A stretch of DNA of 64,000 nucleotides from positions 124,001 through 188,000 of the forward strand of contig NZ_JAEQBW010000008.1 in NCBI RefSeq assembly GCF_016679925.1, written 5' to 3'. Shown piece after piece: positions 1 through 64,000 of this stretch. The stretch is from Marivirga aurantiaca. GTDB taxonomy: Bacteria; Bacteroidota; Bacteroidia; Cytophagales; Cyclobacteriaceae. The position numbers and the translations under genes were made by a program. How positions within the stretch are numbered: the stretch's first letter is position 1; every line of letters starts with the position of its first letter. The notes beneath the pieces were generated by a model that was given only the letters and a program-made list of their open reading frames with translations, was not told the DNA's origin and searched no databases.

Positions 1-3000
1 TATCAATAGCTGTTTCAGCTACTGATGAGGAGGGAAATCCTATTACATTAACCGGTATTAAATTACCGGACTTCGCACAATTGATTGACAATGGTGATGG
101 TACAGGGGAAATACTTCTGGAGCCTTTATCCAATAATGTGGGTTTCTATGGAACCAATACTATTGAAGCCAAAGACAACTTTGGCTCCGGAAACACAGCA
201 CAATTCAATTTGCATATAACAGATCCGGTTTATGAAAACAATGTTTTTATCAATTTAGGAGCGGCTACCATTACATCCACTCCCTGGACTAACATCAACT
301 CCAATCCGGCCAATCCCGGAACCTTTACCAACTTTAATGATGCACAGGGAAACCCTACTAACATTGGGCTGTCTGTTGATTCGGGATGGACCGCCCAGGC
401 AAATGATGGCTTATCGAGTGGGGACAACAGTTTGGTTTTGGAAGATTTTGTGTTGCAAAGCTATTGGTATTCACAAAACCCAAATGCTTTTTTAACCTTA
501 ACAGGTTTAGAGGCTGGAAAATATTATAATATAGATCTTTTGGCATCCATTAATCAGTGGCTTGATTCCGAAGCTACTTATACAGTTGAAGGTGTTTCAG
601 AAATATTTAGTGCCACTTTTAATGAAGATAATTTATTGACCTTTAGCGGAGTTCAGGCAAATGCTTCAGGAGAAATCAGTATTTCTTTGAATGCCATGAC
701 CAATACTGTGTCCATGTATTTAAATGCGATCATTATAAAACCTATTGATGAGCAGCTTCTGGAGGGTCCTATTGCACCTACCAAATTTAATGCAAGTGGA
801 ATTTCCAATTCGGCTATCAGGCTCAGCTGGCAGGATAATGCCTATAGTGAAACCGGATTTGAAATATATACTACAGACGAAATAGGAAAAGCTTTCACAC
901 TTCTCACTACTGTAGGGCCTGATGTAGAAACTTATACCCATACCGGTCTTCAACCCAATCAGGCAGTTATTTATAAAGTGAGGGCAATAGGAAGTGAAGC
1001 CAATTCTGCTTATACACAGGAGGTGACAGCTATTACAATTGACAAAAGAATTCTGGTGAACATCAATGTGAATGATCCTACTTACTTACAAGCTCCGGCA
1101 CCCTGGAACAACACCAATACCTATCCTGCAACAGGGGAAGAATTTACAGGTTTAATAGATGAAAATAGTAATCCTGCGGACATCAGTATTGTGATAGAAG
1201 ACATTGGAGATGGATATCCCAACAATACTGGAAATGTAACAGGAGATAATTCCGGGATTTATCCTGATGAGGTATTACAGGGGTATTATTATTTCAACCC
1301 TAATGCACAGCCGGGCAAATTCCGCATTAATAACTTAGATCCTGACTGGGAATATGACCTGACATTTTTTGGTAGTGAAAATGGAGCTTTTACTACAACT
1401 GAAACCCCAGGTATTTCTGATTTCACTGTAGGGAACAATACAGAGACTTTATATACTTATAAAAATACAGACAAAACTGTTAGTATTAATAACATCGCTC
1501 CGGATGAGCAAAATTCCATTTTATTCGAGGTAGATGCTTCCAATGAGAACAATGCACAATTTGGCTTTTTCAATGCAATGGTAATTAGTGTGCATCGGCC
1601 AGTAGATGTTGCCCTGGATGTTATTGCTCCAACTACCCCGCAAAACCTCTTTGCACAGAATATCACTGACAGTAGTTTAACATTGCTATGGGAAGCATCA
1701 ACAGACAATATTGCCGTAAAGGAGTACGAGATCTTCCAAAATGGAGAAATAATTGACACTACTATTTCCACTTCATTGGATGTTACTGGTTTATCTCCTG
1801 ATTTTAATTATGTTTTTACTGTGCGTGCTGTAGATCGAAACAACAACAAGTCAACATTTTCTGATGATCTGCCAGTTAAAACCGCACCACCATCTGAAGA
1901 TATAATTCCCTATTATTCCCTCGCTTCCGGGGATTTAGTGGATATAACTTCATGGAACTCTTCGGTAGATGGTACAGGAAACAGTCCTTCAAATTTCGAT
2001 GCAGATTACCAATTATTTGTATTGAACAGAGATGCCACACTTTCCCAGGCATGGACAATTAGCGGTACCGGCTCTAAGCTTGTAGTTGATGACAATAATG
2101 AATTAAGCCTTGATGCTATTTACACGGGTGTTATCGATGCCGGTCAAAACGTTGTGGTAAATGTGAATGTAAGTGAGCCACCGGTTCTGGGTGATTTGGA
2201 TCCTACATCGCACATCATTTTTAATGCGGACAATAATATCATTCCTGCTGCCAGATATGGGGATCTCACCATGGAGAAACTAAACTCATCAAAGGAATTC
2301 CGTTTTGGAAATATTACTGTGGAGGGGGATTTAAATGTAGCTAATGGAGTTTCTATGAAAGGAAAGGATCCTAATGGTTCAGCTATAATAGCCAAAGGAA
2401 ATGTCTCCTTCTATGGTATAGGAACCAATGTGCCTGAAGCGGAAATGCTCTCAATGGTCTTTGCAGCTGAAGGGGAACAAACGATTTCTAACATGGGTGG
2501 AAATGTAAATTTATTTTCAATGCATGTGAAGCAAGGGGCACAATTATTATTTGATGAACAGTCTGTCGAACTTAACATTTCTGTGGGCAACAATACAGGA
2601 GGAGGGTTAAAAATAGATGATGGAGCTACCCTGGATATTGGTCAGCACAGTTTAGTAGTTAATGGTCGGGGCACTATCAATTCAGAAAATCAAACAGGAA
2701 AAATTATTAGCAGCAAGGGGAAAATTGAAATTAATTCTACTTCTCATCTGGATTCTTACCTTTATTTTGAGAAAGGAAAGGATACACTTTCACGTCTCCA
2801 TGCCAATTTGGCTAATTCCGGAAATATTTTGGTATTAGACACTGTTTATATATCCGAATTGTTGGAGATTACAGATGGTACTGTTACCTCTGATAACACC
2901 ATTGTATTGGCTTCAACAATTGATGGTACTGCATTTATTCCTGAAATAAAGAACAGGGGCAAAATAGAAGGAGCTATTATCGCACAAAGGTATATGGCAC

Positions 3001-5075
3001 CACCTACCAATAGGATATACCGGTATATGGGTAGCATGATTAGCAATGCCACAGTGGCTGACTGGCAAGAAGAAATTGAAATAACAGGTAATTTTTCCGG
3101 AGCATCTACCGGGCCTGGCCTTGGAAGCGACCCTTCTGTTTTCTATTATGATGAACCAAGCCCTGCCAAGTGGATTGCTTATCCCACTACAAACAATCAG
3201 GAAATAATGGAGGTTGGTAGAGGCTATGCAGTATACGTTAGGGACTTGAATAGTCCGATTACGCTTCAATTGACAGGAGAACCCATTCAGGGTGATTTTG
3301 CTTTCAACCTCACTGATGGAACGGGGGATCCGGAAGCCAACGATGGTGAGGGGGATGGATGGAATTTATTGGCCAATCCTTATCAGTCGCCCATTCAATG
3401 GGGAGAAGAGGGATGGCAGAGATCGAATGTAGGAAATACTGTTTCCATCTGGGATGCTGATTATCCGGGAGGAGGCAAATTCCTCTATTATGATGGAGTG
3501 GTTAACGATCCTGAGTTTGCCGGAGAAATTGCCAGTGGACAGGGTTTTTGGGTGCAGGCAAACAGCAGTAGTCCGGCATTGACTATTTCGGAATCAGCCA
3601 AAATTAATCAACTGAGCACCGAATTTTACAGGTTGCGGGAGCAAAATCCTGTGATGATGGTAGTAAAGCTTTCGAGGAATGGTTGGGAGGATAAAGCTTT
3701 TATCCGCTATAGTGAGAATGGATCAAAAACATACGATCCTGCTATACATGGAAGAAAACGACCTAACGAAGTTTTTAATTTATCCTCGGCAACTGAGGAT
3801 GGTATTAGTTTGGCTATTAATCATTTGCCTCAGGAATTCTGTAAGGATAGCATTGCTTTAATAACTGAGGATTTAACAGAGGGGACCTATTCCTTGAGTT
3901 TTGATCAGTTAGAATCTTTCCGGGAGGGAGAAACATTTACTTTATTAGATGATTATTTAAATACCGCCACCGAGATTTTTCCTGAGACGACCTATACTTT
4001 TGAAGTAACAGGAGGGTCAGGAACCTTTGCTTCCAATCGTTTTTCCTTAATCATTGAAAAGCCTGAAATAGATAAATCCTTAATTGTTATCAATTCTGCT
4101 TCAGTATTATGTGAAACCGAGGATTTTCCATCAGTTTCAATTCAAGGTACTCAAACCGGAGCCGGTTACAAAGTGTTGGTCAATGGTACGGATCATGGAA
4201 TTGAGGGAGTGGGAAATGGTGGTGATTTAACACTTCAGCTGAACGAAGGTAGTCTGGAGTATGGCCAGAATACTATCAGCCTTCAAGCTGCCTTTGGAAA
4301 TTGTACCCCTGTCAATTTGAATGACTCACTCAGTATAGATTTTATCAAACTTCCTGAAGCGGAAGCTGTGGAACCATTGAGTGTATGTAATGGGGCTAGT
4401 GCAGTAATTACTGTTAATTCTACCGGGGAAGATCATTCTTTCAGGTGGTACGAAGAAGAGTCTGGAGGAGAGCCTTTTTACGAATCAGAGGAGCCAATAT
4501 TTGAAACAGCTGTTTTGGAAGATTCTACCACTTATTATTACACCATAGTGAATGCCAATGGATGTGAGAGTGCTGAAAGAGTACCGGTGGTTATTGCTGT
4601 TGAGAATATGGACCAACCTGAAATTACTCAAGAGGGTGACGTGCTCGTGTCCAGTTACGCAACGGGCAATCAATGGTACAAAGATGATGAAATAATAGAA
4701 GGAGCGACAGATGATACACTTTCTTTACACGAAATGGGAGGATATAGTGTGAAGGTTGCCCAAGGCCCATGTGAGGAATTTTCTGATGTTTTCCAGTATA
4801 CTGTCAATGCAACAGGCCCTGAACAGGAGGAGTTGGATGTGATCTTAGTTCCTAACCCGGCTTCTAACATTGTCAACCTTAAGTTTAACAAGGCACTTAC
4901 GGAAAAAGTGGAATTTAACATTATCGACCTAACGGGAAGACCCGTATATAAAGGGTATATAGAAATGGGAACATCGGACAGATCTATTGAAATTGGTCAA
5001 CTTTCGTCCGGGACTTACATGATTCAACTTATTTATAAGGAACAAGCCTTAATGAATCGATTGGTAGTGAAATAA
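1..5075 (+). CDS. giant secreted protein with type A T9SS sorting domain (5' end outside window)
   Basis: The reading frame is open from base 3, so the protein begins upstream; 1690 residues are visible. In order there are two malectin-like beta-sandwich segments (about bases 240-745 and 1049-1600, each opening with a hydrophobic strand and a PW motif), each followed by a fibronectin type III domain (about 774-1040 and 1624-1885). A parallel-strand-rich stretch follows, then a module with the WNLLANPYQSPIQW and QGFWVQA signatures common in secreted Bacteroidota proteins, and an Ig-like module with paired cysteines. The end (4837-5075, VPNPASNIVNLKF to the last Lys) is a type A sorting domain, so export by the type IX system and surface attachment or release are expected. 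The ligand is unknown; the malectin-like and FnIII modules suggest carbohydrate binding. No catalytic domain is evident in the visible part. Confidence 0.85.
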   Translation, partial: SIAVSATDEEGNPITLTGIKLPDFAQLIDNGDGTGEILLEPLSNNVGFYGTNTIEAKDNFGSGNTAQFNLHITDPVYENNVFINLGAATITSTPWTNINSNPANPGTFTNFNDAQGNPTNIGLSVDSGWTAQANDGLSSGDNSLVLEDFVLQSYWYSQNPNAFLTLTGLEAGKYYNIDLLASINQWLDSEATYTVEGVSEIFSATFNEDNLLTFSGVQANASGEISISLNAMTNTVSMYLNAIIIKPIDEQLLEGPIAPTKFNASGISNSAIRLSWQDNAYSETGFEIYTTDEIGKAFTLLTTVGPDVETYTHTGLQPNQAVIYKVRAIGSEANSAYTQEVTAITIDKRILVNINVNDPTYLQAPAPWNNTNTYPATGEEFTGLIDENSNPADISIVIEDIGDGYPNNTGNVTGDNSGIYPDEVLQGYYYFNPNAQPGKFRINNLDPDWEYDLTFFGSENGAFTTTETPGISDFTVGNNTETLYTYKNTDKTVSINNIAPDEQNSILFEVDASNENNAQFGFFNAMVISVHRPVDVALDVIAPTTPQNLFAQNITDSSLTLLWEASTDNIAVKEYEIFQNGEIIDTTISTSLDVTGLSPDFNYVFTVRAVDRNNNKSTFSDDLPVKTAPPSEDIIPYYSLASGDLVDITSWNSSVDGTGNSPSNFDADYQLFVLNRDATLSQAWTISGTGSKLVVDDNNELSLDAIYTGVIDAGQNVVVNVNVSEPPVLGDLDPTSHIIFNADNNIIPAARYGDLTMEKLNSSKEFRFGNITVEGDLNVANGVSMKGKDPNGSAIIAKGNVSFYGIGTNVPEAEMLSMVFAAEGEQTISNMGGNVNLFSMHVKQGAQLLFDEQSVELNISVGNNTGGGLKIDDGATLDIGQHSLVVNGRGTINSENQTGKIISSKGKIEINSTSHLDSYLYFEKGKDTLSRLHANLANSGNILVLDTVYISELLEITDGTVTSDNTIVLASTIDGTAFIPEIKNRGKIEGAIIAQRYMAPPTNRIYRYMGSMISNATVADWQEEIEITGNFSGASTGPGLGSDPSVFYYDEPSPAKWIAYPTTNNQEIMEVGRGYAVYVRDLNSPITLQLTGEPIQGDFAFNLTDGTGDPEANDGEGDGWNLLANPYQSPIQWGEEGWQRSNVGNTVSIWDADYPGGGKFLYYDGVVNDPEFAGEIASGQGFWVQANSSSPALTISESAKINQLSTEFYRLREQNPVMMVVKLSRNGWEDKAFIRYSENGSKTYDPAIHGRKRPNEVFNLSSATEDGISLAINHLPQEFCKDSIALITEDLTEGTYSLSFDQLESFREGETFTLLDDYLNTATEIFPETTYTFEVTGGSGTFASNRFSLIIEKPEIDKSLIVINSASVLCETEDFPSVSIQGTQTGAGYKVLVNGTDHGIEGVGNGGDLTLQLNEGSLEYGQNTISLQAAFGNCTPVNLNDSLSIDFIKLPEAEAVEPLSVCNGASAVITVNSTGEDHSFRWYEEESGGEPFYESEEPIFETAVLEDSTTYYYTIVNANGCESAERVPVVIAVENMDQPEITQEGDVLVSSYATGNQWYKDDEIIEGATDDTLSLHEMGGYSVKVAQGPCEEFSDVFQYTVNATGPEQEELDVILVPNPASNIVNLKFNKALTEKVEFNIIDLTGRPVYKGYIEMGTSDRSIEIGQLSSGTYMIQLIYKEQALMNRLVVK

Positions 5076-5152
5076 TTAAATTTCCGACTTAAAACTATTT
5101 TTAACACAGGGGGATTTCAGAGCTTTGCTCCTGTATATTATTTAACTTTTTT

Positions 5153-6043
5153 ATGTCAAAAGCAACCTTATTTCTCAGTAAATTTATACCACATTCACTG
5201 GAAAGAAGAATCAGAACCTTTCGGGATATTTATTTCAGAAACTATAAAATAGAGCCGTTGCCTCAGGAAATATATAGCAGTGAACTGCACCAACACTCTA
5301 TTTCCTTTTGTACCAATTGTATGAACAGGCTGTACCATTTACGACATACAATGGAAGAAAACATCAATGCGAATAGTGATTATGGCGCTGTGGAGTTTGT
5401 CCTGGTCAATTATAATTCCCGGGATGGGATGCACGAATGGGCACGGAAGCACCTAAGCAAGTATATTGATCAGGGTATACTTAATTATTATCACACTAAA
5501 GACCCTCAATATTTCCACATGTCAAAGGCCAAAAACCTGGCTCATAAATTAGCCGGGAATGAGATTGTATGTAACCTGGATGGAGATAATTATACCGGAA
5601 AAGATTTTGCTTTTTACATCAATTACTTATTTAATGAATATGGTTTGGATAATATATTTCATTTTAAAAAAGCTCCTTATTGGGGAACGGAGGGTAGAAT
5701 AGTATTAAGCCGGAAGAATTTTGTAAGGCTTGGCGGCTATGATGAGTCCTTTCATCCGGCAGGTCATCAGGACCATGATCTGATATTCAGGGGCCAAAAA
5801 TTAGGACTGGACTATAAAGTAATTGAGGTTGAGAATTTCTTAAGGTATTTAAGTAATAGCACCAAAGAAAAGTCAACCGGGCTTGCCAAAGGGAAAGTGA
5901 ATTATTACGAATTGAGGGATCAAAATATAGAGAAATCCAATAAGAATCTATCTGATGGAAAGTTGGTGGCTAATATGGATAAAGGCTGGGGTAAATCAGT
6001 GGTGTATAAAAACTTTAGCCCCAAACCCATTATATTGGATTAA
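5153..6043 (+). CDS. GT2-like glycosyltransferase, paralogue A
   Basis: A 296-residue protein with a GT-A-like nucleotide-sugar transferase fold. Residues 49-60 hold the first strand (SISFCTNCMNRL), NLDGDN at 141-146 is the metal-binding DxD equivalent, GTEGR at 178-182 and GHQDHDL at 204-210 resemble the acceptor-side acidic motif of the GT2/GT7C families. There is no signal peptide or membrane helix, so it is a cytosolic transferase using a nucleotide sugar, probably in exopolysaccharide synthesis. It is about 60% identical, without gaps over the first 220 residues, to the protein encoded on the opposite strand at 12609-13493; the two bracket the polyprenyl-phospho-pentose block. Sugar and linkage cannot be told. 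It converges with the ATP-grasp gene 8 bp away. Confidence 0.8.
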   Translation: MSKATLFLSKFIPHSLERRIRTFRDIYFRNYKIEPLPQEIYSSELHQHSISFCTNCMNRLYHLRHTMEENINANSDYGAVEFVLVNYNSRDGMHEWARKHLSKYIDQGILNYYHTKDPQYFHMSKAKNLAHKLAGNEIVCNLDGDNYTGKDFAFYINYLFNEYGLDNIFHFKKAPYWGTEGRIVLSRKNFVRLGGYDESFHPAGHQDHDLIFRGQKLGLDYKVIEVENFLRYLSNSTKEKSTGLAKGKVNYYELRDQNIEKSNKNLSDGKLVANMDKGWGKSVVYKNFSPKPIILD

Positions 6044-6051
6044 TTCTTTGA

Positions 6052-6972
6052 CTACTGCTCAATAGGTAAAGTTAATTTCTCACCTAACATCCTGTCACGT
6101 TCAAACGGATAAAACCTCCTGAAACCTGAGCCCGGATGAAAAGTAAGTTCTCCAAAATAAACATTGCCATTTACCTCATACAGATCCACCCGCACATAAC
6201 AAAAATGTTTGGCCAGCTTCTGTGCTATTGACTTCATTAATTCTAAATTTTTAGGTGGGGCAATAGGGGTGCCTTTCTCTCGGTGTGTGATGAAATCCTG
6301 TACGTTCCAGTTTTTATCGTAGAGTAATTTTTTATGGGAGAAATGGCGGTTCTCATGTACTTCGAAAATTTCCACTTCGCCATGAAAGCAATGTATTTTA
6401 AAATCAAAAGGAATAAGGCCATTTTCATCTTGGAGTAATTGTTCCACTATAATTGCAGGAGGGATGTTTTTATACTGCCATTCTCTTAAACAGTAATAAA
6501 AATTTTCATTGAGCCATTTTCTCGCTTTCTTTCTTATCCCGGACCAGTCAGCAATGTTTTTGTCTTTGACAATATGATTTCTTCCGCTACTATGAGTGGC
6601 CTTAATGATGAACGATTTCTCCTGGAAATTTTCAGGCCTTAAATCTGAAGGATTGTTAGTATATAAAATAAGAGGAATAAGATGTTGTGCTCCAATTTCT
6701 TTAGCTATAAAATCCCTGACTGCATATTTGTCAGCACAAGTAGTATGTAAGGGGGTTCTGTCATGGATTTTTAGCCATTGAATTTTCTGATTGTAGGTTT
6801 CAGGCTTTTCCAAATCCAGCTTATACCCCAGCTCATATTTAAACCTGGATTTCAAGAATACTTCATCACTCAGGATTTTGTATCTATAGAAATCATAAAC
6901 AGATTTTGGGAGTTGGAGCAATGCACCCCCAATCTTCGAGTTATTGTAAAATTTTTTTAGTACCTCACGCAT
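6052..6972 (-). CDS. TupA-like ATP-grasp enzyme
   Basis: A 306-residue protein that matches the TupA-like ATP-grasp family, named for an enzyme of teichuronopeptide synthesis. Visible landmarks are YNQKIQWLK near residue 60, the conserved CADKYAVRDFI, the nucleotide-binding IIKATHSSGRNHIV, IIVEQLL, PFDFKIHCFHG, and the C-terminal metal-ligand segment VRVDLYEVNGNVYFGELTFH. Members probably ligate an amino acid or peptide to a sugar carboxylate or modify a glycan by an ATP-dependent amide bond; the substrate here is unknown. It lies 85 bp downstream of the HAD phosphatase gene on the same strand and may be the last gene of that operon. The cytosolic location is inferred from the lack of a signal peptide. 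Confidence 0.8.
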   Translation of the reverse strand: MREVLKKFYNNSKIGGALLQLPKSVYDFYRYKILSDEVFLKSRFKYELGYKLDLEKPETYNQKIQWLKIHDRTPLHTTCADKYAVRDFIAKEIGAQHLIPLILYTNNPSDLRPENFQEKSFIIKATHSSGRNHIVKDKNIADWSGIRKKARKWLNENFYYCLREWQYKNIPPAIIVEQLLQDENGLIPFDFKIHCFHGEVEIFEVHENRHFSHKKLLYDKNWNVQDFITHREKGTPIAPPKNLELMKSIAQKLAKHFCYVRVDLYEVNGNVYFGELTFHPGSGFRRFYPFERDRMLGEKLTLPIEQ

Positions 6973-7057
6973 GTGTAGTTAAACGGAAAATACTAATGTA
7001 TAGATTGTGTTTTTAGGATAGAAATTCAGAATTTCAAGCAATTATTCTAGGCCGTTT

Positions 7058-7654
7058 TTATTTCTTAAACTTTCGATAGACCGGGTGAGATGATATTTCC
7101 AACATTTCCTTGTCTCCCTTCGAGTCTCCATACGCATAAATGGATTCATAATCTTCAACCTTTAGCAATTCCAGGATCCTTTTCACCTTTTCAGCACCGT
7201 TACAATTTTTGCCCGCTATCCTGCCGGTAAGTTTCCCAGCTTTTTTTTCCAGCTTTGTCGCCAGCGTTTCTAAACCATTGGCATCGCACCATGGACGGAG
7301 CCAGTCTTCTGCTGATGCGGATATCACAATTACCCGGTCTCCTTCTTTCTGATGTTTCTTTATTTGTGCCAGAGCATCCATGCGAACCAATTGTGGAAGT
7401 ACATGAAAAGAAAAATCAATGGCTTGCTCTTTAAATATTTTCACTGGTTCACCTTTGAAGAAATAGGTCAATATTTTTTCTTTCACCAAAGCATTGGCTA
7501 CTATTCCCATTTTCATTGCCACAAGCAAATGAGAATGGGAAAGAAAGCCTAGGATGGTTTTCTTCTTTCCAAAATAGAATTTAAGAAATTCAATCAGCGA
7601 ATCTTTTTTGGTGATAGTGCCATCAAAATCAAATAGTGCCAGGTTTTTTTTCAA
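7058..7654 (-). CDS. HAD-IB family phosphatase
   Basis: A 198-residue HAD phosphatase of the phosphoserine-phosphatase-like IB group. Motif I is DFDGT at residues 9-13 (nucleophile Asp9, acid/base Asp11), motif II is the Ser in VISASAEDW, and motif III/IV is GDSKGD near residue 177. It overlaps the SDR gene upstream by 4 bp, a sign of translational coupling. In mycobacteria the route to decaprenyl-phospho-arabinose needs removal of the 5-phosphate after the phosphoribosyltransferase step; being locked into this operon makes this enzyme the natural candidate for that step here. That assignment is inference from position; a general phosphomonoesterase role is possible. Confidence 0.8.
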   Translation of the reverse strand: MKKNLALFDFDGTITKKDSLIEFLKFYFGKKKTILGFLSHSHLLVAMKMGIVANALVKEKILTYFFKGEPVKIFKEQAIDFSFHVLPQLVRMDALAQIKKHQKEGDRVIVISASAEDWLRPWCDANGLETLATKLEKKAGKLTGRIAGKNCNGAEKVKRILELLKVEDYESIYAYGDSKGDKEMLEISSHPVYRKFKK

Positions 7655-8406
7655 AGCTTTAGTTTTTTGAAAATTGCTTCAGGAATGTTCTTGATTATCA
7701 ACATAATAAATCTCCAGACAAATAATATATAAATAGTATTCCTTTTTTTATCAATACCCTTTACGATTCCTTTTGCTATTTGGTGAGGATTTGCCGTTAT
7801 GGCTTTGGGTAAGTCCAACCCATAAGTCATTTTGGTTGCTGCAAAGCCTGGTTTCACGGTCATCACATGTACTCCGCTTTTATAAAGCCTGTTTCTGAGT
7901 CCTCCCAGGTAAGTTGTTAATGCAGCTTTGGCACTTCCATATATATAATTGCTTTGCCTGCCGCGGTCACCGGCTACTGAAGAAACGCCCACAATAGTAC
8001 CTTGTTTCCTTTTCTCCATATCCTCAGCTACTATGTTGAGTATGGATACCATTCCGGAATAATTGCTATCAATTATTTTATGGGATTCAGCCCAATCCTG
8101 TTGTGCCAGGTTTTGATCACCAAGATAACCGAAGAAGCTGATTACCCAATCCGGCCGATGGGATAGTCCTTTATAAAAATCCTGATGTGAGGCAAAATCC
8201 GTTGCGTCAAATTCAATCAGTTCCGGTTTAATCTCACGCCTGATGGTTAAATCCGCGGCAAAGGCTTCCAGTCTTTTAATATTCCTTGAAGCTAAAAAAA
8301 GTTGGTATCCTTTCCTGGCCAACAATTCTGCCAACGCCTTTGCCATATCAGAGGTAGCGCCTAATATCAATACATTTATTTGTTTGTGAATAATAGCTTC
8401 GGTCAT
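7651..8406 (-). CDS. SDR reductase, DprE2-like (2-keto polyprenylphospho-pentose reductase)
   Basis: A 251-residue short-chain dehydrogenase. The dinucleotide-binding loop is GATSDMAKAL starting at Gly16, the NNAG-equivalent is around residue 93, the catalytic set is Ser143 (VSSVAGDRG), Tyr156 and Lys160 (YGSAK), and PGFAATKM follows the active site. The C-terminus has a hydrophobic tail (YILFVWRFIMLIIKNI), which fits an enzyme acting on a membrane lipid. Known DprE2 works with DprE1 to epimerise the ribose 2-OH of polyprenyl-phospho-ribose, reducing the keto intermediate with NAD(P)H. The DprE1-like gene is 29 bp upstream and the HAD gene overlaps its end, so the pathway role is well supported by context. 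Confidence 0.82.
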   Translation of the reverse strand: MTEAIIHKQINVLILGATSDMAKALAELLARKGYQLFLASRNIKRLEAFAADLTIRREIKPELIEFDATDFASHQDFYKGLSHRPDWVISFFGYLGDQNLAQQDWAESHKIIDSNYSGMVSILNIVAEDMEKRKQGTIVGVSSVAGDRGRQSNYIYGSAKAALTTYLGGLRNRLYKSGVHVMTVKPGFAATKMTYGLDLPKAITANPHQIAKGIVKGIDKKRNTIYILFVWRFIMLIIKNIPEAIFKKLKL

Positions 8407-8435
8407 TTCATTTTAAGATCATTTCTGTTCAAGAC

Positions 8436-9776
8436 TTAGTCCAACAATCCCAGGCGTTTTGAAAGATAAGATTCAAATTGGGTTCCAGGATTGTATTTCT
8501 TAATTATACGCTGGAATTCCTCAGCATTTTGGTATGTCTTCAAATAAGTTTCTCTGTTCATTCTTGCATCTTTGGATAAATAAATTCTTCCACCATGGTC
8601 TATCACAATAACATCCAGCTCATTTAGAAATTCGAAAATTCCTTTTCGAATGGGAAAATCCAGTGCCAATGTTAAGCCTTCCATCGGAAATGAAATCAGA
8701 CTTTTCTGCTTACCAAATAGTTTTAGTACAGCCAGGAATGAACCCCAGCCTTTTTCACTTATCTTGTTTAAAATTTTCTTTAATCCTTCAGAACCATCAG
8801 ATATGGGTAAAACAAACTGGTATTGGATAAACCCGCTTTTCCCATACATTTTGTTCCAATGTAAAATACTATCTAAAGGAAAGAAGAAGGAGTCATAATC
8901 AATAATGGCATTTTGTTTAGTCCGATGCATGCCATAATACATGGAATTAAATAATTTTACTGATGACTGGTTAAGTACAAATGCAGGTAGGTTAAAGGGG
9001 ACTGACAGCGATTTTCTACTATGTATTTGTAAAGGTCGTTTTTGCTGGGAGACTGTTAATTCTTCAATTTTTGTATGTTCACCTGCAAACATTACGCTTC
9101 TGCCTTGTTTGTGGCCTTGTTGGAGACAGTCTATCCAGGCCATGGTATAAGTGAAGTTTTTGTATTCCTCAAATAGTTCAATTACCTCATCAAGGTTTTT
9201 GGTCCGGATTTGTTTTTGTGATATATAGGCAGTTTTTATTTTTTTCAAACGGAACTTTACAGACAAAATGAGTCCGCTTAGCCCCATTCCACCCACAGTG
9301 GCAAAAAACAAATCAGTATTTTGGTGCTTGCTTACAGTAAAAATTTCCTGATCAGCAGTCATCAGTTTCAACTCCAGAATATGTTCAGAAAAGGAACCTT
9401 CCTTATGATGGTTTTTTCCGTGTACATCGGAAGCCACTGCACCTCCCAGCGTTATAAATTTTGTGCCCGGGGTAACAGGCAGAAACCAACCTCCTGGAAT
9501 CAGAAAATCTATTAAATCCTTAAATAAAATACCTGATTCACATTCAATGATTCCATTTTCCTTATCAAAGAAAAGTATATGATGGTATTTTAGAGTGCTG
9601 ATCACATTTTCCGATAAAGAAGCATCACCATAGCACCTGCCGTTCCCTCTGGCTATCATGGATTTAGCAGGTTCTAAAAGGAAGGGAAGTTCCTCAGAAT
9701 AGTCAAAGCTAAATTCATTTGCAGGAACAACGGGGTAATTATTCCAATTGGCTATATTTTTCTTTGCAGGGATCAT
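8436..9776 (-). CDS. FAD-dependent oxidase, DprE1-like (polyprenylphospho-ribose 2'-oxidase)
   Basis: A 446-residue VAO-type flavoenzyme. The N-terminal FAD domain shows ARGNGRCYGDAS and TLGGAVASDVHGKNHH, the latter nearly identical in pattern to mycobacterial DprE1. The C-terminal part shows FLAVLKLFG, ALDFPI, GGRIYLSKDAR and a final SKRLGLL, again colinear with DprE1. The catalytic lysine (Lys418 in M. tuberculosis) aligns with Lys402. The cysteine attacked by benzothiazinone drugs (Cys387) aligns with Ala371. It oxidises the 2-OH of polyprenyl-phospho-ribose as the first half of the epimerisation to arabinose. Its start codon overlaps the stop of the UbiA gene by one base. The physiological electron acceptor is not evident. 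Confidence 0.85.
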   Translation of the reverse strand: MIPAKKNIANWNNYPVVPANEFSFDYSEELPFLLEPAKSMIARGNGRCYGDASLSENVISTLKYHHILFFDKENGIIECESGILFKDLIDFLIPGGWFLPVTPGTKFITLGGAVASDVHGKNHHKEGSFSEHILELKLMTADQEIFTVSKHQNTDLFFATVGGMGLSGLILSVKFRLKKIKTAYISQKQIRTKNLDEVIELFEEYKNFTYTMAWIDCLQQGHKQGRSVMFAGEHTKIEELTVSQQKRPLQIHSRKSLSVPFNLPAFVLNQSSVKLFNSMYYGMHRTKQNAIIDYDSFFFPLDSILHWNKMYGKSGFIQYQFVLPISDGSEGLKKILNKISEKGWGSFLAVLKLFGKQKSLISFPMEGLTLALDFPIRKGIFEFLNELDVIVIDHGGRIYLSKDARMNRETYLKTYQNAEEFQRIIKKYNPGTQFESYLSKRLGLLD

Positions 9777-10669
9777 TAAAAATAGAGGATGTAAACAAAG
9801 CTAAGTGCCCACAAGATAATAGTAATGATGATGAAAAGATCTTTATAAAGTACTCTCGTGGGAGACCATCCTTTTCGTTCTACCAATAAAATTTGTAAGT
9901 ACCTTAATATTCCTGCAATCACAAAGATGCTGGTCAAATATATGTTATCACTATGTGCGCCACCCATCACATCATCCGACATGGAATACATGATATAGCA
10001 CACAATCATAATCCCTGCCAACATGGTAATGCCTGAATTGATATAAGGGATATTATATTTCCCCACATTTTTAGTGCTGATGATACCCGTTTTCGTTTCC
10101 ATTAGCAAATCATCAAGTCTTTTAGCAAGTGCCAGAAATAATGCCAATAGGAAAATCATTAGAATCAGCCATTTGGATACGGTTACATCAGCGATAATTC
10201 CGCCCCCTATTGTGCGGAAAACAAAACCACTGGCAACAATCATAATATCGAGAATAGCCACATGCTTTAATCCCAGGGAATAAAAAACATTGAAAATAAT
10301 ATAAAAAGAGATGACCCATAAAAATTGAGCAGGCAGTAGAAGTGAAATACCAAATGAAGCAAGGATTAACAGGGCCATCATCAGATAAGCTGTTGTAACA
10401 GATATTTTGCCTGATGCAATAGGCCTGTGTTTTTTGGCCGGGTGCAATAGGTCATTTTCTAAATCACTGATATCATTAAAAATATAAATAGCACTGGCGG
10501 CACAGCAAAAGGCAACAAAACCAATTGATAAATGAACAAATATGTTAAGGTCGGTGAAAATACCGGCAAAAAAAGACGGAATAAAAATAAATAAGTTTTT
10601 TACCCATTGATGTGGCCTTATGAGCCGTATCCATGTAGGGAGCTTACTTTGTGTGATGGTTAAAAACAT
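9776..10669 (-). CDS. UbiA-family polyprenyl-phosphate phosphoribosyltransferase (DPPR synthase-like)
   Basis: A 297-residue integral membrane protein of about nine helices. The RPHQWVKN motif at residues 18-25 and the Asp-rich NDxxDxxxD motif (Asn65, Asp66, Asp69, Asp73) are typical of decaprenyl-phosphate 5-phosphoribosyltransferases; YSLGLKHVAILD and AKRLDDL form the second conserved part. The family transfers phosphoribose from PRPP to a polyprenyl phosphate at the inner face of the membrane. In a Bacteroidota cell the lipid is more likely undecaprenyl than decaprenyl phosphate (inference). It is the first gene of the leftward operon with DprE1-like, DprE2-like and HAD genes; the lack of gaps between the first two argues for one transcript. 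Confidence 0.85.
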   Translation of the reverse strand: MFLTITQSKLPTWIRLIRPHQWVKNLFIFIPSFFAGIFTDLNIFVHLSIGFVAFCCAASAIYIFNDISDLENDLLHPAKKHRPIASGKISVTTAYLMMALLILASFGISLLLPAQFLWVISFYIIFNVFYSLGLKHVAILDIMIVASGFVFRTIGGGIIADVTVSKWLILMIFLLALFLALAKRLDDLLMETKTGIISTKNVGKYNIPYINSGITMLAGIMIVCYIMYSMSDDVMGGAHSDNIYLTSIFVIAGILRYLQILLVERKGWSPTRVLYKDLFIIITIILWALSFVYILYF

Positions 10670-10952
10670 TCAATCCAGGCATTTAGAATTATCTTAGATT
10701 AAGCAAATGATAGTGAGCTGAATCCATGATTTAGGTTAATTTTTTGTATCTGTATAATAAGTGTTATGAGTATCAATTTGTAATGTGTTTTTATATAGAA
10801 TAATAAAATTTTTCGGCCTGAACAGCCTTTTTCTCGTACTTTATGAAACGTATAGAAATCTTTTTTGAACCAACTTTTTTAAGAAAATAATTTAATTATT
10901 GTCTCCGAAAACAGTTTTTAATGAGTTTATTTTTACTTCAACCTTCATTTAA
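10670..10952. promoter_or_regulatory. divergent intergenic region, candidate promoter for the GT-C gene
   Basis: This 283-bp AT-rich gap separates the leftward UbiA operon from the rightward GT-C gene and must hold both promoters. On the + strand a TTTG at 10864-10867 is followed after 20 bases by TAATTT at 10888-10893, close to the Bacteroidota -33/-7 pattern (TTTG, TAnnTTTG), about 60 bases before the start codon. No clear site was seen for the leftward operon. Confidence 0.3.
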
Positions 10953-12602
10953 ATGCTTACATCTTTAGAACTAAAAAACAAACACCTGAAGTGGCTCAGC
11001 TTTGGTGTTATCTTACTATTTTCTTTTTTACCTCTGTTATTAAAATTTCCCTACAGGGTAAATATATATGTTGCCTGGGAGGGAGCTTATAGAATGTACC
11101 TGGGACAAATCCCTTTTAAGGATTTTGGCATTCCATTAGGCTATGGATTTTGGCTTATCCCTTTCCTTTTTTTTAAGATTTTTGGGCCTGCTATGTTTAC
11201 ACTTATTAAAGCCCAGGCTTTCATTAACCTCTTCAGCTTACTCACTTTCAGGGGGATCCTAAGATTATTCAAATTGAAAGAGGCGACTGTTTTCTTTTCA
11301 GTGCTGGTAATGTGTCTTTCATTTACCCTTATTAATTTCTGGCCATGGTATAATCATACTGTTTTCTTTTTCGAAATTATTGCGGTGTATTTTGCACTTT
11401 ATTATATCATCCGCAAAAAGCGGATTTATTTCCTGGTTCTGAGCACTCTTTTCATATGGCTTGCACTACTTACCAAACAGGATGGCGGGGCACTGACTTT
11501 CCTGGTGGTTTTCAGCCTTTTAATAATTGATTTTTTCTATATGAAACAGTGGAAGCCTTTATTGATTGCTATCGGATCTTTTATTGGATTCTATTTGGTG
11601 CTGATACTTCCTTTTTTACAGTATGAATTTGGGTATTGGTTTAACTATGGACAAAGCCCTCATTATTCCAGGGTGAGTAGTTATAACTTTATTAATGATA
11701 TTTTCACCCAATCTAATTGGATAAAGGGATACTTTTTAGCAGTAGTACTTATCGTACTCTATAGGTATAACAGTAAAGGCTTTTCTCAGCTGTGGAAAGA
11801 TAAAAGCTTTGTTCTTTTTACCCTATTTACTATTGGGATACTTATTCAAGCTGCTTTAATTCAGGTAACAAGTTTTAGTCCTCCTACTGTAAACCTTTAT
11901 TTCCATAGTTTTGCATTTGCCTATATCTTATTTAATATTCAGGAGAGGATAAATTTTAATAGAGCGCTTGTTTTTGGAGTAGTACTCCTGTTTGTGTTAT
12001 TCTGGAAATCAGATAACTACTGGAAATACTCTCAGCCATTGTTTACGAAAATTGCTCCTTCTTTATTTACACCTCCTCCACCGGATGTGGTTTCCAAGGG
12101 AAACTGGGCAGCAAAAAAGGATACCGTGGTTAAAAGAGAACCCGTGAGATGGGTAGAATCCGGGTTAAAGACTTTAAATAGGATTAAATTACCCAAAAAT
12201 ACTGTAGAGGGAATCAAGTCCATACAAGAGTTGGAGGTGGTTAAAACAAAAGAGGAAAACATAAAGGTGTTAAATATGTCCAATCTAACCTTTTTGGCAG
12301 CCGAACTTAATTATGAACCAGAAACTGGAAAGGATTTTCCTTTATGGTATCACCGTGGAGTGGCGTTGTTCGATAGGGAAGTGGATATGCTTTGTGAAAA
12401 GTTGAATAAAGCCGAATATGATCTTGTTTTATTTGAAGACATGCCTAATGTAGATAATTTTTTCCCATACGAAGTAATTGAATGTGCGCAGAATAAATAT
12501 CAAAGAGTAGATAAATTCCTGTCACCTACCGGCTATATTTCAGATTCAGTGGAAGTGTATGTATTGAAAGGAGCACAGGATGACGGTAATATTAATAATT
12601 AA
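10953..12602 (+). CDS. GT-C membrane glycosyltransferase
   Basis: A 549-residue protein with about twelve membrane helices in the first 355 residues and a soluble C-terminal part of about 170 residues. The first extracytoplasmic loop carries the GT-C signature WEGAYRMYLGQIPFKDFG (Glu43, Asp57), and a second loop has TKQDGGAL. GT-C enzymes take sugars from polyprenyl-phosphate donors at the outer face of the membrane. It is transcribed divergently from the polyprenyl-phospho-pentose operon, so a pentofuranosyl transferase using that donor is the best guess; a hexose-specific PMT/ArnT-like activity cannot be excluded. A proline-rich segment (FTPPPPDV) links the two parts. Confidence 0.78.
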   Translation: MLTSLELKNKHLKWLSFGVILLFSFLPLLLKFPYRVNIYVAWEGAYRMYLGQIPFKDFGIPLGYGFWLIPFLFFKIFGPAMFTLIKAQAFINLFSLLTFRGILRLFKLKEATVFFSVLVMCLSFTLINFWPWYNHTVFFFEIIAVYFALYYIIRKKRIYFLVLSTLFIWLALLTKQDGGALTFLVVFSLLIIDFFYMKQWKPLLIAIGSFIGFYLVLILPFLQYEFGYWFNYGQSPHYSRVSSYNFINDIFTQSNWIKGYFLAVVLIVLYRYNSKGFSQLWKDKSFVLFTLFTIGILIQAALIQVTSFSPPTVNLYFHSFAFAYILFNIQERINFNRALVFGVVLLFVLFWKSDNYWKYSQPLFTKIAPSLFTPPPPDVVSKGNWAAKKDTVVKREPVRWVESGLKTLNRIKLPKNTVEGIKSIQELEVVKTKEENIKVLNMSNLTFLAAELNYEPETGKDFPLWYHRGVALFDREVDMLCEKLNKAEYDLVLFEDMPNVDNFFPYEVIECAQNKYQRVDKFLSPTGYISDSVEVYVLKGAQDDGNINN

Positions 12603-12608
12603 ACTTGC

Positions 12609-13493
12609 TTAATAGATTTCCGGCTGTTCAGAAAAATTTTTATATAATTTAAATTTTTTCATGCCTCCGGGGTTGGCCTTTAGCTGTCCTTTGCTAATAT
12701 TATCGTTGGAAATTTTCCGGTTGGTATTCTCTAGCTGATAGTAGCTCGTTTTGCCATCCGCACAATTTTCGGCTTTCTCTTTTTCCGTGTTGCTTAAGTA
12801 CTTCAGGAAATTTTCAATCTGGATATTATGGTAAGCAAGTCCTGAAGCTTTTGCCCTGTTTATTAAGTCATGGTCTTCATGTCCAATGGGCAAAAGCGCT
12901 TCATCATAACCACCGATTTTTAAAAAATTCTCCTTTGTGAGAACAATCCGTCCTTCGGTGCCCCAAAATGGTTTCTTGGTAAACTGAAGAAGTATATCAT
13001 CTGTATATTGATTGAATAAATAATTAATATAAAAGGCAAAATCCTTTCCGGTAAAGTTGTCCCCATCCAGGTTGCAAACTATTTTTCCCCGGGCCACCCT
13101 GTGCGATAGGTTTTTAGCGATTGAGGCATGGAACGATTCAGGCTCGTCAGTTCTATAATAATTTAATAAGCCCTGGTCTATATATTTCTGCATGTTTTTT
13201 CTCATCCAGTCATCCAGCTTGTCTTTTGAGTTATAGTTTACAACAGTAAATTCAACATTTTTATAGGATTGGTTGTCAAGAATATTCTTCTCCAGCGTAT
13301 TTCTCAAATGAAAAAGCCTGTTCATGCAAGTAATACAGAAAGAGATTGAATGAAAATCCTGCTTTTCTGAATAAATGGCTTTGGGCAATTTTTCAATTTT
13401 ATATTTTCTGAAATAATTGTCCCTTATTTCCCTTAAAACTCGTTCAAACCTTTGAGGTATTATTTTTTTTATGAATAAATTCCTGATGGGCAT
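12609..13493 (-). CDS. GT2-like glycosyltransferase, paralogue B
   Basis: A 294-residue cytosolic glycosyltransferase colinear with the gene at 5153-6043 but on the opposite strand. It keeps all landmarks: SISFCITCMNRL at 49-60, NLDGDN at 141-146, the strictly shared DFAFYINYLFN after it, GTEGR at 178-182 and GHEDHDL at 204-210. Divergence is greatest at residues 161-171 and after 215, so the two may use different acceptors. It ends 6 bp from the convergent GT-C gene and starts about 200 bp from the divergent pyruvyl transferase gene. Donor and acceptor are unknown. Confidence 0.8.
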   Translation of the reverse strand: MPIRNLFIKKIIPQRFERVLREIRDNYFRKYKIEKLPKAIYSEKQDFHSISFCITCMNRLFHLRNTLEKNILDNQSYKNVEFTVVNYNSKDKLDDWMRKNMQKYIDQGLLNYYRTDEPESFHASIAKNLSHRVARGKIVCNLDGDNFTGKDFAFYINYLFNQYTDDILLQFTKKPFWGTEGRIVLTKENFLKIGGYDEALLPIGHEDHDLINRAKASGLAYHNIQIENFLKYLSNTEKEKAENCADGKTSYYQLENTNRKISNDNISKGQLKANPGGMKKFKLYKNFSEQPEIY

Positions 13494-13694
13494 ATTTTTT
13501 TACATTTGAACAACTCTTTATGAATCCAATTTTCTCTAATTACTTTGATTTCTGATGTATATGGTTATGTTCTTAAAAGGATTCATATCAAGAATTATTT
13601 GGATAAAATTAGCTTTAAAATTCTCTAAAACATAATAACATTTACTTAATTTTATTTGAGCGTTAGTTTACTTTTTTATAAACCGAAAGATTAA

Positions 13695-14591
13695 ATGATT
13701 TTAAATTTTTACCAGTCAAAAAACTTTGGTGACGCATTAAACCCTTATATTTTCAAACATTTTTTACCGAATTTTTTTGATAAAGAAAGCGATTTCTCCT
13801 TTGTGGGAATTGGCTCTATACTGGGTCTCCGGCAAGTACAGGAAGCAAAAAGAAAAATTATTTTTAGTAGTGGATTTGCATACGGTTCTATTCCAAAAAT
13901 AGATAGCTCCTACGATATATTTTGTGTCAGGGGCCCAATGACTTGCGATGTATTAAATATCCATAAAAAATATGCTATTTCAGATGGAGCTATTCTTTTA
14001 CAATTTATGGAAAAGGCCCATGCGGAAAAAAAGTATCCATTTTCTTTTATGCCTCATTGGGAGAGCGCATTAAAATTTGATTGGAAAGGAATTTGCCATG
14101 AGGCTGGAATTCACTACATAAGCCCCACTGATAATTATTCGGAAGTGATTGACCAAATAAAGCAATCAGAAGTTGTAATTGCCGAGGCAATGCATGCAGC
14201 AATTGTGGCGGATGCTTTAAGAGTGCCATGGATTCCCGTTAAAGCATATGGCGGGATCAATAGCTTTAAATGGCAGGATTGGACACAATCTTTAAATTTG
14301 GCCTACAAACCTCAGAAGATCAGGCCACTTTTCAACAATACTGGTTTTACACGGAAAGTGATTAAAGATAAAACCGGCTACCCATTTTCGTTAAGAACCC
14401 TTTCTCCATTAATTGATATTTACCAATTGTACCAGAGTGCTTTTGTGAAAAAAAAGGTAGTAGCCGAGCTTTTACAATTGAAATTAACGGCACCCTACTT
14501 AAGCAGTGATTCAGTGTTGAAGTCCAAAGGAGAACAACTCGTGGAAAAATTGGAGGACGTAAAAACCAAGTATACTAACAGTATATTATAA
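13695..14591 (+). CDS. polysaccharide pyruvyl transferase family protein
   Basis: A 298-residue protein of the polysaccharide pyruvyl transferase family, which attaches ketal pyruvate from phosphoenolpyruvate to sugars. Landmarks are NFGDALNPYIF at the N-terminus, the strand GIGSILG, VRGPMT near residue 93, SDGAILL, and the C-terminal-domain motif AEAMHAAIVADALRVPWIPV that carries the conserved His. There is no signal peptide; action is expected on a lipid-linked or nucleotide-linked glycan in the cytosol. Pyruvate ketals add negative charge, in line with the sulfotransferases nearby. The next gene starts 57 bp downstream on the same strand. Confidence 0.8.
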   Translation: MILNFYQSKNFGDALNPYIFKHFLPNFFDKESDFSFVGIGSILGLRQVQEAKRKIIFSSGFAYGSIPKIDSSYDIFCVRGPMTCDVLNIHKKYAISDGAILLQFMEKAHAEKKYPFSFMPHWESALKFDWKGICHEAGIHYISPTDNYSEVIDQIKQSEVVIAEAMHAAIVADALRVPWIPVKAYGGINSFKWQDWTQSLNLAYKPQKIRPLFNNTGFTRKVIKDKTGYPFSLRTLSPLIDIYQLYQSAFVKKKVVAELLQLKLTAPYLSSDSVLKSKGEQLVEKLEDVKTKYTNSIL

Positions 14592-14648
14592 TGTGCTTGA
14601 AAATTTCATTCCTTGCAGGAAGAGGAAGTGAATTAATTTTATAAAATT

Positions 14649-15539
14649 ATGAAAATGTCGATGTCAGGATTTTGTTTAGGTTTTTATTTTCTGTTCTTAT
14701 GCGGAGCAGTAAATGCTCAATCGTTAGAGGAACTAGCTGGCCTGCCTCCTGTTTTGAAAGGTAGTTCCGGGCTTGAATTTTCAAAAGCTGGAAATATCTG
14801 GACTATTAACGATCATGGAAATCCCGTACTTTTTCAATTGAGCATGGATTCTTTCAAAATTACCAAAACTGTACATTTAAGGAATAAAATAAAAGATTGG
14901 GAAGATCTCAGTTCGGATGTGGAAGGGAATTTTTATGTAGGAGACTTTGGCAATAACAGGAATAACCGGAAAGATTTAAAAATTTATAAAATTCCTAACC
15001 CGGATAGCATTACTACCACTACTTATAACCCTGAAGTTATCAGGTTCGAACTTTCTGACCAGAGTCTTTTCCCTCCGCCAAAAGGAAAGCATGAATTTGA
15101 TATAGAGGCCATGGTTCACTACAATGGCAACCTTTATTTGTTCTCAAAGAGCAGAGGGGAACCTTTTAAAGGAAAGGTTAAACTTTATAAATTAAGCGAC
15201 CAGCCAGGAGAACAAACGGCAGTTTTGATAGATAGCACCTTTACGGGGGAAGGTTTGATGCTGGAGAACTGGATTACAGGAGCCACTTTGATCAGTGATA
15301 AAAATATTTTAGCACTTTTGTCGCACAATAAAATTTTCTTCTATAGTTGTTTTGAAGGAGATCAGTTTTTCAAAGGTAAACTTACCATATTTGATTTAGG
15401 CCATTTTAGCCAAAAAGAAGCCATTGATTTTGATGTGGAATCCGGTCAATTCTTTATTACAGATGAATTGACAAGAGGGCTTATCGGAGGCAAAATATAT
15501 AAGCTTGCTTTGCCAAAGGGCCTTGACAACTGTAATTAG
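14649..15539 (+). CDS. secreted beta-propeller-like protein of unknown function
   Basis: A 296-residue protein with a signal peptide (hydrophobic to about residue 23, ending NAQS). The mature part has SSGLEFSKAGNIWTINDHGN, WEDLSSDVEGNFYVGDFGNNR, HEFDIEAMVHYNGNLYLFSK and a late EAIDFDVESGQFFITDE, which resemble blades of SdiA-regulated/esterase-like or NHL-type propellers. No catalytic motif is seen, and there is no type IX sorting domain, so it probably stays in the periplasm or is exported by another route. It may belong with the pyruvyl transferase gene. The function is not recognised. Confidence 0.65.
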   Translation: MKMSMSGFCLGFYFLFLCGAVNAQSLEELAGLPPVLKGSSGLEFSKAGNIWTINDHGNPVLFQLSMDSFKITKTVHLRNKIKDWEDLSSDVEGNFYVGDFGNNRNNRKDLKIYKIPNPDSITTTTYNPEVIRFELSDQSLFPPPKGKHEFDIEAMVHYNGNLYLFSKSRGEPFKGKVKLYKLSDQPGEQTAVLIDSTFTGEGLMLENWITGATLISDKNILALLSHNKIFFYSCFEGDQFFKGKLTIFDLGHFSQKEAIDFDVESGQFFITDELTRGLIGGKIYKLALPKGLDNCN

Positions 15540-15574
15540 GGTACTCTTGATAAATGCTTCAATGTTCGAAAACC
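15538..15574. repeat. dispersed repeat, copy 1
   Basis: A 37-base sequence starting within the stop codon of the preceding gene (begins AGGGTACTCTTGA) matches 50491-50528 (AGGGCACTCTTGA) at about 32 of 38 aligned positions. Both copies sit directly after a rightward gene. The family is not recognised. Confidence 0.55.
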
Positions 15575-15647
15575 AAATAAACTTTGCTCGAGAAAGTGGG
15601 TGGGAGGACAAAAAGGCGGGGAGCGCGTTGGATTGCAGCGTGGAAGC

Positions 15648-15694
15648 ATCTTTTTGTCTTGATTTTTTCTATCTTTTGTATCAAGACAAAAGAT
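15648..15694. terminator. long hairpin in the 15540-15931 gap
   Basis: TTTTGTCTTGA (15652-15662) and TCAAGACAAAA (15681-15691) form an 11-bp perfect stem that extends by three more pairs with one bulged T. The stretch just before it (about 15597-15645) is strikingly G-rich for this AT-rich genome. It could terminate the upstream gene, or be part of a Bacteroidota intergenic repeat; similar TTTTGTCTTGA palindromes are, to my recollection, widespread in the phylum. The remaining 240 bases up to the sulfotransferase gene show nothing I can name. Confidence 0.5.
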
Positions 15695-15931
15695 TAAGAA
15701 TAAAATTTGGTTTAAAAAATATTTGAAACTTAAGTTAAACCTCAATATTAAATGAAATTCCTGTTTTCTGAGGTTTTGTACTTTGATTGAAATTTAAAGA
15801 AACACTGATAAAAGCAAGGATACCCAGTTTATATGTGAAATTTATTTTTCATGAGGGTCTAATTAGACGTGAAAATTTCCTCAGCGAGTTCTCATTAAAG
15901 GAAAGGAAGAATCAGTTTCTCACTAAATGAA

Positions 15932-16867
15932 TTAATCTTTATACCAATGACTTAAGTCTTTTCCAGTCACTTTCTCCAATAGCTTAATGTCATCCAAATA
16001 GATATTGTTAGTGATTTGCTTTTTCAATTCCTTTTCCAATTTTGGTTTATGTAAATTCTTTGACCGTATGGTTTGAAGGTTCTTTTGTACAGTTACATTT
16101 TTTCTTAACAGATGAATTAACTTATTGGGTAATAGTGTTTTTGCTGTTTTATTTATCAGTCCATTACTTCCAAAGACAGAATCAAATTTCTTGTTCTTAA
16201 TAAATCCTGACTGATTATACTCAACGGAAAAATCTAGTTCGAAAGAGGAGTCAACTCCTAGAAAATCAAAGATTTCAGCCATCATTTTCTCAGGCCCATT
16301 TTTTAATTCTTCAAAAATAAAAACCTTGATTTGGCTTTTGTCAAAACGCTTATAGTATTTGCTAAGATATTTCCCATAAAAGCCTTCTTTTATCAGGTCA
16401 TTTCTGGTCCACCAGACAGTATTTTTATCCAGGCAGTCAGAAAAATTTTCAGTAGGCAACCTGTTTTCCCTGGCCAAGTGTAGGAATCTCGAATATAGCC
16501 TTTCTGCCGGCTGCCTTAAAATAGCTATTAATTTTACCTTGGGGATATGATGTAAAATCCTGTCAGGGGCAGCTTCATGATACATATAAGTGTTGGAAGT
16601 CTCACCCTTTAGTTGGTTTTCCCGGGCAGGCTCGAATAATTGCAGGTACTGATTTAAGTCTGTAATAGAGTTATTATAGTGATTAAGTTGTGGCATTCCC
16701 TTAAAATCTTCAGCTGTGTTCAGTTCGTAACCAAAAAAGTTAGGTTCTTTTCTACTACTGATGAAAATTGAGGGATGTTGCTTCAGGTAATTGTCTACTG
16801 AGGTAGTTCCTGATTTTCCCGCGCCTATAATAAGGAAATCCGGTAGTAGGGAATGTTTTTTTTGCAT
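15932..16867 (-). CDS. sulfotransferase family protein 1
   Basis: A 311-residue PAPS-dependent sulfotransferase of the carbohydrate (heparan sulfate N-sulfotransferase-like) type. The 5'-phosphosulfate loop is GAGKSGTTS at residues 15-23, and the 3'-phosphate site is LIAILRQPAERLYSRFLH. GEYGKYLSKY-like and FIFEELKN strands follow as usual in the fold, and HWYKD ends the protein. There is no membrane helix or signal peptide, so it would act in the cytosol on a lipid- or nucleotide-linked glycan. With the second sulfotransferase at 18197 and the glycan genes around, sulfation of the surface polysaccharide is likely; the acceptor sugar is unknown. Confidence 0.85.
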   Translation of the reverse strand: MQKKHSLLPDFLIIGAGKSGTTSVDNYLKQHPSIFISSRKEPNFFGYELNTAEDFKGMPQLNHYNNSITDLNQYLQLFEPARENQLKGETSNTYMYHEAAPDRILHHIPKVKLIAILRQPAERLYSRFLHLARENRLPTENFSDCLDKNTVWWTRNDLIKEGFYGKYLSKYYKRFDKSQIKVFIFEELKNGPEKMMAEIFDFLGVDSSFELDFSVEYNQSGFIKNKKFDSVFGSNGLINKTAKTLLPNKLIHLLRKNVTVQKNLQTIRSKNLHKPKLEKELKKQITNNIYLDDIKLLEKVTGKDLSHWYKD

Positions 16868-17000
16868 ATGTAAAAAGCTAATTACTCAATTAATTGAATC
16901 TTTGATAATTTTCCCGATCAAAAATGAATGGTTACAAATATATACGTTATAAAAGGAAATCAAGAGGTTCATTACTTTCCGGATTATTCTTCACTGTATC

Positions 17001-17756
17001 TCAATTATTCTTTACAGCATAAGCCAGGGAGGTTTCCTTAATATGTGTGACAGGAGAATCAATTTTAGCATCCTTAATGGCTTTCCTGACAGATTTCCAG
17101 GTGTAATCATGCCAAACAATCATTCCTCCGGGGGACAAGCAATTCCAGGCAGTGAGGGTGTCTTTTTTTGCCATGTCATAGGCATGGCAACCATCTACAA
17201 AGAAAAAATCAATATTGGCGTGGAAGGGACTAAAGTCCATCATAGAAGAATCTGCGTAGAGCTGCTGGATTTTGTTTTTACCTTTATATAGAGGGAGCAA
17301 TACCCCGACTGATCTATCAATATCTTCTTTACTCATCATATGAAAACCTGAATTATTAGTTTGGTTGTAATACTTGGCAGCTATTTCTGCTGAAGAAAAT
17401 TCAGGAGGTAAATCAAGTGTGAATATTTGAGTTTCCTCTGTAGCATTTTCTGCCAAAGCCAGACAGGTAAGTCCTCGGAAAGTACCTATTTCAAACACCC
17501 TTTTAGGTTGTTGGGTTTTAATGAGAGCACCAAGTGCCACTCTTTCCAGAACAGATGCTGCAGCACGTTCCAAATCATCATGTACTTTCCCTTTGAGATC
17601 ATTTGGTAAGGTACTTATAATAATGCCATTATTGCCAGAGTTGTTTCCGGATGTATATAGTAGTTGGTTTATTGTTTGATAGGAATCTGCTTCAACCGTT
17701 TGGTTGGTAAACAGTTTCTTAAATTTCCTTAAAAAGTTTTTGAGTGATGACTTCAT
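17001..17756 (-). CDS. class I SAM-dependent methyltransferase (Methyltransf_24-like)
   Basis: A 251-residue methyltransferase of the class seen next to glycan synthesis genes. Motif I is FEIGTFRGLTCLALAE, the acidic loop is FTLDLPPEF, motif post-I includes YADSSMMDFSPF, and FFFVDGCHAYDMAKKD followed by GGMIVWHDYTW matches the Methyltransf_24 group. The N-terminal 75 residues are variable. O-methylation of a sugar in the surface polysaccharide is plausible, but the acceptor is unknown. It is on the same strand as the sulfotransferase gene 133 bp downstream and could share its transcript. Confidence 0.8.
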   Translation of the reverse strand: MKSSLKNFLRKFKKLFTNQTVEADSYQTINQLLYTSGNNSGNNGIIISTLPNDLKGKVHDDLERAAASVLERVALGALIKTQQPKRVFEIGTFRGLTCLALAENATEETQIFTLDLPPEFSSAEIAAKYYNQTNNSGFHMMSKEDIDRSVGVLLPLYKGKNKIQQLYADSSMMDFSPFHANIDFFFVDGCHAYDMAKKDTLTAWNCLSPGGMIVWHDYTWKSVRKAIKDAKIDSPVTHIKETSLAYAVKNN

Positions 17757-17971
17757 GATGGTTTGTTCTTTAGCGCTTAAAGGTTGTATGGTTTTAAATT
17801 AAAATGATCTCTTATCTTACATACGATGTAATCTCATACGGAAATTTAGATTGTTAGTCGAAATTATTAATAACTTTATACTTTATTGTTACATAGGTAT
17901 ACTATTTTTCTTTTGCGGAAGTTACTAGATGATAAAAGGAAAAAAGGTAATAAGCGGAGTGAGAAGCTTAA

Positions 17972-18142
17972 ATGTCAAAGGAATACGCGTTTGATACAGA
18001 TTGTTTTAAAATTGCAATAGAAGAGTGCAATACCTTTTTGTGGATAACTATGAAGGAAAAATATCTTCTTAATGAGAATGTTAACGTATTGGATGAAATA
18101 AGGAATTGTTTTAATAATAAAGTAAAGCAGTATATCCTTTAA
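17972..18142 (+). CDS. possible small protein, 56 residues
   Basis: An ATG at 17972 opens a 56-codon frame ending TAA at 18142 inside the 439-bp gap between the methyltransferase and the second sulfotransferase. The product begins MSKEYAFDTDCFKIAIEECN and has three cysteines, mixed charge and no membrane helix. Codon choice looks like that of neighbours. It resembles no family I know and may be the remnant of a longer gene. The rest of the gap shows no other structure. Confidence 0.35.
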   Translation: MSKEYAFDTDCFKIAIEECNTFLWITMKEKYLLNENVNVLDEIRNCFNNKVKQYIL

Positions 18143-18196
18143 AAGAGATTAAAAATTGAATATAATCGTTAAATTTTAAAAATTGATTGAACAATA

Positions 18197-19129
18197 GTGA
18201 ATACATTCTCCAAAAACAACCAAAACCATCTCCCTAATTTATTAGTTGCAGGAGTAGCAAAATCAGGAACTTCCTCTTTACATCAATATCTATCCCAGCA
18301 CTCCGAGATTTTTATGAGCAAGCGAAAGGAGCCTCGCTTCATCACCAGCCAGGTGATGGACTTTCCTATGGGAGGCCCTAAGGACCGTAAAGTGGAAAGC
18401 TGGTATATCAAGGATTTTGAATCCTATAAAAACCTTTTCTCAGAAGCGAAAGATGAAAGTATAAGAGGGGAGTCTAGTGCGGATACCTTTTATTTCTATG
18501 AAAAAACCATACCTGTTATCAAGCAATACCTGGGAGATCCAAAAATCATCATTATTTTACGAAATCCGGTAAGCAGGGCATTTTCAGCCTACCAGCATTT
18601 GAGACGTGACGAAAGGGAACACCTTTCTTTTGAGGAGGCACTAGAAGTAGAATACCAGCGAATAAGAGATAATTACGAATTAATTTACCATTATAAGGCG
18701 GTGAGCATGTACGCTGATGCGCTGACGGCTTTTCTGGATAATTTCAGTCATGTGAAAGTGGTGATTAACGAGGAACTTTCTGATAATCCACATGAGAATT
18801 TAAAAGAGATTTTTAATTTTTTAGGAGTGGAAAGCGAAGTTGAAGTAAATACTGCCACCCGATACAACCTGTCGGGTATCCCGCGTTTCCGGTACCTACA
18901 TGAAATGCTTTTTGAAGGGAAAAAATTCATGGATTATACAAGGCCGGTTGCCAGGTTTTTCTTTTCTGCAAAAACACGGAAGAAAATCTCCAGGACACTT
19001 ATGGAAAAAAATTTACAAAGAACCCACATTAATGAGCATACTAAAATTGAACTGATCGAATATTTTCGTGAAGACATTCAACGAACCGAAAAAATATTGA
19101 ACCGGAACTTAAGCCATTGGCTTTCTTGA
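18197..19129 (+). CDS. sulfotransferase family protein 2
   Basis: A 310-residue sulfotransferase. An in-frame stop at 18188 and the lack of any earlier ATG make GTG at 18197 the likely start. The PAPS 5'-loop is GVAKSGTSSLHQYLSQH near residue 18, and the 3'-phosphate site is IIIILRNPVSRAFSAYQHLR. The C-terminal half carries VKVVINEELSDNPHE and the terminal LNRNLSHWLS, parallel to the HWYKD end of the sulfotransferase at 15932, so they are distant paralogues. It probably sulfates a different sugar position of the same glycan. A beta-helix lipoprotein gene begins 69 bp after it on the same strand. Confidence 0.85.
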   Translation: MNTFSKNNQNHLPNLLVAGVAKSGTSSLHQYLSQHSEIFMSKRKEPRFITSQVMDFPMGGPKDRKVESWYIKDFESYKNLFSEAKDESIRGESSADTFYFYEKTIPVIKQYLGDPKIIIILRNPVSRAFSAYQHLRRDEREHLSFEEALEVEYQRIRDNYELIYHYKAVSMYADALTAFLDNFSHVKVVINEELSDNPHENLKEIFNFLGVESEVEVNTATRYNLSGIPRFRYLHEMLFEGKKFMDYTRPVARFFFSAKTRKKISRTLMEKNLQRTHINEHTKIELIEYFREDIQRTEKILNRNLSHWLS

Positions 19130-19198
19130 ACCAAAAAAAAACTACTCAACTTCATATAAAAAAGGAAAATCAATTTTTTTAACCATAATTTTTTTAAT

Positions 19199-20665
19199 AT
19201 GAAAACAGTAATTTTAGGAATACTCTTCCTCTCCTCATTCATTTATACAGGATGTTCTCAAGATATTGAGGCTGCGAATGAAATTAAATTGTCTGATATT
19301 TTTGCAGTAAACGGTTGCACCAGCCCTTTATCAGATAATTACGATCCTAATGCCACAGAAAATGATGGTACTTGTGCCCCTACTGATTGTTCCAAATGCG
19401 ATTTTTTTGTAGCTGTGTCCAATGAAAGCTTTGGTTTTGATGGTGAAGAACTGGGAGTAAAGCCCGGGGATATTATTTGCCTGGATGGATCCAGAACTTA
19501 TACCAGGCCTATTGCTTTTAAAAACATACAAGGAACTGCTGAGAATCCTGTACTGATTACTAACTGCAACGGACAAGCTAAAGTAGATTTGCCGGGACGC
19601 GCATATGCCATTTCAACCAATAATTGTCAGTTTTTCAGGATAACAGGCGCTGGCGATCCGGATGTAGAATATGGTATCAGTATTTCAAATGTCAGCTCAA
19701 AAGGACTTGATCTTAATAACTTGTCCAGTAATTTTGAGATAGATAGGCTGGAAATATCTAAAATTGGGTTTGCAGGCATTATGGCCAAAACAGACCCCAC
19801 ATGTGATGATGCTACTACCAGAGGTAATTTCACAATGCGTGATGTTTCCATTCATCATAATTATGTACATGATACTGATGGTGAGGGTTTTTATATAGGC
19901 AACTCCTTCTATGCCAATGGTAGAAATCTGGAATGTGGAAAAAGATTGCCCCATGACATCGTGGACATCAAAGTATATAGCAACATCTTTAGAAATACAG
20001 GATGGGAAGCCCTGCAAGTGGGTTGCGCTATCCAAGGTGCAGAAATTTATAATAATGATATTGAGAACTTTGGAATGGCCAATAAAAACGGGCAAAGAAA
20101 TGGTATCCAGATTGGAGAAGGTACCGGTGGGCTCTGTTATAATAACAGAATAGTAAATGGCAATGGCAATGGCATGAATGTGTTGGGATATGGCGACAAT
20201 ATTATCTTTAATAATTTGATTGTAGACGCCAAACGAAATGGTGTTTTTTGCGATGAAAGATATTCTCCGGGAGATGGTTTTAAGTTTTACAACAATACCA
20301 TTGTTAATCCGGGAATTGATGGGATCAAGATTTTATCCAAGAATTTATCGAATAAAATTTATAATAACATCATCGTAAATCCAGGCTTTTTTGATGAGTA
20401 TGAGAATGACAATAAATCCACAGAAGGAGAGGATGCCTATGTTAATCACAGACCTAATACGGAGGTGAAGAGTAATTACTTTACCAGAAACATTGAAGAT
20501 TTAAAATTTATCAATGCCAATCAAAAAAACTTCGATTTGTCTGCACAATCCCCTGCTATTGATTCCGGTAGAAATATCACTTCCTATGATATTATATATG
20601 ATTTATTGGGCCGGAACAGGTCTTCAGGAGATGGTATCGATATAGGAGCCTTTGAATCCCAATAA
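19199..20665 (+). CDS. lipoprotein with right-handed parallel beta-helix
   Basis: A 488-residue lipoprotein: the signal peptide ends in the lipobox IYTGC (Cys19). Residues 39-60 hold one copy of the Cys-bounded GCT..DNYDPNAT.NDGTC module that recurs in secreted Bacteroidota proteins. From about residue 100 the chain is a right-handed beta-helix with repeated turns such as GIQIGEGTGGLCYNN, NNLIV, FYNNTIVNPG and IYNNIIVNPG, typical of polysaccharide lyases, epimerases and glycan-binding proteins; the end DGIDIGAFE is the common beta-helix closing motif. No catalytic residues can be assigned. Position among glycan genes suggests that it cuts, epimerises or binds the polysaccharide in the periplasm or at the surface. 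Confidence 0.8.
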   Translation: MKTVILGILFLSSFIYTGCSQDIEAANEIKLSDIFAVNGCTSPLSDNYDPNATENDGTCAPTDCSKCDFFVAVSNESFGFDGEELGVKPGDIICLDGSRTYTRPIAFKNIQGTAENPVLITNCNGQAKVDLPGRAYAISTNNCQFFRITGAGDPDVEYGISISNVSSKGLDLNNLSSNFEIDRLEISKIGFAGIMAKTDPTCDDATTRGNFTMRDVSIHHNYVHDTDGEGFYIGNSFYANGRNLECGKRLPHDIVDIKVYSNIFRNTGWEALQVGCAIQGAEIYNNDIENFGMANKNGQRNGIQIGEGTGGLCYNNRIVNGNGNGMNVLGYGDNIIFNNLIVDAKRNGVFCDERYSPGDGFKFYNNTIVNPGIDGIKILSKNLSNKIYNNIIVNPGFFDEYENDNKSTEGEDAYVNHRPNTEVKSNYFTRNIEDLKFINANQKNFDLSAQSPAIDSGRNITSYDIIYDLLGRNRSSGDGIDIGAFESQ

Positions 20666-20666
20666 T

Positions 20667-21476
20667 TTAATAATGATAATTTCTGAATAAATAGTCAGTA
20701 TTGAATTTGATATGACGGTAAAAAAACCTTGCTGTGGCAATGGCAGGGTTTTTACTTCTTCTCCATCCTCTTTCCATCGTACTGGGCTCATCTTCGGTAT
20801 TTCCATGGTCGAATAGCTCCTTATAATTATTATAGAACAAGCCTTTCCCTTTTTTCTGCAGGAATGACATCATCATTCTGTATTCAGTTTGTTCCGGATT
20901 TTCATTTTCAGCATAACGGCCGAATTTCTCGAGAAATGAGGAACGTCTCAAATGAGGATGGTCACTGTAGTAATAAAACTTCCCATATCCCTTTAATCGT
21001 AAATTGAAGTGCATCAGAGAAAAGCCTTTGGCAAAAGGAGTTAGGTGAGGATAAGCCCCATAGGCATAGAGTCGGACAATGTCCAGGTGATCATCTTCCT
21101 GCATAAACTGATGGGCATTGGTGAGAGCTTCTTTCAGTCCGTTTTTTGGAGAGAAATCCTCTTGCACATACAATGTATAGGGAAGGGTGACGGCATCCTG
21201 GCCTTTATTGATGTTATTGCCCAAGCCTTTGTTTTGTACGGTTTTTACCAATGTAAAATTATGAAGAGCTTGTAAATTTTCAAGATGGTTCAGGTGCTCG
21301 GTTTTGCTTCCGTCATCCGATACTACTATTTCACCAAACTGAATGTCCAATGCCTGGAAATTCTTTAAGAGCCTTTCCAATGAGGCACTTCTGTTATAAT
21401 GAGTAATAAGCAAGGAGGTATTGTTGAACTGGTTCATTGGTTTGATTTTAGCTTTGGTTATTTTAAATAGAGACAA
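20667..21476 (-). CDS. GT2-like glycosyltransferase
   Basis: A 269-residue GT-A glycosyltransferase. It shows LLITHYNRSASLERLLKN, the nucleotide-binding IVVSDDGSK, NKGLGNNINKG, and VQEDFSP in place of the usual DxD. The acceptor half has HPHLRRSSFLEKFG and ENPEQTEYRM. A second possible start (MNQF) lies 13 codons in and removes a basic leader; I keep the first ATG without firm evidence. The gene converges with the lipoprotein gene 1 bp away, and its last codons contain a terminator-like hairpin. It leads into the GT2 and GT4 genes upstream on the same strand. The sugar is unknown. Confidence 0.78.
   Translation of the reverse strand: MSLFKITKAKIKPMNQFNNTSLLITHYNRSASLERLLKNFQALDIQFGEIVVSDDGSKTEHLNHLENLQALHNFTLVKTVQNKGLGNNINKGQDAVTLPYTLYVQEDFSPKNGLKEALTNAHQFMQEDDHLDIVRLYAYGAYPHLTPFAKGFSLMHFNLRLKGYGKFYYYSDHPHLRRSSFLEKFGRYAENENPEQTEYRMMMSFLQKKGKGLFYNNYKELFDHGNTEDEPSTMERGWRRSKNPAIATARFFYRHIKFNTDYLFRNYHY
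20722..20753 (+). terminator. terminator-like hairpin inside the end of the convergent gene
   Basis: AAAAACCTTGC (20722-20732) pairs with GCAGGGTTTTT (20743-20753) as an 11-bp stem with one T-G wobble and a 10-base loop; the T-run is part of the 3' arm. It lies about 57 bases past the stop of the rightward lipoprotein gene but within the last codons of the leftward GT2 gene, so the coding sequence may double as terminator. Confidence 0.5.
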
Positions 21477-21525
21477 GAGACAATTGCCTTGTTAAGTTGA
21501 TGGTTTTTAAAGTGTAAAGTTCATT

Positions 21526-22449
21526 CTACTTTTTGTTCATTTTTAATTTAGATTTTATCGTCTTTTTGTATTCTTCAGAACTCTTTTCAGTGTTTTCAGA
21601 TGTTTTTGTATCATGTGGTTCCGGGGTGGAGAAATAGTTTCTCATTCTTAACAGCTCTCTTAAAACCCTTTTCTGAATGGCTTTCATTATACTGCCATCT
21701 TTCTCCAGGTTTCTGTCGCTTGTCCATACACGTGCTTTTTTGCTACGAACAAGTTTCACTTTACCATATTTCATGAGATCAAAGCACATCCGGCCATCTT
21801 CTCCACGGATGTTTTTGGTAACAAATCCTTCTTTTAGGCCATGCGTCCTCCTGAAGCCCATGCTCATACCATAGGTGTTCAGGTAAGGTCTTTTAATATT
21901 TCTTAGTTCAATAATAAAATCTTTACCTAGCTCGTAAAGGAAATATTGCCAACGTTTGATGTTTTTATTTCCCAGGAAAGAATGCCGGCTATACACTACA
22001 GCCACATTATCTTTCATCAATGATTGATACATTTTATCAAGCCAGTTTCTCGGGTAGTAGCAATCTGCATCAGCAAGTAATATATATTCTCCCTTTGCTT
22101 TTTCTTGCGCCAGTTGCCTGCTCACTCCGCACCCCTGAACAGCCTGGAAATAATTGGTCACCCCCAATTCATCAAGAATTTGTTGGGTTTTATCTGTTGA
22201 GTTATTATTGACAACTATCACTTCAAAAGGAATATTTGTTACAGATCTGCTCAATGAATCCAGGCATCTTATGATATTCAACTCTTCATTCCATGCAGAT
22301 ATACAAACAGAAACCTTGGGTTCGTTGCTTGTACTATCATGAATCCTTCTTTTCAGTTCGTTAATAAACTGGTAAGAAACGTCAGATACTTTATGTGCTT
22401 TTAGGAGATCAGCGTTAATCCATTTCGGATTATTGAGTGTAAACACCAT
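21526..22449 (-). CDS. family 2 glycosyltransferase
   Basis: A 307-residue GT2 enzyme with the classical motifs KVSVCISAWNEELNI, VIVVNNNSTDKT, KGEYILLADADCYYP (the DxD) and IRGEDGRMCFDLMKYGK (catalytic acidic residues). It has no membrane segment. The C-terminal 40 residues are lysine- and serine-rich and look disordered. It probably adds one sugar to the lipid-linked repeat unit at the inner membrane face. The gene is followed after 49 bp by the GT2 gene at 20667 and preceded by the GT4-like gene 82 bp away, all leftward. Confidence 0.85.
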   Translation of the reverse strand: MVFTLNNPKWINADLLKAHKVSDVSYQFINELKRRIHDSTSNEPKVSVCISAWNEELNIIRCLDSLSRSVTNIPFEVIVVNNNSTDKTQQILDELGVTNYFQAVQGCGVSRQLAQEKAKGEYILLADADCYYPRNWLDKMYQSLMKDNVAVVYSRHSFLGNKNIKRWQYFLYELGKDFIIELRNIKRPYLNTYGMSMGFRRTHGLKEGFVTKNIRGEDGRMCFDLMKYGKVKLVRSKKARVWTSDRNLEKDGSIMKAIQKRVLRELLRMRNYFSTPEPHDTKTSENTEKSSEEYKKTIKSKLKMNKK

Positions 22450-22531
22450 TGATTAAATTATAAATTAAATAAATCAGATTCTTTATTGACCCTTTACCTT
22501 AAAGGAGCTTATGGAATATTCTACGGATGCT

Positions 22532-23728
22532 TTAGCCAATAGGAGGAGTGTATGGCGAAATAATTTCCCAAAACTGCTTGATCCTGTTAGGCCATGTGTT
22601 TTTTTTAGCCATATGGATTCTCTTTCCCACTTTAGTAGCACTGTTGCCTGCGATTTCTTTCTCTATCATTTCATTGAATTCATCATATTGTGTGGCTAAG
22701 GAAATGACCTCATTAAAACCCAGGATATCTTTTGAAAAAATGGTAGAGACAACTGGGATTCCCATAGCCAAATATTCATTTATTTTGAGGGGATAGATAT
22801 TTTTGGTTAAGTCATTACATCTAAAGGGAATAATGGCACAATCAGAATGTTGCAAGTATGCCGGCAATTGCTCTATTGGCTTGGGATCAACAAATTGTAT
22901 ATTTTCATATTCATTCAGTTTAGCCAATACTTCTTCTTTTAATGATACCGGGCCAATAATCACAAGGGTTCTATTGCTATGGCTTTTCAGGATGGACTTT
23001 ACCAATTCGATATCTGTTCGCTTATCCAGATGTCCGGTAAAAAGGATTATCTCAGTAGTGATACTGACTAATTCCTTTGGTTTTTCATATTGTTTTTCAT
23101 GGTCAAATATTTCCAGGTTTACAGCATTGGGCAAATAGAAAATATTTTGCGCGTGTTTTTCATTCTGTTTCTTCAACCTCAATGAAGTAGCCAGCGTTAA
23201 ATCCATCCCAGACATGATTTCCGGCTCCAGCCAAACCCCATGCTTCCTTATATAAGCTGATTCCGCAATATTGTCTACCGTGTAATAAATCGAGAGGATT
23301 GGATGGAGGTATTTACTATGATCAAAAAATGGATTAAAGGAGTTGATATATATATAATTGTCAATACCCGTGGCTTTTATGATCTTTTGTAATGAACTAA
23401 AAACAATTCTTTCATTAATGGCCTTAATGAAACGATAGAGCTTTCCTTTTGGAAGAAAATTCATGGGAATGACAGGTGGAAGATAAGCCGCAGTTAAGTT
23501 TTTATTTATCAGTACCGTATTTTCCCTTGAGGTACTTCTTCTTATTTTATCCCTTAAACTTTTGTTGTTGAAATTAAAGATCAAATCTTTCCAGGTCATG
23601 GGAGGATCTACATAGAGTACTTTGTTTTCCTTACTAAATTCTTCAGCCAGTGAAAAGGTTGTGGAAGAATAAGTACCATTCCACTTAGCCAAAGCGAATA
23701 TAATGATATTGCCTTTATTGATTTTCAA
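22532..23728 (-). CDS. GT4/GT1-type glycosyltransferase
   Basis: A 398-residue GT-B fold glycosyltransferase. The N-terminal domain starts IIIFALAKWNGTYSSTTFSLA and resembles TuaH-type teichuronic acid transferases; the C-terminal domain has ITTEIILFTGHLDKRTDIEL, LVIIGPV, VDPKPIEQLPAYLQHSDCAIIPF and the EX7E-like region YPLKINEYLAMGIPVVSTIFS. It is a cytosolic transferase, retaining by family. The donor is not predictable. It is upstream of the two GT2 genes and downstream of the TolC-like gene (135-bp gap). Confidence 0.82.
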   Translation of the reverse strand: MKINKGNIIIFALAKWNGTYSSTTFSLAEEFSKENKVLYVDPPMTWKDLIFNFNNKSLRDKIRRSTSRENTVLINKNLTAAYLPPVIPMNFLPKGKLYRFIKAINERIVFSSLQKIIKATGIDNYIYINSFNPFFDHSKYLHPILSIYYTVDNIAESAYIRKHGVWLEPEIMSGMDLTLATSLRLKKQNEKHAQNIFYLPNAVNLEIFDHEKQYEKPKELVSITTEIILFTGHLDKRTDIELVKSILKSHSNRTLVIIGPVSLKEEVLAKLNEYENIQFVDPKPIEQLPAYLQHSDCAIIPFRCNDLTKNIYPLKINEYLAMGIPVVSTIFSKDILGFNEVISLATQYDEFNEMIEKEIAGNSATKVGKRIHMAKKNTWPNRIKQFWEIISPYTPPIG

Positions 23729-23863
23729 AAGTTAAATGTATTAAAAGGTTTCTGTTTGGCAGCTTATTGTATGCCTTATTACCATTAAATTAGCCATTCC
23801 CAATCATTTCATGTTGGTTATTGTTGCTAAAATGTTAGTTGATGATGTACGCGATTTTTTGCT

Positions 23864-24568
23864 TTAATTCACATCTTCCAAAGGTATACCTATCATTTCT
23901 TCCAGTACTAATTTAGAGTTTTTCAAATCCCTTTCTGCTTGTAAAATGGTAATCCTCTTTTGGTTTAAATCGCTAAAACTGTTATTGTACCTTTCATAGG
24001 TTTCCTCGCCTTGTTCAAAATTTTCTTCAATAATAGTATGATTGGTTTCTGCATTGTCCATCGCCAACCGCTGTATTTTATAAACTTCTTCCAGCATTAC
24101 ATAGGTATTATAGGCCTGCAGTACATCTCTTCTTACCATTAACTTGAGAGAATTAACGGCATTTTCTGACATGTCTACACGGATTCTATATTGTTTGTTT
24201 CGTAAGGGATCGTTAAACAGTTCGCCTAATGCAAATGAAACACTAAAGTTGTATCGTGGCAAAAACTGTGATCTGTTTCGAATGTCCCTTGAGGGATCCA
24301 CATTAAATTCATTTAAATTACCCGACATGCGGAAATTTTCTATCCAGTTTCTTTTGGATAATTTGTAGTCAATTCTTGCGATTTCCACATCTTCCTTCAC
24401 ATTTTCATTAGAAGGATGATTGTTCCAGGCTAATTGTACCAGCTTTTCAGCAAACTCAATATCACGAGTATTATCTGGTAGTATAACCTTATTGTAATCA
24501 ACATTTTGTGCAAAAGATAGGGAGCAGGCTGTTAGAGAGAAAAATAGTAAAAGTTTCATTTGGTTCAT
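23864..24568 (-). CDS. half-length TolC-like periplasmic/outer-membrane protein
   Basis: A 234-residue protein with a signal peptide (SLTACSLSFAQN) and a single TolC-like alpha-helical repeat: AEKLVQLAWNNHPSNENV, a beta segment RYNFSVSFALGELF, and the long coiled helices from residue 120 to 225. Full TolC proteins have two such repeats and 400 or more residues, so this is either a natural half-size member or a truncated gene; the reading frame is clean and ends normally. It could be an accessory envelope component for export of the polysaccharide whose polymerase gene lies directly upstream. No OPX/Wza-type exporter is in this window. Confidence 0.65.
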   Translation of the reverse strand: MNQMKLLLFFSLTACSLSFAQNVDYNKVILPDNTRDIEFAEKLVQLAWNNHPSNENVKEDVEIARIDYKLSKRNWIENFRMSGNLNEFNVDPSRDIRNRSQFLPRYNFSVSFALGELFNDPLRNKQYRIRVDMSENAVNSLKLMVRRDVLQAYNTYVMLEEVYKIQRLAMDNAETNHTIIEENFEQGEETYERYNNSFSDLNQKRITILQAERDLKNSKLVLEEMIGIPLEDVN

Positions 24569-24666
24569 TTTTTGGTTAAGTAAAAATTATCATCCTTTCA
24601 GGATTTATAATGTTTTATCATTAATAGATTGTTTTAAAAGTATTTTTTTTTGGTTTCACATTATTG

Positions 24667-26088
24667 CTATGTCTCTTCCATTTCATCTATATCTTGTAAT
24701 TTTATCATCAGTGCATAGGTAGCAATTACCAGGATGTTAATAGGTTTTTGGAATAAAGCATCTTGTGCATAATGTGCCACAGACAAGCCAAGAAATGGAA
24801 CGATGTACATTATTGAATAGGTTTTCAGTAGAGAATCTTTTAAGTTAAAATAGTTTTTAATTCCTTTGATCACAATTGCCAGGTTTAGGCTCATTGCGAT
24901 AAGAAGGCCAATCCATCCCATCTCTAATGCTGTACGTAAATACCCGCTGTCCGGGTCATAATTTCCTGCTAAAGGATGTCCTCTCGAAAGTGCTAAACCG
25001 GAATTTCCTGCGGTATTCAATCCTCCGCCAATGGGATGGGTTTTCACATAGGCTTGCAACCTGATCCTTTTAGCATCCCTTACTGCCATGGAAGCATCCC
25101 CTTCAAATTCAAAGGTAGATCTCATTCGTTTAATAGGGCCACTATAGAACGGCCCCACCATTAAAATTATAAAAATCAGTACCAGCACGGAACTTCCTGC
25201 CAGAATTTTGGGATTTCGCAGATTGGCCACAATAAATAAAACAATACCTACTGCTACCATGGCATAAGCAGTTCTTGTGCCTGAAAATGACATGGCATAG
25301 AACATAAACATGGTCATTCCAAAATATAATGACTTTCTGGCGATAGAAAAAGGCCCAAAGCCCATCATCAAAGTAGCTAGTCCACAGAATCCGAGAAAAA
25401 GTCCATAGGCAGATGGATCGGAAAGAAAAGAGAACACCCTCATGTGGCCCCAAACATAATATAATCCCAATCTATTAGGGTCGGCTCTAAGCCATTTCCA
25501 CTCGAAATCACGCAAGCCAAAATACTCTTGAAACAAACCATAGGAGGCCACCAACATAGCTATGCTCATCCAGAGCACATTGAAATAAGCTACTCGCTTC
25601 TTGTTTTCAAAGAAGTGTATAAATACATAAAACAATAAGAAAAGTGTCATGAAACGGGCAGAGGTGACCCATGCGGCTATACTTACTGCGTTCGGATTGG
25701 CTATTTGTAAAATAAAATAAGCATAGAATATAAATTGGATGATCACAATCGGCTCATTTGTTTTCCACTGAAAACCCTTTTTGTTTCGGGCATTTACCAG
25801 GGTGGACAAGAAAGTTAGTAAAATGATAAGGTCATATGCAATTCCATAGGGGATGTGAACATTAATGATTTTACCCAGCACAAACATGCTGCAACCATAG
25901 ATAAAAAGCAGGTATACGCCAAATTGAAAGTTTGCTAAAGTAAGCCCAACCACAAATATTGAGAGCACCGTCAGAATGATAAAGGGAGCCACCATATAGG
26001 TAGTTTGCACCATTATAAAGGGAATGGCAACTGATACCATTAATAAAAAAAGGAGTAGAAGAATCTTTTTACGATCGAGCGAAATCAT
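24667..26088 (-). CDS. O-antigen ligase / Wzy-like polymerase
   Basis: A 473-residue membrane protein of about twelve helices. The large periplasmic loop holds KRMRSTFEFEG...AVRDAKRIRLQ and HPLAGNYDPDSGYLRTALEMGWIG, which match the O-antigen ligase/polymerase superfamily, and SGTRTAYAMVAVGI precedes it. It polymerises or ligates undecaprenyl-linked repeats at the periplasmic face. A small membrane protein gene ends 6 bp before its start, so the two are probably cotranscribed. Which of ligase or Wzy it is cannot be decided by sequence; lack of a lipid A-core locus nearby favours exopolysaccharide polymerase. Confidence 0.8.
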   Translation of the reverse strand: MISLDRKKILLLLFLLMVSVAIPFIMVQTTYMVAPFIILTVLSIFVVGLTLANFQFGVYLLFIYGCSMFVLGKIINVHIPYGIAYDLIILLTFLSTLVNARNKKGFQWKTNEPIVIIQFIFYAYFILQIANPNAVSIAAWVTSARFMTLFLLFYVFIHFFENKKRVAYFNVLWMSIAMLVASYGLFQEYFGLRDFEWKWLRADPNRLGLYYVWGHMRVFSFLSDPSAYGLFLGFCGLATLMMGFGPFSIARKSLYFGMTMFMFYAMSFSGTRTAYAMVAVGIVLFIVANLRNPKILAGSSVLVLIFIILMVGPFYSGPIKRMRSTFEFEGDASMAVRDAKRIRLQAYVKTHPIGGGLNTAGNSGLALSRGHPLAGNYDPDSGYLRTALEMGWIGLLIAMSLNLAIVIKGIKNYFNLKDSLLKTYSIMYIVPFLGLSVAHYAQDALFQKPINILVIATYALMIKLQDIDEMEET

Positions 26089-26094
26089 TTTTTA

Positions 26095-26238
26095 TTAAGG
26101 AATGAGGCTAATTTTTAAAAAAATGACCAGATATACCAGAACTACATAAAGGATACAAAGGAATATATTGATATTCTTCACTGTATTGTTTTCCCGGGTT
26201 TCCTCATGCTTTAAATTATCTTTGGATTTTTTAATCAT
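26095..26238 (-). CDS. small single-pass membrane protein, 47 residues
   Basis: A 47-codon frame starts with ATG at 26238 and stops with TAA at 26095, six bases before the start of the polymerase gene on the same strand. The product has a charged N-terminal half (MIKKSKDNLKHEETREN) and one membrane helix of about 20 residues (NIFLCILYVVLVYLVIFLK). The close spacing and clean topology argue for a real gene cotranscribed with the polymerase. Its role is unknown; a small partner of the polymerase is a guess. Confidence 0.5.
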   Translation of the reverse strand: MIKKSKDNLKHEETRENNTVKNINIFLCILYVVLVYLVIFLKISLIP

Positions 26239-26287
26239 AATATAAAATCAGCTTTTTTCTCCATATTTAAATATCTAATAAACTATC

Positions 26288-26375
26288 AATGTCGTTTAGT
26301 TAAGACAGTACTCCTTCTCTCCTCGGAGAAGGATGGAAGGTTGAGGTATCAATAAAAGCTTCACTAAACGACATT
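26288..26375. mobile_element. MITE-like element with 13-bp perfect terminal inverted repeats
   Basis: AATGTCGTTTAGT (26288-26300) and ACTAAACGACATT (26363-26375) are perfect inverted repeats bounding 88 bp with no coding capacity. Inside is a second hairpin, CCTTCTC / GAGAAGG with a 6-base loop. The form is that of a miniature inverted-repeat element or a REP/BIME-like unit. The rest of the gap (26376-26704) is AT-rich and shows nothing further. Confidence 0.55.
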
Positions 26376-26704
26376 TAATAAGCTATTCTAATTAAGGCCT
26401 TGGTTACAATCTTTACGTTACTAATGAAATGATGTATCCAGTTTTGGCTTTAAATTTCTTATACGGAATTTTTCTTCACGCAAATACCTTTTAGTTAAAT
26501 ATTACGATTCCAATTATGAATAAGTTTTTTGTGATTTTTCCTGAATAAGTAGGATCAAGCGTTTTTATTGATTTTTTAAGCTTAAAGTTAACATTCAAAA
26601 AGGGTAAATATTTTCAACTGGCTTGGTGAAGTATTTGTTAGCTGGCAAATTGATTTCACTAAGCATTCGGATTTATTTCAAAAAAATAATTGAACTTTGA
26701 AAAA

Positions 26705-27262
26705 ATGAAGAAGTATCCATTAATAATTATCATTGTTTTCCTTCTGCTCTCATCAGCAGTTTTTTATGGATATAATTATGTCTATCCAAGAGTGGTAGCC
26801 CATGCCATTGTATCTAAACAATATGTGGGGTTGCTGCCGGAAAAATTTAAAGACAGAATTGAATTGATAAGCGATACCGTGAATCAAAGGGTTTCCCGCA
26901 TGTTTGAAATTACTGAGGACAATGGAGTGACTATGGATGATTTGCTAAATGCAATAGACGAAATTGAAGAACAGGAAGTCAGGAATGCTTTGGCTGAATT
27001 ATATGAAACTGATATCCAATCGGTGGAACAAGTATATGAGATTGGTGTCAAGCATATCAAAATACAGAGTTTTGATCCGCAGGTTCTAAGAGCACCTTTT
27101 ATTGAGCACGTTAAACTGCATCATGTGAAAAAGGGCCTGAAATATATTAAACGTCATGACTTGCAAAATCAGATGAGCAGCAAAAGTGCCCGGTCAATTG
27201 CAAAGCAAATTCTCATTCAAAAGAAAGAGAAAATCCAAAGTAAAGCAGATATCAAAGATTAG
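26705..27262 (+). CDS. membrane-anchored protein of unknown function
   Basis: A 185-residue protein starting at the ATG at 26705; a TTG five codons earlier is possible but gives no better signal. Residues 4-24 are one N-terminal helix (PLIIIIVFLLLSSAVFYGY), so the rest is probably periplasmic. The body is helical and acidic, with ITEDNGVTMDDLLNAIDEIEEQEV, and the last 40 residues are rich in Lys, Gln and Ser. I do not recognise a family. It stands alone on the + strand between two leftward polysaccharide genes. Confidence 0.6.
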   Translation: MKKYPLIIIIVFLLLSSAVFYGYNYVYPRVVAHAIVSKQYVGLLPEKFKDRIELISDTVNQRVSRMFEITEDNGVTMDDLLNAIDEIEEQEVRNALAELYETDIQSVEQVYEIGVKHIKIQSFDPQVLRAPFIEHVKLHHVKKGLKYIKRHDLQNQMSSKSARSIAKQILIQKKEKIQSKADIKD

Positions 27263-27273
27263 ATGGAGTTGTC

Positions 27274-27668
27274 TCAACCCAGAACGTACCAAATCATAAT
27301 GGCTAATAATTTTAGATGAGCAAAAGCTCTATTTGGGCCAAAATATTATGCAATAAAAATTTCAGGAAGACTTAATGGTGTTTTGTCTTATCTATTATTT
27401 ATTTCACTCCTACGGAGCTTGCTGTAATTCTGTTGGCATTTTCTATTAAGGATTTACCCCTATGGGGCAAATCAGCCTGGGTACTATAACTAAATGCAAA
27501 CAATTCTACAAGGCTAATTACTGCACATTATACAAAGGAAAACAGGTAAAACTTCGATTTAGACATTTAGGAAATATTGTTGTAAAGCATTCAACCCAGC
27601 TCCAGAGGAGCCTGATCATCATAGCTAGCAATTACAGATGAACCAAAGCTCCGGAGGAGTGACATAAT
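27274..27668. repeat. diverged GCTCC/GGAGC palindromic repeat region
   Basis: The gap holds two diverged copies of one unit: 27274-27329 and 27591-27665 both run TCAACCCAG ... CTAGCAATT-like ... GATGA.C.AAAGCTC. Four short palindromes punctuate it: CTCCTACGGAG (27407-27417), CCCCTATGGGG (27457-27467), GCTCCAGAGGAGC (27599-27611) and CTCCGGAG (27649-27656). Such TACGGAG/GGAG palindromes form a known-looking intergenic repeat class in Bacteroidota (from memory). No gene is seen. Confidence 0.6.
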
Positions 27669-27675
27669 TCTTCAG

Positions 27676-29898
27676 TTAAACATTGAGGTTTTTAGGGTTT
27701 ACCATATTTAATATGGCCCCCGATAATTTCCCGTTTAACGATTGCAAAAACTCTATTGAATCTTTGTCCATTTGCTTGATTGATGAGTCTGCTGAAAAGA
27801 CAGGAATTACTTTATCTACATACTTGATCAATTCTTTAGAATCTGAAAATTCATTTAATGAGGGGCCCTCCAAAAGGATGTAGTCAAAATTATGCGCTAA
27901 ACCCTCAATTAATTTGTTAAAATCCTTGTTGTGGAATATTTCTTCCGGTGATTCATACCCACCAGAGTTTCCTATAATAGAAATATTCTTGTATTTGGTG
28001 GATACTATGAAGTCAGAGTCGGTATTTTTAGTCTCTTTTATTTCTGGTTCATCCTCTCTTTCAAATATTTTTAATTCTCCCGAACCCCTTGATTTTTGAT
28101 CAAGGTATTTCATGTTTTTCTTAGGAACTATGAGCCATTTAGTAAGAGAATTATTTTTGAAATTGGTGTCGATTATTAATATTTTCTTCTTAACCAGGCT
28201 TAATACATAAGCCAATGCAAAGGTGATAAAAGTTTTGCCTTCCCCTTCTTTTGGGCTGGTAATCAAGAAAGTTTTGGCGTTGGAGTTTTCTACTTCGAAC
28301 CTGATTTTTCTGAGGAAGTGTTTAAAAAGTTCAAGATCCCTGTTTTCATTCTTTTTACTGAACAATGCAGGGAAGTTTAATTTTCTGGTATCTACTTTAA
28401 TTAGGGTGCCTGCAAGAGGCAAACCTACTAACCTTTGGTACTGGTCAGAAGTTTTAATGCTGGCATCGGCTACTTCAATAACAATGATAGCAAATAGTGT
28501 TAAACCAAAAGTGGCAATACCTGCAAGAGCTATAATCAGTATTCTTTTGGAAGGTTCCGGACTTGCCGGTGGAGAAGCTCTATACACTTGCCTGATGGTT
28601 CCTGAGGAAGCTAATAGTTTATTCTCAGCTTCATTATATTTGTTTACTGCGGATAAATATTCATCTGAGGCCACTTTTACATCGCGTTCCAGCGTATTTA
28701 ATATGGCTTCGTTTTTAGCATAACCGGAAAGATTGCCTCTTAAGCTGGCAAGTTTTTCATTTACCCTGTTTAATCGGGATTCTTCCACTCGCATGTCAAT
28801 TTGGGCATTTTTAATGGCTTCGTTTAATTGTGCGGTGGTCATTCCGGTGGCTTGTATGTTGTTTCCCCCTTTTTCCATCATACTCAATTCCATTCTGTAT
28901 TGTTGTCTGAGCAGATTTAAAGAATCCAACAAGTTGGCATCATTAGTTCCTGAACTGATAAAGCGATCGTTCATGATGTCAATCTTTTTCTTTAGGTCAA
29001 TAATACGTTGGTTTGAGGTAACTCCCTTTGATCCACTACCAGTTCTCTCAGCCAGGGAATTTCTCAGGCTTTCTATTCTGAGCCTCAACCCGTAAATGGT
29101 ATTATTAATTTGATCACGTTGTTCTTCCAGATCATATACCTGAGAAGTTTTGGTTTCTCCCTGAGGCTGGCTGCTTACCATATTATTATTGGCTTTAAAA
29201 GCTTGCAGTGCTTCTGTTTTAGCATCCAGCTCCTCTTTCTTTCTTGCTACCAGTTCTTTAATGAAAGTCACAGATTCACTGGATGATTCTCTTTTGGACG
29301 AAACATAGTACCGGAGAAATTCTTCACAGTACACATTTACCGCATCAGCAGATAGTTGTGGGTTGGGAGAACTAAATGCTACTTCAATATAATCAGTGTT
29401 AGGTACCCTGTTTATTTCAAAACCACTGTTAAATGTGCCAAACGTATAATCAGTCGATTGTAAAATATCTCTTAATAAATCTGCATGTTGGTCATTAATG
29501 CTTAAGGTTTTTTGCTCTGCCAACTTTCTTTTTAAGAGCTTTTTAGCCTGTTGAATTTCCTGAGGAGTGAATTTACTGAGTTCATTAATTTCTGACTCAT
29601 TAAGAGAATCAAGTTTGTTTAAGGCCATTCGATAGGTCACCATGTTGATGATAGTGCCTGATTTCATAGTAGTTAATAAATTACTGAATTTGACATCTAC
29701 TCCTCTTAAATTAAACTTTTCGTCAGTAATGCTAACTCCTTCATTGGTGGTAAAGCCTGTAGCTATTTGCGTGCTTGCCTTATAGGTAGGTTTTAAATTT
29801 TGGGTGAAGATAAATGCAGCTATTATGGATACAATGGGAACCAAAATAATGATCCATTTTTTTCTCCATAATACGCGTAAAAGATAAATGATATCCAT
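27676..29898 (-). CDS. Wzc-like polysaccharide co-polymerase with degenerate tyrosine-kinase domain
   Basis: A 740-residue protein. A first helix (residues 14-31) and a second near 450-475 flank a Wzz domain and a long coiled-coil/GNVR periplasmic part. The cytosolic domain has Walker A SPKEGEGKT at 548-556. The Walker A' motif, normally DxDxR, reads DTNFK (Asp577, Asn579), the Walker B aspartate position is Glu677 in ILLEGPS, and the C-terminus lacks the usual tyrosine cluster. It should set chain length and couple polymerisation to export, but kinase activity is doubtful. It stands 178 bp upstream-side from the acyltransferase gene; the export pore is not in this window. Confidence 0.82.
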   Translation of the reverse strand: MDIIYLLRVLWRKKWIIILVPIVSIIAAFIFTQNLKPTYKASTQIATGFTTNEGVSITDEKFNLRGVDVKFSNLLTTMKSGTIINMVTYRMALNKLDSLNESEINELSKFTPQEIQQAKKLLKRKLAEQKTLSINDQHADLLRDILQSTDYTFGTFNSGFEINRVPNTDYIEVAFSSPNPQLSADAVNVYCEEFLRYYVSSKRESSSESVTFIKELVARKKEELDAKTEALQAFKANNNMVSSQPQGETKTSQVYDLEEQRDQINNTIYGLRLRIESLRNSLAERTGSGSKGVTSNQRIIDLKKKIDIMNDRFISSGTNDANLLDSLNLLRQQYRMELSMMEKGGNNIQATGMTTAQLNEAIKNAQIDMRVEESRLNRVNEKLASLRGNLSGYAKNEAILNTLERDVKVASDEYLSAVNKYNEAENKLLASSGTIRQVYRASPPASPEPSKRILIIALAGIATFGLTLFAIIVIEVADASIKTSDQYQRLVGLPLAGTLIKVDTRKLNFPALFSKKNENRDLELFKHFLRKIRFEVENSNAKTFLITSPKEGEGKTFITFALAYVLSLVKKKILIIDTNFKNNSLTKWLIVPKKNMKYLDQKSRGSGELKIFEREDEPEIKETKNTDSDFIVSTKYKNISIIGNSGGYESPEEIFHNKDFNKLIEGLAHNFDYILLEGPSLNEFSDSKELIKYVDKVIPVFSADSSIKQMDKDSIEFLQSLNGKLSGAILNMVNPKNLNV

Positions 29899-30092
29899 TC
29901 TTACTAATAATTTATTTATATTTTTTTACTTATTTAAGCTAGTCATAAAACTATAACGATAGTTCTATTAAAGTAGTCATTTTCATTCTAACAGTTTTTC
30001 AAATGAACAAATTACAAAGCTACAACCCAATATTAAAATTTTATTGCATTTGGATTTAAAAGCCCTTTGAATCCCTGACTAAAATGAAGCTT

Positions 30093-31172
30093 TTATGTAT
30101 TATATGCCCCTGTTTTCAACTCTTTACGAGATTCAAATTTTTCATAGAAAAATAAAATAATGTATACAAAAAAGATAAATAGCAGGGGAGCAAACAAATT
30201 GAAAGAATAATCCTCAATTCTTTTAAAAATTAAATTGAGAATAATATTGCCAATAGTGAAAGCACTTAAGGAATTTCTTCCAAACACCATCAAATATCTT
30301 GTCCATGGTTTTAGTTTGATACCCAACGGAATAACAGAAGAAAAAAACAATACATGGATTACCGCAAGAGATAAGGCTACCAGATAATATATTGGGTGAT
30401 TGTTGTTACGATAAGTATTAGTGAAATAATTGTTTAGTAGTTCATCCCAGGGAGTTGTGTAGATCACAACAGCAATTAAACTTAGCAATATGAGCAAAAG
30501 GTAGAAATTAATCCTTTGAAACTTCCATTTGTGTTCAAAATCAATAAAACTGGCAGATAGCATTCCAATAGAGACTATAGAAAGAGAGTGAAATACACTA
30601 GGTCCACCACTACCGCCTATGCCAAATATGGAGGACATGAAAATAGCTATATTTCCATGCTGTATTTCCATTTGACTTGTAAAAGGATACGTTAGCCAGT
30701 AGGAACAACATAGCACTACAATGAACCATATCCCATATTTATTTCTCAGCAGCAGAAGAGGGATAGCCAAAAGTATCATTACACAATAAATTTTGAGGAT
30801 ATTCCCATAATGATTGTTCACTGCAAAGAAAGTAGTTCCTATTGCTCCTTTTATAGTAAGGTAGCCACCTATTAAACCTGCTAGTGAGGTGAGGATAAAC
30901 CCTAAATAACATTGAAAGCTTCTTTTATATAGTTTGGGTTTAATGGAGGGCAACCCTACTTTTCTTAACCTTTTAAGATAAACCAGCTCCAGCATCATCC
31001 CAAACAAAAACAGGAAAGTAGGAGTAGCTGAGGTAGTAAAAAGTTTTACTACGGCATATTGTTCAAAACTATAGTTTGCCCAAATATTAAAATCATTCAG
31101 GGAGTGATCAAAAAGTGCCAGAAAAATGGCATAGCTTCGTACAAAATCAACAAAATATACTCTTTCTTTCAT
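30093..31172 (-). CDS. OpgC/acyltransferase-3-like membrane protein
   Basis: A 359-residue protein of about ten helices. It begins RVYFVDFVRSYAIFLALFDHSLN, the Arg/His-containing first helix pattern of OpgC and acyltransferase-3 proteins; TTSATPTFLFLFGMMLEL and the later YLMVFGRNSLSAFTIGNII also fit that fold. These enzymes move acyl groups (acetyl, succinyl) across the membrane onto glycans. A DUF1624-type annotation is possible. Placed next to the co-polymerase gene, it probably decorates the polysaccharide. Its start lies at ATG 31172 just inside a short tandem repeat region. Confidence 0.68.
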   Translation of the reverse strand: MKERVYFVDFVRSYAIFLALFDHSLNDFNIWANYSFEQYAVVKLFTTSATPTFLFLFGMMLELVYLKRLRKVGLPSIKPKLYKRSFQCYLGFILTSLAGLIGGYLTIKGAIGTTFFAVNNHYGNILKIYCVMILLAIPLLLLRNKYGIWFIVVLCCSYWLTYPFTSQMEIQHGNIAIFMSSIFGIGGSGGPSVFHSLSIVSIGMLSASFIDFEHKWKFQRINFYLLLILLSLIAVVIYTTPWDELLNNYFTNTYRNNNHPIYYLVALSLAVIHVLFFSSVIPLGIKLKPWTRYLMVFGRNSLSAFTIGNIILNLIFKRIEDYSFNLFAPLLFIFFVYIILFFYEKFESRKELKTGAYNT

Positions 31173-31253
31173 GTGTATATGTTATATTTCCATTAGTCAC
31201 ATGGAATTCAATAAATTTTATTCATCCTTGGTTGGTATGTTAAGGATTCTAAA

Positions 31254-31432
31254 ATTTACGCTCATTTCATGTGTATATAATTTCATGTGTGTATAATTTG
31301 TTTTTGATTATCATATGCCCCAAAGGGATCCCTTCGGGAGAATTCGCGATAAATATTCATCTGGCGGTTGGTCACCCCGATAGCTATCGGGGCTATCGGG
31401 ATTCTCCCTCGAATATTTATGCTCATTTCATG
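31254..31432. repeat. palindrome-rich insert flanked by 18-bp direct repeats
   Basis: ATTTACGCTCATTTCATG (31254-31271) recurs with one change at 31415-31432. Between them lie an imperfect 20-bp palindrome (31319-31338, core AAGGGATCCCTT), a perfect 18-bp palindrome CCCCGATAGCTATCGGGG (31375-31392), and two crossing complementary pairs: GGGAGAAT/ATTCTCCC (31336-31343 with 31401-31408) and ATAAATATTC/GAATATTTAT (31349-31358 with 31411-31420). A 16-bp tandem duplication TTTCATGTGTATATAA sits at 31265-31296. The layout suggests a non-coding mobile insert. Confidence 0.6.
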
Positions 31433-31435
31433 CTT

Positions 31436-32740
31436 TTATTTAAAAAATGAGAACTGTACTTGAAAAGCTAGTTCATTTGTTTGATTCATATTTCCAATCG
31501 ATACACCATCGTACTGTATTCTGTTACCTTCAATCCCCAATTTCTCCATTTCTGAGGCAATATATTTTGCTATTCGTGAAGACTCAATGACCATCTTTTC
31601 GGAAGTCATATCTTTTAGTACAAATACCTTGATAGTAAGCTTTACATCTGGATTGGCTTTGAATTTATTGACAAAGTGCCAAATAAGCTCTCCGGCCATT
31701 GGATTATCCTGAATGGATTCGTCTTGGCTTAATTCAATAGATGGAATAACATGGTATCCGAAGATCTCCTTTACTGTTTCTTGTGACAGATAATTTCTTC
31801 CGGATACTTCACTTCCACTTGCTACCCGCATAATGTTGTTGCTCCCGGATATTACAGGTTTCTCCATTCTCACTTCAAAAATATCTGCCAAATCTCCCTC
31901 ACGATTACTACTGAAAAAGGCAATGCTGTCACCATATTGGCTATAGTAGGCATCAAAGGCTTCAGAATTTATTTCTTTGCCCAAATTTTCGGGCTTTGAC
32001 CAAACATTCCAACTATTGTAGAGCCGTTTAGCCATAAATATATCCATATCTCCAAAACCACCATGCCCCTGGCTTGCAAAGTATAAGGTGTTTTTGTCCA
32101 AAGACAAAAAAGGTGATATTTCAGAACTACTCGTGTTAATGGACGAGCCGAGGTTAATTGGGTTTCCCCATTTGCCCTTTTCATCTTTCAAAATAACATA
32201 TAGATCCTCCTCTCCTAAACTGTTTTTACCTTGCATTGAAACTATCATTGCTTCATAATCCGGGGAGACGAACAAACCCTGGTAGCCACTGGAAGGAAGT
32301 CCCTCTACGGGGATGGTTTCAGGATTTGTCCATTTGTTATAGGCATATTTTACAAATTGAATACCTTTTTCAGGGCTTTTAGGATGGTTGAGGTAGATGA
32401 TGGAACTATTCCAGCTGGTTCCTACAATAAAATTATTTCTTTTGTCATTCCATCCCCGGAGATTATTTGACGGTGCACCCCACTCCATTTTGGAATGATT
32501 AAATGTGCTGTACCAAATATCGGATCCACTGTACACGCCTCCTTCATTATCTGGGTAGAAAACCCTGGCGAAAAATAACGTGTCACCTGTACTACTTAGC
32601 AATGGCATTATTTCTTCTGCATTTGAGTTAAGCTTATCAGATAGGCGCGTAACAGACTTAATAGTAGTTTGTGCAAAGGATGGCACATTTACCCACAGAA
32701 ACAATTGACATACAAATAAAAGTGAAATATTCTTTACCAT
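31436..32740 (-). CDS. PD40 propeller / degenerate OmpA-domain protein of a T9SS cassette
   Basis: A 434-residue protein with a signal peptide ending FAQT. Residues 30-290 hold WD40-like PD40 repeats (EIMPLLSSTGDTLFFAR, SGYQGLFVSPDYEAMIVS, EISPFLSLDKNTLYFASQGHGG, DAYYSQYGDSIAFFSSNREG). The last 110 residues have the length and strand pattern of an OmpA C-terminal domain (VKLTIKVFV, SSRIAKYIASEMEKLGIEGNRIQYDG), but the peptidoglycan-binding GHTD aspartate and arginine are absent. Proteins of this type accompany PorP/SprF and large adhesins as a PorE-like periplasmic anchor. It overlaps the PorP/SprF gene by 7 bp. Confidence 0.75.
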   Translation of the reverse strand: MVKNISLLFVCQLFLWVNVPSFAQTTIKSVTRLSDKLNSNAEEIMPLLSSTGDTLFFARVFYPDNEGGVYSGSDIWYSTFNHSKMEWGAPSNNLRGWNDKRNNFIVGTSWNSSIIYLNHPKSPEKGIQFVKYAYNKWTNPETIPVEGLPSSGYQGLFVSPDYEAMIVSMQGKNSLGEEDLYVILKDEKGKWGNPINLGSSINTSSSEISPFLSLDKNTLYFASQGHGGFGDMDIFMAKRLYNSWNVWSKPENLGKEINSEAFDAYYSQYGDSIAFFSSNREGDLADIFEVRMEKPVISGSNNIMRVASGSEVSGRNYLSQETVKEIFGYHVIPSIELSQDESIQDNPMAGELIWHFVNKFKANPDVKLTIKVFVLKDMTSEKMVIESSRIAKYIASEMEKLGIEGNRIQYDGVSIGNMNQTNELAFQVQFSFFK

Positions 32741-33741
32741 GTAAAAGGTGTACTAGCATTTTTATTATTGAAAAGATAGCTTAAGCTAACTTCGTGTACT
32801 CCATTAGCGAACTCCCGGATAAAACCTGTATAGTAATCATACGAGTAGTGTAGAAATACATTGCCCGGAATATTGACTCCCAATAAAGCTGAATATTTTA
32901 GATCATAATGCAAACCTGCACCTAAATAAATCAGCTCTTTATATTTAAACCTTAAGGCTCCTTTATATTGCATGCCATAGGTGGAAAAATAATTTATTTC
33001 AGCATTGGGCATAAGCGAAAAATCCGGATGAATGATCCATTTATAGCCGGCCAGAAAACTATAGGAAGTACAATCTTTCAAATATTCCAATACTTCATTG
33101 TTTTGCAGTTCGGTTATAAAAAGGGATTTTGCCGTAAAGGTGAAGTAATATTCCGGATTGTATAGTGCAGCCCCAATATCAAATTGTAAATTAGATTGTT
33201 TTCCTGCTGAAGAATTGATTATTTGTTGATAAAAATCGTCATTTACTTCATCCCTTACAGTCAAATTTTCAAAGCCAATCATGTTTTGCTGCAATTTCAA
33301 ACTGCTACCGAGGCTAACTGTGAAATTGTAGGATACAGGCAAATGATAGGCATAAAATGCCTTCACCTCTTTTCTGTCTAGCGGACCCAATTTAATGGCA
33401 TTGAGTTGCATTCCTATTCCTTGTTTTCTGCGCGCTTTTGTGGAGCGGTACAACGCCCTGGCCTTGGCTGGATTACTAATTTTAAAACCAGATCTTTCGG
33501 CCATATTCCCCCGGCCTTTTTTAATCGGATAAAACAATCCTGCCTGATAATAGCCTGATTCTTTTCCATAACTGTTCAAAGCTTGCCTGTACATTAGATC
33601 GGCAGAGATTTTGTCCTGTACACCTGCCATGGCCGGGTGTTGCCACTCAATAGCATGGAATATTTGCGTACGGGAAAGCAAATCCTGCCCCTGGAGGGCA
33701 AAACTCAAAGTGATCAATAAAAAAAGTATTACTATTTTCAT
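32734..33741 (-). CDS. PorP/SprF family type IX secretion membrane protein
   Basis: A 335-residue outer-membrane beta-barrel of the PorP/SprF family: signal peptide ending LQGQD, then HAIEWQHPAMAGVQDKISADLMYRQ, LGSSLKLQQNMIGFE, a string of amphipathic strands, and a C-terminal YSYDYYTG...NGVHEVSLSYLF. SprF-like proteins are needed for secretion or surface retention of specific adhesins that carry type B sorting domains; here the adhesin gene is directly upstream (61-bp gap), so a dedicated pair is likely. Confidence 0.85.
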   Translation of the reverse strand: MKIVILFLLITLSFALQGQDLLSRTQIFHAIEWQHPAMAGVQDKISADLMYRQALNSYGKESGYYQAGLFYPIKKGRGNMAERSGFKISNPAKARALYRSTKARRKQGIGMQLNAIKLGPLDRKEVKAFYAYHLPVSYNFTVSLGSSLKLQQNMIGFENLTVRDEVNDDFYQQIINSSAGKQSNLQFDIGAALYNPEYYFTFTAKSLFITELQNNEVLEYLKDCTSYSFLAGYKWIIHPDFSLMPNAEINYFSTYGMQYKGALRFKYKELIYLGAGLHYDLKYSALLGVNIPGNVFLHYSYDYYTGFIREFANGVHEVSLSYLFNNKNASTPFTW

Positions 33742-33802
33742 TTTATTATTCTTTTTCTTTTTATCAAATGGTACCTGTGAAAATTCGATTGTCCTGTTTA
33801 TA

Positions 33803-36800
33803 TTATTTTAAAATAGTAACAGTACCCTCATATTTACGTCTTCCATTGTTTAAATCAATTAAATAGAAATAAGTACCTGCCGGTAATAATTCACCTTTGT
33901 AGGTGCCGTCCCATTCACATTCCCTGGAGGAGCAGTTGTACAGGAGCATACCGTTATTGTTGAAAACTGATATTTTCACCTGTTCAAATAATTCCAGGTT
34001 AACGAAATCCCAGGTATCATTTACACCATTCCCATCAGGGGTAAATGCATTTACTATATCCAATTCCGGTAGCACATTGATTATTTGTAATTCCCTGCTT
34101 ACCGGCTCGCTATGTAATAGGCCATCGGATACTTTGATGCTGAGGCTTTTAATAGCTTCATCAGAAGTCAGAGGATTTACGTTCTCGTAGGTTACTTGTC
34201 TTAAAGCAGTTTCATAGGCAGATTTGGTAGCCTTTCCTGTCAATAGGTACACTCCACTTTCCCTATCAAAACTACCACTAATTACCTGCTCGCTCTCTTC
34301 TGTCATGGAGATTCGGTCTTCCTCAGGATTATAATTTTCTGTAATTTGAACAAAGGCACTATCAATAAATTGGTCGTCAACATCTGTTACGGTAATAGTT
34401 TCAGTTAATTTGATGGGATCCGACCCCTGGATATAATCAATAATACTGGTTTCAATATTGGAAAGCACGGGCGCATCATTTACTGAATCTATTTTGATAA
34501 AGATATCAGCCTCTTCCGAAAATTGATAGCCATCACTGGCAGACCACTGTAGCGTTATTTCTCCAAAGAAATTGGAAGGAGGAATATATTGAATGGAGGG
34601 GTCTGTTGAAAAGTCTATTTCCTGGCCAGGCTCAATATTTTGTCCGTTGCTTTGAATGGTCCCTCTGCTCCAGTTGAACTTGATGGTTTCTAAATTGTCA
34701 TCATCAGCATCATAAAAGGATTGCTTCAATTCTGAAATACCAAATTCATAAGGGCTGTCCTCTTGCATAGTAATATAGATATCATCCACAGTTGGGGCCT
34801 GGTTCATTCTAAGACGATAATTTTGTTCAGCAAATTCGCCTTGTGAATCAGTGATTCGTAAAGCAATATCTTCATCACTGGCATCTACCGGCACCTGCCC
34901 CTCCAAAATAGCTGTGCCATTACCATTATCAGTAAAGTTAAGCCATGACGGGGCTGACAAAGCTTCAATAACAAGCACATCGTTAGGATCTGCATCCCTG
35001 CCTGTGATCTCATAGGAATAATTGGTTCCAGCTAATGCTCTTTCCACAGGATCTGATGTGAATTCAGGAGCATCATTAACAGCTGAGACTGTCACTTTGA
35101 AAGTCTCTTCTGTGAAATTTATATCTTCAGGCCCATCATCTTGCAGATGCACAGTCACAGTAGCAATACCAAAAGAATCAGGCATTATGGTATATTTCAG
35201 GACTCCATTTGACCCAGGAGATGTATAGTCTACCGAAAGGGACTCAAAGAGCCCGGGGAAATCAGTGCTTGCGGTGATACTTATCTGTTGATTGCTTTCT
35301 CCTCCAGTACTAATACCTGTTAACGGGATGGTAAATTCATCAGGAGTATCCTCCATGATTGGGTCAGTATCTGGAATAGGGTCAATAGTTGGAGGTAGAT
35401 TTTCATTGCGCACAGTAATTTCAAATGATTGATTATCACTGGCTCCTTCTGAATCTTCCGCTATGAGTTCTACCATGAAAGGGCTGTTTTCCACATCAGC
35501 GACACTTGGAGTCCCACTCAACGTAAAATTACCATCAAAATTAAGCCATTCAGGTTTTTGAATTACGCTGATGGTTATCTCATCATCTTCATCAGGGTCT
35601 TCCACAGTGATGACATATTCATATAAGATATTTTGAATGGCCGAAGTAGCCGGCTCCGAGGTGATTATTGGTGGATCATTTACGTTTTCAACAGTGATCG
35701 TGAAATTTTGGGTAACTTTTAGCCCCAAGAAATCTTCTGCCTCCAAAACGACAGTATAGCTTCCCACATCCTGGTTAGTTGGAATTCCTGAAAGAGAAGC
35801 GGTGTTCCCCTCAGTTTCAAATGTAAGCCAGTCAGGAGCTGCCAGTAGGTTTATACTTACCTCATCATCATCAGGATCGGTTACCGTTATTTCATACAGA
35901 TATTCCTGATCTTGCGTGGCAGAAGTAACAGGGGTGGAGGTAAATTCCGGTGCCCTATTGGGAAAATCTACTTCAATAGTAAAGGATTGCTCCGCACTTG
36001 CCCCTTCAAGATCTTCAGCCAATATCCTCACAGAGCGGGATGCTGCCCTATCACTATTTCGCGGAGTTCCCTGTAGTCGGCCACTGCCATTTTCCAAATC
36101 TGTAAAGTTTAACCAGGAAGGTTTCTCTAGAATTGTGAGGGAAACTTCATCGTTTTGGTCAATATCATTGGTAGTTATATGATAAGTATATTGAACATTT
36201 ACAGTTGCCTGGGTGACAGGTGTACTGGTGAAAACAGGAGGGTCATTGACATCAATTACCTCAATATCAAAAAATTGTTCATCGGTATTGTTTTTATCAT
36301 CGCTTACCTTCAAGGCAATCCCATAGCTGCCCACTTGGTTATTGCCTGGTGTTCCGGAAAGCAGGGCCGTTCCATCGCCATTGTCAGTGAGGTTTAGCCA
36401 TGTCGGCAAGGAAATAATATTTGTGATTGTCAGTATATCTCCCTCATCATAATCTATAGCCTCTATTTCATAACTATATAGCTCATCTTGTAAAACCTCA
36501 GTTACAGGTTCACTGGTAAATATCGGGGGATCCTGTACTGGAGTAATAATTAGGCTGAATGTTTCGTTCGTAAACATTCCATTACTATCCGTTGCTCTTA
36601 CAGTAATGTTAGATGTGCCACTTATATTGGGTTCAACGCTTAAGGTGAGTAGACTTCCTGTCAATGAAAACTCGCTAAACAATTCAGGTGCAGTATTTGA
36701 AATTATTTCAAATACTAGTTCACTATCTTCATCTTCGGTATCACTAAAATAATCAAGGAAATCAATTTGTATTGGATCGCTATCTTCCGGGAATTCTAGA

Positions 36801-38878
36801 TCTTCTATTCCTGAGCTTACAGGTGCACTATTAATGATTAATATAGCGGTTTTAGTACCTGTATAATTGGTTTCGTTTATATTGACCTCTACTTGATATT
36901 CTCCACTTGCAGAAGGTGCCTGAGTACTTCCATCATAAGTGGTAGTATAAGAGAGTCCTTCAGGAGAAGTGGAAACTGTTACTTCCTTGGGAGAGCCATC
37001 ATAATTCTGTAGAAGCCCTGTAATGGTGATGCTTACTTCCGCTTTGTGAACGGTGAATGATCTTTCTACCACAGGCGCGGCATGATAATTCTCATTGCCG
37101 GGTTGGGAAGCTTTCACTGTTACATTCCCAGCTCCGCTAATGGTCAGGGTATTTCCCGAAATGGAAGCATTCCCGGATACAATAGAGAAGCTTACCGGCA
37201 AACCACTAGTGGCGCTTGCAGATAAAGTGAATGGTTCATCCCCATAGGTTTTGTCACTAATGGCATTAAAAGTAATAGTTTGATTGGCTTTTTCTATAGT
37301 TAAAGTAGCGTTCACATAATTGAAGGTATAGTTTTCATCGTTCCCCCCACTTAATGTAATGGGGTAGGTTCCCGCTTCACTATCGGTAGTGGCCTGCGTA
37401 CTAATGGTAGGTGCCGTATCCAAATCGCTTTCATCATCTTCATTAAGAAATCCTGAATAAGTAAAAGTAAGAGTGGGAATAGCAGTACCATAGGGAATGG
37501 TTTTATTATCAGCTGTTACTGTCAAAGGGGCTTTGGCAACGTTAAATGTTTGCTCGGCAGAAGCCGGGCTATAGTTTTCATTTCCTTCTTGAGAGGCTTG
37601 AACAGTTATATCGCCTGCCCCGGTAATAGTTAATGTATTTCCTGATATGCTGGCATTACCTGAAATCACAGAATAGGTGATGGGTAGCCCTGTGTTGGCA
37701 CTGGCAGAAAGGGTAAATGCCGGATCCCCATAGGTTTTGTCATTGATGGGATCAAAAGTGATATTTTGATTGACTTTTTCTATAGTTAATGTAGCATGCT
37801 CATAATTGAAACTGTAATTATTGTCGTTACCTCCTGAAAGTGTAATTGGGTAATCCCCAATATTACTATCCTGAGTAGCTGTAGTACTGGCAGTAGGGGC
37901 TGTATCCAGATGACTGGCATCTTCATTATTGACAAAGCCAGAGTAAGTAAATGTAAGTGTGGGAATGGGGTCACCATATGTAATTGTTTTGTCATCTGCT
38001 GATACAGTAAGTGGAGCCCTGGCTACGTTAAAAGTTTGTTCCTTTGGTGAGGCAGGATTATAATTCTCATTTCCTTCCTGAGAGGCTTGAACAGTCATAT
38101 CCCCGGTGCCTGTAATAGATAATGTATTTCCTGAAATAGTGGCGTTCCCTGAAATCACGGAGAAGCTTACCGGCAGCCCGCTACTTGCACTTGCTGATAA
38201 CTCAAAAGGAGCATCGCCATAGGTTTTATCGTTAATGGCATCAAAAGTGATTTCCTGATCAATTTTTTCTATAGTTAATGTAGCATCAACATAGTTGAAT
38301 GTATAGTTGTCGTCAGCACCACCTGAGAGAGTGATAGGATATTCCCCTGCGTCACTTTCTGCGCTGGCGGTAGTACTTGCTGTTGGAGGTGTATCCAGAT
38401 CGGTTTCAGTGTCATCATTCACAAATCCTGAATAGCTAAAAGTTAGCGTGGGGATAGCTTCTCCATAAGATATGTTTTTATTATCAGCAGTTACTGTTAA
38501 AATAGCTTTGGAAACAGTAATGGTAAAGCTTTGCGTACTGAAGCTTGATGGGTCGAATAATTCCCTCACTCTCAATGTAATAGGGAAATCTCCTGTTTCT
38601 GTAGGGATTCCTGAAATACTTGCTGAACTAAAGAATGAATCGAATGAAACTCCATCAGGTAGCGGACCCGAATCCAGGCTCACCTGTAAAATATCTCCTT
38701 CCTCATCGTCTACTTCAATATTATATTCGTAAGTAGTTCCATAGGTAGATTCAGTGAAAGGAGTGCTTGTAAATACTGGAGCTGTTTGAGCGAATGAGCT
38801 ATGAGCTGCCTGACATACTAGAAAAAGTGGCAACAAAAGCACAAAAAGTGATTTGTTCTTTAATAGCAAAAATGACAT
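33803..38878 (-). CDS. giant adhesin with MBG and cadherin/Ig-like repeats and type B T9SS sorting domain
   Basis: A 1691-residue secreted protein. A signal peptide (to about residue 31, SSFAQT) is followed by one putative-Ig domain, three tandem units each of an MBG-type domain (opens VTADNKNI.YG.AIPTLTF) plus an Ig-like TYGD...SGNTL domain, a further MBG-like part, then about eight cadherin/He-PIG-like domains with DPDDDE-, NDIDQND- and GDILTI-type calcium-binding acidic loops. The last 85 residues (AFTPDGNGVNDTWDF ... GTYFYLIDLNNG) are the gliding-motility-associated type B sorting domain. It is expected to be surface displayed and used in adhesion or gliding. PorP/SprF and PD40/OmpA-like genes follow in the same direction. 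Confidence 0.88.
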   Translation of the reverse strand: MSFLLLKNKSLFVLLLPLFLVCQAAHSSFAQTAPVFTSTPFTESTYGTTYEYNIEVDDEEGDILQVSLDSGPLPDGVSFDSFFSSASISGIPTETGDFPITLRVRELFDPSSFSTQSFTITVSKAILTVTADNKNISYGEAIPTLTFSYSGFVNDDTETDLDTPPTASTTASAESDAGEYPITLSGGADDNYTFNYVDATLTIEKIDQEITFDAINDKTYGDAPFELSASASSGLPVSFSVISGNATISGNTLSITGTGDMTVQASQEGNENYNPASPKEQTFNVARAPLTVSADDKTITYGDPIPTLTFTYSGFVNNEDASHLDTAPTASTTATQDSNIGDYPITLSGGNDNNYSFNYEHATLTIEKVNQNITFDPINDKTYGDPAFTLSASANTGLPITYSVISGNASISGNTLTITGAGDITVQASQEGNENYSPASAEQTFNVAKAPLTVTADNKTIPYGTAIPTLTFTYSGFLNEDDESDLDTAPTISTQATTDSEAGTYPITLSGGNDENYTFNYVNATLTIEKANQTITFNAISDKTYGDEPFTLSASATSGLPVSFSIVSGNASISGNTLTISGAGNVTVKASQPGNENYHAAPVVERSFTVHKAEVSITITGLLQNYDGSPKEVTVSTSPEGLSYTTTYDGSTQAPSASGEYQVEVNINETNYTGTKTAILIINSAPVSSGIEDLEFPEDSDPIQIDFLDYFSDTEDEDSELVFEIISNTAPELFSEFSLTGSLLTLSVEPNISGTSNITVRATDSNGMFTNETFSLIITPVQDPPIFTSEPVTEVLQDELYSYEIEAIDYDEGDILTITNIISLPTWLNLTDNGDGTALLSGTPGNNQVGSYGIALKVSDDKNNTDEQFFDIEVIDVNDPPVFTSTPVTQATVNVQYTYHITTNDIDQNDEVSLTILEKPSWLNFTDLENGSGRLQGTPRNSDRAASRSVRILAEDLEGASAEQSFTIEVDFPNRAPEFTSTPVTSATQDQEYLYEITVTDPDDDEVSINLLAAPDWLTFETEGNTASLSGIPTNQDVGSYTVVLEAEDFLGLKVTQNFTITVENVNDPPIITSEPATSAIQNILYEYVITVEDPDEDDEITISVIQKPEWLNFDGNFTLSGTPSVADVENSPFMVELIAEDSEGASDNQSFEITVRNENLPPTIDPIPDTDPIMEDTPDEFTIPLTGISTGGESNQQISITASTDFPGLFESLSVDYTSPGSNGVLKYTIMPDSFGIATVTVHLQDDGPEDINFTEETFKVTVSAVNDAPEFTSDPVERALAGTNYSYEITGRDADPNDVLVIEALSAPSWLNFTDNGNGTAILEGQVPVDASDEDIALRITDSQGEFAEQNYRLRMNQAPTVDDIYITMQEDSPYEFGISELKQSFYDADDDNLETIKFNWSRGTIQSNGQNIEPGQEIDFSTDPSIQYIPPSNFFGEITLQWSASDGYQFSEEADIFIKIDSVNDAPVLSNIETSIIDYIQGSDPIKLTETITVTDVDDQFIDSAFVQITENYNPEEDRISMTEESEQVISGSFDRESGVYLLTGKATKSAYETALRQVTYENVNPLTSDEAIKSLSIKVSDGLLHSEPVSRELQIINVLPELDIVNAFTPDGNGVNDTWDFVNLELFEQVKISVFNNNGMLLYNCSSRECEWDGTYKGELLPAGTYFYLIDLNNGRRKYEGTVTILK
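37050..38506 (-). repeat. three tandem ~485-bp repeats inside the adhesin gene
   Basis: The adhesin residues from about 125 to 610 are three copies of a 161-162-residue unit. Each copy keeps phrases such as TADNKTI, AIPTLTFTYSGF, DLDTAPT, YPITLSGG, NYTFNY and SGNTLTI, and the DNA shares long matching stretches. This is a substrate for recombination and can vary in copy number. Confidence 0.75.
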
Positions 38879-39081
38879 AGTTTATTGTTGCATTGCCTGA
38901 CGGAAAAAAGTAATAAATTAGTTTTTACATCTTATTTTTTAAATAAATCCTGTAGAATATTACATGATGATATAAAGCTAATGTATTCCCTCTTTGTGTC
39001 AGAAAATATGGTTCAATAATTCTTACGTGCTTTTTAGGATATTGAATACAATTTTTAGGAAAAAAATAAAAAATTAAATAA

Positions 39082-40266
39082 ATGGAAGTAATTTTTTGGT
39101 TAGGAATTGCAGTAATAACTTACACGTATATTGGTTATCCTCTCTTATTGTTTTTGTTGGTTAAATTAAAGAGAATGATACGGCCTTCTGTTTCACTGCT
39201 TTTTAAAGAAAATGAACTCCCTTATGTAAGCCTGATAATAGCCTGCTATAATGAGGGAGAAGTCCTAAGAGAAAAAATCCAAAACACCCTATCTCTCGAT
39301 TACCCTGCTGATAAATTGAATATCTGTTTTGTTACAGATGGTACTTCCGATGGTAGTGAAAGAATGGTGGCAGAAGATGAACGTCTTACGTTATTTCATT
39401 CGCATGAAAGAAAAGGTAAAAATGCAGCGATTAACAGGGTTTTACCTCTGCTAGATTCCCCTATCCTGATTTTCTGCGATGCCAATACCTTTCTCAACAA
39501 AGAGGCTATTTTTAAGATTGTACGGCATTATAAAAACGAGAATGTAGGGGCTGTTGCTGGTGAAAAACGAGTGGAGTCTATTGGTGAATTGGATAGGGCA
39601 GGAGAAGGGGAAGGTGCTTATTGGAAATATGAATCCGCCTTAAAGAAGTGGGATGCGGAATTAAAAACAGTAGTTGGTGCAGCCGGGGAATTATTCTCTG
39701 TTCGGAAGGAATTAATGGAAAAAGTGCCTGATGGTATCTTGATTGAAGATTTTTATGTTTCAGTTAAAGTAGCACAAAAAGGCTATAAAGTTGTTTACGA
39801 GCCTGATGCCTATGCAGTGGAAGGAGGATCGGCTTCCATCTCAGAAGAAAGGAAGAGAAAAGTAAGGATATCGGCAGGAGGATTGCAGGCAGTCTGGCTT
39901 TTCATGCCGTTATTAAATATTTTTAAATATGGCTGGCTTAGCTTCCAGTATGTTTCCCATAGGGTGTTACGCTGGACTTTAGCTCCAATGTTTCTGGTGA
40001 TAGTTCTTTTATCAAATATTTATTTAGCGATTGACCAACAGGGGTTATATATTTATTTATTGGTGGCACAGAGCCTTTTTTACGCTTTTGCATTAATGGG
40101 AAAGTTCACTGAAAATATGGAGAGGTCACCTAAGGTTTTCTTCATTCCCTTCTATTTCGTATTTATGAACCTCTCTGTATTTCAGGGTTTTTTTAGGTTG
40201 GTCAGTGGAAGGCAATCTGCTGTTTGGGAGAAAGCGGAAAGGGCAAAAGCTACTGGATCGATATAA
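39082..40266 (+). CDS. membrane GT2 glycan synthase
   Basis: A 394-residue processive-type GT2 protein with one N-terminal helix (residues 3-27) and three or four C-terminal helices. The catalytic set is TDGTSDG (Asp86), DAN (Asp133, Asn135), IED (Asp223) and, where cellulose-type synthases have QxxRW, the basic run ERKRKVR at 256-262. The family includes poly-N-acetylglucosamine and similar synthases, so it probably makes or extends a glycan while threading it through the membrane. It stands alone between the divergent adhesin gene and a convergent phosphatase gene. The lack of RW argues for a non-processive transferase; the product is unknown. Confidence 0.78.
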   Translation: MEVIFWLGIAVITYTYIGYPLLLFLLVKLKRMIRPSVSLLFKENELPYVSLIIACYNEGEVLREKIQNTLSLDYPADKLNICFVTDGTSDGSERMVAEDERLTLFHSHERKGKNAAINRVLPLLDSPILIFCDANTFLNKEAIFKIVRHYKNENVGAVAGEKRVESIGELDRAGEGEGAYWKYESALKKWDAELKTVVGAAGELFSVRKELMEKVPDGILIEDFYVSVKVAQKGYKVVYEPDAYAVEGGSASISEERKRKVRISAGGLQAVWLFMPLLNIFKYGWLSFQYVSHRVLRWTLAPMFLVIVLLSNIYLAIDQQGLYIYLLVAQSLFYAFALMGKFTENMERSPKVFFIPFYFVFMNLSVFQGFFRLVSGRQSAVWEKAERAKATGSI

Positions 40267-40299
40267 GTTTTAACATTTATATCAAAACAAAAAACAGGT

Positions 40300-42561
40300 T
40301 TAAATCCTAATTCCCAAAACCAAAACATCATCTGTTTGTGGTTTAGTCCCCCTCCATTGTTGAAAGGTTCTTTCCAGCTTGTCTTCTTGCTCTTCAGGGG
40401 GAAGGTGGTATATGGACTTCAGGAAATTATAAAAGTTAGGTTTCATAAATTTTCTATCATGAGGTCCTCCGAATTGATCCTGATACCCGTCTGTACTCAT
40501 ATAGATCATGCTTTCCTTTTCAATCTTAAGTTGTTTTTTGGTAAAAGCCTTATTGCTTTGCTGGATACTCCCAACAGAATTTCTGTCTGGCTTTATGGTT
40601 TGTAACTGTCCATTGCTCACAATATAAAGAGGTATTTTTGCCCCTGTGAATTCTATGGTGTTTTTCCCTAAATCTAAAAAAAGCAAGCCTATGTCCAGAC
40701 CATCTGTACTTAGGCTTCCGAATTGTTGCTGGTGGAGGCTTTGCTGAATTTTCTGATCCAGGAGAGAGACCACTAAATCGGGGGAGGAAATGCCTGTTTC
40801 CACTATAATCTGATTCAATAATGAATTGGCCAAAACAGTCATAAATGCACCGGGAACTCCATGTCCGGTACAGTCTACTACTGCAACAGCTATTTTATTC
40901 TCTACTCTTGCATTCCAATAGAAATCCCCACTTACTATATCTTTTGGTTTGTAATAGACAAAAGATTTTGGGAATTCATGTTTAATCAACTTTGTAGAAG
41001 GCAACAATGACTCCTGAATTTGACGCGCATAAATGATGCTGTCGGTAATCTGTTTGTTTTTATCTTCTAAAATTTCACTTTTTTCTCCCAATTCTTCTTT
41101 TTGCGATTCTATTTCAGCCTTCTGTTTCTGAATAGCTTCATTTTGTATTTGTAATGCTTTATTGGTTCTGGTTTTTAGCTTATTTCTGCTGTAGAGAATA
41201 ATGATGAGAATTAGGAGTAAGAAAGATCCAAAACTAAGGGCAATCAGAAAAAACTTTCTTTGTTCTGCCTGAAGCTGTTTGATGTCATTTTCTTTTTTTA
41301 ACAAATCTATCTCTTTTTCTTTCTTGTCAATATTGTAGAGTGTTTCTATTTCAGCTATGGATTTGATGTTTTCTTTACGATATTTCTTTTCTGATTCCAG
41401 CATGTATAACCGCATATAAACCAGTGCATTATCCTTGTCTCCTACTTTGTCATAGTACTTGGCCAGCTTTTGATAACAATCTTTTAAAGTGCCTTCCGAA
41501 TTTATTCTTTGAGCAATGGCCAAACTGTTTTTTAATTCAGTAATAGCTTTTTTGAAATCTTCAATATCAGTGTAAATATCCCCGAGTTCCAATCCTATTC
41601 GGGCGGTTAATTCCGGCATAGACTGCTCAGTTGCCAAGGTTTGTGCTTTCGATAAGTAGGTTTCAGCTATTTTAATCTCATTTTGTTGACGGTATACTTT
41701 TGCAATATCAAAGTAGGAATAGGCCAGCCCACTGGAATCTCCTGATACGGAATCAATACTCATAGCTTTTTTAAAATGGCTCAAAGCAGAATCATTTTGG
41801 TTATTGGACAAATAGTAGTTGCCAATATTGCTATAGGTGGTAGCGATATTGTAGGGTTCCCCGTTGTGCCGTGCCATTTCCAGGGCATTGAAAAGGTACT
41901 CTTTTGCTTTTTGATGTGTGCCCAGCCCCTGATAAATATTGCCCATCGTATTGAGGGTAATTTCAGTACCTTTTTTAATGTCGAGCCCCTCTTTTATCCG
42001 AAGAGATTGAATGCAATATTGAATAGCCTGATTATAACTCTCCATATAGGTATAAATATCACAGATGAGCGCCAGGATGTTCGCTTGCTGTAAGAGATTC
42101 TCTGTATTATAATAACTATCCAGGGCGGTTTTGGCGAAATTCAATGACGACCGGTACCTGTCTCTATAAAAGTAAATATTAGCTAAAGAATAAGCCGACT
42201 CAGCAATTCCGGCATCATTTTTCAAATTGTTGAATACTTTAAAAGCTGTTAAATAATACGATTCTGTGAGTTGAAAATCATCATAGATAAAATAAAATTC
42301 GCCCATGAAATAATTTCCCCAGGCATATGAAATACTGGTAATATCGTTGTCGGTAAGCTTCATGAGCTTATCTGCATAGTATTTCATTACCTCAGGATCA
42401 TTATTCCTATTGAACCGGCAAATTTTAACCAGGATGTCAGTTCTTTCCGTTTCATTTTCTGTGCCTTCAAGTAAATGAAGCAAGCTGTCTGTGGGATCAT
42501 TTATCGCCTTAGCAAAGGGGATATTTATTAGTAGGAATATGTAAAATATCCATTTTTTCAT
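40300..42561 (-). CDS. TPR - coiled coil - SpoIIE-type PP2C phosphatase
   Basis: A 753-residue sensor phosphatase. A signal peptide (FLLINIPFAKA) is followed by about nine tetratricopeptide repeats (residues 50-400), one membrane helix near 437-457, a coiled coil (460-510) and a PP2C/SpoIIE domain with KPKDIVSGDFYW, VAVVDCTGHGVPGAFM and a C-terminal MSTDGYQDQFGG, which carry the metal-binding aspartates. Such proteins are common in Bacteroidota and are thought to act on anti-sigma-factor antagonists or related phosphoproteins; the partner is not encoded next to it. TPRs in the periplasm would sense a protein or peptide (inference). Confidence 0.85.
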   Translation of the reverse strand: MKKWIFYIFLLINIPFAKAINDPTDSLLHLLEGTENETERTDILVKICRFNRNNDPEVMKYYADKLMKLTDNDITSISYAWGNYFMGEFYFIYDDFQLTESYYLTAFKVFNNLKNDAGIAESAYSLANIYFYRDRYRSSLNFAKTALDSYYNTENLLQQANILALICDIYTYMESYNQAIQYCIQSLRIKEGLDIKKGTEITLNTMGNIYQGLGTHQKAKEYLFNALEMARHNGEPYNIATTYSNIGNYYLSNNQNDSALSHFKKAMSIDSVSGDSSGLAYSYFDIAKVYRQQNEIKIAETYLSKAQTLATEQSMPELTARIGLELGDIYTDIEDFKKAITELKNSLAIAQRINSEGTLKDCYQKLAKYYDKVGDKDNALVYMRLYMLESEKKYRKENIKSIAEIETLYNIDKKEKEIDLLKKENDIKQLQAEQRKFFLIALSFGSFLLLILIIILYSRNKLKTRTNKALQIQNEAIQKQKAEIESQKEELGEKSEILEDKNKQITDSIIYARQIQESLLPSTKLIKHEFPKSFVYYKPKDIVSGDFYWNARVENKIAVAVVDCTGHGVPGAFMTVLANSLLNQIIVETGISSPDLVVSLLDQKIQQSLHQQQFGSLSTDGLDIGLLFLDLGKNTIEFTGAKIPLYIVSNGQLQTIKPDRNSVGSIQQSNKAFTKKQLKIEKESMIYMSTDGYQDQFGGPHDRKFMKPNFYNFLKSIYHLPPEEQEDKLERTFQQWRGTKPQTDDVLVLGIRI

Positions 42562-42755
42562 GGGTATGCTAATGTGAAGAGAGAATATAAAAATAAACTA
42601 AACCCTTCCTAAAATGAAAATATAAAGTCATTTTGATCTTGAATTATATTGCAATCTATTAAAATTATTTATCAATGGTTAATGGAATATTTATTTCTCA
42701 TTCATAAATGATCACATGGTAAAGGAAAGCTCTTCTTAAATCTGAAAGGAGTGAT

Positions 42756-43343
42756 TTAAATGGATAGTTTTTGATTTAATTCTACCACCTGCTTTATGAC
42801 AGATTGGCTGTCATCATTAAAGATAACATAATCGGCCATTCTTAACCTTTCCTCATCACTCATTTGCTTTTTCATGATGGATAGCACCTCCTCTTCTTTT
42901 CGTTGAGGGTCACGGGCCAAAGTGCGATCGAGCCGAATCTCCTGACTGGCATGTACATTGATGGTAGCGTCCAATTGTTTATAGGAGCCTGTTTCAAAAA
43001 GCAATGCAGCTTCTTTTAGCATGTAGGGTTTGTCTGAGTGTTGGATGCACCAGTTATAAAAATCATTGGCTACAGCAGGGTGTACCAGCTTGTTAAGTAT
43101 TCTGAGTTTCTCGTCATTTCCAAAAACTATTTTGCTTATATAGCTCCTGTTGAGCGTTCCCTCCGGAGAATAACTTTCAGCTCCGAAGTGTTGTTTGATT
43201 TGACTAACCAGTTTAGGATCATTTTCCTGAAGCCATTTGGCCCTGGCATCAGCGGGATAATTGGGAATACCTAAAAGTTCAAATATTTTACATATGAGGC
43301 TTTTACCTGCACCTATGCCTCCGGTAATACCAATCTTTTTCAT
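42756..43343 (-). CDS. coaE: dephospho-CoA kinase
   Basis: A 195-residue enzyme for the last step of coenzyme A synthesis, ATP-dependent phosphorylation of the ribose 3-OH of dephospho-CoA. The P-loop is GGIGAGKS at residues 8-15; the CoA-binding FELLGIPNYPADARAK, LLFETGSYKQLDATINV (Walker-B region) and RDPQRKEEEVLSIMKKQ match the family, and the length is standard. Its start overlaps the end of the YbbR-like gene by 4 bp. It ends the leftward housekeeping group. Confidence 0.93.
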   Translation of the reverse strand: MKKIGITGGIGAGKSLICKIFELLGIPNYPADARAKWLQENDPKLVSQIKQHFGAESYSPEGTLNRSYISKIVFGNDEKLRILNKLVHPAVANDFYNWCIQHSDKPYMLKEAALLFETGSYKQLDATINVHASQEIRLDRTLARDPQRKEEEVLSIMKKQMSDEERLRMADYVIFNDDSQSVIKQVVELNQKLSI

Positions 43344-44317
43344 TGTCTCTGGTAGTAATATTCCACTGAATCCACTTCAATAGTTTTATTTCTAAGGAGT
43401 TGAGGCAAAGCTTTTATCTCAGGTAATACTAAGGAATCACTTTTGCTCATTTTCCTGTAATCAATTTCCAGTTGAATGCTGTCTAAGTCAAACTTACCTG
43501 CAAGCTTTTCTTCTATATTGAAATTTAAATAAACCAGGGTGTCATCAAAAACATAATTGGCAGAATCTAATGGTGCATTGGTCAATTGGAAAGGTATCAT
43601 CAATTCCTGATTAATAAACCTTTCCACTGTAAAGCTTATTTCTACTTCAACAGGCCTTCTATTCACCAGGCTGGAGCCAAAAGTAGGAAGTTCTTTTTCT
43701 TTTTTATAGTCCCTGCTGATTTCGGTCTCGTTGATTTTTAGCAGGATTACATCAGGAATGGTTTTTATAAAACGTTCGGGGCCAGTAAATTCGGCCGAAT
43801 CAACGGAAGTGTTGATAACAGAAGTAATTCTAAAGTTCTCTTTGAGGTCAATTTCCAGGCTGTCCACTTCAATTTTGGCTTTTTTGGTTTTAATGGAATC
43901 TATTTCAATTGGAAGCCGATCCGTTTCAATAAAATTGAGTTGTAATTCTGTTATCTGGTCAGAAATCAGTGGGTAAAGGGAAGATCCTAAAATGAAACTA
44001 TTTCCGGCCGGATCTGATAGTTGAACTTCCACCGGATCATTGGTAAACCACAATGTTTTTCTAAGCAGGTTCCAACCTCCTCCTGTTACATTAATTTGAA
44101 CCTCCTCCGGTAATTCCTCTACAGCAACATATACTGAATCAGGATAAGTAAATTTGATGGGGTAGTTTATACTGGTAGTATAGCTGTCGTTAAGGGCATT
44201 AAAAAACCAAAAAGTGGTAGCTGTGACAATGCACAAAACTACCACTTTTAAAGTTTCATTTGAGTTGGGCAGAAAGGTATTACTCAGCCCATCCAATATT
44301 TTATCTATAATTTTCAA
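43340..44317 (-). CDS. YbbR-like domain protein
   Basis: A 325-residue protein with one N-terminal helix (VVLCIVTATTFWFFNAL, about residues 25-41) and extracytoplasmic YbbR-type beta domains after it (FTYPDSVYVAVEELPEEVQINVTG is the first unit start). In Firmicutes YbbR (CdaR) regulates the c-di-AMP cyclase CdaA; no cyclase gene is in this window, so the role here is open. It lies 15 bp after yajC and overlaps coaE. Confidence 0.8.
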   Translation of the reverse strand: MKIIDKILDGLSNTFLPNSNETLKVVVLCIVTATTFWFFNALNDSYTTSINYPIKFTYPDSVYVAVEELPEEVQINVTGGGWNLLRKTLWFTNDPVEVQLSDPAGNSFILGSSLYPLISDQITELQLNFIETDRLPIEIDSIKTKKAKIEVDSLEIDLKENFRITSVINTSVDSAEFTGPERFIKTIPDVILLKINETEISRDYKKEKELPTFGSSLVNRRPVEVEISFTVERFINQELMIPFQLTNAPLDSANYVFDDTLVYLNFNIEEKLAGKFDLDSIQLEIDYRKMSKSDSLVLPEIKALPQLLRNKTIEVDSVEYYYQRQ

Positions 44318-44332
44318 ATATTCTTACAAATC

Positions 44333-44653
44333 TTATTTGCCCTGTAGTTTTTTACTTTGTTCTAACGAAATGGAAGATTTCTCAAAAGTAAGCTTGATTC
44401 CTTTATCAACCTCCAAAGTGATTTTATCATCATCAACACTGAAGATTTTTCCGTGCATTCCTCCAATTGTTACTACATTATCACCTTTTTTAATGTCTTC
44501 CACAAACTTTTTGTGATCTTTCTGTTTTTTCTGTTGTGGTCGGATCATAAAGAAGTAAAAAATCAATATAATTCCACCAAAAAGGAGGAGCTGACTCATC
44601 CATGCATTACCACCACCATCAGTTGTAGCTTGAGCAAAAATTAATTCTATCAT
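44333..44653 (-). CDS. yajC: preprotein translocase accessory subunit YajC
   Basis: A 106-residue protein with the YajC layout: short periplasmic N-terminus, one helix (MSQLLLFGGIILIFYFFMI) directly followed by RPQQKKQKDHKKF, and a small soluble domain KKGDNVVTIGGMHGKIFSVDDD. YajC associates with SecDF-YidC at the Sec translocon. It lies 10 bp after the DUF1573 lipoprotein gene. Confidence 0.92.
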   Translation of the reverse strand: MIELIFAQATTDGGGNAWMSQLLLFGGIILIFYFFMIRPQQKKQKDHKKFVEDIKKGDNVVTIGGMHGKIFSVDDDKITLEVDKGIKLTFEKSSISLEQSKKLQGK

Positions 44654-44663
44654 GTATCTGTTT

Positions 44664-45242
44664 TTATTGTTTTACCGGTCCTGCTTCTGTAGCTTCAGCT
44701 TTAGGCTCTACAAAAGCTTTGATTGTTAAGTTGTTGGTAGCAGGCCAGGTATTGGCTGTAATTCTTACTACTTTGCTGTCCTGGTTTTTCTTTCCACGAG
44801 AATTGTATTTTACTTCAATTTCTCCTGATTCACCCGGAGCAATTGGCTTATCTTTCGGATAGGAAGGTACAGTACAACCGCATGAAGAAGAAGCATTTGA
44901 AATTAATAAAGGAGCTTCTCCTGTGTTTTTGAATGTAAATACTTTAGTAACTACATCGCCTTCTTTGATATTACCAAAATCATGAGTTTTTTCAGTAAAA
45001 GTCATGGCAGGTAGAGGTCCTTCCGGTTTCTCTTGTGGAACATTGGCATGCTCTGCTTCATCCGAATGTGCGTCATTAATGTTGATTGGTTGAGCATTAT
45101 TTGCTGTGGAGTTGCCATTACCCTCTAATGCAGCTATTCTTCTTTCTAAATCTGTAACTCTTTTCTCCAAGTCTCCATTTGAGCAAGCGCTTAGGTATAA
45201 GCCACCTGCAACAAATAAAATTGCATAAACTATTTTCTTCAT
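44664..45242 (-). CDS. DUF1573 lipoprotein
   Basis: A 192-residue lipoprotein: the lipobox is LSAC (Cys20). A short coiled coil (DLEKRVTDLERRIAALEG) and a low-complexity linker precede a DUF1573 Ig-like domain with TFTEKTHDFGNIKEGDVV, TFKNTGEAPLLISNASSSCGCTVP and PGESGEIEVKYNS. The function of the family is not established; it is nearly always next to yajC in Bacteroidota. Confidence 0.85.
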   Translation of the reverse strand: MKKIVYAILFVAGGLYLSACSNGDLEKRVTDLERRIAALEGNGNSTANNAQPININDAHSDEAEHANVPQEKPEGPLPAMTFTEKTHDFGNIKEGDVVTKVFTFKNTGEAPLLISNASSSCGCTVPSYPKDKPIAPGESGEIEVKYNSRGKKNQDSKVVRITANTWPATNNLTIKAFVEPKAEATEAGPVKQ

Positions 45243-45290
45243 TTTTATACTGTTTAATTTAAGATACTTCTTGTTTAATATTCAATTTAA

Positions 45291-45596
45291 TTATTCAGAT
45301 TCCTTTTGTTTGATCTGGCCAAGTAGTTCATCTACATCTGTTAAAAGTTGTTCGGCCTTTAACTTGGCAGAGCTAATCACTTTTTCACCATCACTTCTGG
45401 CTACACTTAAGCCAAGCTCCTTGCCGTCTGATATGTCATTCAATAAATCTTCAAGCATTTCCTTATATTTCCCCAGCCTGTAAGAGAGTTTATCCCTGGT
45501 ATTGATGCCCTTGTCTGGTGCATACAAAATTCCAATTGCGGCACCAACTGTAGCCCCTGCTATAAACATTAATAAATTACTACCTCCTTTGCTCAT
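45291..45596 (-). CDS. YtxH-domain protein
   Basis: A 101-residue protein with an N-terminal glycine-rich helix LMFIAGATVGAAIGILYAPDKG followed by RDKL and a coiled helical tail, the YtxH pattern. It is a small membrane protein often linked to envelope stress. It is the first gene after the nusB gap and is preceded by a good promoter candidate. Confidence 0.8.
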   Translation of the reverse strand: MSKGGSNLLMFIAGATVGAAIGILYAPDKGINTRDKLSYRLGKYKEMLEDLLNDISDGKELGLSVARSDGEKVISSAKLKAEQLLTDVDELLGQIKQKESE

Positions 45597-45617
45597 AATG
45601 ATTGAATTTTAATTTTG

Positions 45618-45649
45618 TAAATATATGAGTGTCTTAAGAATGTTACAAA
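45618..45649 (-). promoter_or_regulatory. candidate Bacteroidota promoter for the ytxH-DUF1573-yajC group
   Basis: Read on the minus strand, TTTG (45649-45646) is followed after exactly 20 bases by TATATTTA (45625-45618), seven of eight positions of the TAnnTTTG -7 box. It ends 22 bases before the ytxH start. Spacing and boxes fit the sigma-ABfr type promoter. Confidence 0.45.
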
Positions 45650-45722
45650 CTAAGTACCTGATAATAGTATACAATAAGTAAAACTTTTTAATTCCCTTAT
45701 TTTGAATCAGGGTATCATTTTA

Positions 45723-46904
45723 TTATTTATTATCGATTAAGCCTCTTCCGCTTTTCCGGATTTTCCCCTGGCTTTCCAGTTCTTCGGAGATTTTATCCAG
45801 CATCCCATTCACAAATATTTTACTCTTTTGCGTACTGTAATTTTTTGAAAGATCAATATACTCATTAATTGACACTTTTACAGGGATACTGCTGAAATTC
45901 ATCATTTCACAAACTGCCATTTTTAGAATAATCATGTCTATTGAAGCTATTCTTTCTGTGGCCCAGTTCTTTGTATATTTTGAAACCAACTCTTCATATT
46001 CTTCATTGTTTTCCAGGGTTAGATCAAATAGCTTTTTGAAAAAATCACTATCATCTTCCCAGTTGGCCGATAGCTCTATTAGTTCCACATGCTCAGAACC
46101 TTCTTTCAATGATTTTAGCGTTTTCTTTAGCATGGATTTAAGTGCTGATTTGTTCTCTGCCCAGTACAAATCCTTTTCCTCCATATACTTGGCAAGTGTT
46201 TCATTCTTAAATACTACCTGCTTTATAATTTGGTCAATAACGGCTACATCTTCCTCAAAAGTAGGGTGGTTCTTCATGAGGTACTCCTGATAGAAGTCTT
46301 CCTTTCTAAGGATGTCCCTATACCATTGGCGGACATTGACTTTTTCATCTTCCCATGAGGTGCCATGTCTCACATATTCCCTGTGTAAATCCTCATTCTC
46401 CTTAAAAATTTGAATGGCCTGGTTTTTATATAAATTCAATTCACTTTCAAATACCTGTTTGCCTGTTTCAGCCATTCTTTTTTTACGAAGTTCAATTTCT
46501 TCTTTGGCCAATTCAGCAAATTCTGTGGTTAATTTGATGATCAAGTAATAATTTTCAAGTAGAGTATCTACGGCATCCACCATATTTTTCTTAATAAAAA
46601 CATGGTCTTTTTTCACCATATTTTGATAATAGTCAATGGCCTGGCTAACCGCTTTTCTTATTTCAGGGGAGCTGTCGGTTTCCTCCTTTATGTGATTGTG
46701 TTGGTAGTTATTCTTGAAAATCGTTTTGGCAACTTTGGCATTACTGCTTAATTGCTCTTTATTTTGCACCTCCATTGAATTCAAATCGGGGGCAAAATAA
46801 TCTTCAATAAAAGATTTGGCCAATTCGTAATCCGCTTCTTCACATTTTTGAACTGCATACAAGGATTGCATGGCTTTTATTCTTAAAGATCTTCTGTTTA
46901 GCAT
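45723..46904 (-). CDS. nusB: NusB transcription antitermination factor, long form
   Basis: A 393-residue protein. The N-terminal RRSLRIKAMQSLYA and the C-terminal 130 residues (ELIELSANWEDDSDFFKKLFDLTL ... ERIASIDMIILKMAVCEMMNF, VSINEYIDLSKNYS) are the NusB fold that binds boxA RNA with NusE. Standard NusB is about 140 residues; here a helical insertion of about 240 residues separates the first helix from the rest, as in other Bacteroidota. It lies 71 bp after the leucine dehydrogenase gene on the same strand. Confidence 0.9.
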   Translation of the reverse strand: MLNRRSLRIKAMQSLYAVQKCEEADYELAKSFIEDYFAPDLNSMEVQNKEQLSSNAKVAKTIFKNNYQHNHIKEETDSSPEIRKAVSQAIDYYQNMVKKDHVFIKKNMVDAVDTLLENYYLIIKLTTEFAELAKEEIELRKKRMAETGKQVFESELNLYKNQAIQIFKENEDLHREYVRHGTSWEDEKVNVRQWYRDILRKEDFYQEYLMKNHPTFEEDVAVIDQIIKQVVFKNETLAKYMEEKDLYWAENKSALKSMLKKTLKSLKEGSEHVELIELSANWEDDSDFFKKLFDLTLENNEEYEELVSKYTKNWATERIASIDMIILKMAVCEMMNFSSIPVKVSINEYIDLSKNYSTQKSKIFVNGMLDKISEELESQGKIRKSGRGLIDNK

Positions 46905-46975
46905 AAGTCAGTAATAAAAAGAACGTAAGTAGAAGGAATATCACTATTCCTTCTGTAAAATTAATGTTTTTGAAA

Positions 46976-48079
46976 TTAGTAAGCCAATTTTACTTTCCCC
47001 ATATCAGCAATTCGCTTATCGGCAATTTCCAAAGCCGCCTGATGGGGAGTGATGTTTTCTTTTTCAGCTTTGTTTAAAATCTCTGTGCATTTGTCATAGA
47101 TTTTTTCTGTTTGCTCCAAAGCGAGCTCTTTATTATAATTTCCCATTAATTCCGGGAAGATATTGATGATTCCACCTGCATTTACCAGGAAGTCAGGAGC
47201 ATAATAAATGCCTTTCTTGGCTAATAGGTTCCCGTGTTTCACCTCATCTTTCAATTGGTTGTTAGCGGCTCCTACTATCACATTCGCTTTTATTCTGGTT
47301 ATTGTGTCATCATTTAATGTGGCGCCCATTGCACAAGGTGCATATATGTCAGCATCTACATCATATATCATTTCAGGATTCACAACTGTTACATCATGTT
47401 TGTCAGTTACCCTTTTGATATTGCTTTCGTTGATATCAGTAATAGTAACCAGGGCTCCTTCTTTTATCAAATAATCTACCAGGTAATGTCCTACCTGTCC
47501 AACACCCTGCACTGATATTTTCTTTCCTTGTAAACTGTCAATGCCGTAAGCTTTGTTTACCGTAGCTTTCATTCCCATATAAACCCCATAAGCTGTTACA
47601 GGAGAAGGGTCACCACTACCGTTCATTGATTCAGGAAGCCCCATTACATGATCAGTTTCATAAGATAAGTGAACCATGTCAGAGGTGTTCATATTCATAT
47701 CCTCAGCTGTAATGTATCTGCCACTTAAACTATCCACAAAACGGCCGAATCTTCTCAGGAAAGCTTCGTTTTTTAGTTTTTTCGAATCACCAATAATGAC
47801 TGCTTTACCACCACCAAGATTTAATCCTGAAATAGCTGCTTTATAAGTCATTCCGCGTGATAAACGAAGTACATCAATTAATGCTTCCTGATCAGAAGCA
47901 TAGCTCCACATGCGGGTGCCACCTAAGGCGGGGCCTAATACGGTGTTGTGAATGGCAATAATGGCTTTTAAGCCTGTAGGTTCGTCATAGCAGTAAACCA
48001 CTTGCTCATGACCCATTTTTGTAATTTCATTAAAAGAAGAAAATACTTCGGTATTTTGTGCTTCATTAACTTCTACCAT
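46976..48079 (-). CDS. Glu/Leu/Phe/Val dehydrogenase, probably leucine dehydrogenase
   Basis: A 367-residue NAD-dependent amino acid dehydrogenase. Lys80 (MTYKAA) and Lys92 (GGGKAVIIGD) correspond to the substrate- and catalytic lysines of leucine dehydrogenase; the NAD loop is VQGVGQVGHYL. It deaminates branched-chain amino acids to keto acids, which feed branched fatty acid synthesis typical of Bacteroidota (family knowledge). A TAnnTTTG-type -7 box (TACTTTTG on the minus strand, 48141-48134) lies 55 bases upstream, without a clear -33 box. Confidence 0.88.
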   Translation of the reverse strand: MVEVNEAQNTEVFSSFNEITKMGHEQVVYCYDEPTGLKAIIAIHNTVLGPALGGTRMWSYASDQEALIDVLRLSRGMTYKAAISGLNLGGGKAVIIGDSKKLKNEAFLRRFGRFVDSLSGRYITAEDMNMNTSDMVHLSYETDHVMGLPESMNGSGDPSPVTAYGVYMGMKATVNKAYGIDSLQGKKISVQGVGQVGHYLVDYLIKEGALVTITDINESNIKRVTDKHDVTVVNPEMIYDVDADIYAPCAMGATLNDDTITRIKANVIVGAANNQLKDEVKHGNLLAKKGIYYAPDFLVNAGGIINIFPELMGNYNKELALEQTEKIYDKCTEILNKAEKENITPHQAALEIADKRIADMGKVKLAY

Positions 48080-48703
48080 TGCTTAGAGGGTTTAAATATG
48101 TCGTTTTTACTTGAGTAAATCTTTTATCTCACTCAAAAGTAATGCAAAAATAGTTTATTTTTCTTAGTTAATCAATCATAGTGGAAATTGTAGAATTCCA
48201 ATACTAATGGGGTATGTATGCTTTATTTTGGAATAAAAAATTGGTCATTTCTACTATTTAAAAAATAATCTTTCGGGTATTGCAGGTATTGAAGAAGTAA
48301 ACCTTCCGGAAGATTTTTAACTATTCGATGAAAGATTTTAGCTTGATTTAATGGGGAATTGCCCGGAATGCGAATTTTTTAGCAGGATACTACTATTTTA
48401 ATAAGTATTGCAATTTATTGGGACAAGGCTAAAACAACCAATTAAATTGTCAGGACTTCATATGTAATAAGTGAGTGATTTATGATAAAAGCAGTCATTG
48501 TTGGACAAAAGTTGCATTGCTACTATTTCATATGAATCAAGCATTGTACATTTGTGTAAGCAAGAGAGCATTACTCACTAGTTTCACTAAACTATAGTAT
48601 GAATTGGGCGTTGTACTTGAGATTATTCAGAGAGATTTACTAATATCGCCTAATTTAATCTTAAAATGCGGATCTTCGGAAAACAAAACCTACAAATGAT
48701 TAA
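48080..48703. other. 624-bp gap with no gene seen
   Basis: This divergent gap between the dehydrogenase and the ABC transporter genes is AT-rich with many stops in all frames. Apart from the -7-like box near 48134 and a weak hairpin TTGAGT/ACTCAA next to it, I see no repeat, RNA-like structure or small gene. It is long for this genome and may hold decayed sequence or regulatory sites. Confidence 0.5.
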
Positions 48704-50488
48704 ATGAAGGATTTAAAATATTTAAATAAATACCTTTTCAAATATAAATATCACCTTCTGTTAGGCACTCTTTTTATGATAGTGTCGAACTTTTTTGCTG
48801 TGCTCCCGGCTCAGGTGGTACGTTATGCGTTCAATTTGGTGAAGGAAAATATTGAAATGTATCGCCTGTATGAGGGGTTTTCTCTGCAGGAAAACTTCTA
48901 TGATATTTTTGCCTCGGCTATTTTTATTTATGGTGGATTTATCATTTTGCTGGCTTTGGGGAGAGGTGTATTTCTGTTCCTGGTACGTCAGACCATCATT
49001 GTAATGTCGCGTTTGATAGAGTATGACCTGAAAAATGAAATCTACAATCATTATCAGAAGCTTCCTTTAAGCTTTTACAGGCGGAATAATACCGGTGATA
49101 TTATGAACCGTATTTCCGAAGATGTAAGTAAGGTTCGGATGTATTTGGGACCGGCCATTATGTATTCCATTAATTTGGTAACGCTATTTTGTATTGTAAT
49201 TCCTATTATGTTTTCGGTGAATGCCACCCTTACCTGGTATTCTTTGATTCCTTTGCCTTTTCTTTCCATCAGCATCTATTTTGTCAATAATTTAATGAAC
49301 AAAAGATCTGAAAAAATCCAGCAAAGCCAATCCCAACTCTCTACTTTGGTGCAGGAAGCATTTTCAGGAATCCGGGTATTGAAATCATTTGTGAGGGAAG
49401 ATGATTCGTTGCAGAATTTCACCAAAGAGGCAAATAATTATAAAAACCGTTCTTTAAAACTCACTTTTGTGGAAGCGCTCTTCTTTCCTCTGATCATGGG
49501 AATGGTAGGGCTAAGTATTATTTTGGTAGTTTATATTGGTGGGGTAGAGGTGATGAATGGTTCCGTGACAGCTGGTAATATTGCAGAGTTTATTATTTAT
49601 GTGAATTTATTGACCTGGCCGGTGACTTCTGTTGGATGGGTTACAAGTATTATTCAGCGAGCGGCCGCTTCTCAAAAGCGAGTGAATGAGTTTTTGAATA
49701 CCACTACTGAAATTGTTTCCACTAAAAATTTCGAAAAGGAAATTGATGGTGATATTGTTTTTGAGAATGTCAGCTTTACTTATCCCGATTCAGGTATTAA
49801 AGCATTGAAGAAAGTAAGCTTTTCAGTGAAAAAAGGGGAGACTTTAGCTGTAATTGGTACTACAGGGTCTGGCAAGAGTACAATTGCCAGCTTAATTAGC
49901 CGAATGTATGATCCCACTGAAGGAAAAATCACCATTGATAGTATTCCTATAGAGGAGTATAGCGTGGAAAACCTGAGAGGACAAATTGGCTATGTACCGC
50001 AGGATGTCTTTTTGTTTTCAGATTCTATTAAGAGAAATATTGCTTTTGGAGCCAATGATCTTACTGAAGAGCAGATATTGCAAGCTTCAAAGGATGCCGA
50101 TTTGCATAACAATATCATGGACTTTCCTTTAAAGTACGATACGCAGTTGGGGGAAAGAGGGATTACCTTGTCCGGAGGGCAAAAACAAAGAGTGTCCATT
50201 GCCAGGGCCATTGCACGTGATCCAAAAATTATGATCATGGATGATGCACTTTCAGCTGTTGATACCAAAACAGAAAATGCTATTCTGAATGCATTGAAAT
50301 CCATCATGGAGCAACGTACCAGCGTAATTATTTCGCACAGGGTAAGCTCTGCTAAATTGGCCAATTATATAATCGTGCTGGATGATGGCACTATAGTGGA
50401 ACAAGGTACTGAGCAGGAACTCATGGAAAAAGGGGGAGTATATGCTGAGCTTTATCAGAAACAGCTACAAGGTGAAGCTGTGGAGTAG
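48704..50488 (+). CDS. ABC exporter half-transporter (MsbA/LmrA-type) with Asp in place of catalytic Glu
   Basis: A 594-residue protein: six membrane helices (to about residue 315) and a nucleotide-binding domain. Walker A is GTTGSGKST (385-393), Q-loop GYVPQDVFLF, signature LSGGQKQR, Walker B ending IMDDALSAVD, and the switch His in ISHRVSS. The residue after the Walker B aspartate, normally a catalytic Glu, is Asp514. This DD(A/S)LSAVD form is typical of the degenerate half of heterodimeric exporters such as BmrC/TM287. No second half is encoded nearby. The substrate is unknown; lipid or drug export is the family norm. Confidence 0.87.
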   Translation: MKDLKYLNKYLFKYKYHLLLGTLFMIVSNFFAVLPAQVVRYAFNLVKENIEMYRLYEGFSLQENFYDIFASAIFIYGGFIILLALGRGVFLFLVRQTIIVMSRLIEYDLKNEIYNHYQKLPLSFYRRNNTGDIMNRISEDVSKVRMYLGPAIMYSINLVTLFCIVIPIMFSVNATLTWYSLIPLPFLSISIYFVNNLMNKRSEKIQQSQSQLSTLVQEAFSGIRVLKSFVREDDSLQNFTKEANNYKNRSLKLTFVEALFFPLIMGMVGLSIILVVYIGGVEVMNGSVTAGNIAEFIIYVNLLTWPVTSVGWVTSIIQRAAASQKRVNEFLNTTTEIVSTKNFEKEIDGDIVFENVSFTYPDSGIKALKKVSFSVKKGETLAVIGTTGSGKSTIASLISRMYDPTEGKITIDSIPIEEYSVENLRGQIGYVPQDVFLFSDSIKRNIAFGANDLTEEQILQASKDADLHNNIMDFPLKYDTQLGERGITLSGGQKQRVSIARAIARDPKIMIMDDALSAVDTKTENAILNALKSIMEQRTSVIISHRVSSAKLANYIIVLDDGTIVEQGTEQELMEKGGVYAELYQKQLQGEAVE

Positions 50489-50490
50489 TT

Positions 50491-50590
50491 AGGGCACTCT
50501 TGAAAAATACTACTATGTTAGAAAAACCTAAAGCCGTGGTTCGTGTCTCACACCAAGCAAAAAAGCCGTGGTTCGTGTCTCACGAACCAC
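50491..50590. repeat. dispersed repeat copy 2 plus duplicated hairpin element
   Basis: 50491-50528 matches the repeat at 15538-15574. It is followed by two copies of a 22-base sequence beginning AAAGCCGTGGTTCGTG (50530-50551 and 50562-50583). The second copy runs into CACGAACCAC, giving a perfect 10-bp stem GTGGTTCGTG/CACGAACCAC with a 3-base loop (50568-50590). The hairpin lies between convergent genes and could terminate both. Confidence 0.6.
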
Positions 50591-50605
50591 TTGATTCAAT
50601 TGCAC

Positions 50606-51679
50606 CTAATCCTTCACCTCACTCAAGCCCATAGCTTTTAGCATAAATCTTGGCAATGGCTTTTTTGGATCACGTTTTTGTAGATTTAAATACCAACCGA
50701 TTTTTTTCATAATAGGTACTTTATGAGTCTCCACAAATTCTACTAAAGTACCGTCAGGGTCTTCCACATAGGTGAAATGCCCGGCTGCTTCTCCCATATC
50801 AAAGCTGTTGGCACTATCAACTGTAAAGGGAAATCCTTTAGCTTCGCAATTCGCTTTAAGCGCTGGCATGCCATTAATGTCATAGCACAAATGGATGTAT
50901 CCTAAATCTCCCCAGAATCTATCTTCAAATATTTTCTTAGGGGTTCTGTTGGAGGCTACCACTAATTCTATTTCACTGGCTCCCAAAAGCGGACTGAATG
51001 CACCTTCTCGCGGTTTGCTATGTCTTAATAAAATCCGCTTCACTTTTTTGTCCCCACCAGGCAAAGCTTTTAAATCATCAAATACACCTTCTTCTTCATA
51101 AATAACCTCATCATAGCCTAAAATGTCAGAATATAATGTCCTTGCATTTTCAATATCTGTTACGCCAATAATGGCTCCATTGGGTCCACCGGGAAGGGCG
51201 GTTTTTCTTTTCTGAAACCAGGAAGTACTTGATACTATCTGGAAAATATTATCCCATGGATCTTTGACAAAAAAAGTGAATTTCCCATTTGGATCTTTTT
51301 CCAATCCTCCTAAAACATTTAAACCTCTTCTATTAAAAAGATCAAAAGTAGCTTCCACATCCTTGCTTTTCATCTTAGCGATATTGATGCCCAGATCACC
51401 TAGTTGGGGGATAAATTTTGGGGCTTCCGGTGTACGGGAAGTATATTGCCAAATTTCGAAACCACCACCACCTTGCATATTGATGGCCAGGATGGCATGG
51501 CGGCTTCTGGGCTCCCCACCAGTGTAAGGCAACATCAATGCAGCTTCAGCAGCTTCTTCAAATACCGGTACACTCATACCGAAATTTTGCCTGTACCATG
51601 TAAAGGCTGCTTGTACATCTGAAACGCCAATTCCTATTTGCTGAATGCCACTGATGATTGTCTTGTCCATATTGCTCAA
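50606..51679 (-). CDS. two-domain VOC family protein
   Basis: A 357-residue protein of two vicinal-oxygen-chelate modules, resembling hydroxyphenylpyruvate dioxygenase-like or glyoxalase-type enzymes. The first module begins QQIGIGVSDVQAAFTWYRQNFG and has KDPWDNIFQIV; its metal His is replaced by Gln. The second has GAIIGVTDIENARTLYSDILGY, GYIHLCYDI, HFTYVEDPDGTLVEFVE, so a His/Glu metal site may survive there. No substrate can be named. It faces the divergent acetate-operon regulator. Confidence 0.75.
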   Translation of the reverse strand: MSNMDKTIISGIQQIGIGVSDVQAAFTWYRQNFGMSVPVFEEAAEAALMLPYTGGEPRSRHAILAINMQGGGGFEIWQYTSRTPEAPKFIPQLGDLGINIAKMKSKDVEATFDLFNRRGLNVLGGLEKDPNGKFTFFVKDPWDNIFQIVSSTSWFQKRKTALPGGPNGAIIGVTDIENARTLYSDILGYDEVIYEEEGVFDDLKALPGGDKKVKRILLRHSKPREGAFSPLLGASEIELVVASNRTPKKIFEDRFWGDLGYIHLCYDINGMPALKANCEAKGFPFTVDSANSFDMGEAAGHFTYVEDPDGTLVEFVETHKVPIMKKIGWYLNLQKRDPKKPLPRFMLKAMGLSEVKD

Positions 51680-51891
51680 ATTTTCCAGCGACTAAATAAG
51701 CGATTTATACTTTTACTGGCAACTAATCCTTTTAAACAATTTTCATCTACTGAATTGATGATTTTCGAATTAAGTAAAGAAACCTTATAAAATGTAAATG
51801 ATGAATCGTTGATTTTAAGTATCACGTGTTGCTTAATAGGGTATAGTCAGTATAAAATTTTAGTAATGATGATGAAGTAAGTATAAAATAT

Positions 51892-51929
51892 TGCTAAATT
51901 AGTATATATATGCTAAATTGATATATATT
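51892..51929. repeat. tandem AT-rich direct repeats upstream of the acetate operon
   Basis: Two adjacent 19-base units, TGCTAAATTAGTATATATA and TGCTAAATTGATATATATT, agree at 16 of 19 positions and end 37 bases before the first gene. GTATAAAAT also occurs twice just upstream (51850 and 51881), and AGTATATATA recurs at 52403-52412 before the porin gene. The arrangement looks like binding sites for a regulator, possibly the adjacent HTH protein. Confidence 0.45.
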
Positions 51930-51966
51930 GATATTATTTTAACTTTATTACATCTTCTTTTACATT

Positions 51967-52386
51967 ATGAAATTAACTATATGTCCTAAATGTCAGTCCG
52001 AGGAAATTGTGAAAAGTGGTATAATTAAAAACAGACAAAGATTCAAGTGCAAGGGTTGTAATTATAATTTCACAGTAAGTAAAGTAGGTAAGGAAATAGA
52101 TTCTTATTATGTAGTGAAGGCACTTCAACTGTATGTAGAAGGAATTTCAATGAGGGAAATTGAACGGGTACTAGGAGTAAGCCATGTTTCTGTAAGCAAT
52201 TGGGTAAAGAAATATAACATAAAATCACCTGAGAAATATGAGTATCATCCCACTTATAAAGTGTTGTCACATAATGAATTAATCCGTTTTGTACAAGAGG
52301 AAAACAATTTAAGCGAAGCAGGTTTGATGATCACTTCCTTAGGAGATAAATATATGGTGATTAGGTGGGAGCGATTCAGACAATAG
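51967..52386 (+). CDS. IS1-InsA-like zinc-ribbon/HTH DNA-binding protein without transposase domain
   Basis: A 139-residue protein. Cys6-x2-Cys9 and Cys28-x2-Cys31 form a zinc ribbon with IKNRQRFKCKGCNYNF, as in the InsA/IS1595-type N-terminal domain; a helix-turn-helix (about 54-83, GISMREIERVLGVSHVSVSNW) follows. The last 50 residues have no DDE catalytic part and no InsB frame follows; no terminal inverted repeats are seen. It is therefore more likely a domesticated regulator than a transposase. It is first in line of the acetate operon, 110 bp before the porin gene. Confidence 0.75.
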   Translation: MKLTICPKCQSEEIVKSGIIKNRQRFKCKGCNYNFTVSKVGKEIDSYYVVKALQLYVEGISMREIERVLGVSHVSVSNWVKKYNIKSPEKYEYHPTYKVLSHNELIRFVQEENNLSEAGLMITSLGDKYMVIRWERFRQ

Positions 52387-52441
52387 CTATACTATTAGCA
52401 AAAGTATATATAAAAGAATGTAATTAAGTTTTTAGCAGATC

Positions 52442-52489
52442 ATTTTTATGGTGCAAAGCATTGGTTTTGTGAATGTTCACCATAAAAAT
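52442..52489 (+). promoter_or_regulatory. large hairpin directly before the porin start codon
   Basis: ATTTTTATGGTG (52442-52453) and CACCATAAAAAT (52478-52489) are perfect 12-base inverted repeats. Past a 3-base bulge, AGCATT (52457-52462) can pair with AATGTT (52472-52477) with one G-U, leaving a 9-base loop. The structure ends 7 bases before the ATG at 52497, so it may be an operator or an mRNA stem that hides the ribosome-binding region. Confidence 0.55.
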
Positions 52490-52496
52490 TTCACCC

Positions 52497-53855
52497 ATGA
52501 AAAAACTTATATTACTTACTGTAGTAGTTTTCAGTTTTGCTTACTTTTCGCTAGCCGCTGAAAATGATACAACAAAGAATAATGTAACGAAAACGAAAGA
52601 GAGGATTTGGGATAACATTGCTCAACAGGAAGTTGATCATTCCTATAAACCTCTTACTTTAAAGCTCTCCGATGACGGCACCAAATATGTGCGGTTTATC
52701 CTATGGCACCAGCAGTGGTTGCAAACAAACAATCTGGCAATTGATGATGCTCCATTAAGATTAAATTCATTGATCAGAAGATCCAGAATACTGGCATTCG
52801 CCCAAATTTCACCTCGATTTCTTATCTTAACTCACTTCGGGTTAAATAATTTAACTACAGGAAACATGAATGCACTGGGTAATCAGGGAGACGGGCCTCA
52901 GATGTTTTTACATGATGCCTGGACGGAATTTAAAGTCACGGAAAACTCTGATGCGCTTTATATTGGAGGAGGATTACATTATTGGAAAGGCCTTACAAGA
53001 TTGGCTAACCAAAGTACACTCAATTTTATGACTATGGACAACACCCGTCCATTTGTTCAATGGCATTCTTTAGGAATTACCGATCAGTTTGCAAGGCATA
53101 TAGGGTTTTATGCAAAAGGACAGATAGGTAAATTTGACTACAGAATTGCAGCCAATAACCCCATGACTCCTGCTAATGCATTGGGTGCTGGTGCCGATTT
53201 AATCAATTCTGCTAATGGTGGGGTGGATAGCGATCTGACTTACACGGGAAGTATTGAGCCTAATGCAGATGGCGATCCTGTTGGAAATGCAATTGTAGAA
53301 GGCTATTTCCGCTATAACTTCTTAGATACGGAATCCATTAAACTACCTTATCAGGTAGGTACGTATATGGGTAATAAAAAAGTATTAGGTGTAGGTTTAG
53401 GCTTCTTTGCTCATCCTAATGGGATGTATAACAATGCAACTGATGAACATGAAAATGTGACTCATTTGGCAGCTGATATATTTTATGATGCGCCACTCGG
53501 TTCTTCCGGAAATGCTATTAATGCTTATGCATCTGTGATCAATTTCAACTATGGCGAAAATTACATGTCGCGCTGGGCAGGTACAGGAACCAATATTTAT
53601 GGCCAATTGGGCTACTATATAGGGAAAGCAAAATTGATGCCTTATGTGGCTTTTCAATCAGGCAATTATGAGGCTTACAACGATAACCTGAATGCTTTTG
53701 ATGCTGGGGTCAATTATTTTGTAAACGGCCATAATGCTAAAATCACCCTGGAGTACCATACTATTTCCAACAATCCACTGGAAGGTGGGCTGGATGTAAA
53801 CGGTAACCCCAACGGAGTACAACAACTCAGATTACAACTTCACATATTCTTATAA
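52497..53855 (+). CDS. outer-membrane porin of the acetate operon
   Basis: A 452-residue beta-barrel protein. An upstream in-frame ATG at 52473 lies inside the hairpin and adds eight residues; the start at 52497 gives a proper signal peptide (MKKLILLTVVVFSFAYFSLA). The mature chain alternates aromatic strands and loops (RFILWHQQWLQ, HDAWTEFK, YIGGGLHYWKGLTRLANQS, YHTISNNPLEGG, final LRLQLHIFL), typical of a phosphate-selective-porin-like barrel, ending in Leu-Phe-rich strand. It probably lets small carboxylates through the outer membrane. The next gene starts 11 bp later. Confidence 0.78.
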   Translation: MKKLILLTVVVFSFAYFSLAAENDTTKNNVTKTKERIWDNIAQQEVDHSYKPLTLKLSDDGTKYVRFILWHQQWLQTNNLAIDDAPLRLNSLIRRSRILAFAQISPRFLILTHFGLNNLTTGNMNALGNQGDGPQMFLHDAWTEFKVTENSDALYIGGGLHYWKGLTRLANQSTLNFMTMDNTRPFVQWHSLGITDQFARHIGFYAKGQIGKFDYRIAANNPMTPANALGAGADLINSANGGVDSDLTYTGSIEPNADGDPVGNAIVEGYFRYNFLDTESIKLPYQVGTYMGNKKVLGVGLGFFAHPNGMYNNATDEHENVTHLAADIFYDAPLGSSGNAINAYASVINFNYGENYMSRWAGTGTNIYGQLGYYIGKAKLMPYVAFQSGNYEAYNDNLNAFDAGVNYFVNGHNAKITLEYHTISNNPLEGGLDVNGNPNGVQQLRLQLHIFL

Positions 53856-53866
53856 AACCAACAATT

Positions 53867-54130
53867 ATGACTGAAAAACAAGCAAGTATGAAAGCCTATT
53901 GGAAGAGAAATCTTCGGTATTTACTCATTCTACTCATCATCTGGTTTATAGTGTCCTATGGCTTTGGGATTTTACTGGTTGAACCATTGAACACCATTAA
54001 AATAGCGGGATTTCCTCTCGGTTTTTGGTTCGCCCAGCAAGGGTCAATCTATGTTTTTGTAATTCTGATATTCGTGTACGTTCGTCTGATGAACAAGCTG
54101 GATAAGGAGTTTGATGTAGATGAAAAATAA
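53867..54130 (+). CDS. DUF4212 symporter small subunit
   Basis: An 87-residue two-helix membrane protein of the DUF4212 family: YWKRNLRYLLILLIIWFIVSYGFG, GFPLGFWFAQQGSIYVFVILIFVYVRLMNKLD. Members are always paired with a VC_2705-type sodium:solute symporter; here that gene starts 26 bp downstream. It is thought to be an accessory subunit. Confidence 0.88.
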   Translation: MTEKQASMKAYWKRNLRYLLILLIIWFIVSYGFGILLVEPLNTIKIAGFPLGFWFAQQGSIYVFVILIFVYVRLMNKLDKEFDVDEK

Positions 54131-54156
54131 TTTTTAACACTCTAAAATCTTTAACG

Positions 54157-55851
54157 ATGGATGTACAAATATGGACATATTTATTAGTGGGAGTCACTTT
54201 CGCTATTTATATAGGAATTGCTATCTGGTCAAGGGCCGGATCAACAAAAGAGTTTTATGTCGCAGGAGGAGGAGTTTCTCCTTTGGCTAACGGAATGGCA
54301 ACGGCAGCCGATTGGATGTCAGCGGCTTCTTTCATTTCAATGGCAGGTATTATTTCTTTTGCCGGCTATGATGGTGCTGTTTACTTAATGGGCTGGACTG
54401 GTGGTTACGTATTGTTAGCCTTATTGCTTGCTCCTTATCTCAGGAAATTCGGAAAATTCACAGTGCCTGATTTTATTGGTGACAGATACTATTCCAATAC
54501 GGCCAGAACTGTTGCGGTAATCTGTGCACTTTTTGTATCGTTCACTTATGTGGCGGGGCAAATGAGAGGTGTTGGTGTTGTATTTAGTCGCTTTCTGGAG
54601 GTTGATATCAATACCGGAGTTTACATAGGAATGGCTATTGTTTTCTTCTATGCAGTTTTAGGTGGCATGAAAGGAATTACTTATACGCAGGTGGCGCAGT
54701 ATGTGATCCTTATTTTTGCATTTATGGTTCCTGCCATTTTTATATCTATACAGCTGACTGGCAATCCCATTCCTCAGTTGGGTTTTGGTTCAACTGTTAC
54801 AGGTAGCGAAACCTATTTACTTGATAAATTGAATGGATTGCATGTGGAATTAGGTTTTGCCGAATATACCAGTGGATCTAAATCAATGATTGACGTTTTC
54901 TTTATTACTGCTGCATTAATGGTAGGTACAGCCGGTTTACCCCACGTAATCGTACGTTTTTTTACAGTGCCGAAAGTAAAAGATGCCCGTCTTTCTGCAG
55001 GCTATGCTTTAGTATTTATAGCTATTCTTTATACCAGTGCTCCTGCAGTGGCTGCTTTTGCAAGGACCAACCTCATTGAAACAGTAAGTAATAATAGTTA
55101 CTCCAGCATGCCAGAATGGTTTAGAAATTGGGAGAAAACGGGACTACTTACTTTTAAAGATAAAAATAATGATGGAGTTATTCAATATGTGGCAAATGAT
55201 GAAAGAAATGAATTGACCATAGACAGAGACATTATGGTGTTAGCTAATCCTGAAATTGCACAACTGCCTAACTGGGTGGTGGCACTGGTAGCAGCAGGAG
55301 GCCTTGCAGCGGCTCTTTCTACAGCAGCAGGTTTGCTTTTGGTGATTTCAACTTCTGTATCGCACGATTTGGTGAAAAAGCAGATTGCTCCTAATATTAC
55401 CGATAGTGTGGAACTGTGGATTGCCAGGGGATCTGCTATTGTTGCAGTGGTTATAGCTGGCTACTTTGGTATTAATCCTCCGGGCTTTGTTGCCGCAGTG
55501 GTAGCACTTGCTTTCGGTTTGGCAGCAGCATCCTTTTTCCCTGCTATTATAATGGGTATATTCTACCAACGAATGAACAAGCAGGGAGCCATTGCGGGTA
55601 TGATTTCAGGCTTATCCATCACGCTATTTTACATGATAGCATTTAAGTTTAATGCCTTTGGGGAAACCACTTCTGCTGATTGGTGGTTTGGGATTTCTCC
55701 GGAAGGATTTGGAACTGTAGGTATGGTCGTAAACTTTCTTGTATCATTTATAGTAAGTTCCATGACTCCACCTCCACCACAACATGTTATGGACATTGTG
55801 GATGATATCAGGTTTCCACGAGGAGCAGGAGTTGCACCTGACACTCATTAA
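54157..55851 (+). CDS. sodium:solute symporter, VC_2705/ActP-like (probable acetate uptake)
   Basis: A 564-residue symporter of about thirteen helices with the SSS signature GGGVSPLANGMATAADWMSAASF and GLAAALSTAAGLLLVISTSVSHDL. A soluble loop near residue 335 holds DKNNDGVIQ, an EF-hand-like sequence typical of this subfamily, followed by NELTIDRDIMVLANPEIA. Genetic linkage to acetyl-CoA synthetase makes acetate or a short carboxylate the likely substrate. It is an inner-membrane protein acting with the DUF4212 subunit. Confidence 0.88.
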   Translation: MDVQIWTYLLVGVTFAIYIGIAIWSRAGSTKEFYVAGGGVSPLANGMATAADWMSAASFISMAGIISFAGYDGAVYLMGWTGGYVLLALLLAPYLRKFGKFTVPDFIGDRYYSNTARTVAVICALFVSFTYVAGQMRGVGVVFSRFLEVDINTGVYIGMAIVFFYAVLGGMKGITYTQVAQYVILIFAFMVPAIFISIQLTGNPIPQLGFGSTVTGSETYLLDKLNGLHVELGFAEYTSGSKSMIDVFFITAALMVGTAGLPHVIVRFFTVPKVKDARLSAGYALVFIAILYTSAPAVAAFARTNLIETVSNNSYSSMPEWFRNWEKTGLLTFKDKNNDGVIQYVANDERNELTIDRDIMVLANPEIAQLPNWVVALVAAGGLAAALSTAAGLLLVISTSVSHDLVKKQIAPNITDSVELWIARGSAIVAVVIAGYFGINPPGFVAAVVALAFGLAAASFFPAIIMGIFYQRMNKQGAIAGMISGLSITLFYMIAFKFNAFGETTSADWWFGISPEGFGTVGMVVNFLVSFIVSSMTPPPPQHVMDIVDDIRFPRGAGVAPDTH

Positions 55852-55925
55852 TAATTGTTAGATGGATTGCTAAAGAGAACAGTAAGTCTTTACTGTTCTC
55901 TTTATTTTTAGTAGATTGAATTACC

Positions 55926-56135
55926 ATGGTATTAAGAGATACAGCAAAGAGATTGGCATTTATCAGTGTACTATTTATTATACTGTTCAATTTTCCATTT
56001 ATTGCTGTTTTCAATACTTTTCAAAGCTATTTAGGGGTGCCTGTTTTATACCTGTACATGTTTATTGTATGGGTTTTATTCATTATTGTTCTCATTGTAT
56101 TTATGAGAAAAAATATAAATAGCAACAGAAAATGA
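55926..56135 (+). CDS. small two-helix membrane protein paired with the sensor kinase
   Basis: A 69-residue protein with two membrane helices (LAFISVLFIILFNFPFIAVF and LYLYMFIVWVLFIIVLIVF) and a basic tail. Its stop overlaps the kinase start (ATGA), so translation is coupled. Size, topology and the position before a symporter-domain protein parallel the DUF4212/DUF485 small subunits, although overall similarity is weak. It may serve the symporter domain of the sensor. An overlapping frame at 55916 is rejected as a shadow. Confidence 0.7.
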   Translation: MVLRDTAKRLAFISVLFIILFNFPFIAVFNTFQSYLGVPVLYLYMFIVWVLFIIVLIVFMRKNINSNRK

Positions 56136-58915
56136 TCAGCAATTGGGTAGTCATATTAATTTCTGTAGGTTACCTGATTTTATTGTTTCTGGTAGCCTAT
56201 TTTGGTGAATACCGGGCGAAAAAAGGAAAAAGTTTATTAAAAAACCCTTACATCTACGCCTTAAGTCTGGCTGTTTACTGTACCGCCTGGACCTATTATG
56301 GATCAGTGGGAAATGCTGCTGAGTCGGGCTTGAACTTCCTGGCTACTTACATTGGGCCTACACTACTGGCCCCCATCTGGTGGTTGATCTTTAAAAAAAT
56401 CATCAGAATAAGCAAAGTCTACAGAATTACCACTATTGCGGATCTTATTTCAACACGGTATGGTAAATCAGTTGCGCTGGGTAGACTTGTGGCTATATTC
56501 TGTGTGTTAGGAATTATTCCTTATATCTCTATTCAGTTGAAAGCGATCTCTTCCAGCTTTCAAATGGTATCTGGTTCAAATTTGGTAAGCAGTTCGGATG
56601 CTGCAATTTCCGGTCATATTTTTAATGATTATACGCTTTATATCACCATAGGCCTTGCATTTTTCACCATCCTATTTGGCACCAGAAATATAGATGCCAC
56701 AGTAAAACAGGAAGGGATGGTAACCGCCATTGCTTTTGAGTCAATTTTAAAACTGGTAGCTTTCTTAGTAGTCGGCTTTTTTATCACTTTCGTGGTTTTT
56801 GATGGCTTTAGTGATATTTTCTCTCATGTAGAGAATGATCCATCACTTAGCGGTTTAACTACTTTAGATTCCAATGGCGGTTATTCAGAGTGGTTTTGGC
56901 TCAACATGTTGTCAATGATGGCATTTATGTTTTTACCGAGGCAATTCCATGTTTCCATTAAAGAAAATACGAGTGAAAAACACCTGGATAAAGCTATATG
57001 GCTGTTTCCTCTCTACCTTTTGGTGATCAATATTTTTGTAATACCTATTGCTTTTGCAGGGAAAGTAATGTTTTCCGGGCAGAGTGAAGTTTTATCAGAT
57101 ACTTTTGTCCTAGCCATTCCTATTTTACTCTCTCAGGATTTTCTTGCCATATTTGTTTATTTAGGAGGTTTTGCTGCCGGTACCAGTATGGTTATAGTTT
57201 CTACAATTGCCCTCAGTATCATGATCAGTAACAACCTGATTTTTCCTTATTTGGTGAGTAATAAACAATTCACCAGATTTAATAAAGGCAATTTTAGCAG
57301 GTTTTTATTGAATATCCGCAGGGCAAGCATACTTCTGGTTTTACTATTAAGCTATGCGTACTACAGTTTAATAAGTTTTCGTTTTTCAATTGTTTCCATT
57401 GGTTTAATTTCATTTGTAGCGGTAGCGCAATTTGCTCCTGCGGTAATTGGAGGTATTTTCTGGAAAGAAGGAAATAAAAAGGGGGCAATAAGCGGTTTGG
57501 TTGCGGGCTTTACTATTTGGTTTCTATTCCTGGTATTGCCTACTATTGACCAGACGGGATTTATTTCTTTCCTTATTCAAAATGATAAACTTTTTAATTT
57601 TATTCCTTTAGCAGATGGACAGGCTTTTGGTTTGCCAATGAATAAAATTCCGGCTTCACTTTTTTGGAGTTTGCTAATCAATACTTCATTGTATGTTTTC
57701 CTATCTCTCAGGTTTATGCAAAGCTCTAAAGAGAGAAATCAGGCAGAGGTATTTGTAGATGTATTCAAATATTCCAAAGAGTTTGAATCAACTATGGTCT
57801 GGAAGGGAACAGCTTATGTTCAGGACATTGAAGAATTGCTAACTCATTTTGTGGGTGTTCGAAAAACCAAAGAAATTCTGAAAGAGTATGAGTATAAGTA
57901 TAATTTAAGCCTGAAAAAGGAAGACAGGGCAGATTCTAAATTGGTAAACTCAGTAGAAAGAACTTTAGCCGGTCTGATTGGCTCTTCTTCTGCCCGGCTT
58001 TTAATTAGTACCACCCTAAAAGAGGAGGAGATATCCACCAAAGAAGTGCTTGATATTTTGAAAGAAACACAGCAGATTGTGATTGTAAATAAACAATTGA
58101 AAGAAAAGTCACAGGCGCTGGAAGAGGTTACAAAGGAATTATTTAGCAGTAATGAGAAGCTGAGGAAAATGGATCATACAAAAGATGAATTTATCAGTAC
58201 AATAACGCACGAAATGAGAACTCCGATAACTTCTATTAGAGCCTTTTCAGAGATTTTGCATGACAATAGTGATATTTCTTTAGGTGATAAACAACAGTTT
58301 CTGAATACCATCATAAAGGAAACAGAGCGAATGGACAGGCTTATTTCCCAGGTATTGGATCTGGAAAAGTTTAATAGCGGCAAACAGGAATTTCATTTGG
58401 AATATTTAAAAATTAATGAATTAATACTAGAGGCCATTCAATCCGTTCAAACATTATTAGAACAAAGAGGTATTGAATTAACTACTAAGCTGGAAGAAAG
58501 CAGTGAATATATCTATGGGGATAATGACAGGTTAATTCAGGTTTTGCTTAATTTAATTTCTAATGCGATTAAATTTTGCGATGCTAAAGCTGGAAAAATA
58601 CAAATAGTTAGTAAGCAGGTAGAGGGTAATTTTGTGGTGGAAGTAATAGATAATGGGAAGGGAATTATGAAGGAAATTCAACATTCCATTTTTGACGTAT
58701 TTTATCAGGCACCGGATCAAACACGAAAGAAGCCAAAAGGAAGTGGTTTAGGTTTAAGTATTTGTAAGAAAATTATTGAATACCATCATGGGAAAATTTG
58801 GGTGGAAAGCAATGAACAGCATGGTTCGAAATTTATTTTCACACTCCCCGCAAAATTAAATAAAAGTTTAACAGAGCAGCAAAGTTATTTGAATGAAGAA
58901 AATTTTAATAGTTGA
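56132..58915 (+). CDS. symporter-STAC-histidine kinase, CbrA/CrbS-like
   Basis: A 927-residue sensor. Residues 1-540 form a sodium:solute-symporter domain of about thirteen helices (AVYCTAWTYYGSVGNAAESG, PRQFHVSIKEN, FAPAVIGGIFW). Residues 545-645 match a STAC-type linker. The kinase core has the phosphoacceptor His693 (ITHEMRTPITS), N-box NLISNAIKF, VIDNGKGI and GSGLGLSICKK. In Vibrio the similar CrbS with CrbR controls acetyl-CoA synthetase expression; here the kinase is followed by a receiver gene and acs. No PAS domain is evident. Confidence 0.87.
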   Translation: MISNWVVILISVGYLILLFLVAYFGEYRAKKGKSLLKNPYIYALSLAVYCTAWTYYGSVGNAAESGLNFLATYIGPTLLAPIWWLIFKKIIRISKVYRITTIADLISTRYGKSVALGRLVAIFCVLGIIPYISIQLKAISSSFQMVSGSNLVSSSDAAISGHIFNDYTLYITIGLAFFTILFGTRNIDATVKQEGMVTAIAFESILKLVAFLVVGFFITFVVFDGFSDIFSHVENDPSLSGLTTLDSNGGYSEWFWLNMLSMMAFMFLPRQFHVSIKENTSEKHLDKAIWLFPLYLLVINIFVIPIAFAGKVMFSGQSEVLSDTFVLAIPILLSQDFLAIFVYLGGFAAGTSMVIVSTIALSIMISNNLIFPYLVSNKQFTRFNKGNFSRFLLNIRRASILLVLLLSYAYYSLISFRFSIVSIGLISFVAVAQFAPAVIGGIFWKEGNKKGAISGLVAGFTIWFLFLVLPTIDQTGFISFLIQNDKLFNFIPLADGQAFGLPMNKIPASLFWSLLINTSLYVFLSLRFMQSSKERNQAEVFVDVFKYSKEFESTMVWKGTAYVQDIEELLTHFVGVRKTKEILKEYEYKYNLSLKKEDRADSKLVNSVERTLAGLIGSSSARLLISTTLKEEEISTKEVLDILKETQQIVIVNKQLKEKSQALEEVTKELFSSNEKLRKMDHTKDEFISTITHEMRTPITSIRAFSEILHDNSDISLGDKQQFLNTIIKETERMDRLISQVLDLEKFNSGKQEFHLEYLKINELILEAIQSVQTLLEQRGIELTTKLEESSEYIYGDNDRLIQVLLNLISNAIKFCDAKAGKIQIVSKQVEGNFVVEVIDNGKGIMKEIQHSIFDVFYQAPDQTRKKPKGSGLGLSICKKIIEYHHGKIWVESNEQHGSKFIFTLPAKLNKSLTEQQSYLNEENFNS

Positions 58916-59252
58916 CGATGAACCTAATATTTTATTGTCCCTTGAGTTCCTTATGAAAAAGGAAGGGTATGAAGTTTTTATTGCCCGAAATGGAAGAGAA
59001 GCCATTGAAATTGTGAAAAAGGAACTACCTGATGCATTAATCCTTGACATTATGATGCCAGAAGTGGATGGTTTTGAGGTATGCGAGTTTATTAAAAAAA
59101 ATAACAAGACAGCCCACATTAAAGTGGTGTTTCTTACAGCAAAAGCAAAAGATTCAGATATTCAAAAAGGCCTTTCAGTAGGAGCTGATCTGTACCTGAA
59201 AAAGCCTTTTTCAACCAAAGAATTAGTAAAAAAAGTAAATGAGATTTTTTAA
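58893..59252 (+). CDS. receiver-only response regulator
   Basis: A 119-residue CheY-like protein consisting only of a REC domain: Asp8, Asp9, phosphorylatable Asp52 (LILDIMMPEVDG), Thr82, Lys104-Pro105. It overlaps the kinase gene by 23 bp, so it is its cognate partner. The LuxR-type HTH of CrbR/CbrB-like partners is absent. It must pass its signal by protein contact or act on a separate DNA-binding protein. Confidence 0.9.
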   Translation: MKKILIVDDEPNILLSLEFLMKKEGYEVFIARNGREAIEIVKKELPDALILDIMMPEVDGFEVCEFIKKNNKTAHIKVVFLTAKAKDSDIQKGLSVGADLYLKKPFSTKELVKKVNEIF

Positions 59253-59268
59253 TTAAAATATAAAAATT

Positions 59269-61166
<1,898 letters not shown>

Positions 61167-61167
<1 letters not shown>

Positions 61168-61298
61168 TGTCTGGAGTATTCATCTCCAAATGCCTGGCGG
61201 TAAGGAGTTTTGCGGTAGTGCTGTTTTTACTATGGATATGTAAATACTTAAATGACGAAAAACTCAGAGATCATAAAAAGATGAAGGCAGATGGCTAA
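61167..61298 (+). CDS. small membrane peptide, 43 residues
   Basis: A 43-codon frame begins with an ATG that shares one base with the acs stop (TAATG) and ends at 61298, overlapping the next gene's ATG at 61291 by 8 bp. The product has one hydrophobic helix (CLAVRSFAVVLFLLWICKYL) and a charged tail (NDEKLRDHKKMKADG). It fills the otherwise empty 123-bp space. The tight double overlap suggests translational coupling. No known family. Confidence 0.5.
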
Positions 61299-63201
61299 TA
61301 TTATTTCTTCTAAAATAGCTGATTTTATTGTACGATTTCCTCCTTTTGATAGCTTAAAGACTGATGAAATAAGCAGCTTAAGCGAAGAGGCCGAGGTACT
61401 CTATTTTAAAAAAGGAGAATCAGTTTTTAAGCATAAGGAAAAAGCCAGGCCCTTTATTTATTTCCTGAAAGAAGGCCAGGTGCTGTTACGTGAAACTGTT
61501 GATGCTCAAAAAAAACTGATAGATATCTGTGATGAGGGCGAGTTGTTTGGTGTAAGAGCCATGCTGACTGGCAATCCTTATGTTTTCGAAGCATTTTGTC
61601 AGGAAGAATCTCTGGTGTATGCTTTTCCTCTTTCTGTTTTCAAGCCAATAGTGGAGTCAAACAATAATGTAAGTTTGTTTTTTGCTTCAGGATTGGCTTC
61701 CGGTCAAAAACCTACCGGACTTAATACCCTCTACAGACAAAGCGATCCAGATAAGGTTTCTGATTTCTTAAGCTGGCAAAAACCATTGGAAGAGTTAAGC
61801 GAGCCACTTCTGCTTGTGAAATCCAATACTACTATAAAATCAGCTGCACTTGAAATGACAGCTAAAGCATCCAATGGTATAGTAGTAACCAATGAGGAAG
61901 GGAAAGCTGTTGGAATTGTTACTGACACTGATTTTAGGGCAAAAGTAGCCGGAGGGACATTTTCCATTGAGGATCCTGTTTCCACAATAATGTCTACTAA
62001 TTTAATTGCGAAGCAGTTGGGGCTTCCCCTGGCTGAATACCTGATAAGCATGCTGAAGCATAATATTAAACATTTGCTTATTACTAAAGAGGAAGAGGTG
62101 GTAGGTGTTTTCAGTCAGCAAACTTTATTTTCACATCTGCAATTCAATCCATTTTCTATTTTATATAATATCGAGTCTGCTGAAAATGTAGAAAAATTAT
62201 GCTTTCATAGAAATAATGTAGATCATTTCTTAAGATATTATCTTGAGCAAAATATCAAAACAGCTGTTATTTCTCAACTCATTACCACGATTAACGATGC
62301 ACTCATTAAAAAAGCTATTCAATTCTCTTTAGCTGCACTGGATGAAGAGAAATATTATAGACCTGATGTTCCTTTTGCCTGGATTTCTTTAGGGAGTGAA
62401 GGAAGAGAAGAGCAATTGTTACGGACAGATCAGGATAATGCACTCATTTTTGGGAATGTAAATGCTGCGCAGTTAAATTATACACGAGAATACTTTATTC
62501 AGTTGGCCAGGCGAGTAAATGGTATTCTTTTTCAGGCAGGATTTGCTTATTGCCCTGCCAACATGATGGCCAGAAATCCTGATTGGTGTCTGAGCATTTC
62601 TGAATGGAAAAATCGCTTTGAAGGGTGGATTCACTCCCCCGAAAAAGAAGCACTTTTGCTATCTACTATTTTTTTCGATTACAGATATATTTATGGTGAA
62701 GAGGAGTTGGTTCAAATGTTGAATAGTTTCCTTAAAAACGAAGTGCAATCCCATAAAATTTTTCTGAATTTTCTGGCAAAAAATGCCACAAAAAATCCCG
62801 CACCACTAAGCTTCTTTAAAAATTTTGTAGTGGAAAGATCAGGTGTGCACAAAGAAGAATTTGATTTGAAAGCCAGGGCTTTAATGCCCCTGACTGATAT
62901 TGCACGGGTTTTATGCCTTGAGGCAGGAAATGTCACCATTAAAAACACAGTTGAGCGATATCGCTTTTTAGCTGAGCAAGACAAATCACGCAAAGAGCTA
63001 TACCTGCAAGCAGCGCAAGCCTATGAATTCCTGATGCATTTCCGGGCTTCAGAAGGAATCAGAAACAATGATTCGGGTCGTTTTATTCTTATAAAACAAA
63101 TTTCAAAGTTCGATAGGCAGGTTTTAAGGAACTCCTTTGAACCTATTAATGAGCTACAGCAAATGATTGAATTAAGGTTTCAACTAAATTATTTTTCCTG
63201 A
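61291..63201 (+). CDS. cNMP-binding / CBS / DUF294 nucleotidyltransferase protein
   Basis: A 636-residue cytosolic protein. Residues 10-130 are a cyclic-nucleotide-binding-like domain, 165-300 a CBS pair (GIVVTNEEGKAVGIVTDTDFR, LITKEEEVVGVFSQQ), then a DUF294 nucleotidyltransferase with WISLGSEGREEQLLRTDQDN (Gly368-Ser369, Asp380, Asp382) and a C-terminal helical DUF294_C part. In proteobacteria such genes sit beside actP/acs or symporter-kinase genes, as here, so a signalling role in carboxylate metabolism is likely (recalled, not checked). The target of nucleotide transfer is unknown. Confidence 0.87.
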   Translation: MANIISSKIADFIVRFPPFDSLKTDEISSLSEEAEVLYFKKGESVFKHKEKARPFIYFLKEGQVLLRETVDAQKKLIDICDEGELFGVRAMLTGNPYVFEAFCQEESLVYAFPLSVFKPIVESNNNVSLFFASGLASGQKPTGLNTLYRQSDPDKVSDFLSWQKPLEELSEPLLLVKSNTTIKSAALEMTAKASNGIVVTNEEGKAVGIVTDTDFRAKVAGGTFSIEDPVSTIMSTNLIAKQLGLPLAEYLISMLKHNIKHLLITKEEEVVGVFSQQTLFSHLQFNPFSILYNIESAENVEKLCFHRNNVDHFLRYYLEQNIKTAVISQLITTINDALIKKAIQFSLAALDEEKYYRPDVPFAWISLGSEGREEQLLRTDQDNALIFGNVNAAQLNYTREYFIQLARRVNGILFQAGFAYCPANMMARNPDWCLSISEWKNRFEGWIHSPEKEALLLSTIFFDYRYIYGEEELVQMLNSFLKNEVQSHKIFLNFLAKNATKNPAPLSFFKNFVVERSGVHKEEFDLKARALMPLTDIARVLCLEAGNVTIKNTVERYRFLAEQDKSRKELYLQAAQAYEFLMHFRASEGIRNNDSGRFILIKQISKFDRQVLRNSFEPINELQQMIELRFQLNYFS

Positions 63202-63205
63202 AAAA

Positions 63206-63826
63206 ATGAAATTTAACTTTTGGAGAAATAGTAAGAAAACCAATTATCCGGAAGAAATAACCAATTATTTCGCAGTCAACAAACCCGGAGTTGAAGCAGA
63301 TACCTCTTATGTAGTGTTTGATACTGAGTCTTCCTCGCTCACTATATCTAGTGCGCAATTATTGTCAATTGGAGCTGTAAAAGTAAAGGATAACAGCATT
63401 GCATTGAGGGAGACTTTTGAATGTTTTATTCATACTGGAAAATCAGGAGTTAAGGGAAATGTGCACATTCATGAAATTATGGCTACAGGAAAAGAGGAGA
63501 AAAAGGAAGTTAAGGAAGCACTTCTTGAATTCCTGGATTTCATTGGAAATGCTGTTTTAGTAGCACACCATGCAAAACATGATGTTGGTTTAATTAACAG
63601 ATATTTATCCGAAAATTTTCCTGGAGTTCGCTTGGTCAATCAAGTGATAGATACTGCTAATCTTGCTATTGAAAATGATCGTAAGAAAGATACTTCAATT
63701 AAAATAGAGCCCGAAAACTACTCTTTAGATGCACTTTTGAAGCGATATAGCATAGAAGCTTTAGAAAGGCACACAGCCCTTGGGGATGCTTTTTCCACTG
63801 CTTTGCTTTTTCTTAAAATGAAATAA
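63206..63826 (+). CDS. DEDDh 3'-5' exonuclease, DnaQ-like
   Basis: A 206-residue exonuclease with ExoI Asp39-Thr-Glu41 (VVFDTES), ExoII Asp126 (HHAKHD) and ExoIII His189/Asp194 (HTALGD), all DEDDh residues present. The length matches stand-alone epsilon-like proteins. It starts 4 bp after the DUF294 gene. Its substrate may be nucleic acid or a nucleotide signal; pairing with DUF294 genes is frequent in other phyla. Confidence 0.88.
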   Translation: MKFNFWRNSKKTNYPEEITNYFAVNKPGVEADTSYVVFDTESSSLTISSAQLLSIGAVKVKDNSIALRETFECFIHTGKSGVKGNVHIHEIMATGKEEKKEVKEALLEFLDFIGNAVLVAHHAKHDVGLINRYLSENFPGVRLVNQVIDTANLAIENDRKKDTSIKIEPENYSLDALLKRYSIEALERHTALGDAFSTALLFLKMK

Positions 63827-63851
63827 CACCTACGCTAATAGTTTTTCAGAG

Positions 63852-63898
63852 CTTTTCTAAAGTTTTGAACTTTGAAAAGTTCCACTGCTTAGAGTGGA
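63852..63898. terminator. tandem hairpins between convergent genes
   Basis: CTTTTC-T-AAAGTT (63852-63864) pairs with AACTTT-GAAAAG (63868-63879) as a 12-bp stem with one bulge and a 3-base loop, 25 bases after the exonuclease stop. A second stem TCCACT/AGTGGA (63881-63898) follows, and on the minus strand it is followed by an AACTTTTC run. Together they probably end transcription from both sides. Confidence 0.5.
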
Positions 63899-63905
63899 GT
63901 ACGTA

Positions 63906-64000
63906 CTATTTTATGTAACTTATCCTATACACCATACCACCAGAATCATCAGTAATAAACAACGAACCATCAGGATGTTGAGCCACGCCAACAGGTCTGC
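63906..64000 (-). CDS. PQQ-type sugar/sorbosone dehydrogenase, C-terminal end only
   Basis: A minus-strand frame open at the window edge ends with TAG at 63908-63906. The visible 31 residues include RPVGVAQHPDGSLFITDD and GGMVYRISY, the last propeller blade of the sorbosone/glucose dehydrogenase family. These are periplasmic PQQ-dependent oxidases. The rest of the gene lies outside the window, so activity cannot be judged. Confidence 0.6.
   Translation of the reverse strand, partial: RPVGVAQHPDGSLFITDDSGGMVYRISYIK

Follow-up and report, generated by a model that had tools for sequence, protein, structure and literature searches.

A window of 64,000 nucleotides from Marivirga aurantiaca (the whole stretch of DNA analysed here) carries a four-gene operon that probably makes polyprenyl-phospho-D-arabinofuranose, together with a divergent gene for a GT-C-fold membrane glycosyltransferase that would transfer the sugar extracytoplasmically to an envelope glycan. 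D-arabinofuranose is known mainly as a sugar of the mycobacterial cell wall, and its pathway is a drug target. It is very probable that the operon of Marivirga, a genus of marine gliding bacteria, yields the lipid-linked D-arabinofuranose from which tuberculosis bacteria build their cell wall.

All four operon genes are on the minus strand. They encode a HAD-IB phosphatase (positions 7058..7654), proposed to be the 5'-phosphatase of polyprenyl-P-ribose-5-P, a DprE2-like short-chain dehydrogenase (SDR, 7651..8406) for the reduction of a 2-keto intermediate, a DprE1-like FAD oxidase (8436..9776) for the C2 oxidation of polyprenyl-P-ribose, and an Rv3806c-like polyprenyl-phosphate phosphoribosyltransferase of the UbiA superfamily (9776..10669). 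The GT-C protein, a proposed D-arabinofuranosyltransferase of 549 aa, is encoded on the plus strand (10953..12602), and 283 bp of divergent intergenic DNA with presumed promoters, read directly from the sequence, separate it from the UbiA gene (10670..10952). Overlaps of 4 bp (HAD/SDR) and 1 bp (FAD/UbiA) and a gap of 29 bp between the SDR and FAD genes were found, and the HAD frame starts with TTG. A first-pass annotation of this DNA had placed five genes here, four of them in a tight operon with overlaps of 1 and 4 bp; its coordinates agree with ours, and it was silent on the 29-bp gap and the TTG start. The cassette is adjoined by a TupA-like ATP-grasp protein, a candidate for surface-polymer modification (6052..6972, minus strand; PF14305, E 4e-48), and, on the GT-C side, by a GT2-like glycosyltransferase, a candidate acceptor-glycan enzyme (12609..13493, minus strand; PF10111/PF02709). 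The latter is 57% identical to the product of 5153-6043 on the plus strand, so that the two flank the cassette on opposite sides. The surrounding polysaccharide locus includes a protein of the Wzy_C O-antigen ligase/polymerase family (24667..26088, minus strand; PF04932, E 3e-13).

The UbiA protein scored 212 bits against the NCBIfam decaprenyl-phosphate phosphoribosyltransferase PRK12324.1-4, above the cut-off of 207, and its sole relatives in a PDB sequence search were the Rv3806c entries 8j8j/8j8k (E 1.9e-38). Residues R22, K28, N73, D77, K87, R90 and K143 of the Rv3806c PRPP site are retained, as is Y138, and PRPP-site residues are conserved across 108 Bacteroidota sequences. For the FAD oxidase, the best PDB chain was DprE1 (4aut, E 6e-83), and the NCBIfam DprE1 model gave 427.7 bits, below its equivalog cut-off (NF053785, 500 bits), with the second-best family at 46. 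Across 111 Bacteroidota sequences, the DprE1 substrate and FAD-site residues H132, K134, Q334, Q336, K367 and K418 show little or no variation, and W230 is also retained in the Marivirga enzyme. Position C387, to which benzothiazinone drugs bind covalently in mycobacterial DprE1, is Ala in Marivirga and in 107 of the 111 sequences; the mode of action of benzothiazinones is thus predicted not to carry over to these enzymes.

Among PDB chains, the SDR was closest to DprE2 (21gq_C, E 1.7e-30; runner-up E 4.5e-16). In NCBIfam, PRK07102 was above its cut-off and the DprE2 model ranked second, its 191 bits not reaching the equivalog cut-off (NF053786, 250 bits). Y156/K160 and S143 show at least 97% conservation over 113 relatives. 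The direction and stereochemistry of the reduction are not readable from the sequence, and the arabino product is a prediction. The fourth protein matched the HAD family PF12710 with 111 bits and TIGR01490 above its cut-off, and its FDFDGT, S114, K156 and GDxxxD motifs are conserved in 83 relatives. Comparison with Pfam, NCBIfam and PDB sequences therefore bore out the four enzyme assignments of the first-pass annotation.

The 549-aa membrane protein matched no Pfam or NCBIfam family. Its AlphaFold2 model (pTM 0.84) was matched, among the structures listed, essentially by GT-C proteins throughout, with Z-scores of 16.2 for Pmt4, 15.2 for ArnT and 14.4 for DPA-bound EmbB; AftA, AftB and AftD were also listed. 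The first extracytoplasmic loop after TM1 carries the acidic residues E43 (E or D in 99 of 99 relatives) and D57 (98/99). With its multi-TM bundle and acidic first-loop residue, the modelled protein is a member of the GT-C superfamily. The check by predicted structure put forward in the first-pass annotation gave fold matches that include EmbB and the Aft proteins. A profile search with the GT-C family retrieved none of the Emb/Aft PDB chains, nor was a sequence match to a solved arabinosyltransferase found. We found the family in Cytophagales and Chitinophagales. In eight relatives, a second membrane family with a GT-C-like fold (Z up to 19.6) lies beside the GT-C gene. It was rejected as a relevant partner, having no detectable sequence link to the GT-C family and being absent from the 64-kb window; on plasmid CP139022, the protein adjoining GT-C is not a member of it.

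We then quantified the linkage between this GT-C family and the operon. Retrieval by the GT-C family alone gave 80 named loci in 79 genomes. DprE1 was present in 79/79 genomes, nearby in 56 of them. The order and orientation HAD< DprE2< DprE1< UbiA< GT-C> was found in 43 of the 80 loci and a co-directional variant in 4; such recurrence among loci retrieved by GT-C indicates that the arrangement is not due to chance. Among 60 relatives, 15 had both GT-C and DprE1, one had DprE1 only, none had GT-C only and 44 had neither (Fisher test 3e-13, a value that ignores the relatedness of the genomes). In a phylum sample of 395 Bacteroidota genomes, DprE1 was detected in 82 (about a fifth) and GT-C in 7, all 7 within the DprE1 set. 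On plasmids, GT-C was found once in 72,556, and that same plasmid carries UbiA-DprE1-DprE2. Of the co-occurrence proposed for counting in the first-pass annotation, these figures show GT-C accompanied by DprE1 in every genome checked.

In the pathway we propose, UbiA would transfer phosphoribose from PRPP to polyprenyl phosphate, giving polyprenyl-P-ribose-5-P, from which the HAD phosphatase would strip the 5'-phosphate. Oxidation by the DprE1-like enzyme would then give the 2-keto sugar, and its reduction by the DprE2-like enzyme the arabino form, so that the operon product would be polyprenyl-phospho-beta-D-arabinofuranose, probably on undecaprenyl phosphate. A flippase would move the lipid-linked sugar to the periplasmic face, where the divergent GT-C protein would transfer D-arabinofuranose to an envelope glycan. 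No flippase candidate was found among the neighbouring ORFs scanned, and a search of the Marivirga genome directed at GtrA, not at MATE, found no gene of the GtrA family; the pathway of the locus is therefore incomplete at that step. Two Wzx-like genes lie on other contigs of the genome. EamA transporters adjoin GT-C in about 20 Chitinophaga-type loci, together with a CGNR/ABATE regulator, but they make weak flippase candidates, the EamA/ABATE pair being also present in an unrelated Rhizobium stretch. The "full mycobacterial route" of the first-pass annotation thus stands for the UbiA, DprE1 and DprE2 steps, but not for the 5'-phosphatase, which is a HAD protein, nor for the flippase. A pathway that leads from PRPP through C2 epimerisation to a polyprenyl-phospho-pentofuranose, with a linked GT-C user, is supported by best hits, active-site residues, fold and co-occurrence.

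The acceptor may be a glycoprotein, or else a capsule or O-polysaccharide of sulfated, pyruvylated type. An acceptor other than the local capsule, whether protein or conserved envelope glycan, is compatible with the donor pathway and has a serious chance, if somewhat below even, of being the right one. In Chitinophaga-type genomes, the five genes are found outside capsule loci, with housekeeping genes (recG, trehalose-6-P synthase, glucokinase) around them, and pilins of P. aeruginosa carry D-Araf, as cited in PMC10115798. Against this, the cassette of Marivirga and other Cytophagales sits inside a Wzy/Wzz/GT polysaccharide locus. For the large unnamed GT-C family as a whole, chances seem evenly balanced that it is a dedicated D-arabinofuranosyltransferase which adds D-Araf of the mycobacterial type to a conserved envelope glycan or glycoprotein, and whose donor crosses the membrane by a type of transporter new to this pathway.

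Could the end product be another pentofuranose? GT-C would then use polyprenyl-P-ribofuranose or -xylofuranose, the DprE-like pair acting elsewhere or with another outcome. In Citrobacter O1/O2, the Ribf and Xylf routes start with the same entry enzyme and the GT-C is donor-promiscuous (PMC11127046), and several GT-C loci carry UbiA-DprE2-HAD without a local DprE1. However, wherever DprE1 is locally missing it is present elsewhere in the genome (23/23), its redox-site residues are kept as described above, no solved structure is nearer to the SDR than DprE2, and Xylf systems carry a GalE-like epimerase rather than DprE1/E2 (PMC11127046). We consider D-Ribf or D-Xylf unlikely. Where the first-pass annotation left the choice between D-Araf and ribofuranose, D-Araf is now favoured over ribofuranose, since DprE1 was present in each of the genomes with GT-C that were checked.

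It is improbable, too, that the operon makes polyprenyl-P-D-Araf while GT-C uses a different lipid-linked sugar, the two being linked only by serving envelope glycans. This reading draws on the 75 of 82 DprE1 genomes of the phylum sample in which the operon comes without this GT-C, and on the first-loop motif [DE]GAxRxxxGxxPxxDF, which the family shares with generic PMT_2-like GT-C proteins and which therefore tells nothing about the donor. The motif occurs in 98/99 family members, in 11/11 alphaproteobacterial DprE-linked proteins and in 0/2,858 other ORFs, and hhalign aligned the family with these alphaproteobacterial membrane proteins over 440 columns (Prob 86.5; controls at most 3.7). A kinship specific to them was nevertheless dropped: a generic PMT_2-type GT-C protein matched even better (Prob 95.9), and the similarity is therefore not used as evidence on the donor. 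On the other side, DprE1 accompanies GT-C in every genome checked, even when the genes lie far apart, and in Chitinophaga the GT-C gene keeps its place next to UbiA or at the end of the operon, outside capsule clusters. It is very hard to credit that the two redox genes came to this place by accident and that their products work in other pathways, e.g. as an aldonolactone oxidase and a generic ketoreductase: both are below their equivalog cut-offs, but the oxidase scores 428 bits for DprE1 against 46 for the next family, PDB searches rank DprE1 and DprE2 first, and operons of this kind are found across Bacteroidota and, with GtrA, in Alphaproteobacteria.

The GT-C family, which is unnamed in the databases used and often accompanies DprE1 in Cytophagales and Chitinophagales, provides new arabinosyltransferase candidates. 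Its carriers may also be where, in nature, the D-arabinanases of gut Bacteroidetes (PMC10115798) find D-arabinan-like glycans. In the open-licence literature searched, we found no analysis of D-Araf in envelopes of Flavobacterium, Cytophaga or other Bacteroidota.

Among known systems, the mycobacterial DPA pathway (Rv3806c, Rv3807c, DprE1, DprE2, Rv3789, Emb/Aft) shares with Marivirga homologous first-step, oxidase and reductase enzymes with kept active sites, a GT-C user and the same predicted lipid-linked sugar. Marivirga differs by a HAD phosphatase in place of Rv3807c, to which HAD phosphatases are unrelated (PMC11127046), by having no GtrA-type Rv3789, by Ala at C387, and by a GT-C without detectable sequence relation to the Emb/AftA/AftB/AftD PDB chains. 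Alphaproteobacterial plasmid loci (Rhizobium, Paracoccus, Tateyamaria) combine HAD-UbiA, GtrA, DprE1 and DprE2 with 1-3 membrane proteins. They have the same four activities as Marivirga and adjacent membrane proteins of 500-550 aa remotely similar to its GT-C, a similarity that may reflect just the broad GT-C clade, but their HAD is fused to UbiA and the operon includes GtrA. The TfpW D-Araf system of Pseudomonas aeruginosa Pa5196/PA7 pilins is likewise Gram-negative, with a PPPRS homologue and a predicted GT-C user of polyprenyl-P-Araf; its acceptor differs, being pilin, and TfpW is likened to the Marivirga GT-C by description only. Pentofuranose systems made up of PPPRS, PRP, a flippase and a GT-C are described in PMC11127046, which found DprE1/E2 homologues in those whose glycan contains Araf; the three-component extracytoplasmic system of Citrobacter youngae O1/O2 consists of PPPRS-PRP, a MATE flippase and GT136 (PMC11127046). 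With the latter, Marivirga has in common a UbiA-type PPPRS, a HAD phosphatase, a GT-C enzyme (set beside GT136 from descriptions, not sequences) and an envelope polysaccharide setting; it differs in its separate HAD and UbiA genes, the presence of DprE1/E2 and a cassette without flippase. The cassette would thus work like a three-component system without counting as a complete member, no flippase having been found among the neighbouring ORFs scanned. To the pentofuranose systems described in 2024 it adds a further form, whose GT-C belongs to an uncharacterised family.

The five genes of the cassette are all present with open frames in the window, which belongs to a 5.0-Mb draft genome. On the minus strand lie the genes for a HAD-IB phosphatase (7058-7654), a DprE2-like SDR (7651-8406), a DprE1-like FAD oxidase (8436-9776) and a UbiA phosphoribosyltransferase (9776-10669); a GT-C-like membrane protein of 549 aa is encoded divergently at 10953-12602 (+). 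The coordinates agree with the tight operon proposed in the first-pass annotation, with overlaps of 4 bp and 1 bp, besides a 29-bp gap between the SDR and FAD oxidase genes. Given that the neighbouring genes encode two GT2-like enzymes, a TupA-like ATP-grasp protein, a pyruvyl transferase, two sulfotransferases, a methyltransferase, more glycosyltransferases, a Wzy_C protein and a Wzz/tyrosine-kinase-like protein, the surroundings are a surface polysaccharide locus, whose polymer, judging from gene content, is probably sulfated and pyruvylated. The GT2-like genes, 5153-6043 (+) and 12609-13493 (-), encode proteins 57% identical, are inverted, and flank the stretch from TupA through the operon to GT-C, the cassette being placed as if within an inverted duplication.

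Three of the four operon enzymes resemble their mycobacterial counterparts. UbiA passes the NCBIfam cut-off for decaprenyl-phosphate phosphoribosyltransferase, and its sole PDB relatives are Rv3806c structures. Rv3806c contacts PRPP, magnesium and pyrophosphate through R22, K28, N73, D77, K87, R90, Y138 and K143 (PMC10994848), all of which are retained here, with Q135 replaced by Asn. The DprE1 model gives the FAD oxidase 428 bits and the next family 46; the equivalog cut-off of 500 is not reached. Residues H132, K134, W230, Q334, Q336, K367 and K418 of DprE1 are retained in 110-111 of 111 Bacteroidota sequences; C387, the target of benzothiazinones in mycobacteria, is Ala in 107 of the 111. 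Among solved structures, the SDR is nearest to DprE2 of the DprE1-DprE2 complex (E 1.7e-30; next, 4.5e-16). The phosphatase has complete HAD motifs, whereas mycobacterial Rv3807c is unrelated to HAD enzymes and a HAD domain is used in Citrobacter (PMC11127046). The "full mycobacterial route" first suggested thus stands for three steps, the phosphatase step being Citrobacter-like.

The 549-aa protein has no match in Pfam or NCBIfam, and only 2 of 19 relatives match PMT_2, weakly. Its AlphaFold2 model, built with 19 natural relatives as input (pTM 0.84), has closest structures that are essentially all GT-C: Pmt4 (Z 16.2), ArnT (15.2) and DPA-bound EmbB (14.4), where Z values up to about 13-14 can arise from the mere arrangement of helices. 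Other matches include oligosaccharyltransferases, AftA, AftB and AftD; 57 chains reach Z of at least 8, and for those listed the common GT-C fold spans as many as 446 residues. Across 99 aligned sequences, the first extracytoplasmic loop contains E43 (Glu/Asp in 99) and D57 (98), and K175, D177, N231, H237, R240 and H467 are invariant; these eight are candidate catalytic and donor-site residues. Remote similarity to Rhizobium proteins of DprE operons exceeds controls, but is equalled or surpassed by the match to a generic PMT_2-type GT-C, so that it may reflect only a broad GT-C clade.

A profile search of GTDB species genomes matched 198 coding stretches, of which 80 were kept for locus counts. 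All 80 are from Bacteroidota, the named ones from Cytophagales and Chitinophagales, and in 73 the fetched stretch includes one or more operon genes. Exactly the window arrangement is found in 43; 13 show UbiA-DprE2-HAD but no DprE1, and in 4 GT-C lies at the operon end. For the 24 loci without local DprE1, the gene is elsewhere in all 23 genomes concerned, and UbiA is elsewhere in 6/6 genomes where GT-C stands alone. Since several GT-C/DprE1 pairs are unlinked, shared neighbourhood alone is insufficient for the pattern. Over 60 related genomes, counting the window's own, GT-C and DprE1 are concordant in 59: 15 carry both and 44 carry neither, while one has DprE1 alone (Fisher 3e-13, a value that ignores relatedness). 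Within Marivirga, five genomes have both and five neither. In a phylum-wide sample, GT-C occurs in 7/395 genomes, all among the 82 with DprE1. In the DprE1 tree, the window protein groups with GT-C-linked sequences of Cytophagales and Chitinophagales, apart from a single clade (support 100/99) of solitary genes. In 18 genomes (e.g. G034:C86:303822-305150), such a solitary DprE1 lies far from UbiA-DprE2-HAD-GT-C, apparently through exchange of one DprE1 lineage for another while the remaining operon was retained.

Several loci depart from this layout. The closest named relative, Marivirga sericea DSM 4125 (71% and 66% identity for GT-C and linked DprE1), carries an insertion between DprE1 and DprE2 that encodes a protein of 751 aa matching Golvesin_C, fn3 and, weakly, esterases (L054:11357-13612). 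In three relatives' loci, L061 (where it is abhydrolase-like), L062 and L064, DprE2 is followed by a protein of 389-401 aa. Eight relatives have, beside or near GT-C, a second unnamed family of ~400-aa membrane proteins (L057:6254-7579, L061:6190-7392, L068:6899-8170 and five more), which, in an AlphaFold2 model (pTM 0.81), likewise look like GT-C proteins (Z up to 19.6); invariant residues include H146, R148, E149, D150 and R183-E184-T185. Family f24 (L080, L081, L082, L105, L106) carries the UbiA-DprE1-DprE2-HAD operon close to a gene for a cysteine desulfurase-like class-V aminotransferase, in a conserved neighbourhood lacking the window's GT-C; another user of its product probably exists. 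Of 72,556 plasmids, one encodes GT-C: CP139022.1 of Flammeovirgaceae bacterium SG7u.111 (L235/L243, 53.6 kb), a plasmid-borne surface-glycan island with UbiA-DprE1-DprE2, an O-antigen ligase-like gene, acyltransferases and a TolC-like gene.

From homology with retained active sites, we infer that UbiA would join PRPP and polyprenyl phosphate into polyprenyl-P-ribose-5-P, the HAD enzyme would remove the 5'-phosphate, and DprE1-like oxidation at C2 followed by DprE2-like reduction would yield the arabino form. The operon product may instead, though less probably, be a ribose or xylose form. DprE1/E2 homologues have been found in candidate systems for Araf-containing glycans (PMC11127046). With D-Araf as product, a flippase would move the lipid-linked sugar outward, and GT-C, as fold and co-occurrence suggest, would transfer it to an acceptor on the periplasmic side. 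Wzx-like genes lie near GT-C or DprE1 in about ten fetched relatives' loci, and none is found in the 64-kb window. In Chitinophaga-type genomes, the cassette often sits not in a capsule locus but among housekeeping-type genes (recG, trehalose-6-phosphate synthase, glucokinase), which hints at a conserved acceptor rather than a variable capsule.

Compact operons on plasmids of the Alphaproteobacteria Rhizobium, Paracoccus and Tateyamaria (L236, L238-L242) combine a UbiA-family protein (a HAD-UbiA fusion where tested) with DprE1 and DprE2. They also encode between one and three membrane proteins of 500-550 aa, with no Pfam match for the two tested, and are probably D-Araf systems whose GT-C enzymes are uncharacterised. 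GtrA is embedded there, between the fusion and DprE1, whereas the Marivirga aurantiaca genome has no GtrA. A system of this kind was described in Citrobacter in 2024, in a paper whose main text does not mention Bacteroidota (PMC11127046). Compared with it, the Marivirga system differs in its phylum, its separate HAD gene, its cassette without a flippase and its unnamed GT-C family.

Follow-up and report, generated by a model that had tools for sequence, protein, structure and literature searches.

A small two-helix protein as a probable CbrX-family subunit of an SLC5-STAC histidine kinase in Marivirga aurantiaca, with counterparts in several bacterial phyla

We analysed a stretch of 64,000 nucleotides from Marivirga aurantiaca (contig NZ_JAEQBW010000008.1), referred to below as the window. 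A protein of 69 aa encoded immediately ahead of an SLC5-STAC histidine kinase is probably a CbrX-family subunit of that kinase; it would be made in step with it, sit as a hairpin on transmembrane helices 3 and 8 (TM3 and TM8), brace the transporter domain and help to set its assembly and the passage of the signal. Such a partner is already known from CbrX, and what is new here is its breadth and exclusivity. In the genomes searched, the two-helix protein is apparently a dedicated partner of SLC5 kinases, near-universal among them and exclusive to them. The features of the locus are summarized in Table 1.

Table 1. Features of the kinase locus, in window coordinates.
Feature	Position	Strand	Basis
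DUF4212 small subunit of the neighbouring symporter	53867..54130	+	PF13937 (E 2.9e-37), TIGR03647 (E 1.7e-35)
VC_2705-family sodium/solute symporter	54157..55851	+	TIGR03648
Small two-TM protein, 69 aa, CbrX-family kinase partner (probable)	55926..56135	+	ORF, hydropathy, homologues, profile comparison, AlphaFold2
ATGA overlap, kinase start inside the small-ORF stop	56132..56135	+	Sequence; translational coupling putative
SLC5-STAC histidine kinase, 927 aa	56132..58915	+	PDB 10ed_A alignment; HisKA and HATPase_c matches
Kinase TM3, residues 68-92, putative small-subunit contact	56333..56407	+	PMC13022988 site; relaxed in partner-less clade; limits by hydropathy and topology
Kinase periplasmic TM6/7 loop, residues 223-251, putative contact	56798..56884	+	PMC13022988 site; relaxed in partner-less clade
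Kinase TM8, residues 286-312, putative contact	56987..57067	+	PMC13022988 site; relaxed in partner-less clade
Response regulator, 119 aa, receiver domain only	58893..59252	+	ORF, domain scan
Acetate--CoA ligase (acs)	59269..61167	+	Downstream of regulator

The Small Gene and Its Protein

The small ORF starts with ATG at 55926 and ends with a TGA stop at 56133-56135, and its last four nucleotides (ATGA) are shared with the kinase, whose ATG lies at 56132. It is a real, conserved protein-coding gene, because the dN/dS ratio within the genus is low (0.16-0.19 in five informative pairs, with dS of 1.5-1.7, near saturation) and because at least five phyla have homologues next to kinases of this type. 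The hydropathy profile of the protein has two peaks, at residues ~10-28 and ~40-58. AlphaFold2, run with 91 homologues, predicted helices at residues 3-20, 23-28 and 40-66 (mean pLDDT 69.8, pTM 0.45), so that the hairpin model is of modest confidence. By hydropathy and by this prediction, the product is a short protein with two membrane helices, as is expected of a CbrX-type subunit. Scans of the 69-aa protein against Pfam and NCBIfam gave no model at E < 0.1. The most conserved residues were P24 (240 of 242 well-covered copies), P39 (233 of 242) and W49 (240 of 242), and the motif of the window-type proteins can be written as N[FY]P...GxPxLYxYxFxxW.

The initial annotation had placed a two-helix protein ahead of the symporter-domain sensor and a DUF4212 small subunit beside the transporter, and both placements were confirmed. 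A two-TM small ORF adjoins the start of just two of the 35 long ORFs (at least 250 aa) in the window, and these are the kinase with the small ORF and the DUF4212 pair. Two-TM ORFs of 60-130 aa numbered four in the real window versus zero to two in 10 first-order shuffles, a chance estimate that is based on the window alone.

Relationship to CbrX and Other Two-Helix Proteins

The homologue alignment contained 91 of the 94 distinct small proteins, since three with long tails (L078-L080) were left out. Of 219 window-type proteins, 68 scored above 10 bits with a profile built from nine CbrX sequences without iteration, versus 1 of 2658 two-TM decoys and none of 1095 shuffled or 219 reversed window-type proteins; the median scores were 7.0 bits for the window-type proteins and −0.5 for the decoys. 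In hhalign comparisons, the window-type set matched CbrX with a probability of 92.6% (E 6e-8) and the set found beside other proteobacterial kinases with 97.3%, while the reversed controls gave at most 2.1%. By these controlled profile tests, the window protein and CbrX are remotely homologous. The link is detectable only by profile-profile comparison or with the CbrX profile; PDB searches with the window protein (phmmer) or with its own profiles did not report 10ed_X, the CbrX chain that stands alongside 10ed_A in PDB entry 10ed, and the profiles gave no match in the PDB. This chain of 58 residues is deposited as 'MFS transporter', a name that its sequence does not bear out.

The two proteins are alike in being small and two-helical and in having their gene just upstream of, and overlapping, that of an SLC5-STAC kinase. 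In CbrX, however, the loop is shorter and the motif resembles SP...WW...WYxPYLxW instead of the one given above. The kinases differ as well: CbrA is reported to have a PAS domain (PMC13022988) and works with CbrB, whereas in the window kinase no PAS domain was found and a lone-receiver regulator lies beside acs.

Other families were also compared. The DUF4212/TIGR03647 proteins of VC_2705-type symporters resemble the window protein in having two helices and in partnering an SLC5-type protein whose gene directly follows theirs, but their partner is a transporter instead of a kinase, and sequence kinship was undetectable. PF13937 and TIGR03647 did not match the window protein up to E 10, and hhalign gave 0.8% for DUF4212. 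A kinship between the small protein and the transporter's DUF4212 subunit was thus rejected, and the likeness is one of analogy. DUF3311 proteins, one of which is encoded beside mctP in Sinorhizobium (PMC9100948), are two-helix proteins that adjoin SLC5-type transporters, and they share by eye a look of P...N...GxP. The window protein was not among the matches of DUF3311 (PF11755), five of its 91 homologues were matched at E ≤ 0.1 (best 1.9e-4, below the curated cut-off), and the hhalign probability, obtained with seven DUF3311-type sequences, was 25.5%.

What Has Been Reported of CbrX

The cbrX gene was described in 2019 as an ORF of 58 codons that overlaps cbrA and is translationally coupled to it (PMC6591292). 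In that paper, an importance of the identity of the CbrX peptide was judged highly improbable, and a role as a leader was concluded. A preprint of March 2026 reports a cryo-EM structure in which CbrX is bound to CbrA at TM3 and TM8, below the loop between TM6 and TM7, and its authors suspect a role in the dimer contact (PMC13022988). The initial annotation took a small partner of such a sensor to be undescribed, but one had been reported for CbrA in both of these works. CbrAB has been termed unique to Pseudomonadaceae (PMC8871633). No such partner was seen for the CrbS and RpuS kinases in the accessible parts of the papers on them (PMC5715377, PMC9100948) and of a review (PMC7918813). Our literature search, which covered mainly freely available papers, found no paper taking CbrX beyond Pseudomonadaceae.

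The Kinase and Its Neighbourhood

Residues 7-629 of the window kinase align with residues 10-592 of PDB 10ed_A (606 residues, E 1.5e-71). The length of 10ed_A, the presence of 10ed_X beside it and the preprint lead us to regard it as the SLC5-STAC portion of P. putida CbrA. HisKA and HATPase_c domains follow the SLC5-STAC part, so that an SLC5 domain, a STAC domain and a kinase core are all present; the SSF match in Pfam was just below its cut-off (20.3 versus 22.8 bits). The domain scan of the kinase found no PAS and no receiver domain.

The CrbS/CrbR system (MxtR/ErdR) shares with this locus an SLC5-domain kinase in an acetate setting. However, CrbS is described as hybrid and as paired with a LuxR-type regulator (PMC5715377, PMC9100948), whereas the window kinase is non-hybrid, with no receiver of its own, and its regulator consists of a receiver without any LuxR-type part. 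The cognate regulator lacks an output domain, unlike CrbR or CbrB. The presence of acs next to the regulator suggests an acetate regulon, and acetate is a plausible signal of the kinase in view of the adjacent symporter and acs.

Residue K207 of the kinase (56750-56752) aligns with K196 of the Na2 site of CbrA. This position is K in 326 of 328 SLC5 kinases and E in two, and the K is retained in the partner-less clade too. Its conservation hints at proton-linked transporter domains throughout the SLC5 kinases. Elsewhere in the window, a 139-aa ORF (51967-52386) has a zinc-ribbon start and a helix-turn-helix and looks by eye like a fragment of an IS1-type transposase.

Distribution of the Partner

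We surveyed kinase genes for such partners, as the initial annotation had proposed, by scanning one genome per species with the SLC5 part of the kinase; at least 588 relatives were obtained. A homologue of the small protein was found just upstream on the same strand in 79 of the best 80 of these relatives. The sole miss (L028) had no homologue within 6 kb upstream. By record title, the best 80 loci belong to Bacteroidota, several proteobacterial classes, Desulfobacterales, Chloroflexi, a Spirochaetia bin and Streptomyces.

The wider kinase set consisted of 346 loci, after 40 loci centred on the small gene had been dropped, and of 328 kinases without duplicates, four of which lay near a contig end and were left unscored. 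A partner gene was present in 277 of the 324 scorable distinct kinases and none was seen in 47, in a non-random sample made up of the best-scoring loci and 100 places picked by hand among the matches listed (40 of the organism's own order, 55 of Pseudomonadota and 5 of a further phylum). Nine cases with another kind of two-TM ORF were decided by eye, seven as partner and two (L356, L372) as none.

The pairing was examined in three sets of genomes. Of 59 genomes from relatives, 16 contain the kinase; a two-TM ORF lies at or near its start in 15 of these, and in the sixteenth it lies 567 nt upstream. In 296 Bacteroidota genomes, the small-protein profile matched 39 at E ≤ 0.001, comprising 32 matches below 1e-5 and seven weak partial ones. 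The 32 genomes with strong matches were the same 32 in which the kinase profile matched (E ≤ 1e-40), and the kinase was directly downstream on the same strand in all 30 small-protein loci examined. Some SLC5 kinase was found in 25 of 143 gammaproteobacterial genomes. The nine window-type kinases among them (E ≤ 1e-219), in eight genomes, stood at the same nine places as the nine small-protein matches. Most gammaproteobacterial kinases that look like CbrA have a CbrX-type ORF, and these include one in Methylonatrum (L105), outside Pseudomonas. A CbrX-type ORF was absent from the long kinases of hybrid size (L106, L175, L176 and L192). The idea that the symporter domain of the sensor has a small subunit of its own is thus well supported, by the one-to-one pairing of window-type proteins and kinases in the 296 and 143 genomes and by CbrX bound in 10ed.

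In one locus, on a plasmid of Paracoccus denitrificans (L421), the order is a nucleotidyltransferase-type gene, the small gene (annotated as 'hypothetical protein'), the kinase, a response regulator and an exonuclease-type gene. The 636-aa protein at 61291-63201 of the window resembles by eye what we take to be the nucleotidyltransferase kind of this Paracoccus locus.

Kinases without an Adjacent Partner

The FastTree phylogeny built from SLC5 domains implied eight changes in partner state. Of the 47 partner-less kinases, 39 form one clade, in which none has an adjacent partner; the others are L028, L191, L264, L265, L277, L320, L321 and L326. The search for a partner elsewhere in the genome used the window-type profile. 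Fusion of the partner to kinases that lack an adjacent one was considered and rejected, as no extra pair of helices was present and both groups mostly have 13 hydropathy peaks. The long CrbS-type kinases of hybrid size belong to the partner-less clade, the CrbS label being given by size and position. The initial annotation had suggested that the sensor's symporter domain needs a small subunit; such a need is not supported, given this clade and given that P. putida without CbrX is reported to grow on histidine (PMC13022988).

Per-column entropy was compared between the 39-kinase clade and samples of 39 partner-bearing kinases over 13 regions, whose limits came from hydropathy and topology and had been fixed before the first relaxation run. 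The three most relaxed of the 13 regions were the TM6/7 loop (+0.39), TM3 (+0.25) and TM8 (+0.19), which are the docking elements of CbrX on CbrA. The docking site differed from the rest with p of about 6e-6 to 9e-6 in three samplings, and TM3 and TM8 alone with p of about 0.003-0.004; these values describe a single evolutionary event, with columns treated as independent. None of 46 control clades with a partner ranked even two of the docking regions in its top three, and p < 0.01 was reached in 1 of 46 for the site against the rest and in 0 of 46 for TM3 and TM8, these clades being nested (drawn from eight non-nested ones). The relaxation of the docking elements in the clade without a partner supports a shared site, short of proof. 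In a coevolution analysis of 242 of 270 pairs, with an effective number of 148, which is too few, TM3 took part in 7 of the top 100 couplings and none of 25 permutations reached 7; TM8 and the whole site were not enriched.

Proposed Role and Alternative Explanations

Binding to the kinase and translational coupling are established by others for CbrX only. From it, we infer the same docking in Marivirga aurantiaca: the two-helix hairpin would pack on TM3 and TM8 of the SLC5 domain, beneath the periplasmic TM6/7 loop. Synthesis of the small protein would be kept in step with that of the kinase through the ATGA overlap, by a coupling modelled on cbrX-cbrA, the one pair in which it has been demonstrated (PMC6591292). 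The protein would probably serve to brace the kinase's transporter domain or to make it complete. It may further help to set the assembly of that domain, perhaps its dimer contact, and the way in which its state passes through STAC to the kinase, although an effect on dimerisation or signalling is speculative.

The main alternative is that of the 2019 cbrX paper, in which the small ORF acts only as a translational leader that brings ribosomes to the kinase start, and the peptide has no function. The overlap in the window agrees with it, as do the partner ORFs that overlap the kinase in 122 of 277 cases and the further 103 that end within 30 nt. In P. putida, translation of CbrA was rescued by a frameshifted peptide of the same length (PMC6591292), and cbrAB without cbrX supported growth (PMC13022988). 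However, the partner lies more than 60 nt upstream in 42 of 277 cases, six of them at more than 300 nt, and in L310, L317 and L318 it lies 930-1260 nt upstream, with a gene of 409-413 aa between in two of these loci and antisense genes in one. Neither conservation of particular residues nor persistence at a distance is expected of a mere leader, which is therefore disfavoured by the constraint on the protein (the dN/dS ratio and the conserved P24, P39 and W49) and by the retention of the gene at distances of 61 to about 1260 nt, also with another gene between. The stable CbrX-CbrA complex in 10ed likewise stands against it, and the relaxation of TM3, TM8 and the TM6/7 loop where the small protein is absent points to a function of the protein itself and to a common docking site, rather than to a leader that serves translation only. 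We consider a leader without any protein function unlikely. Leader and protein roles can nevertheless coexist.

Some arrangements of the genes deserve a description. The intervening gene of 409-413 aa (L317/L388 and L318/L389) encodes a likely signal peptide and helices, and in L388 it overlaps the stop of the small gene. In one Pseudomonas (L107), the ~200 nt between cbrX and cbrA contain several repeats of the cbrX tail, and the usual overlap is lost.

It is less likely still that the small protein helps with insertion or assembly, or that it acts as a distinct third component that senses a signal, with a kinase contact that is transient or at another face. Loss of CbrX gave no phenotype in the one growth test, which would suit such a role, but CbrX remains attached to CbrA through detergent purification and cryo-EM (PMC13022988), and the regions relaxed in kinases without a partner are the docking elements. 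That the protein serves the neighbouring symporter as a second accessory subunit is highly improbable, for although the symporter gene is directly upstream and its product has a two-helix partner of the DUF4212 kind, the small gene tracks the kinase across phyla (32 of 32 strong matches in kinase-bearing genomes, 30 of 30 loci adjoining a kinase), a symporter is not among the six features named in the 6.7-kb Paracoccus stretch, and the hhalign probability for DUF4212 is negligible.

The reading that we prefer remains a CbrX-family subunit of the kinase. A broader form of it is held tentatively, as quite possible: the CbrX-family hairpin may be an ancestral, near-obligatory third component across phyla, which binds at TM3, TM8 and the loop from TM6 to TM7 and governs either the gating of the transporter domain or the dimer contact, and the CrbS-type hybrid clade may have dispensed with it, whereupon the site relaxed.

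Implications for SLC5 Kinases

The interest here is in how a transporter fold came to serve as a sensor. CbrX was described first as a leader (2019) and later as a bound peptide that had not been expected (2026). The present work flags a small gene family for which the scans gave no matching Pfam or NCBIfam model. The survey suggests that the partner is a standard part of most sampled SLC5 kinases, rather than a Pseudomonas oddity. The clade without a partner, with its drifted docking surface, is a natural experiment that supplies residues, organisms and controls. With its breadth, its exclusivity and a single large loss, the small protein becomes a testable general component of these sensors.
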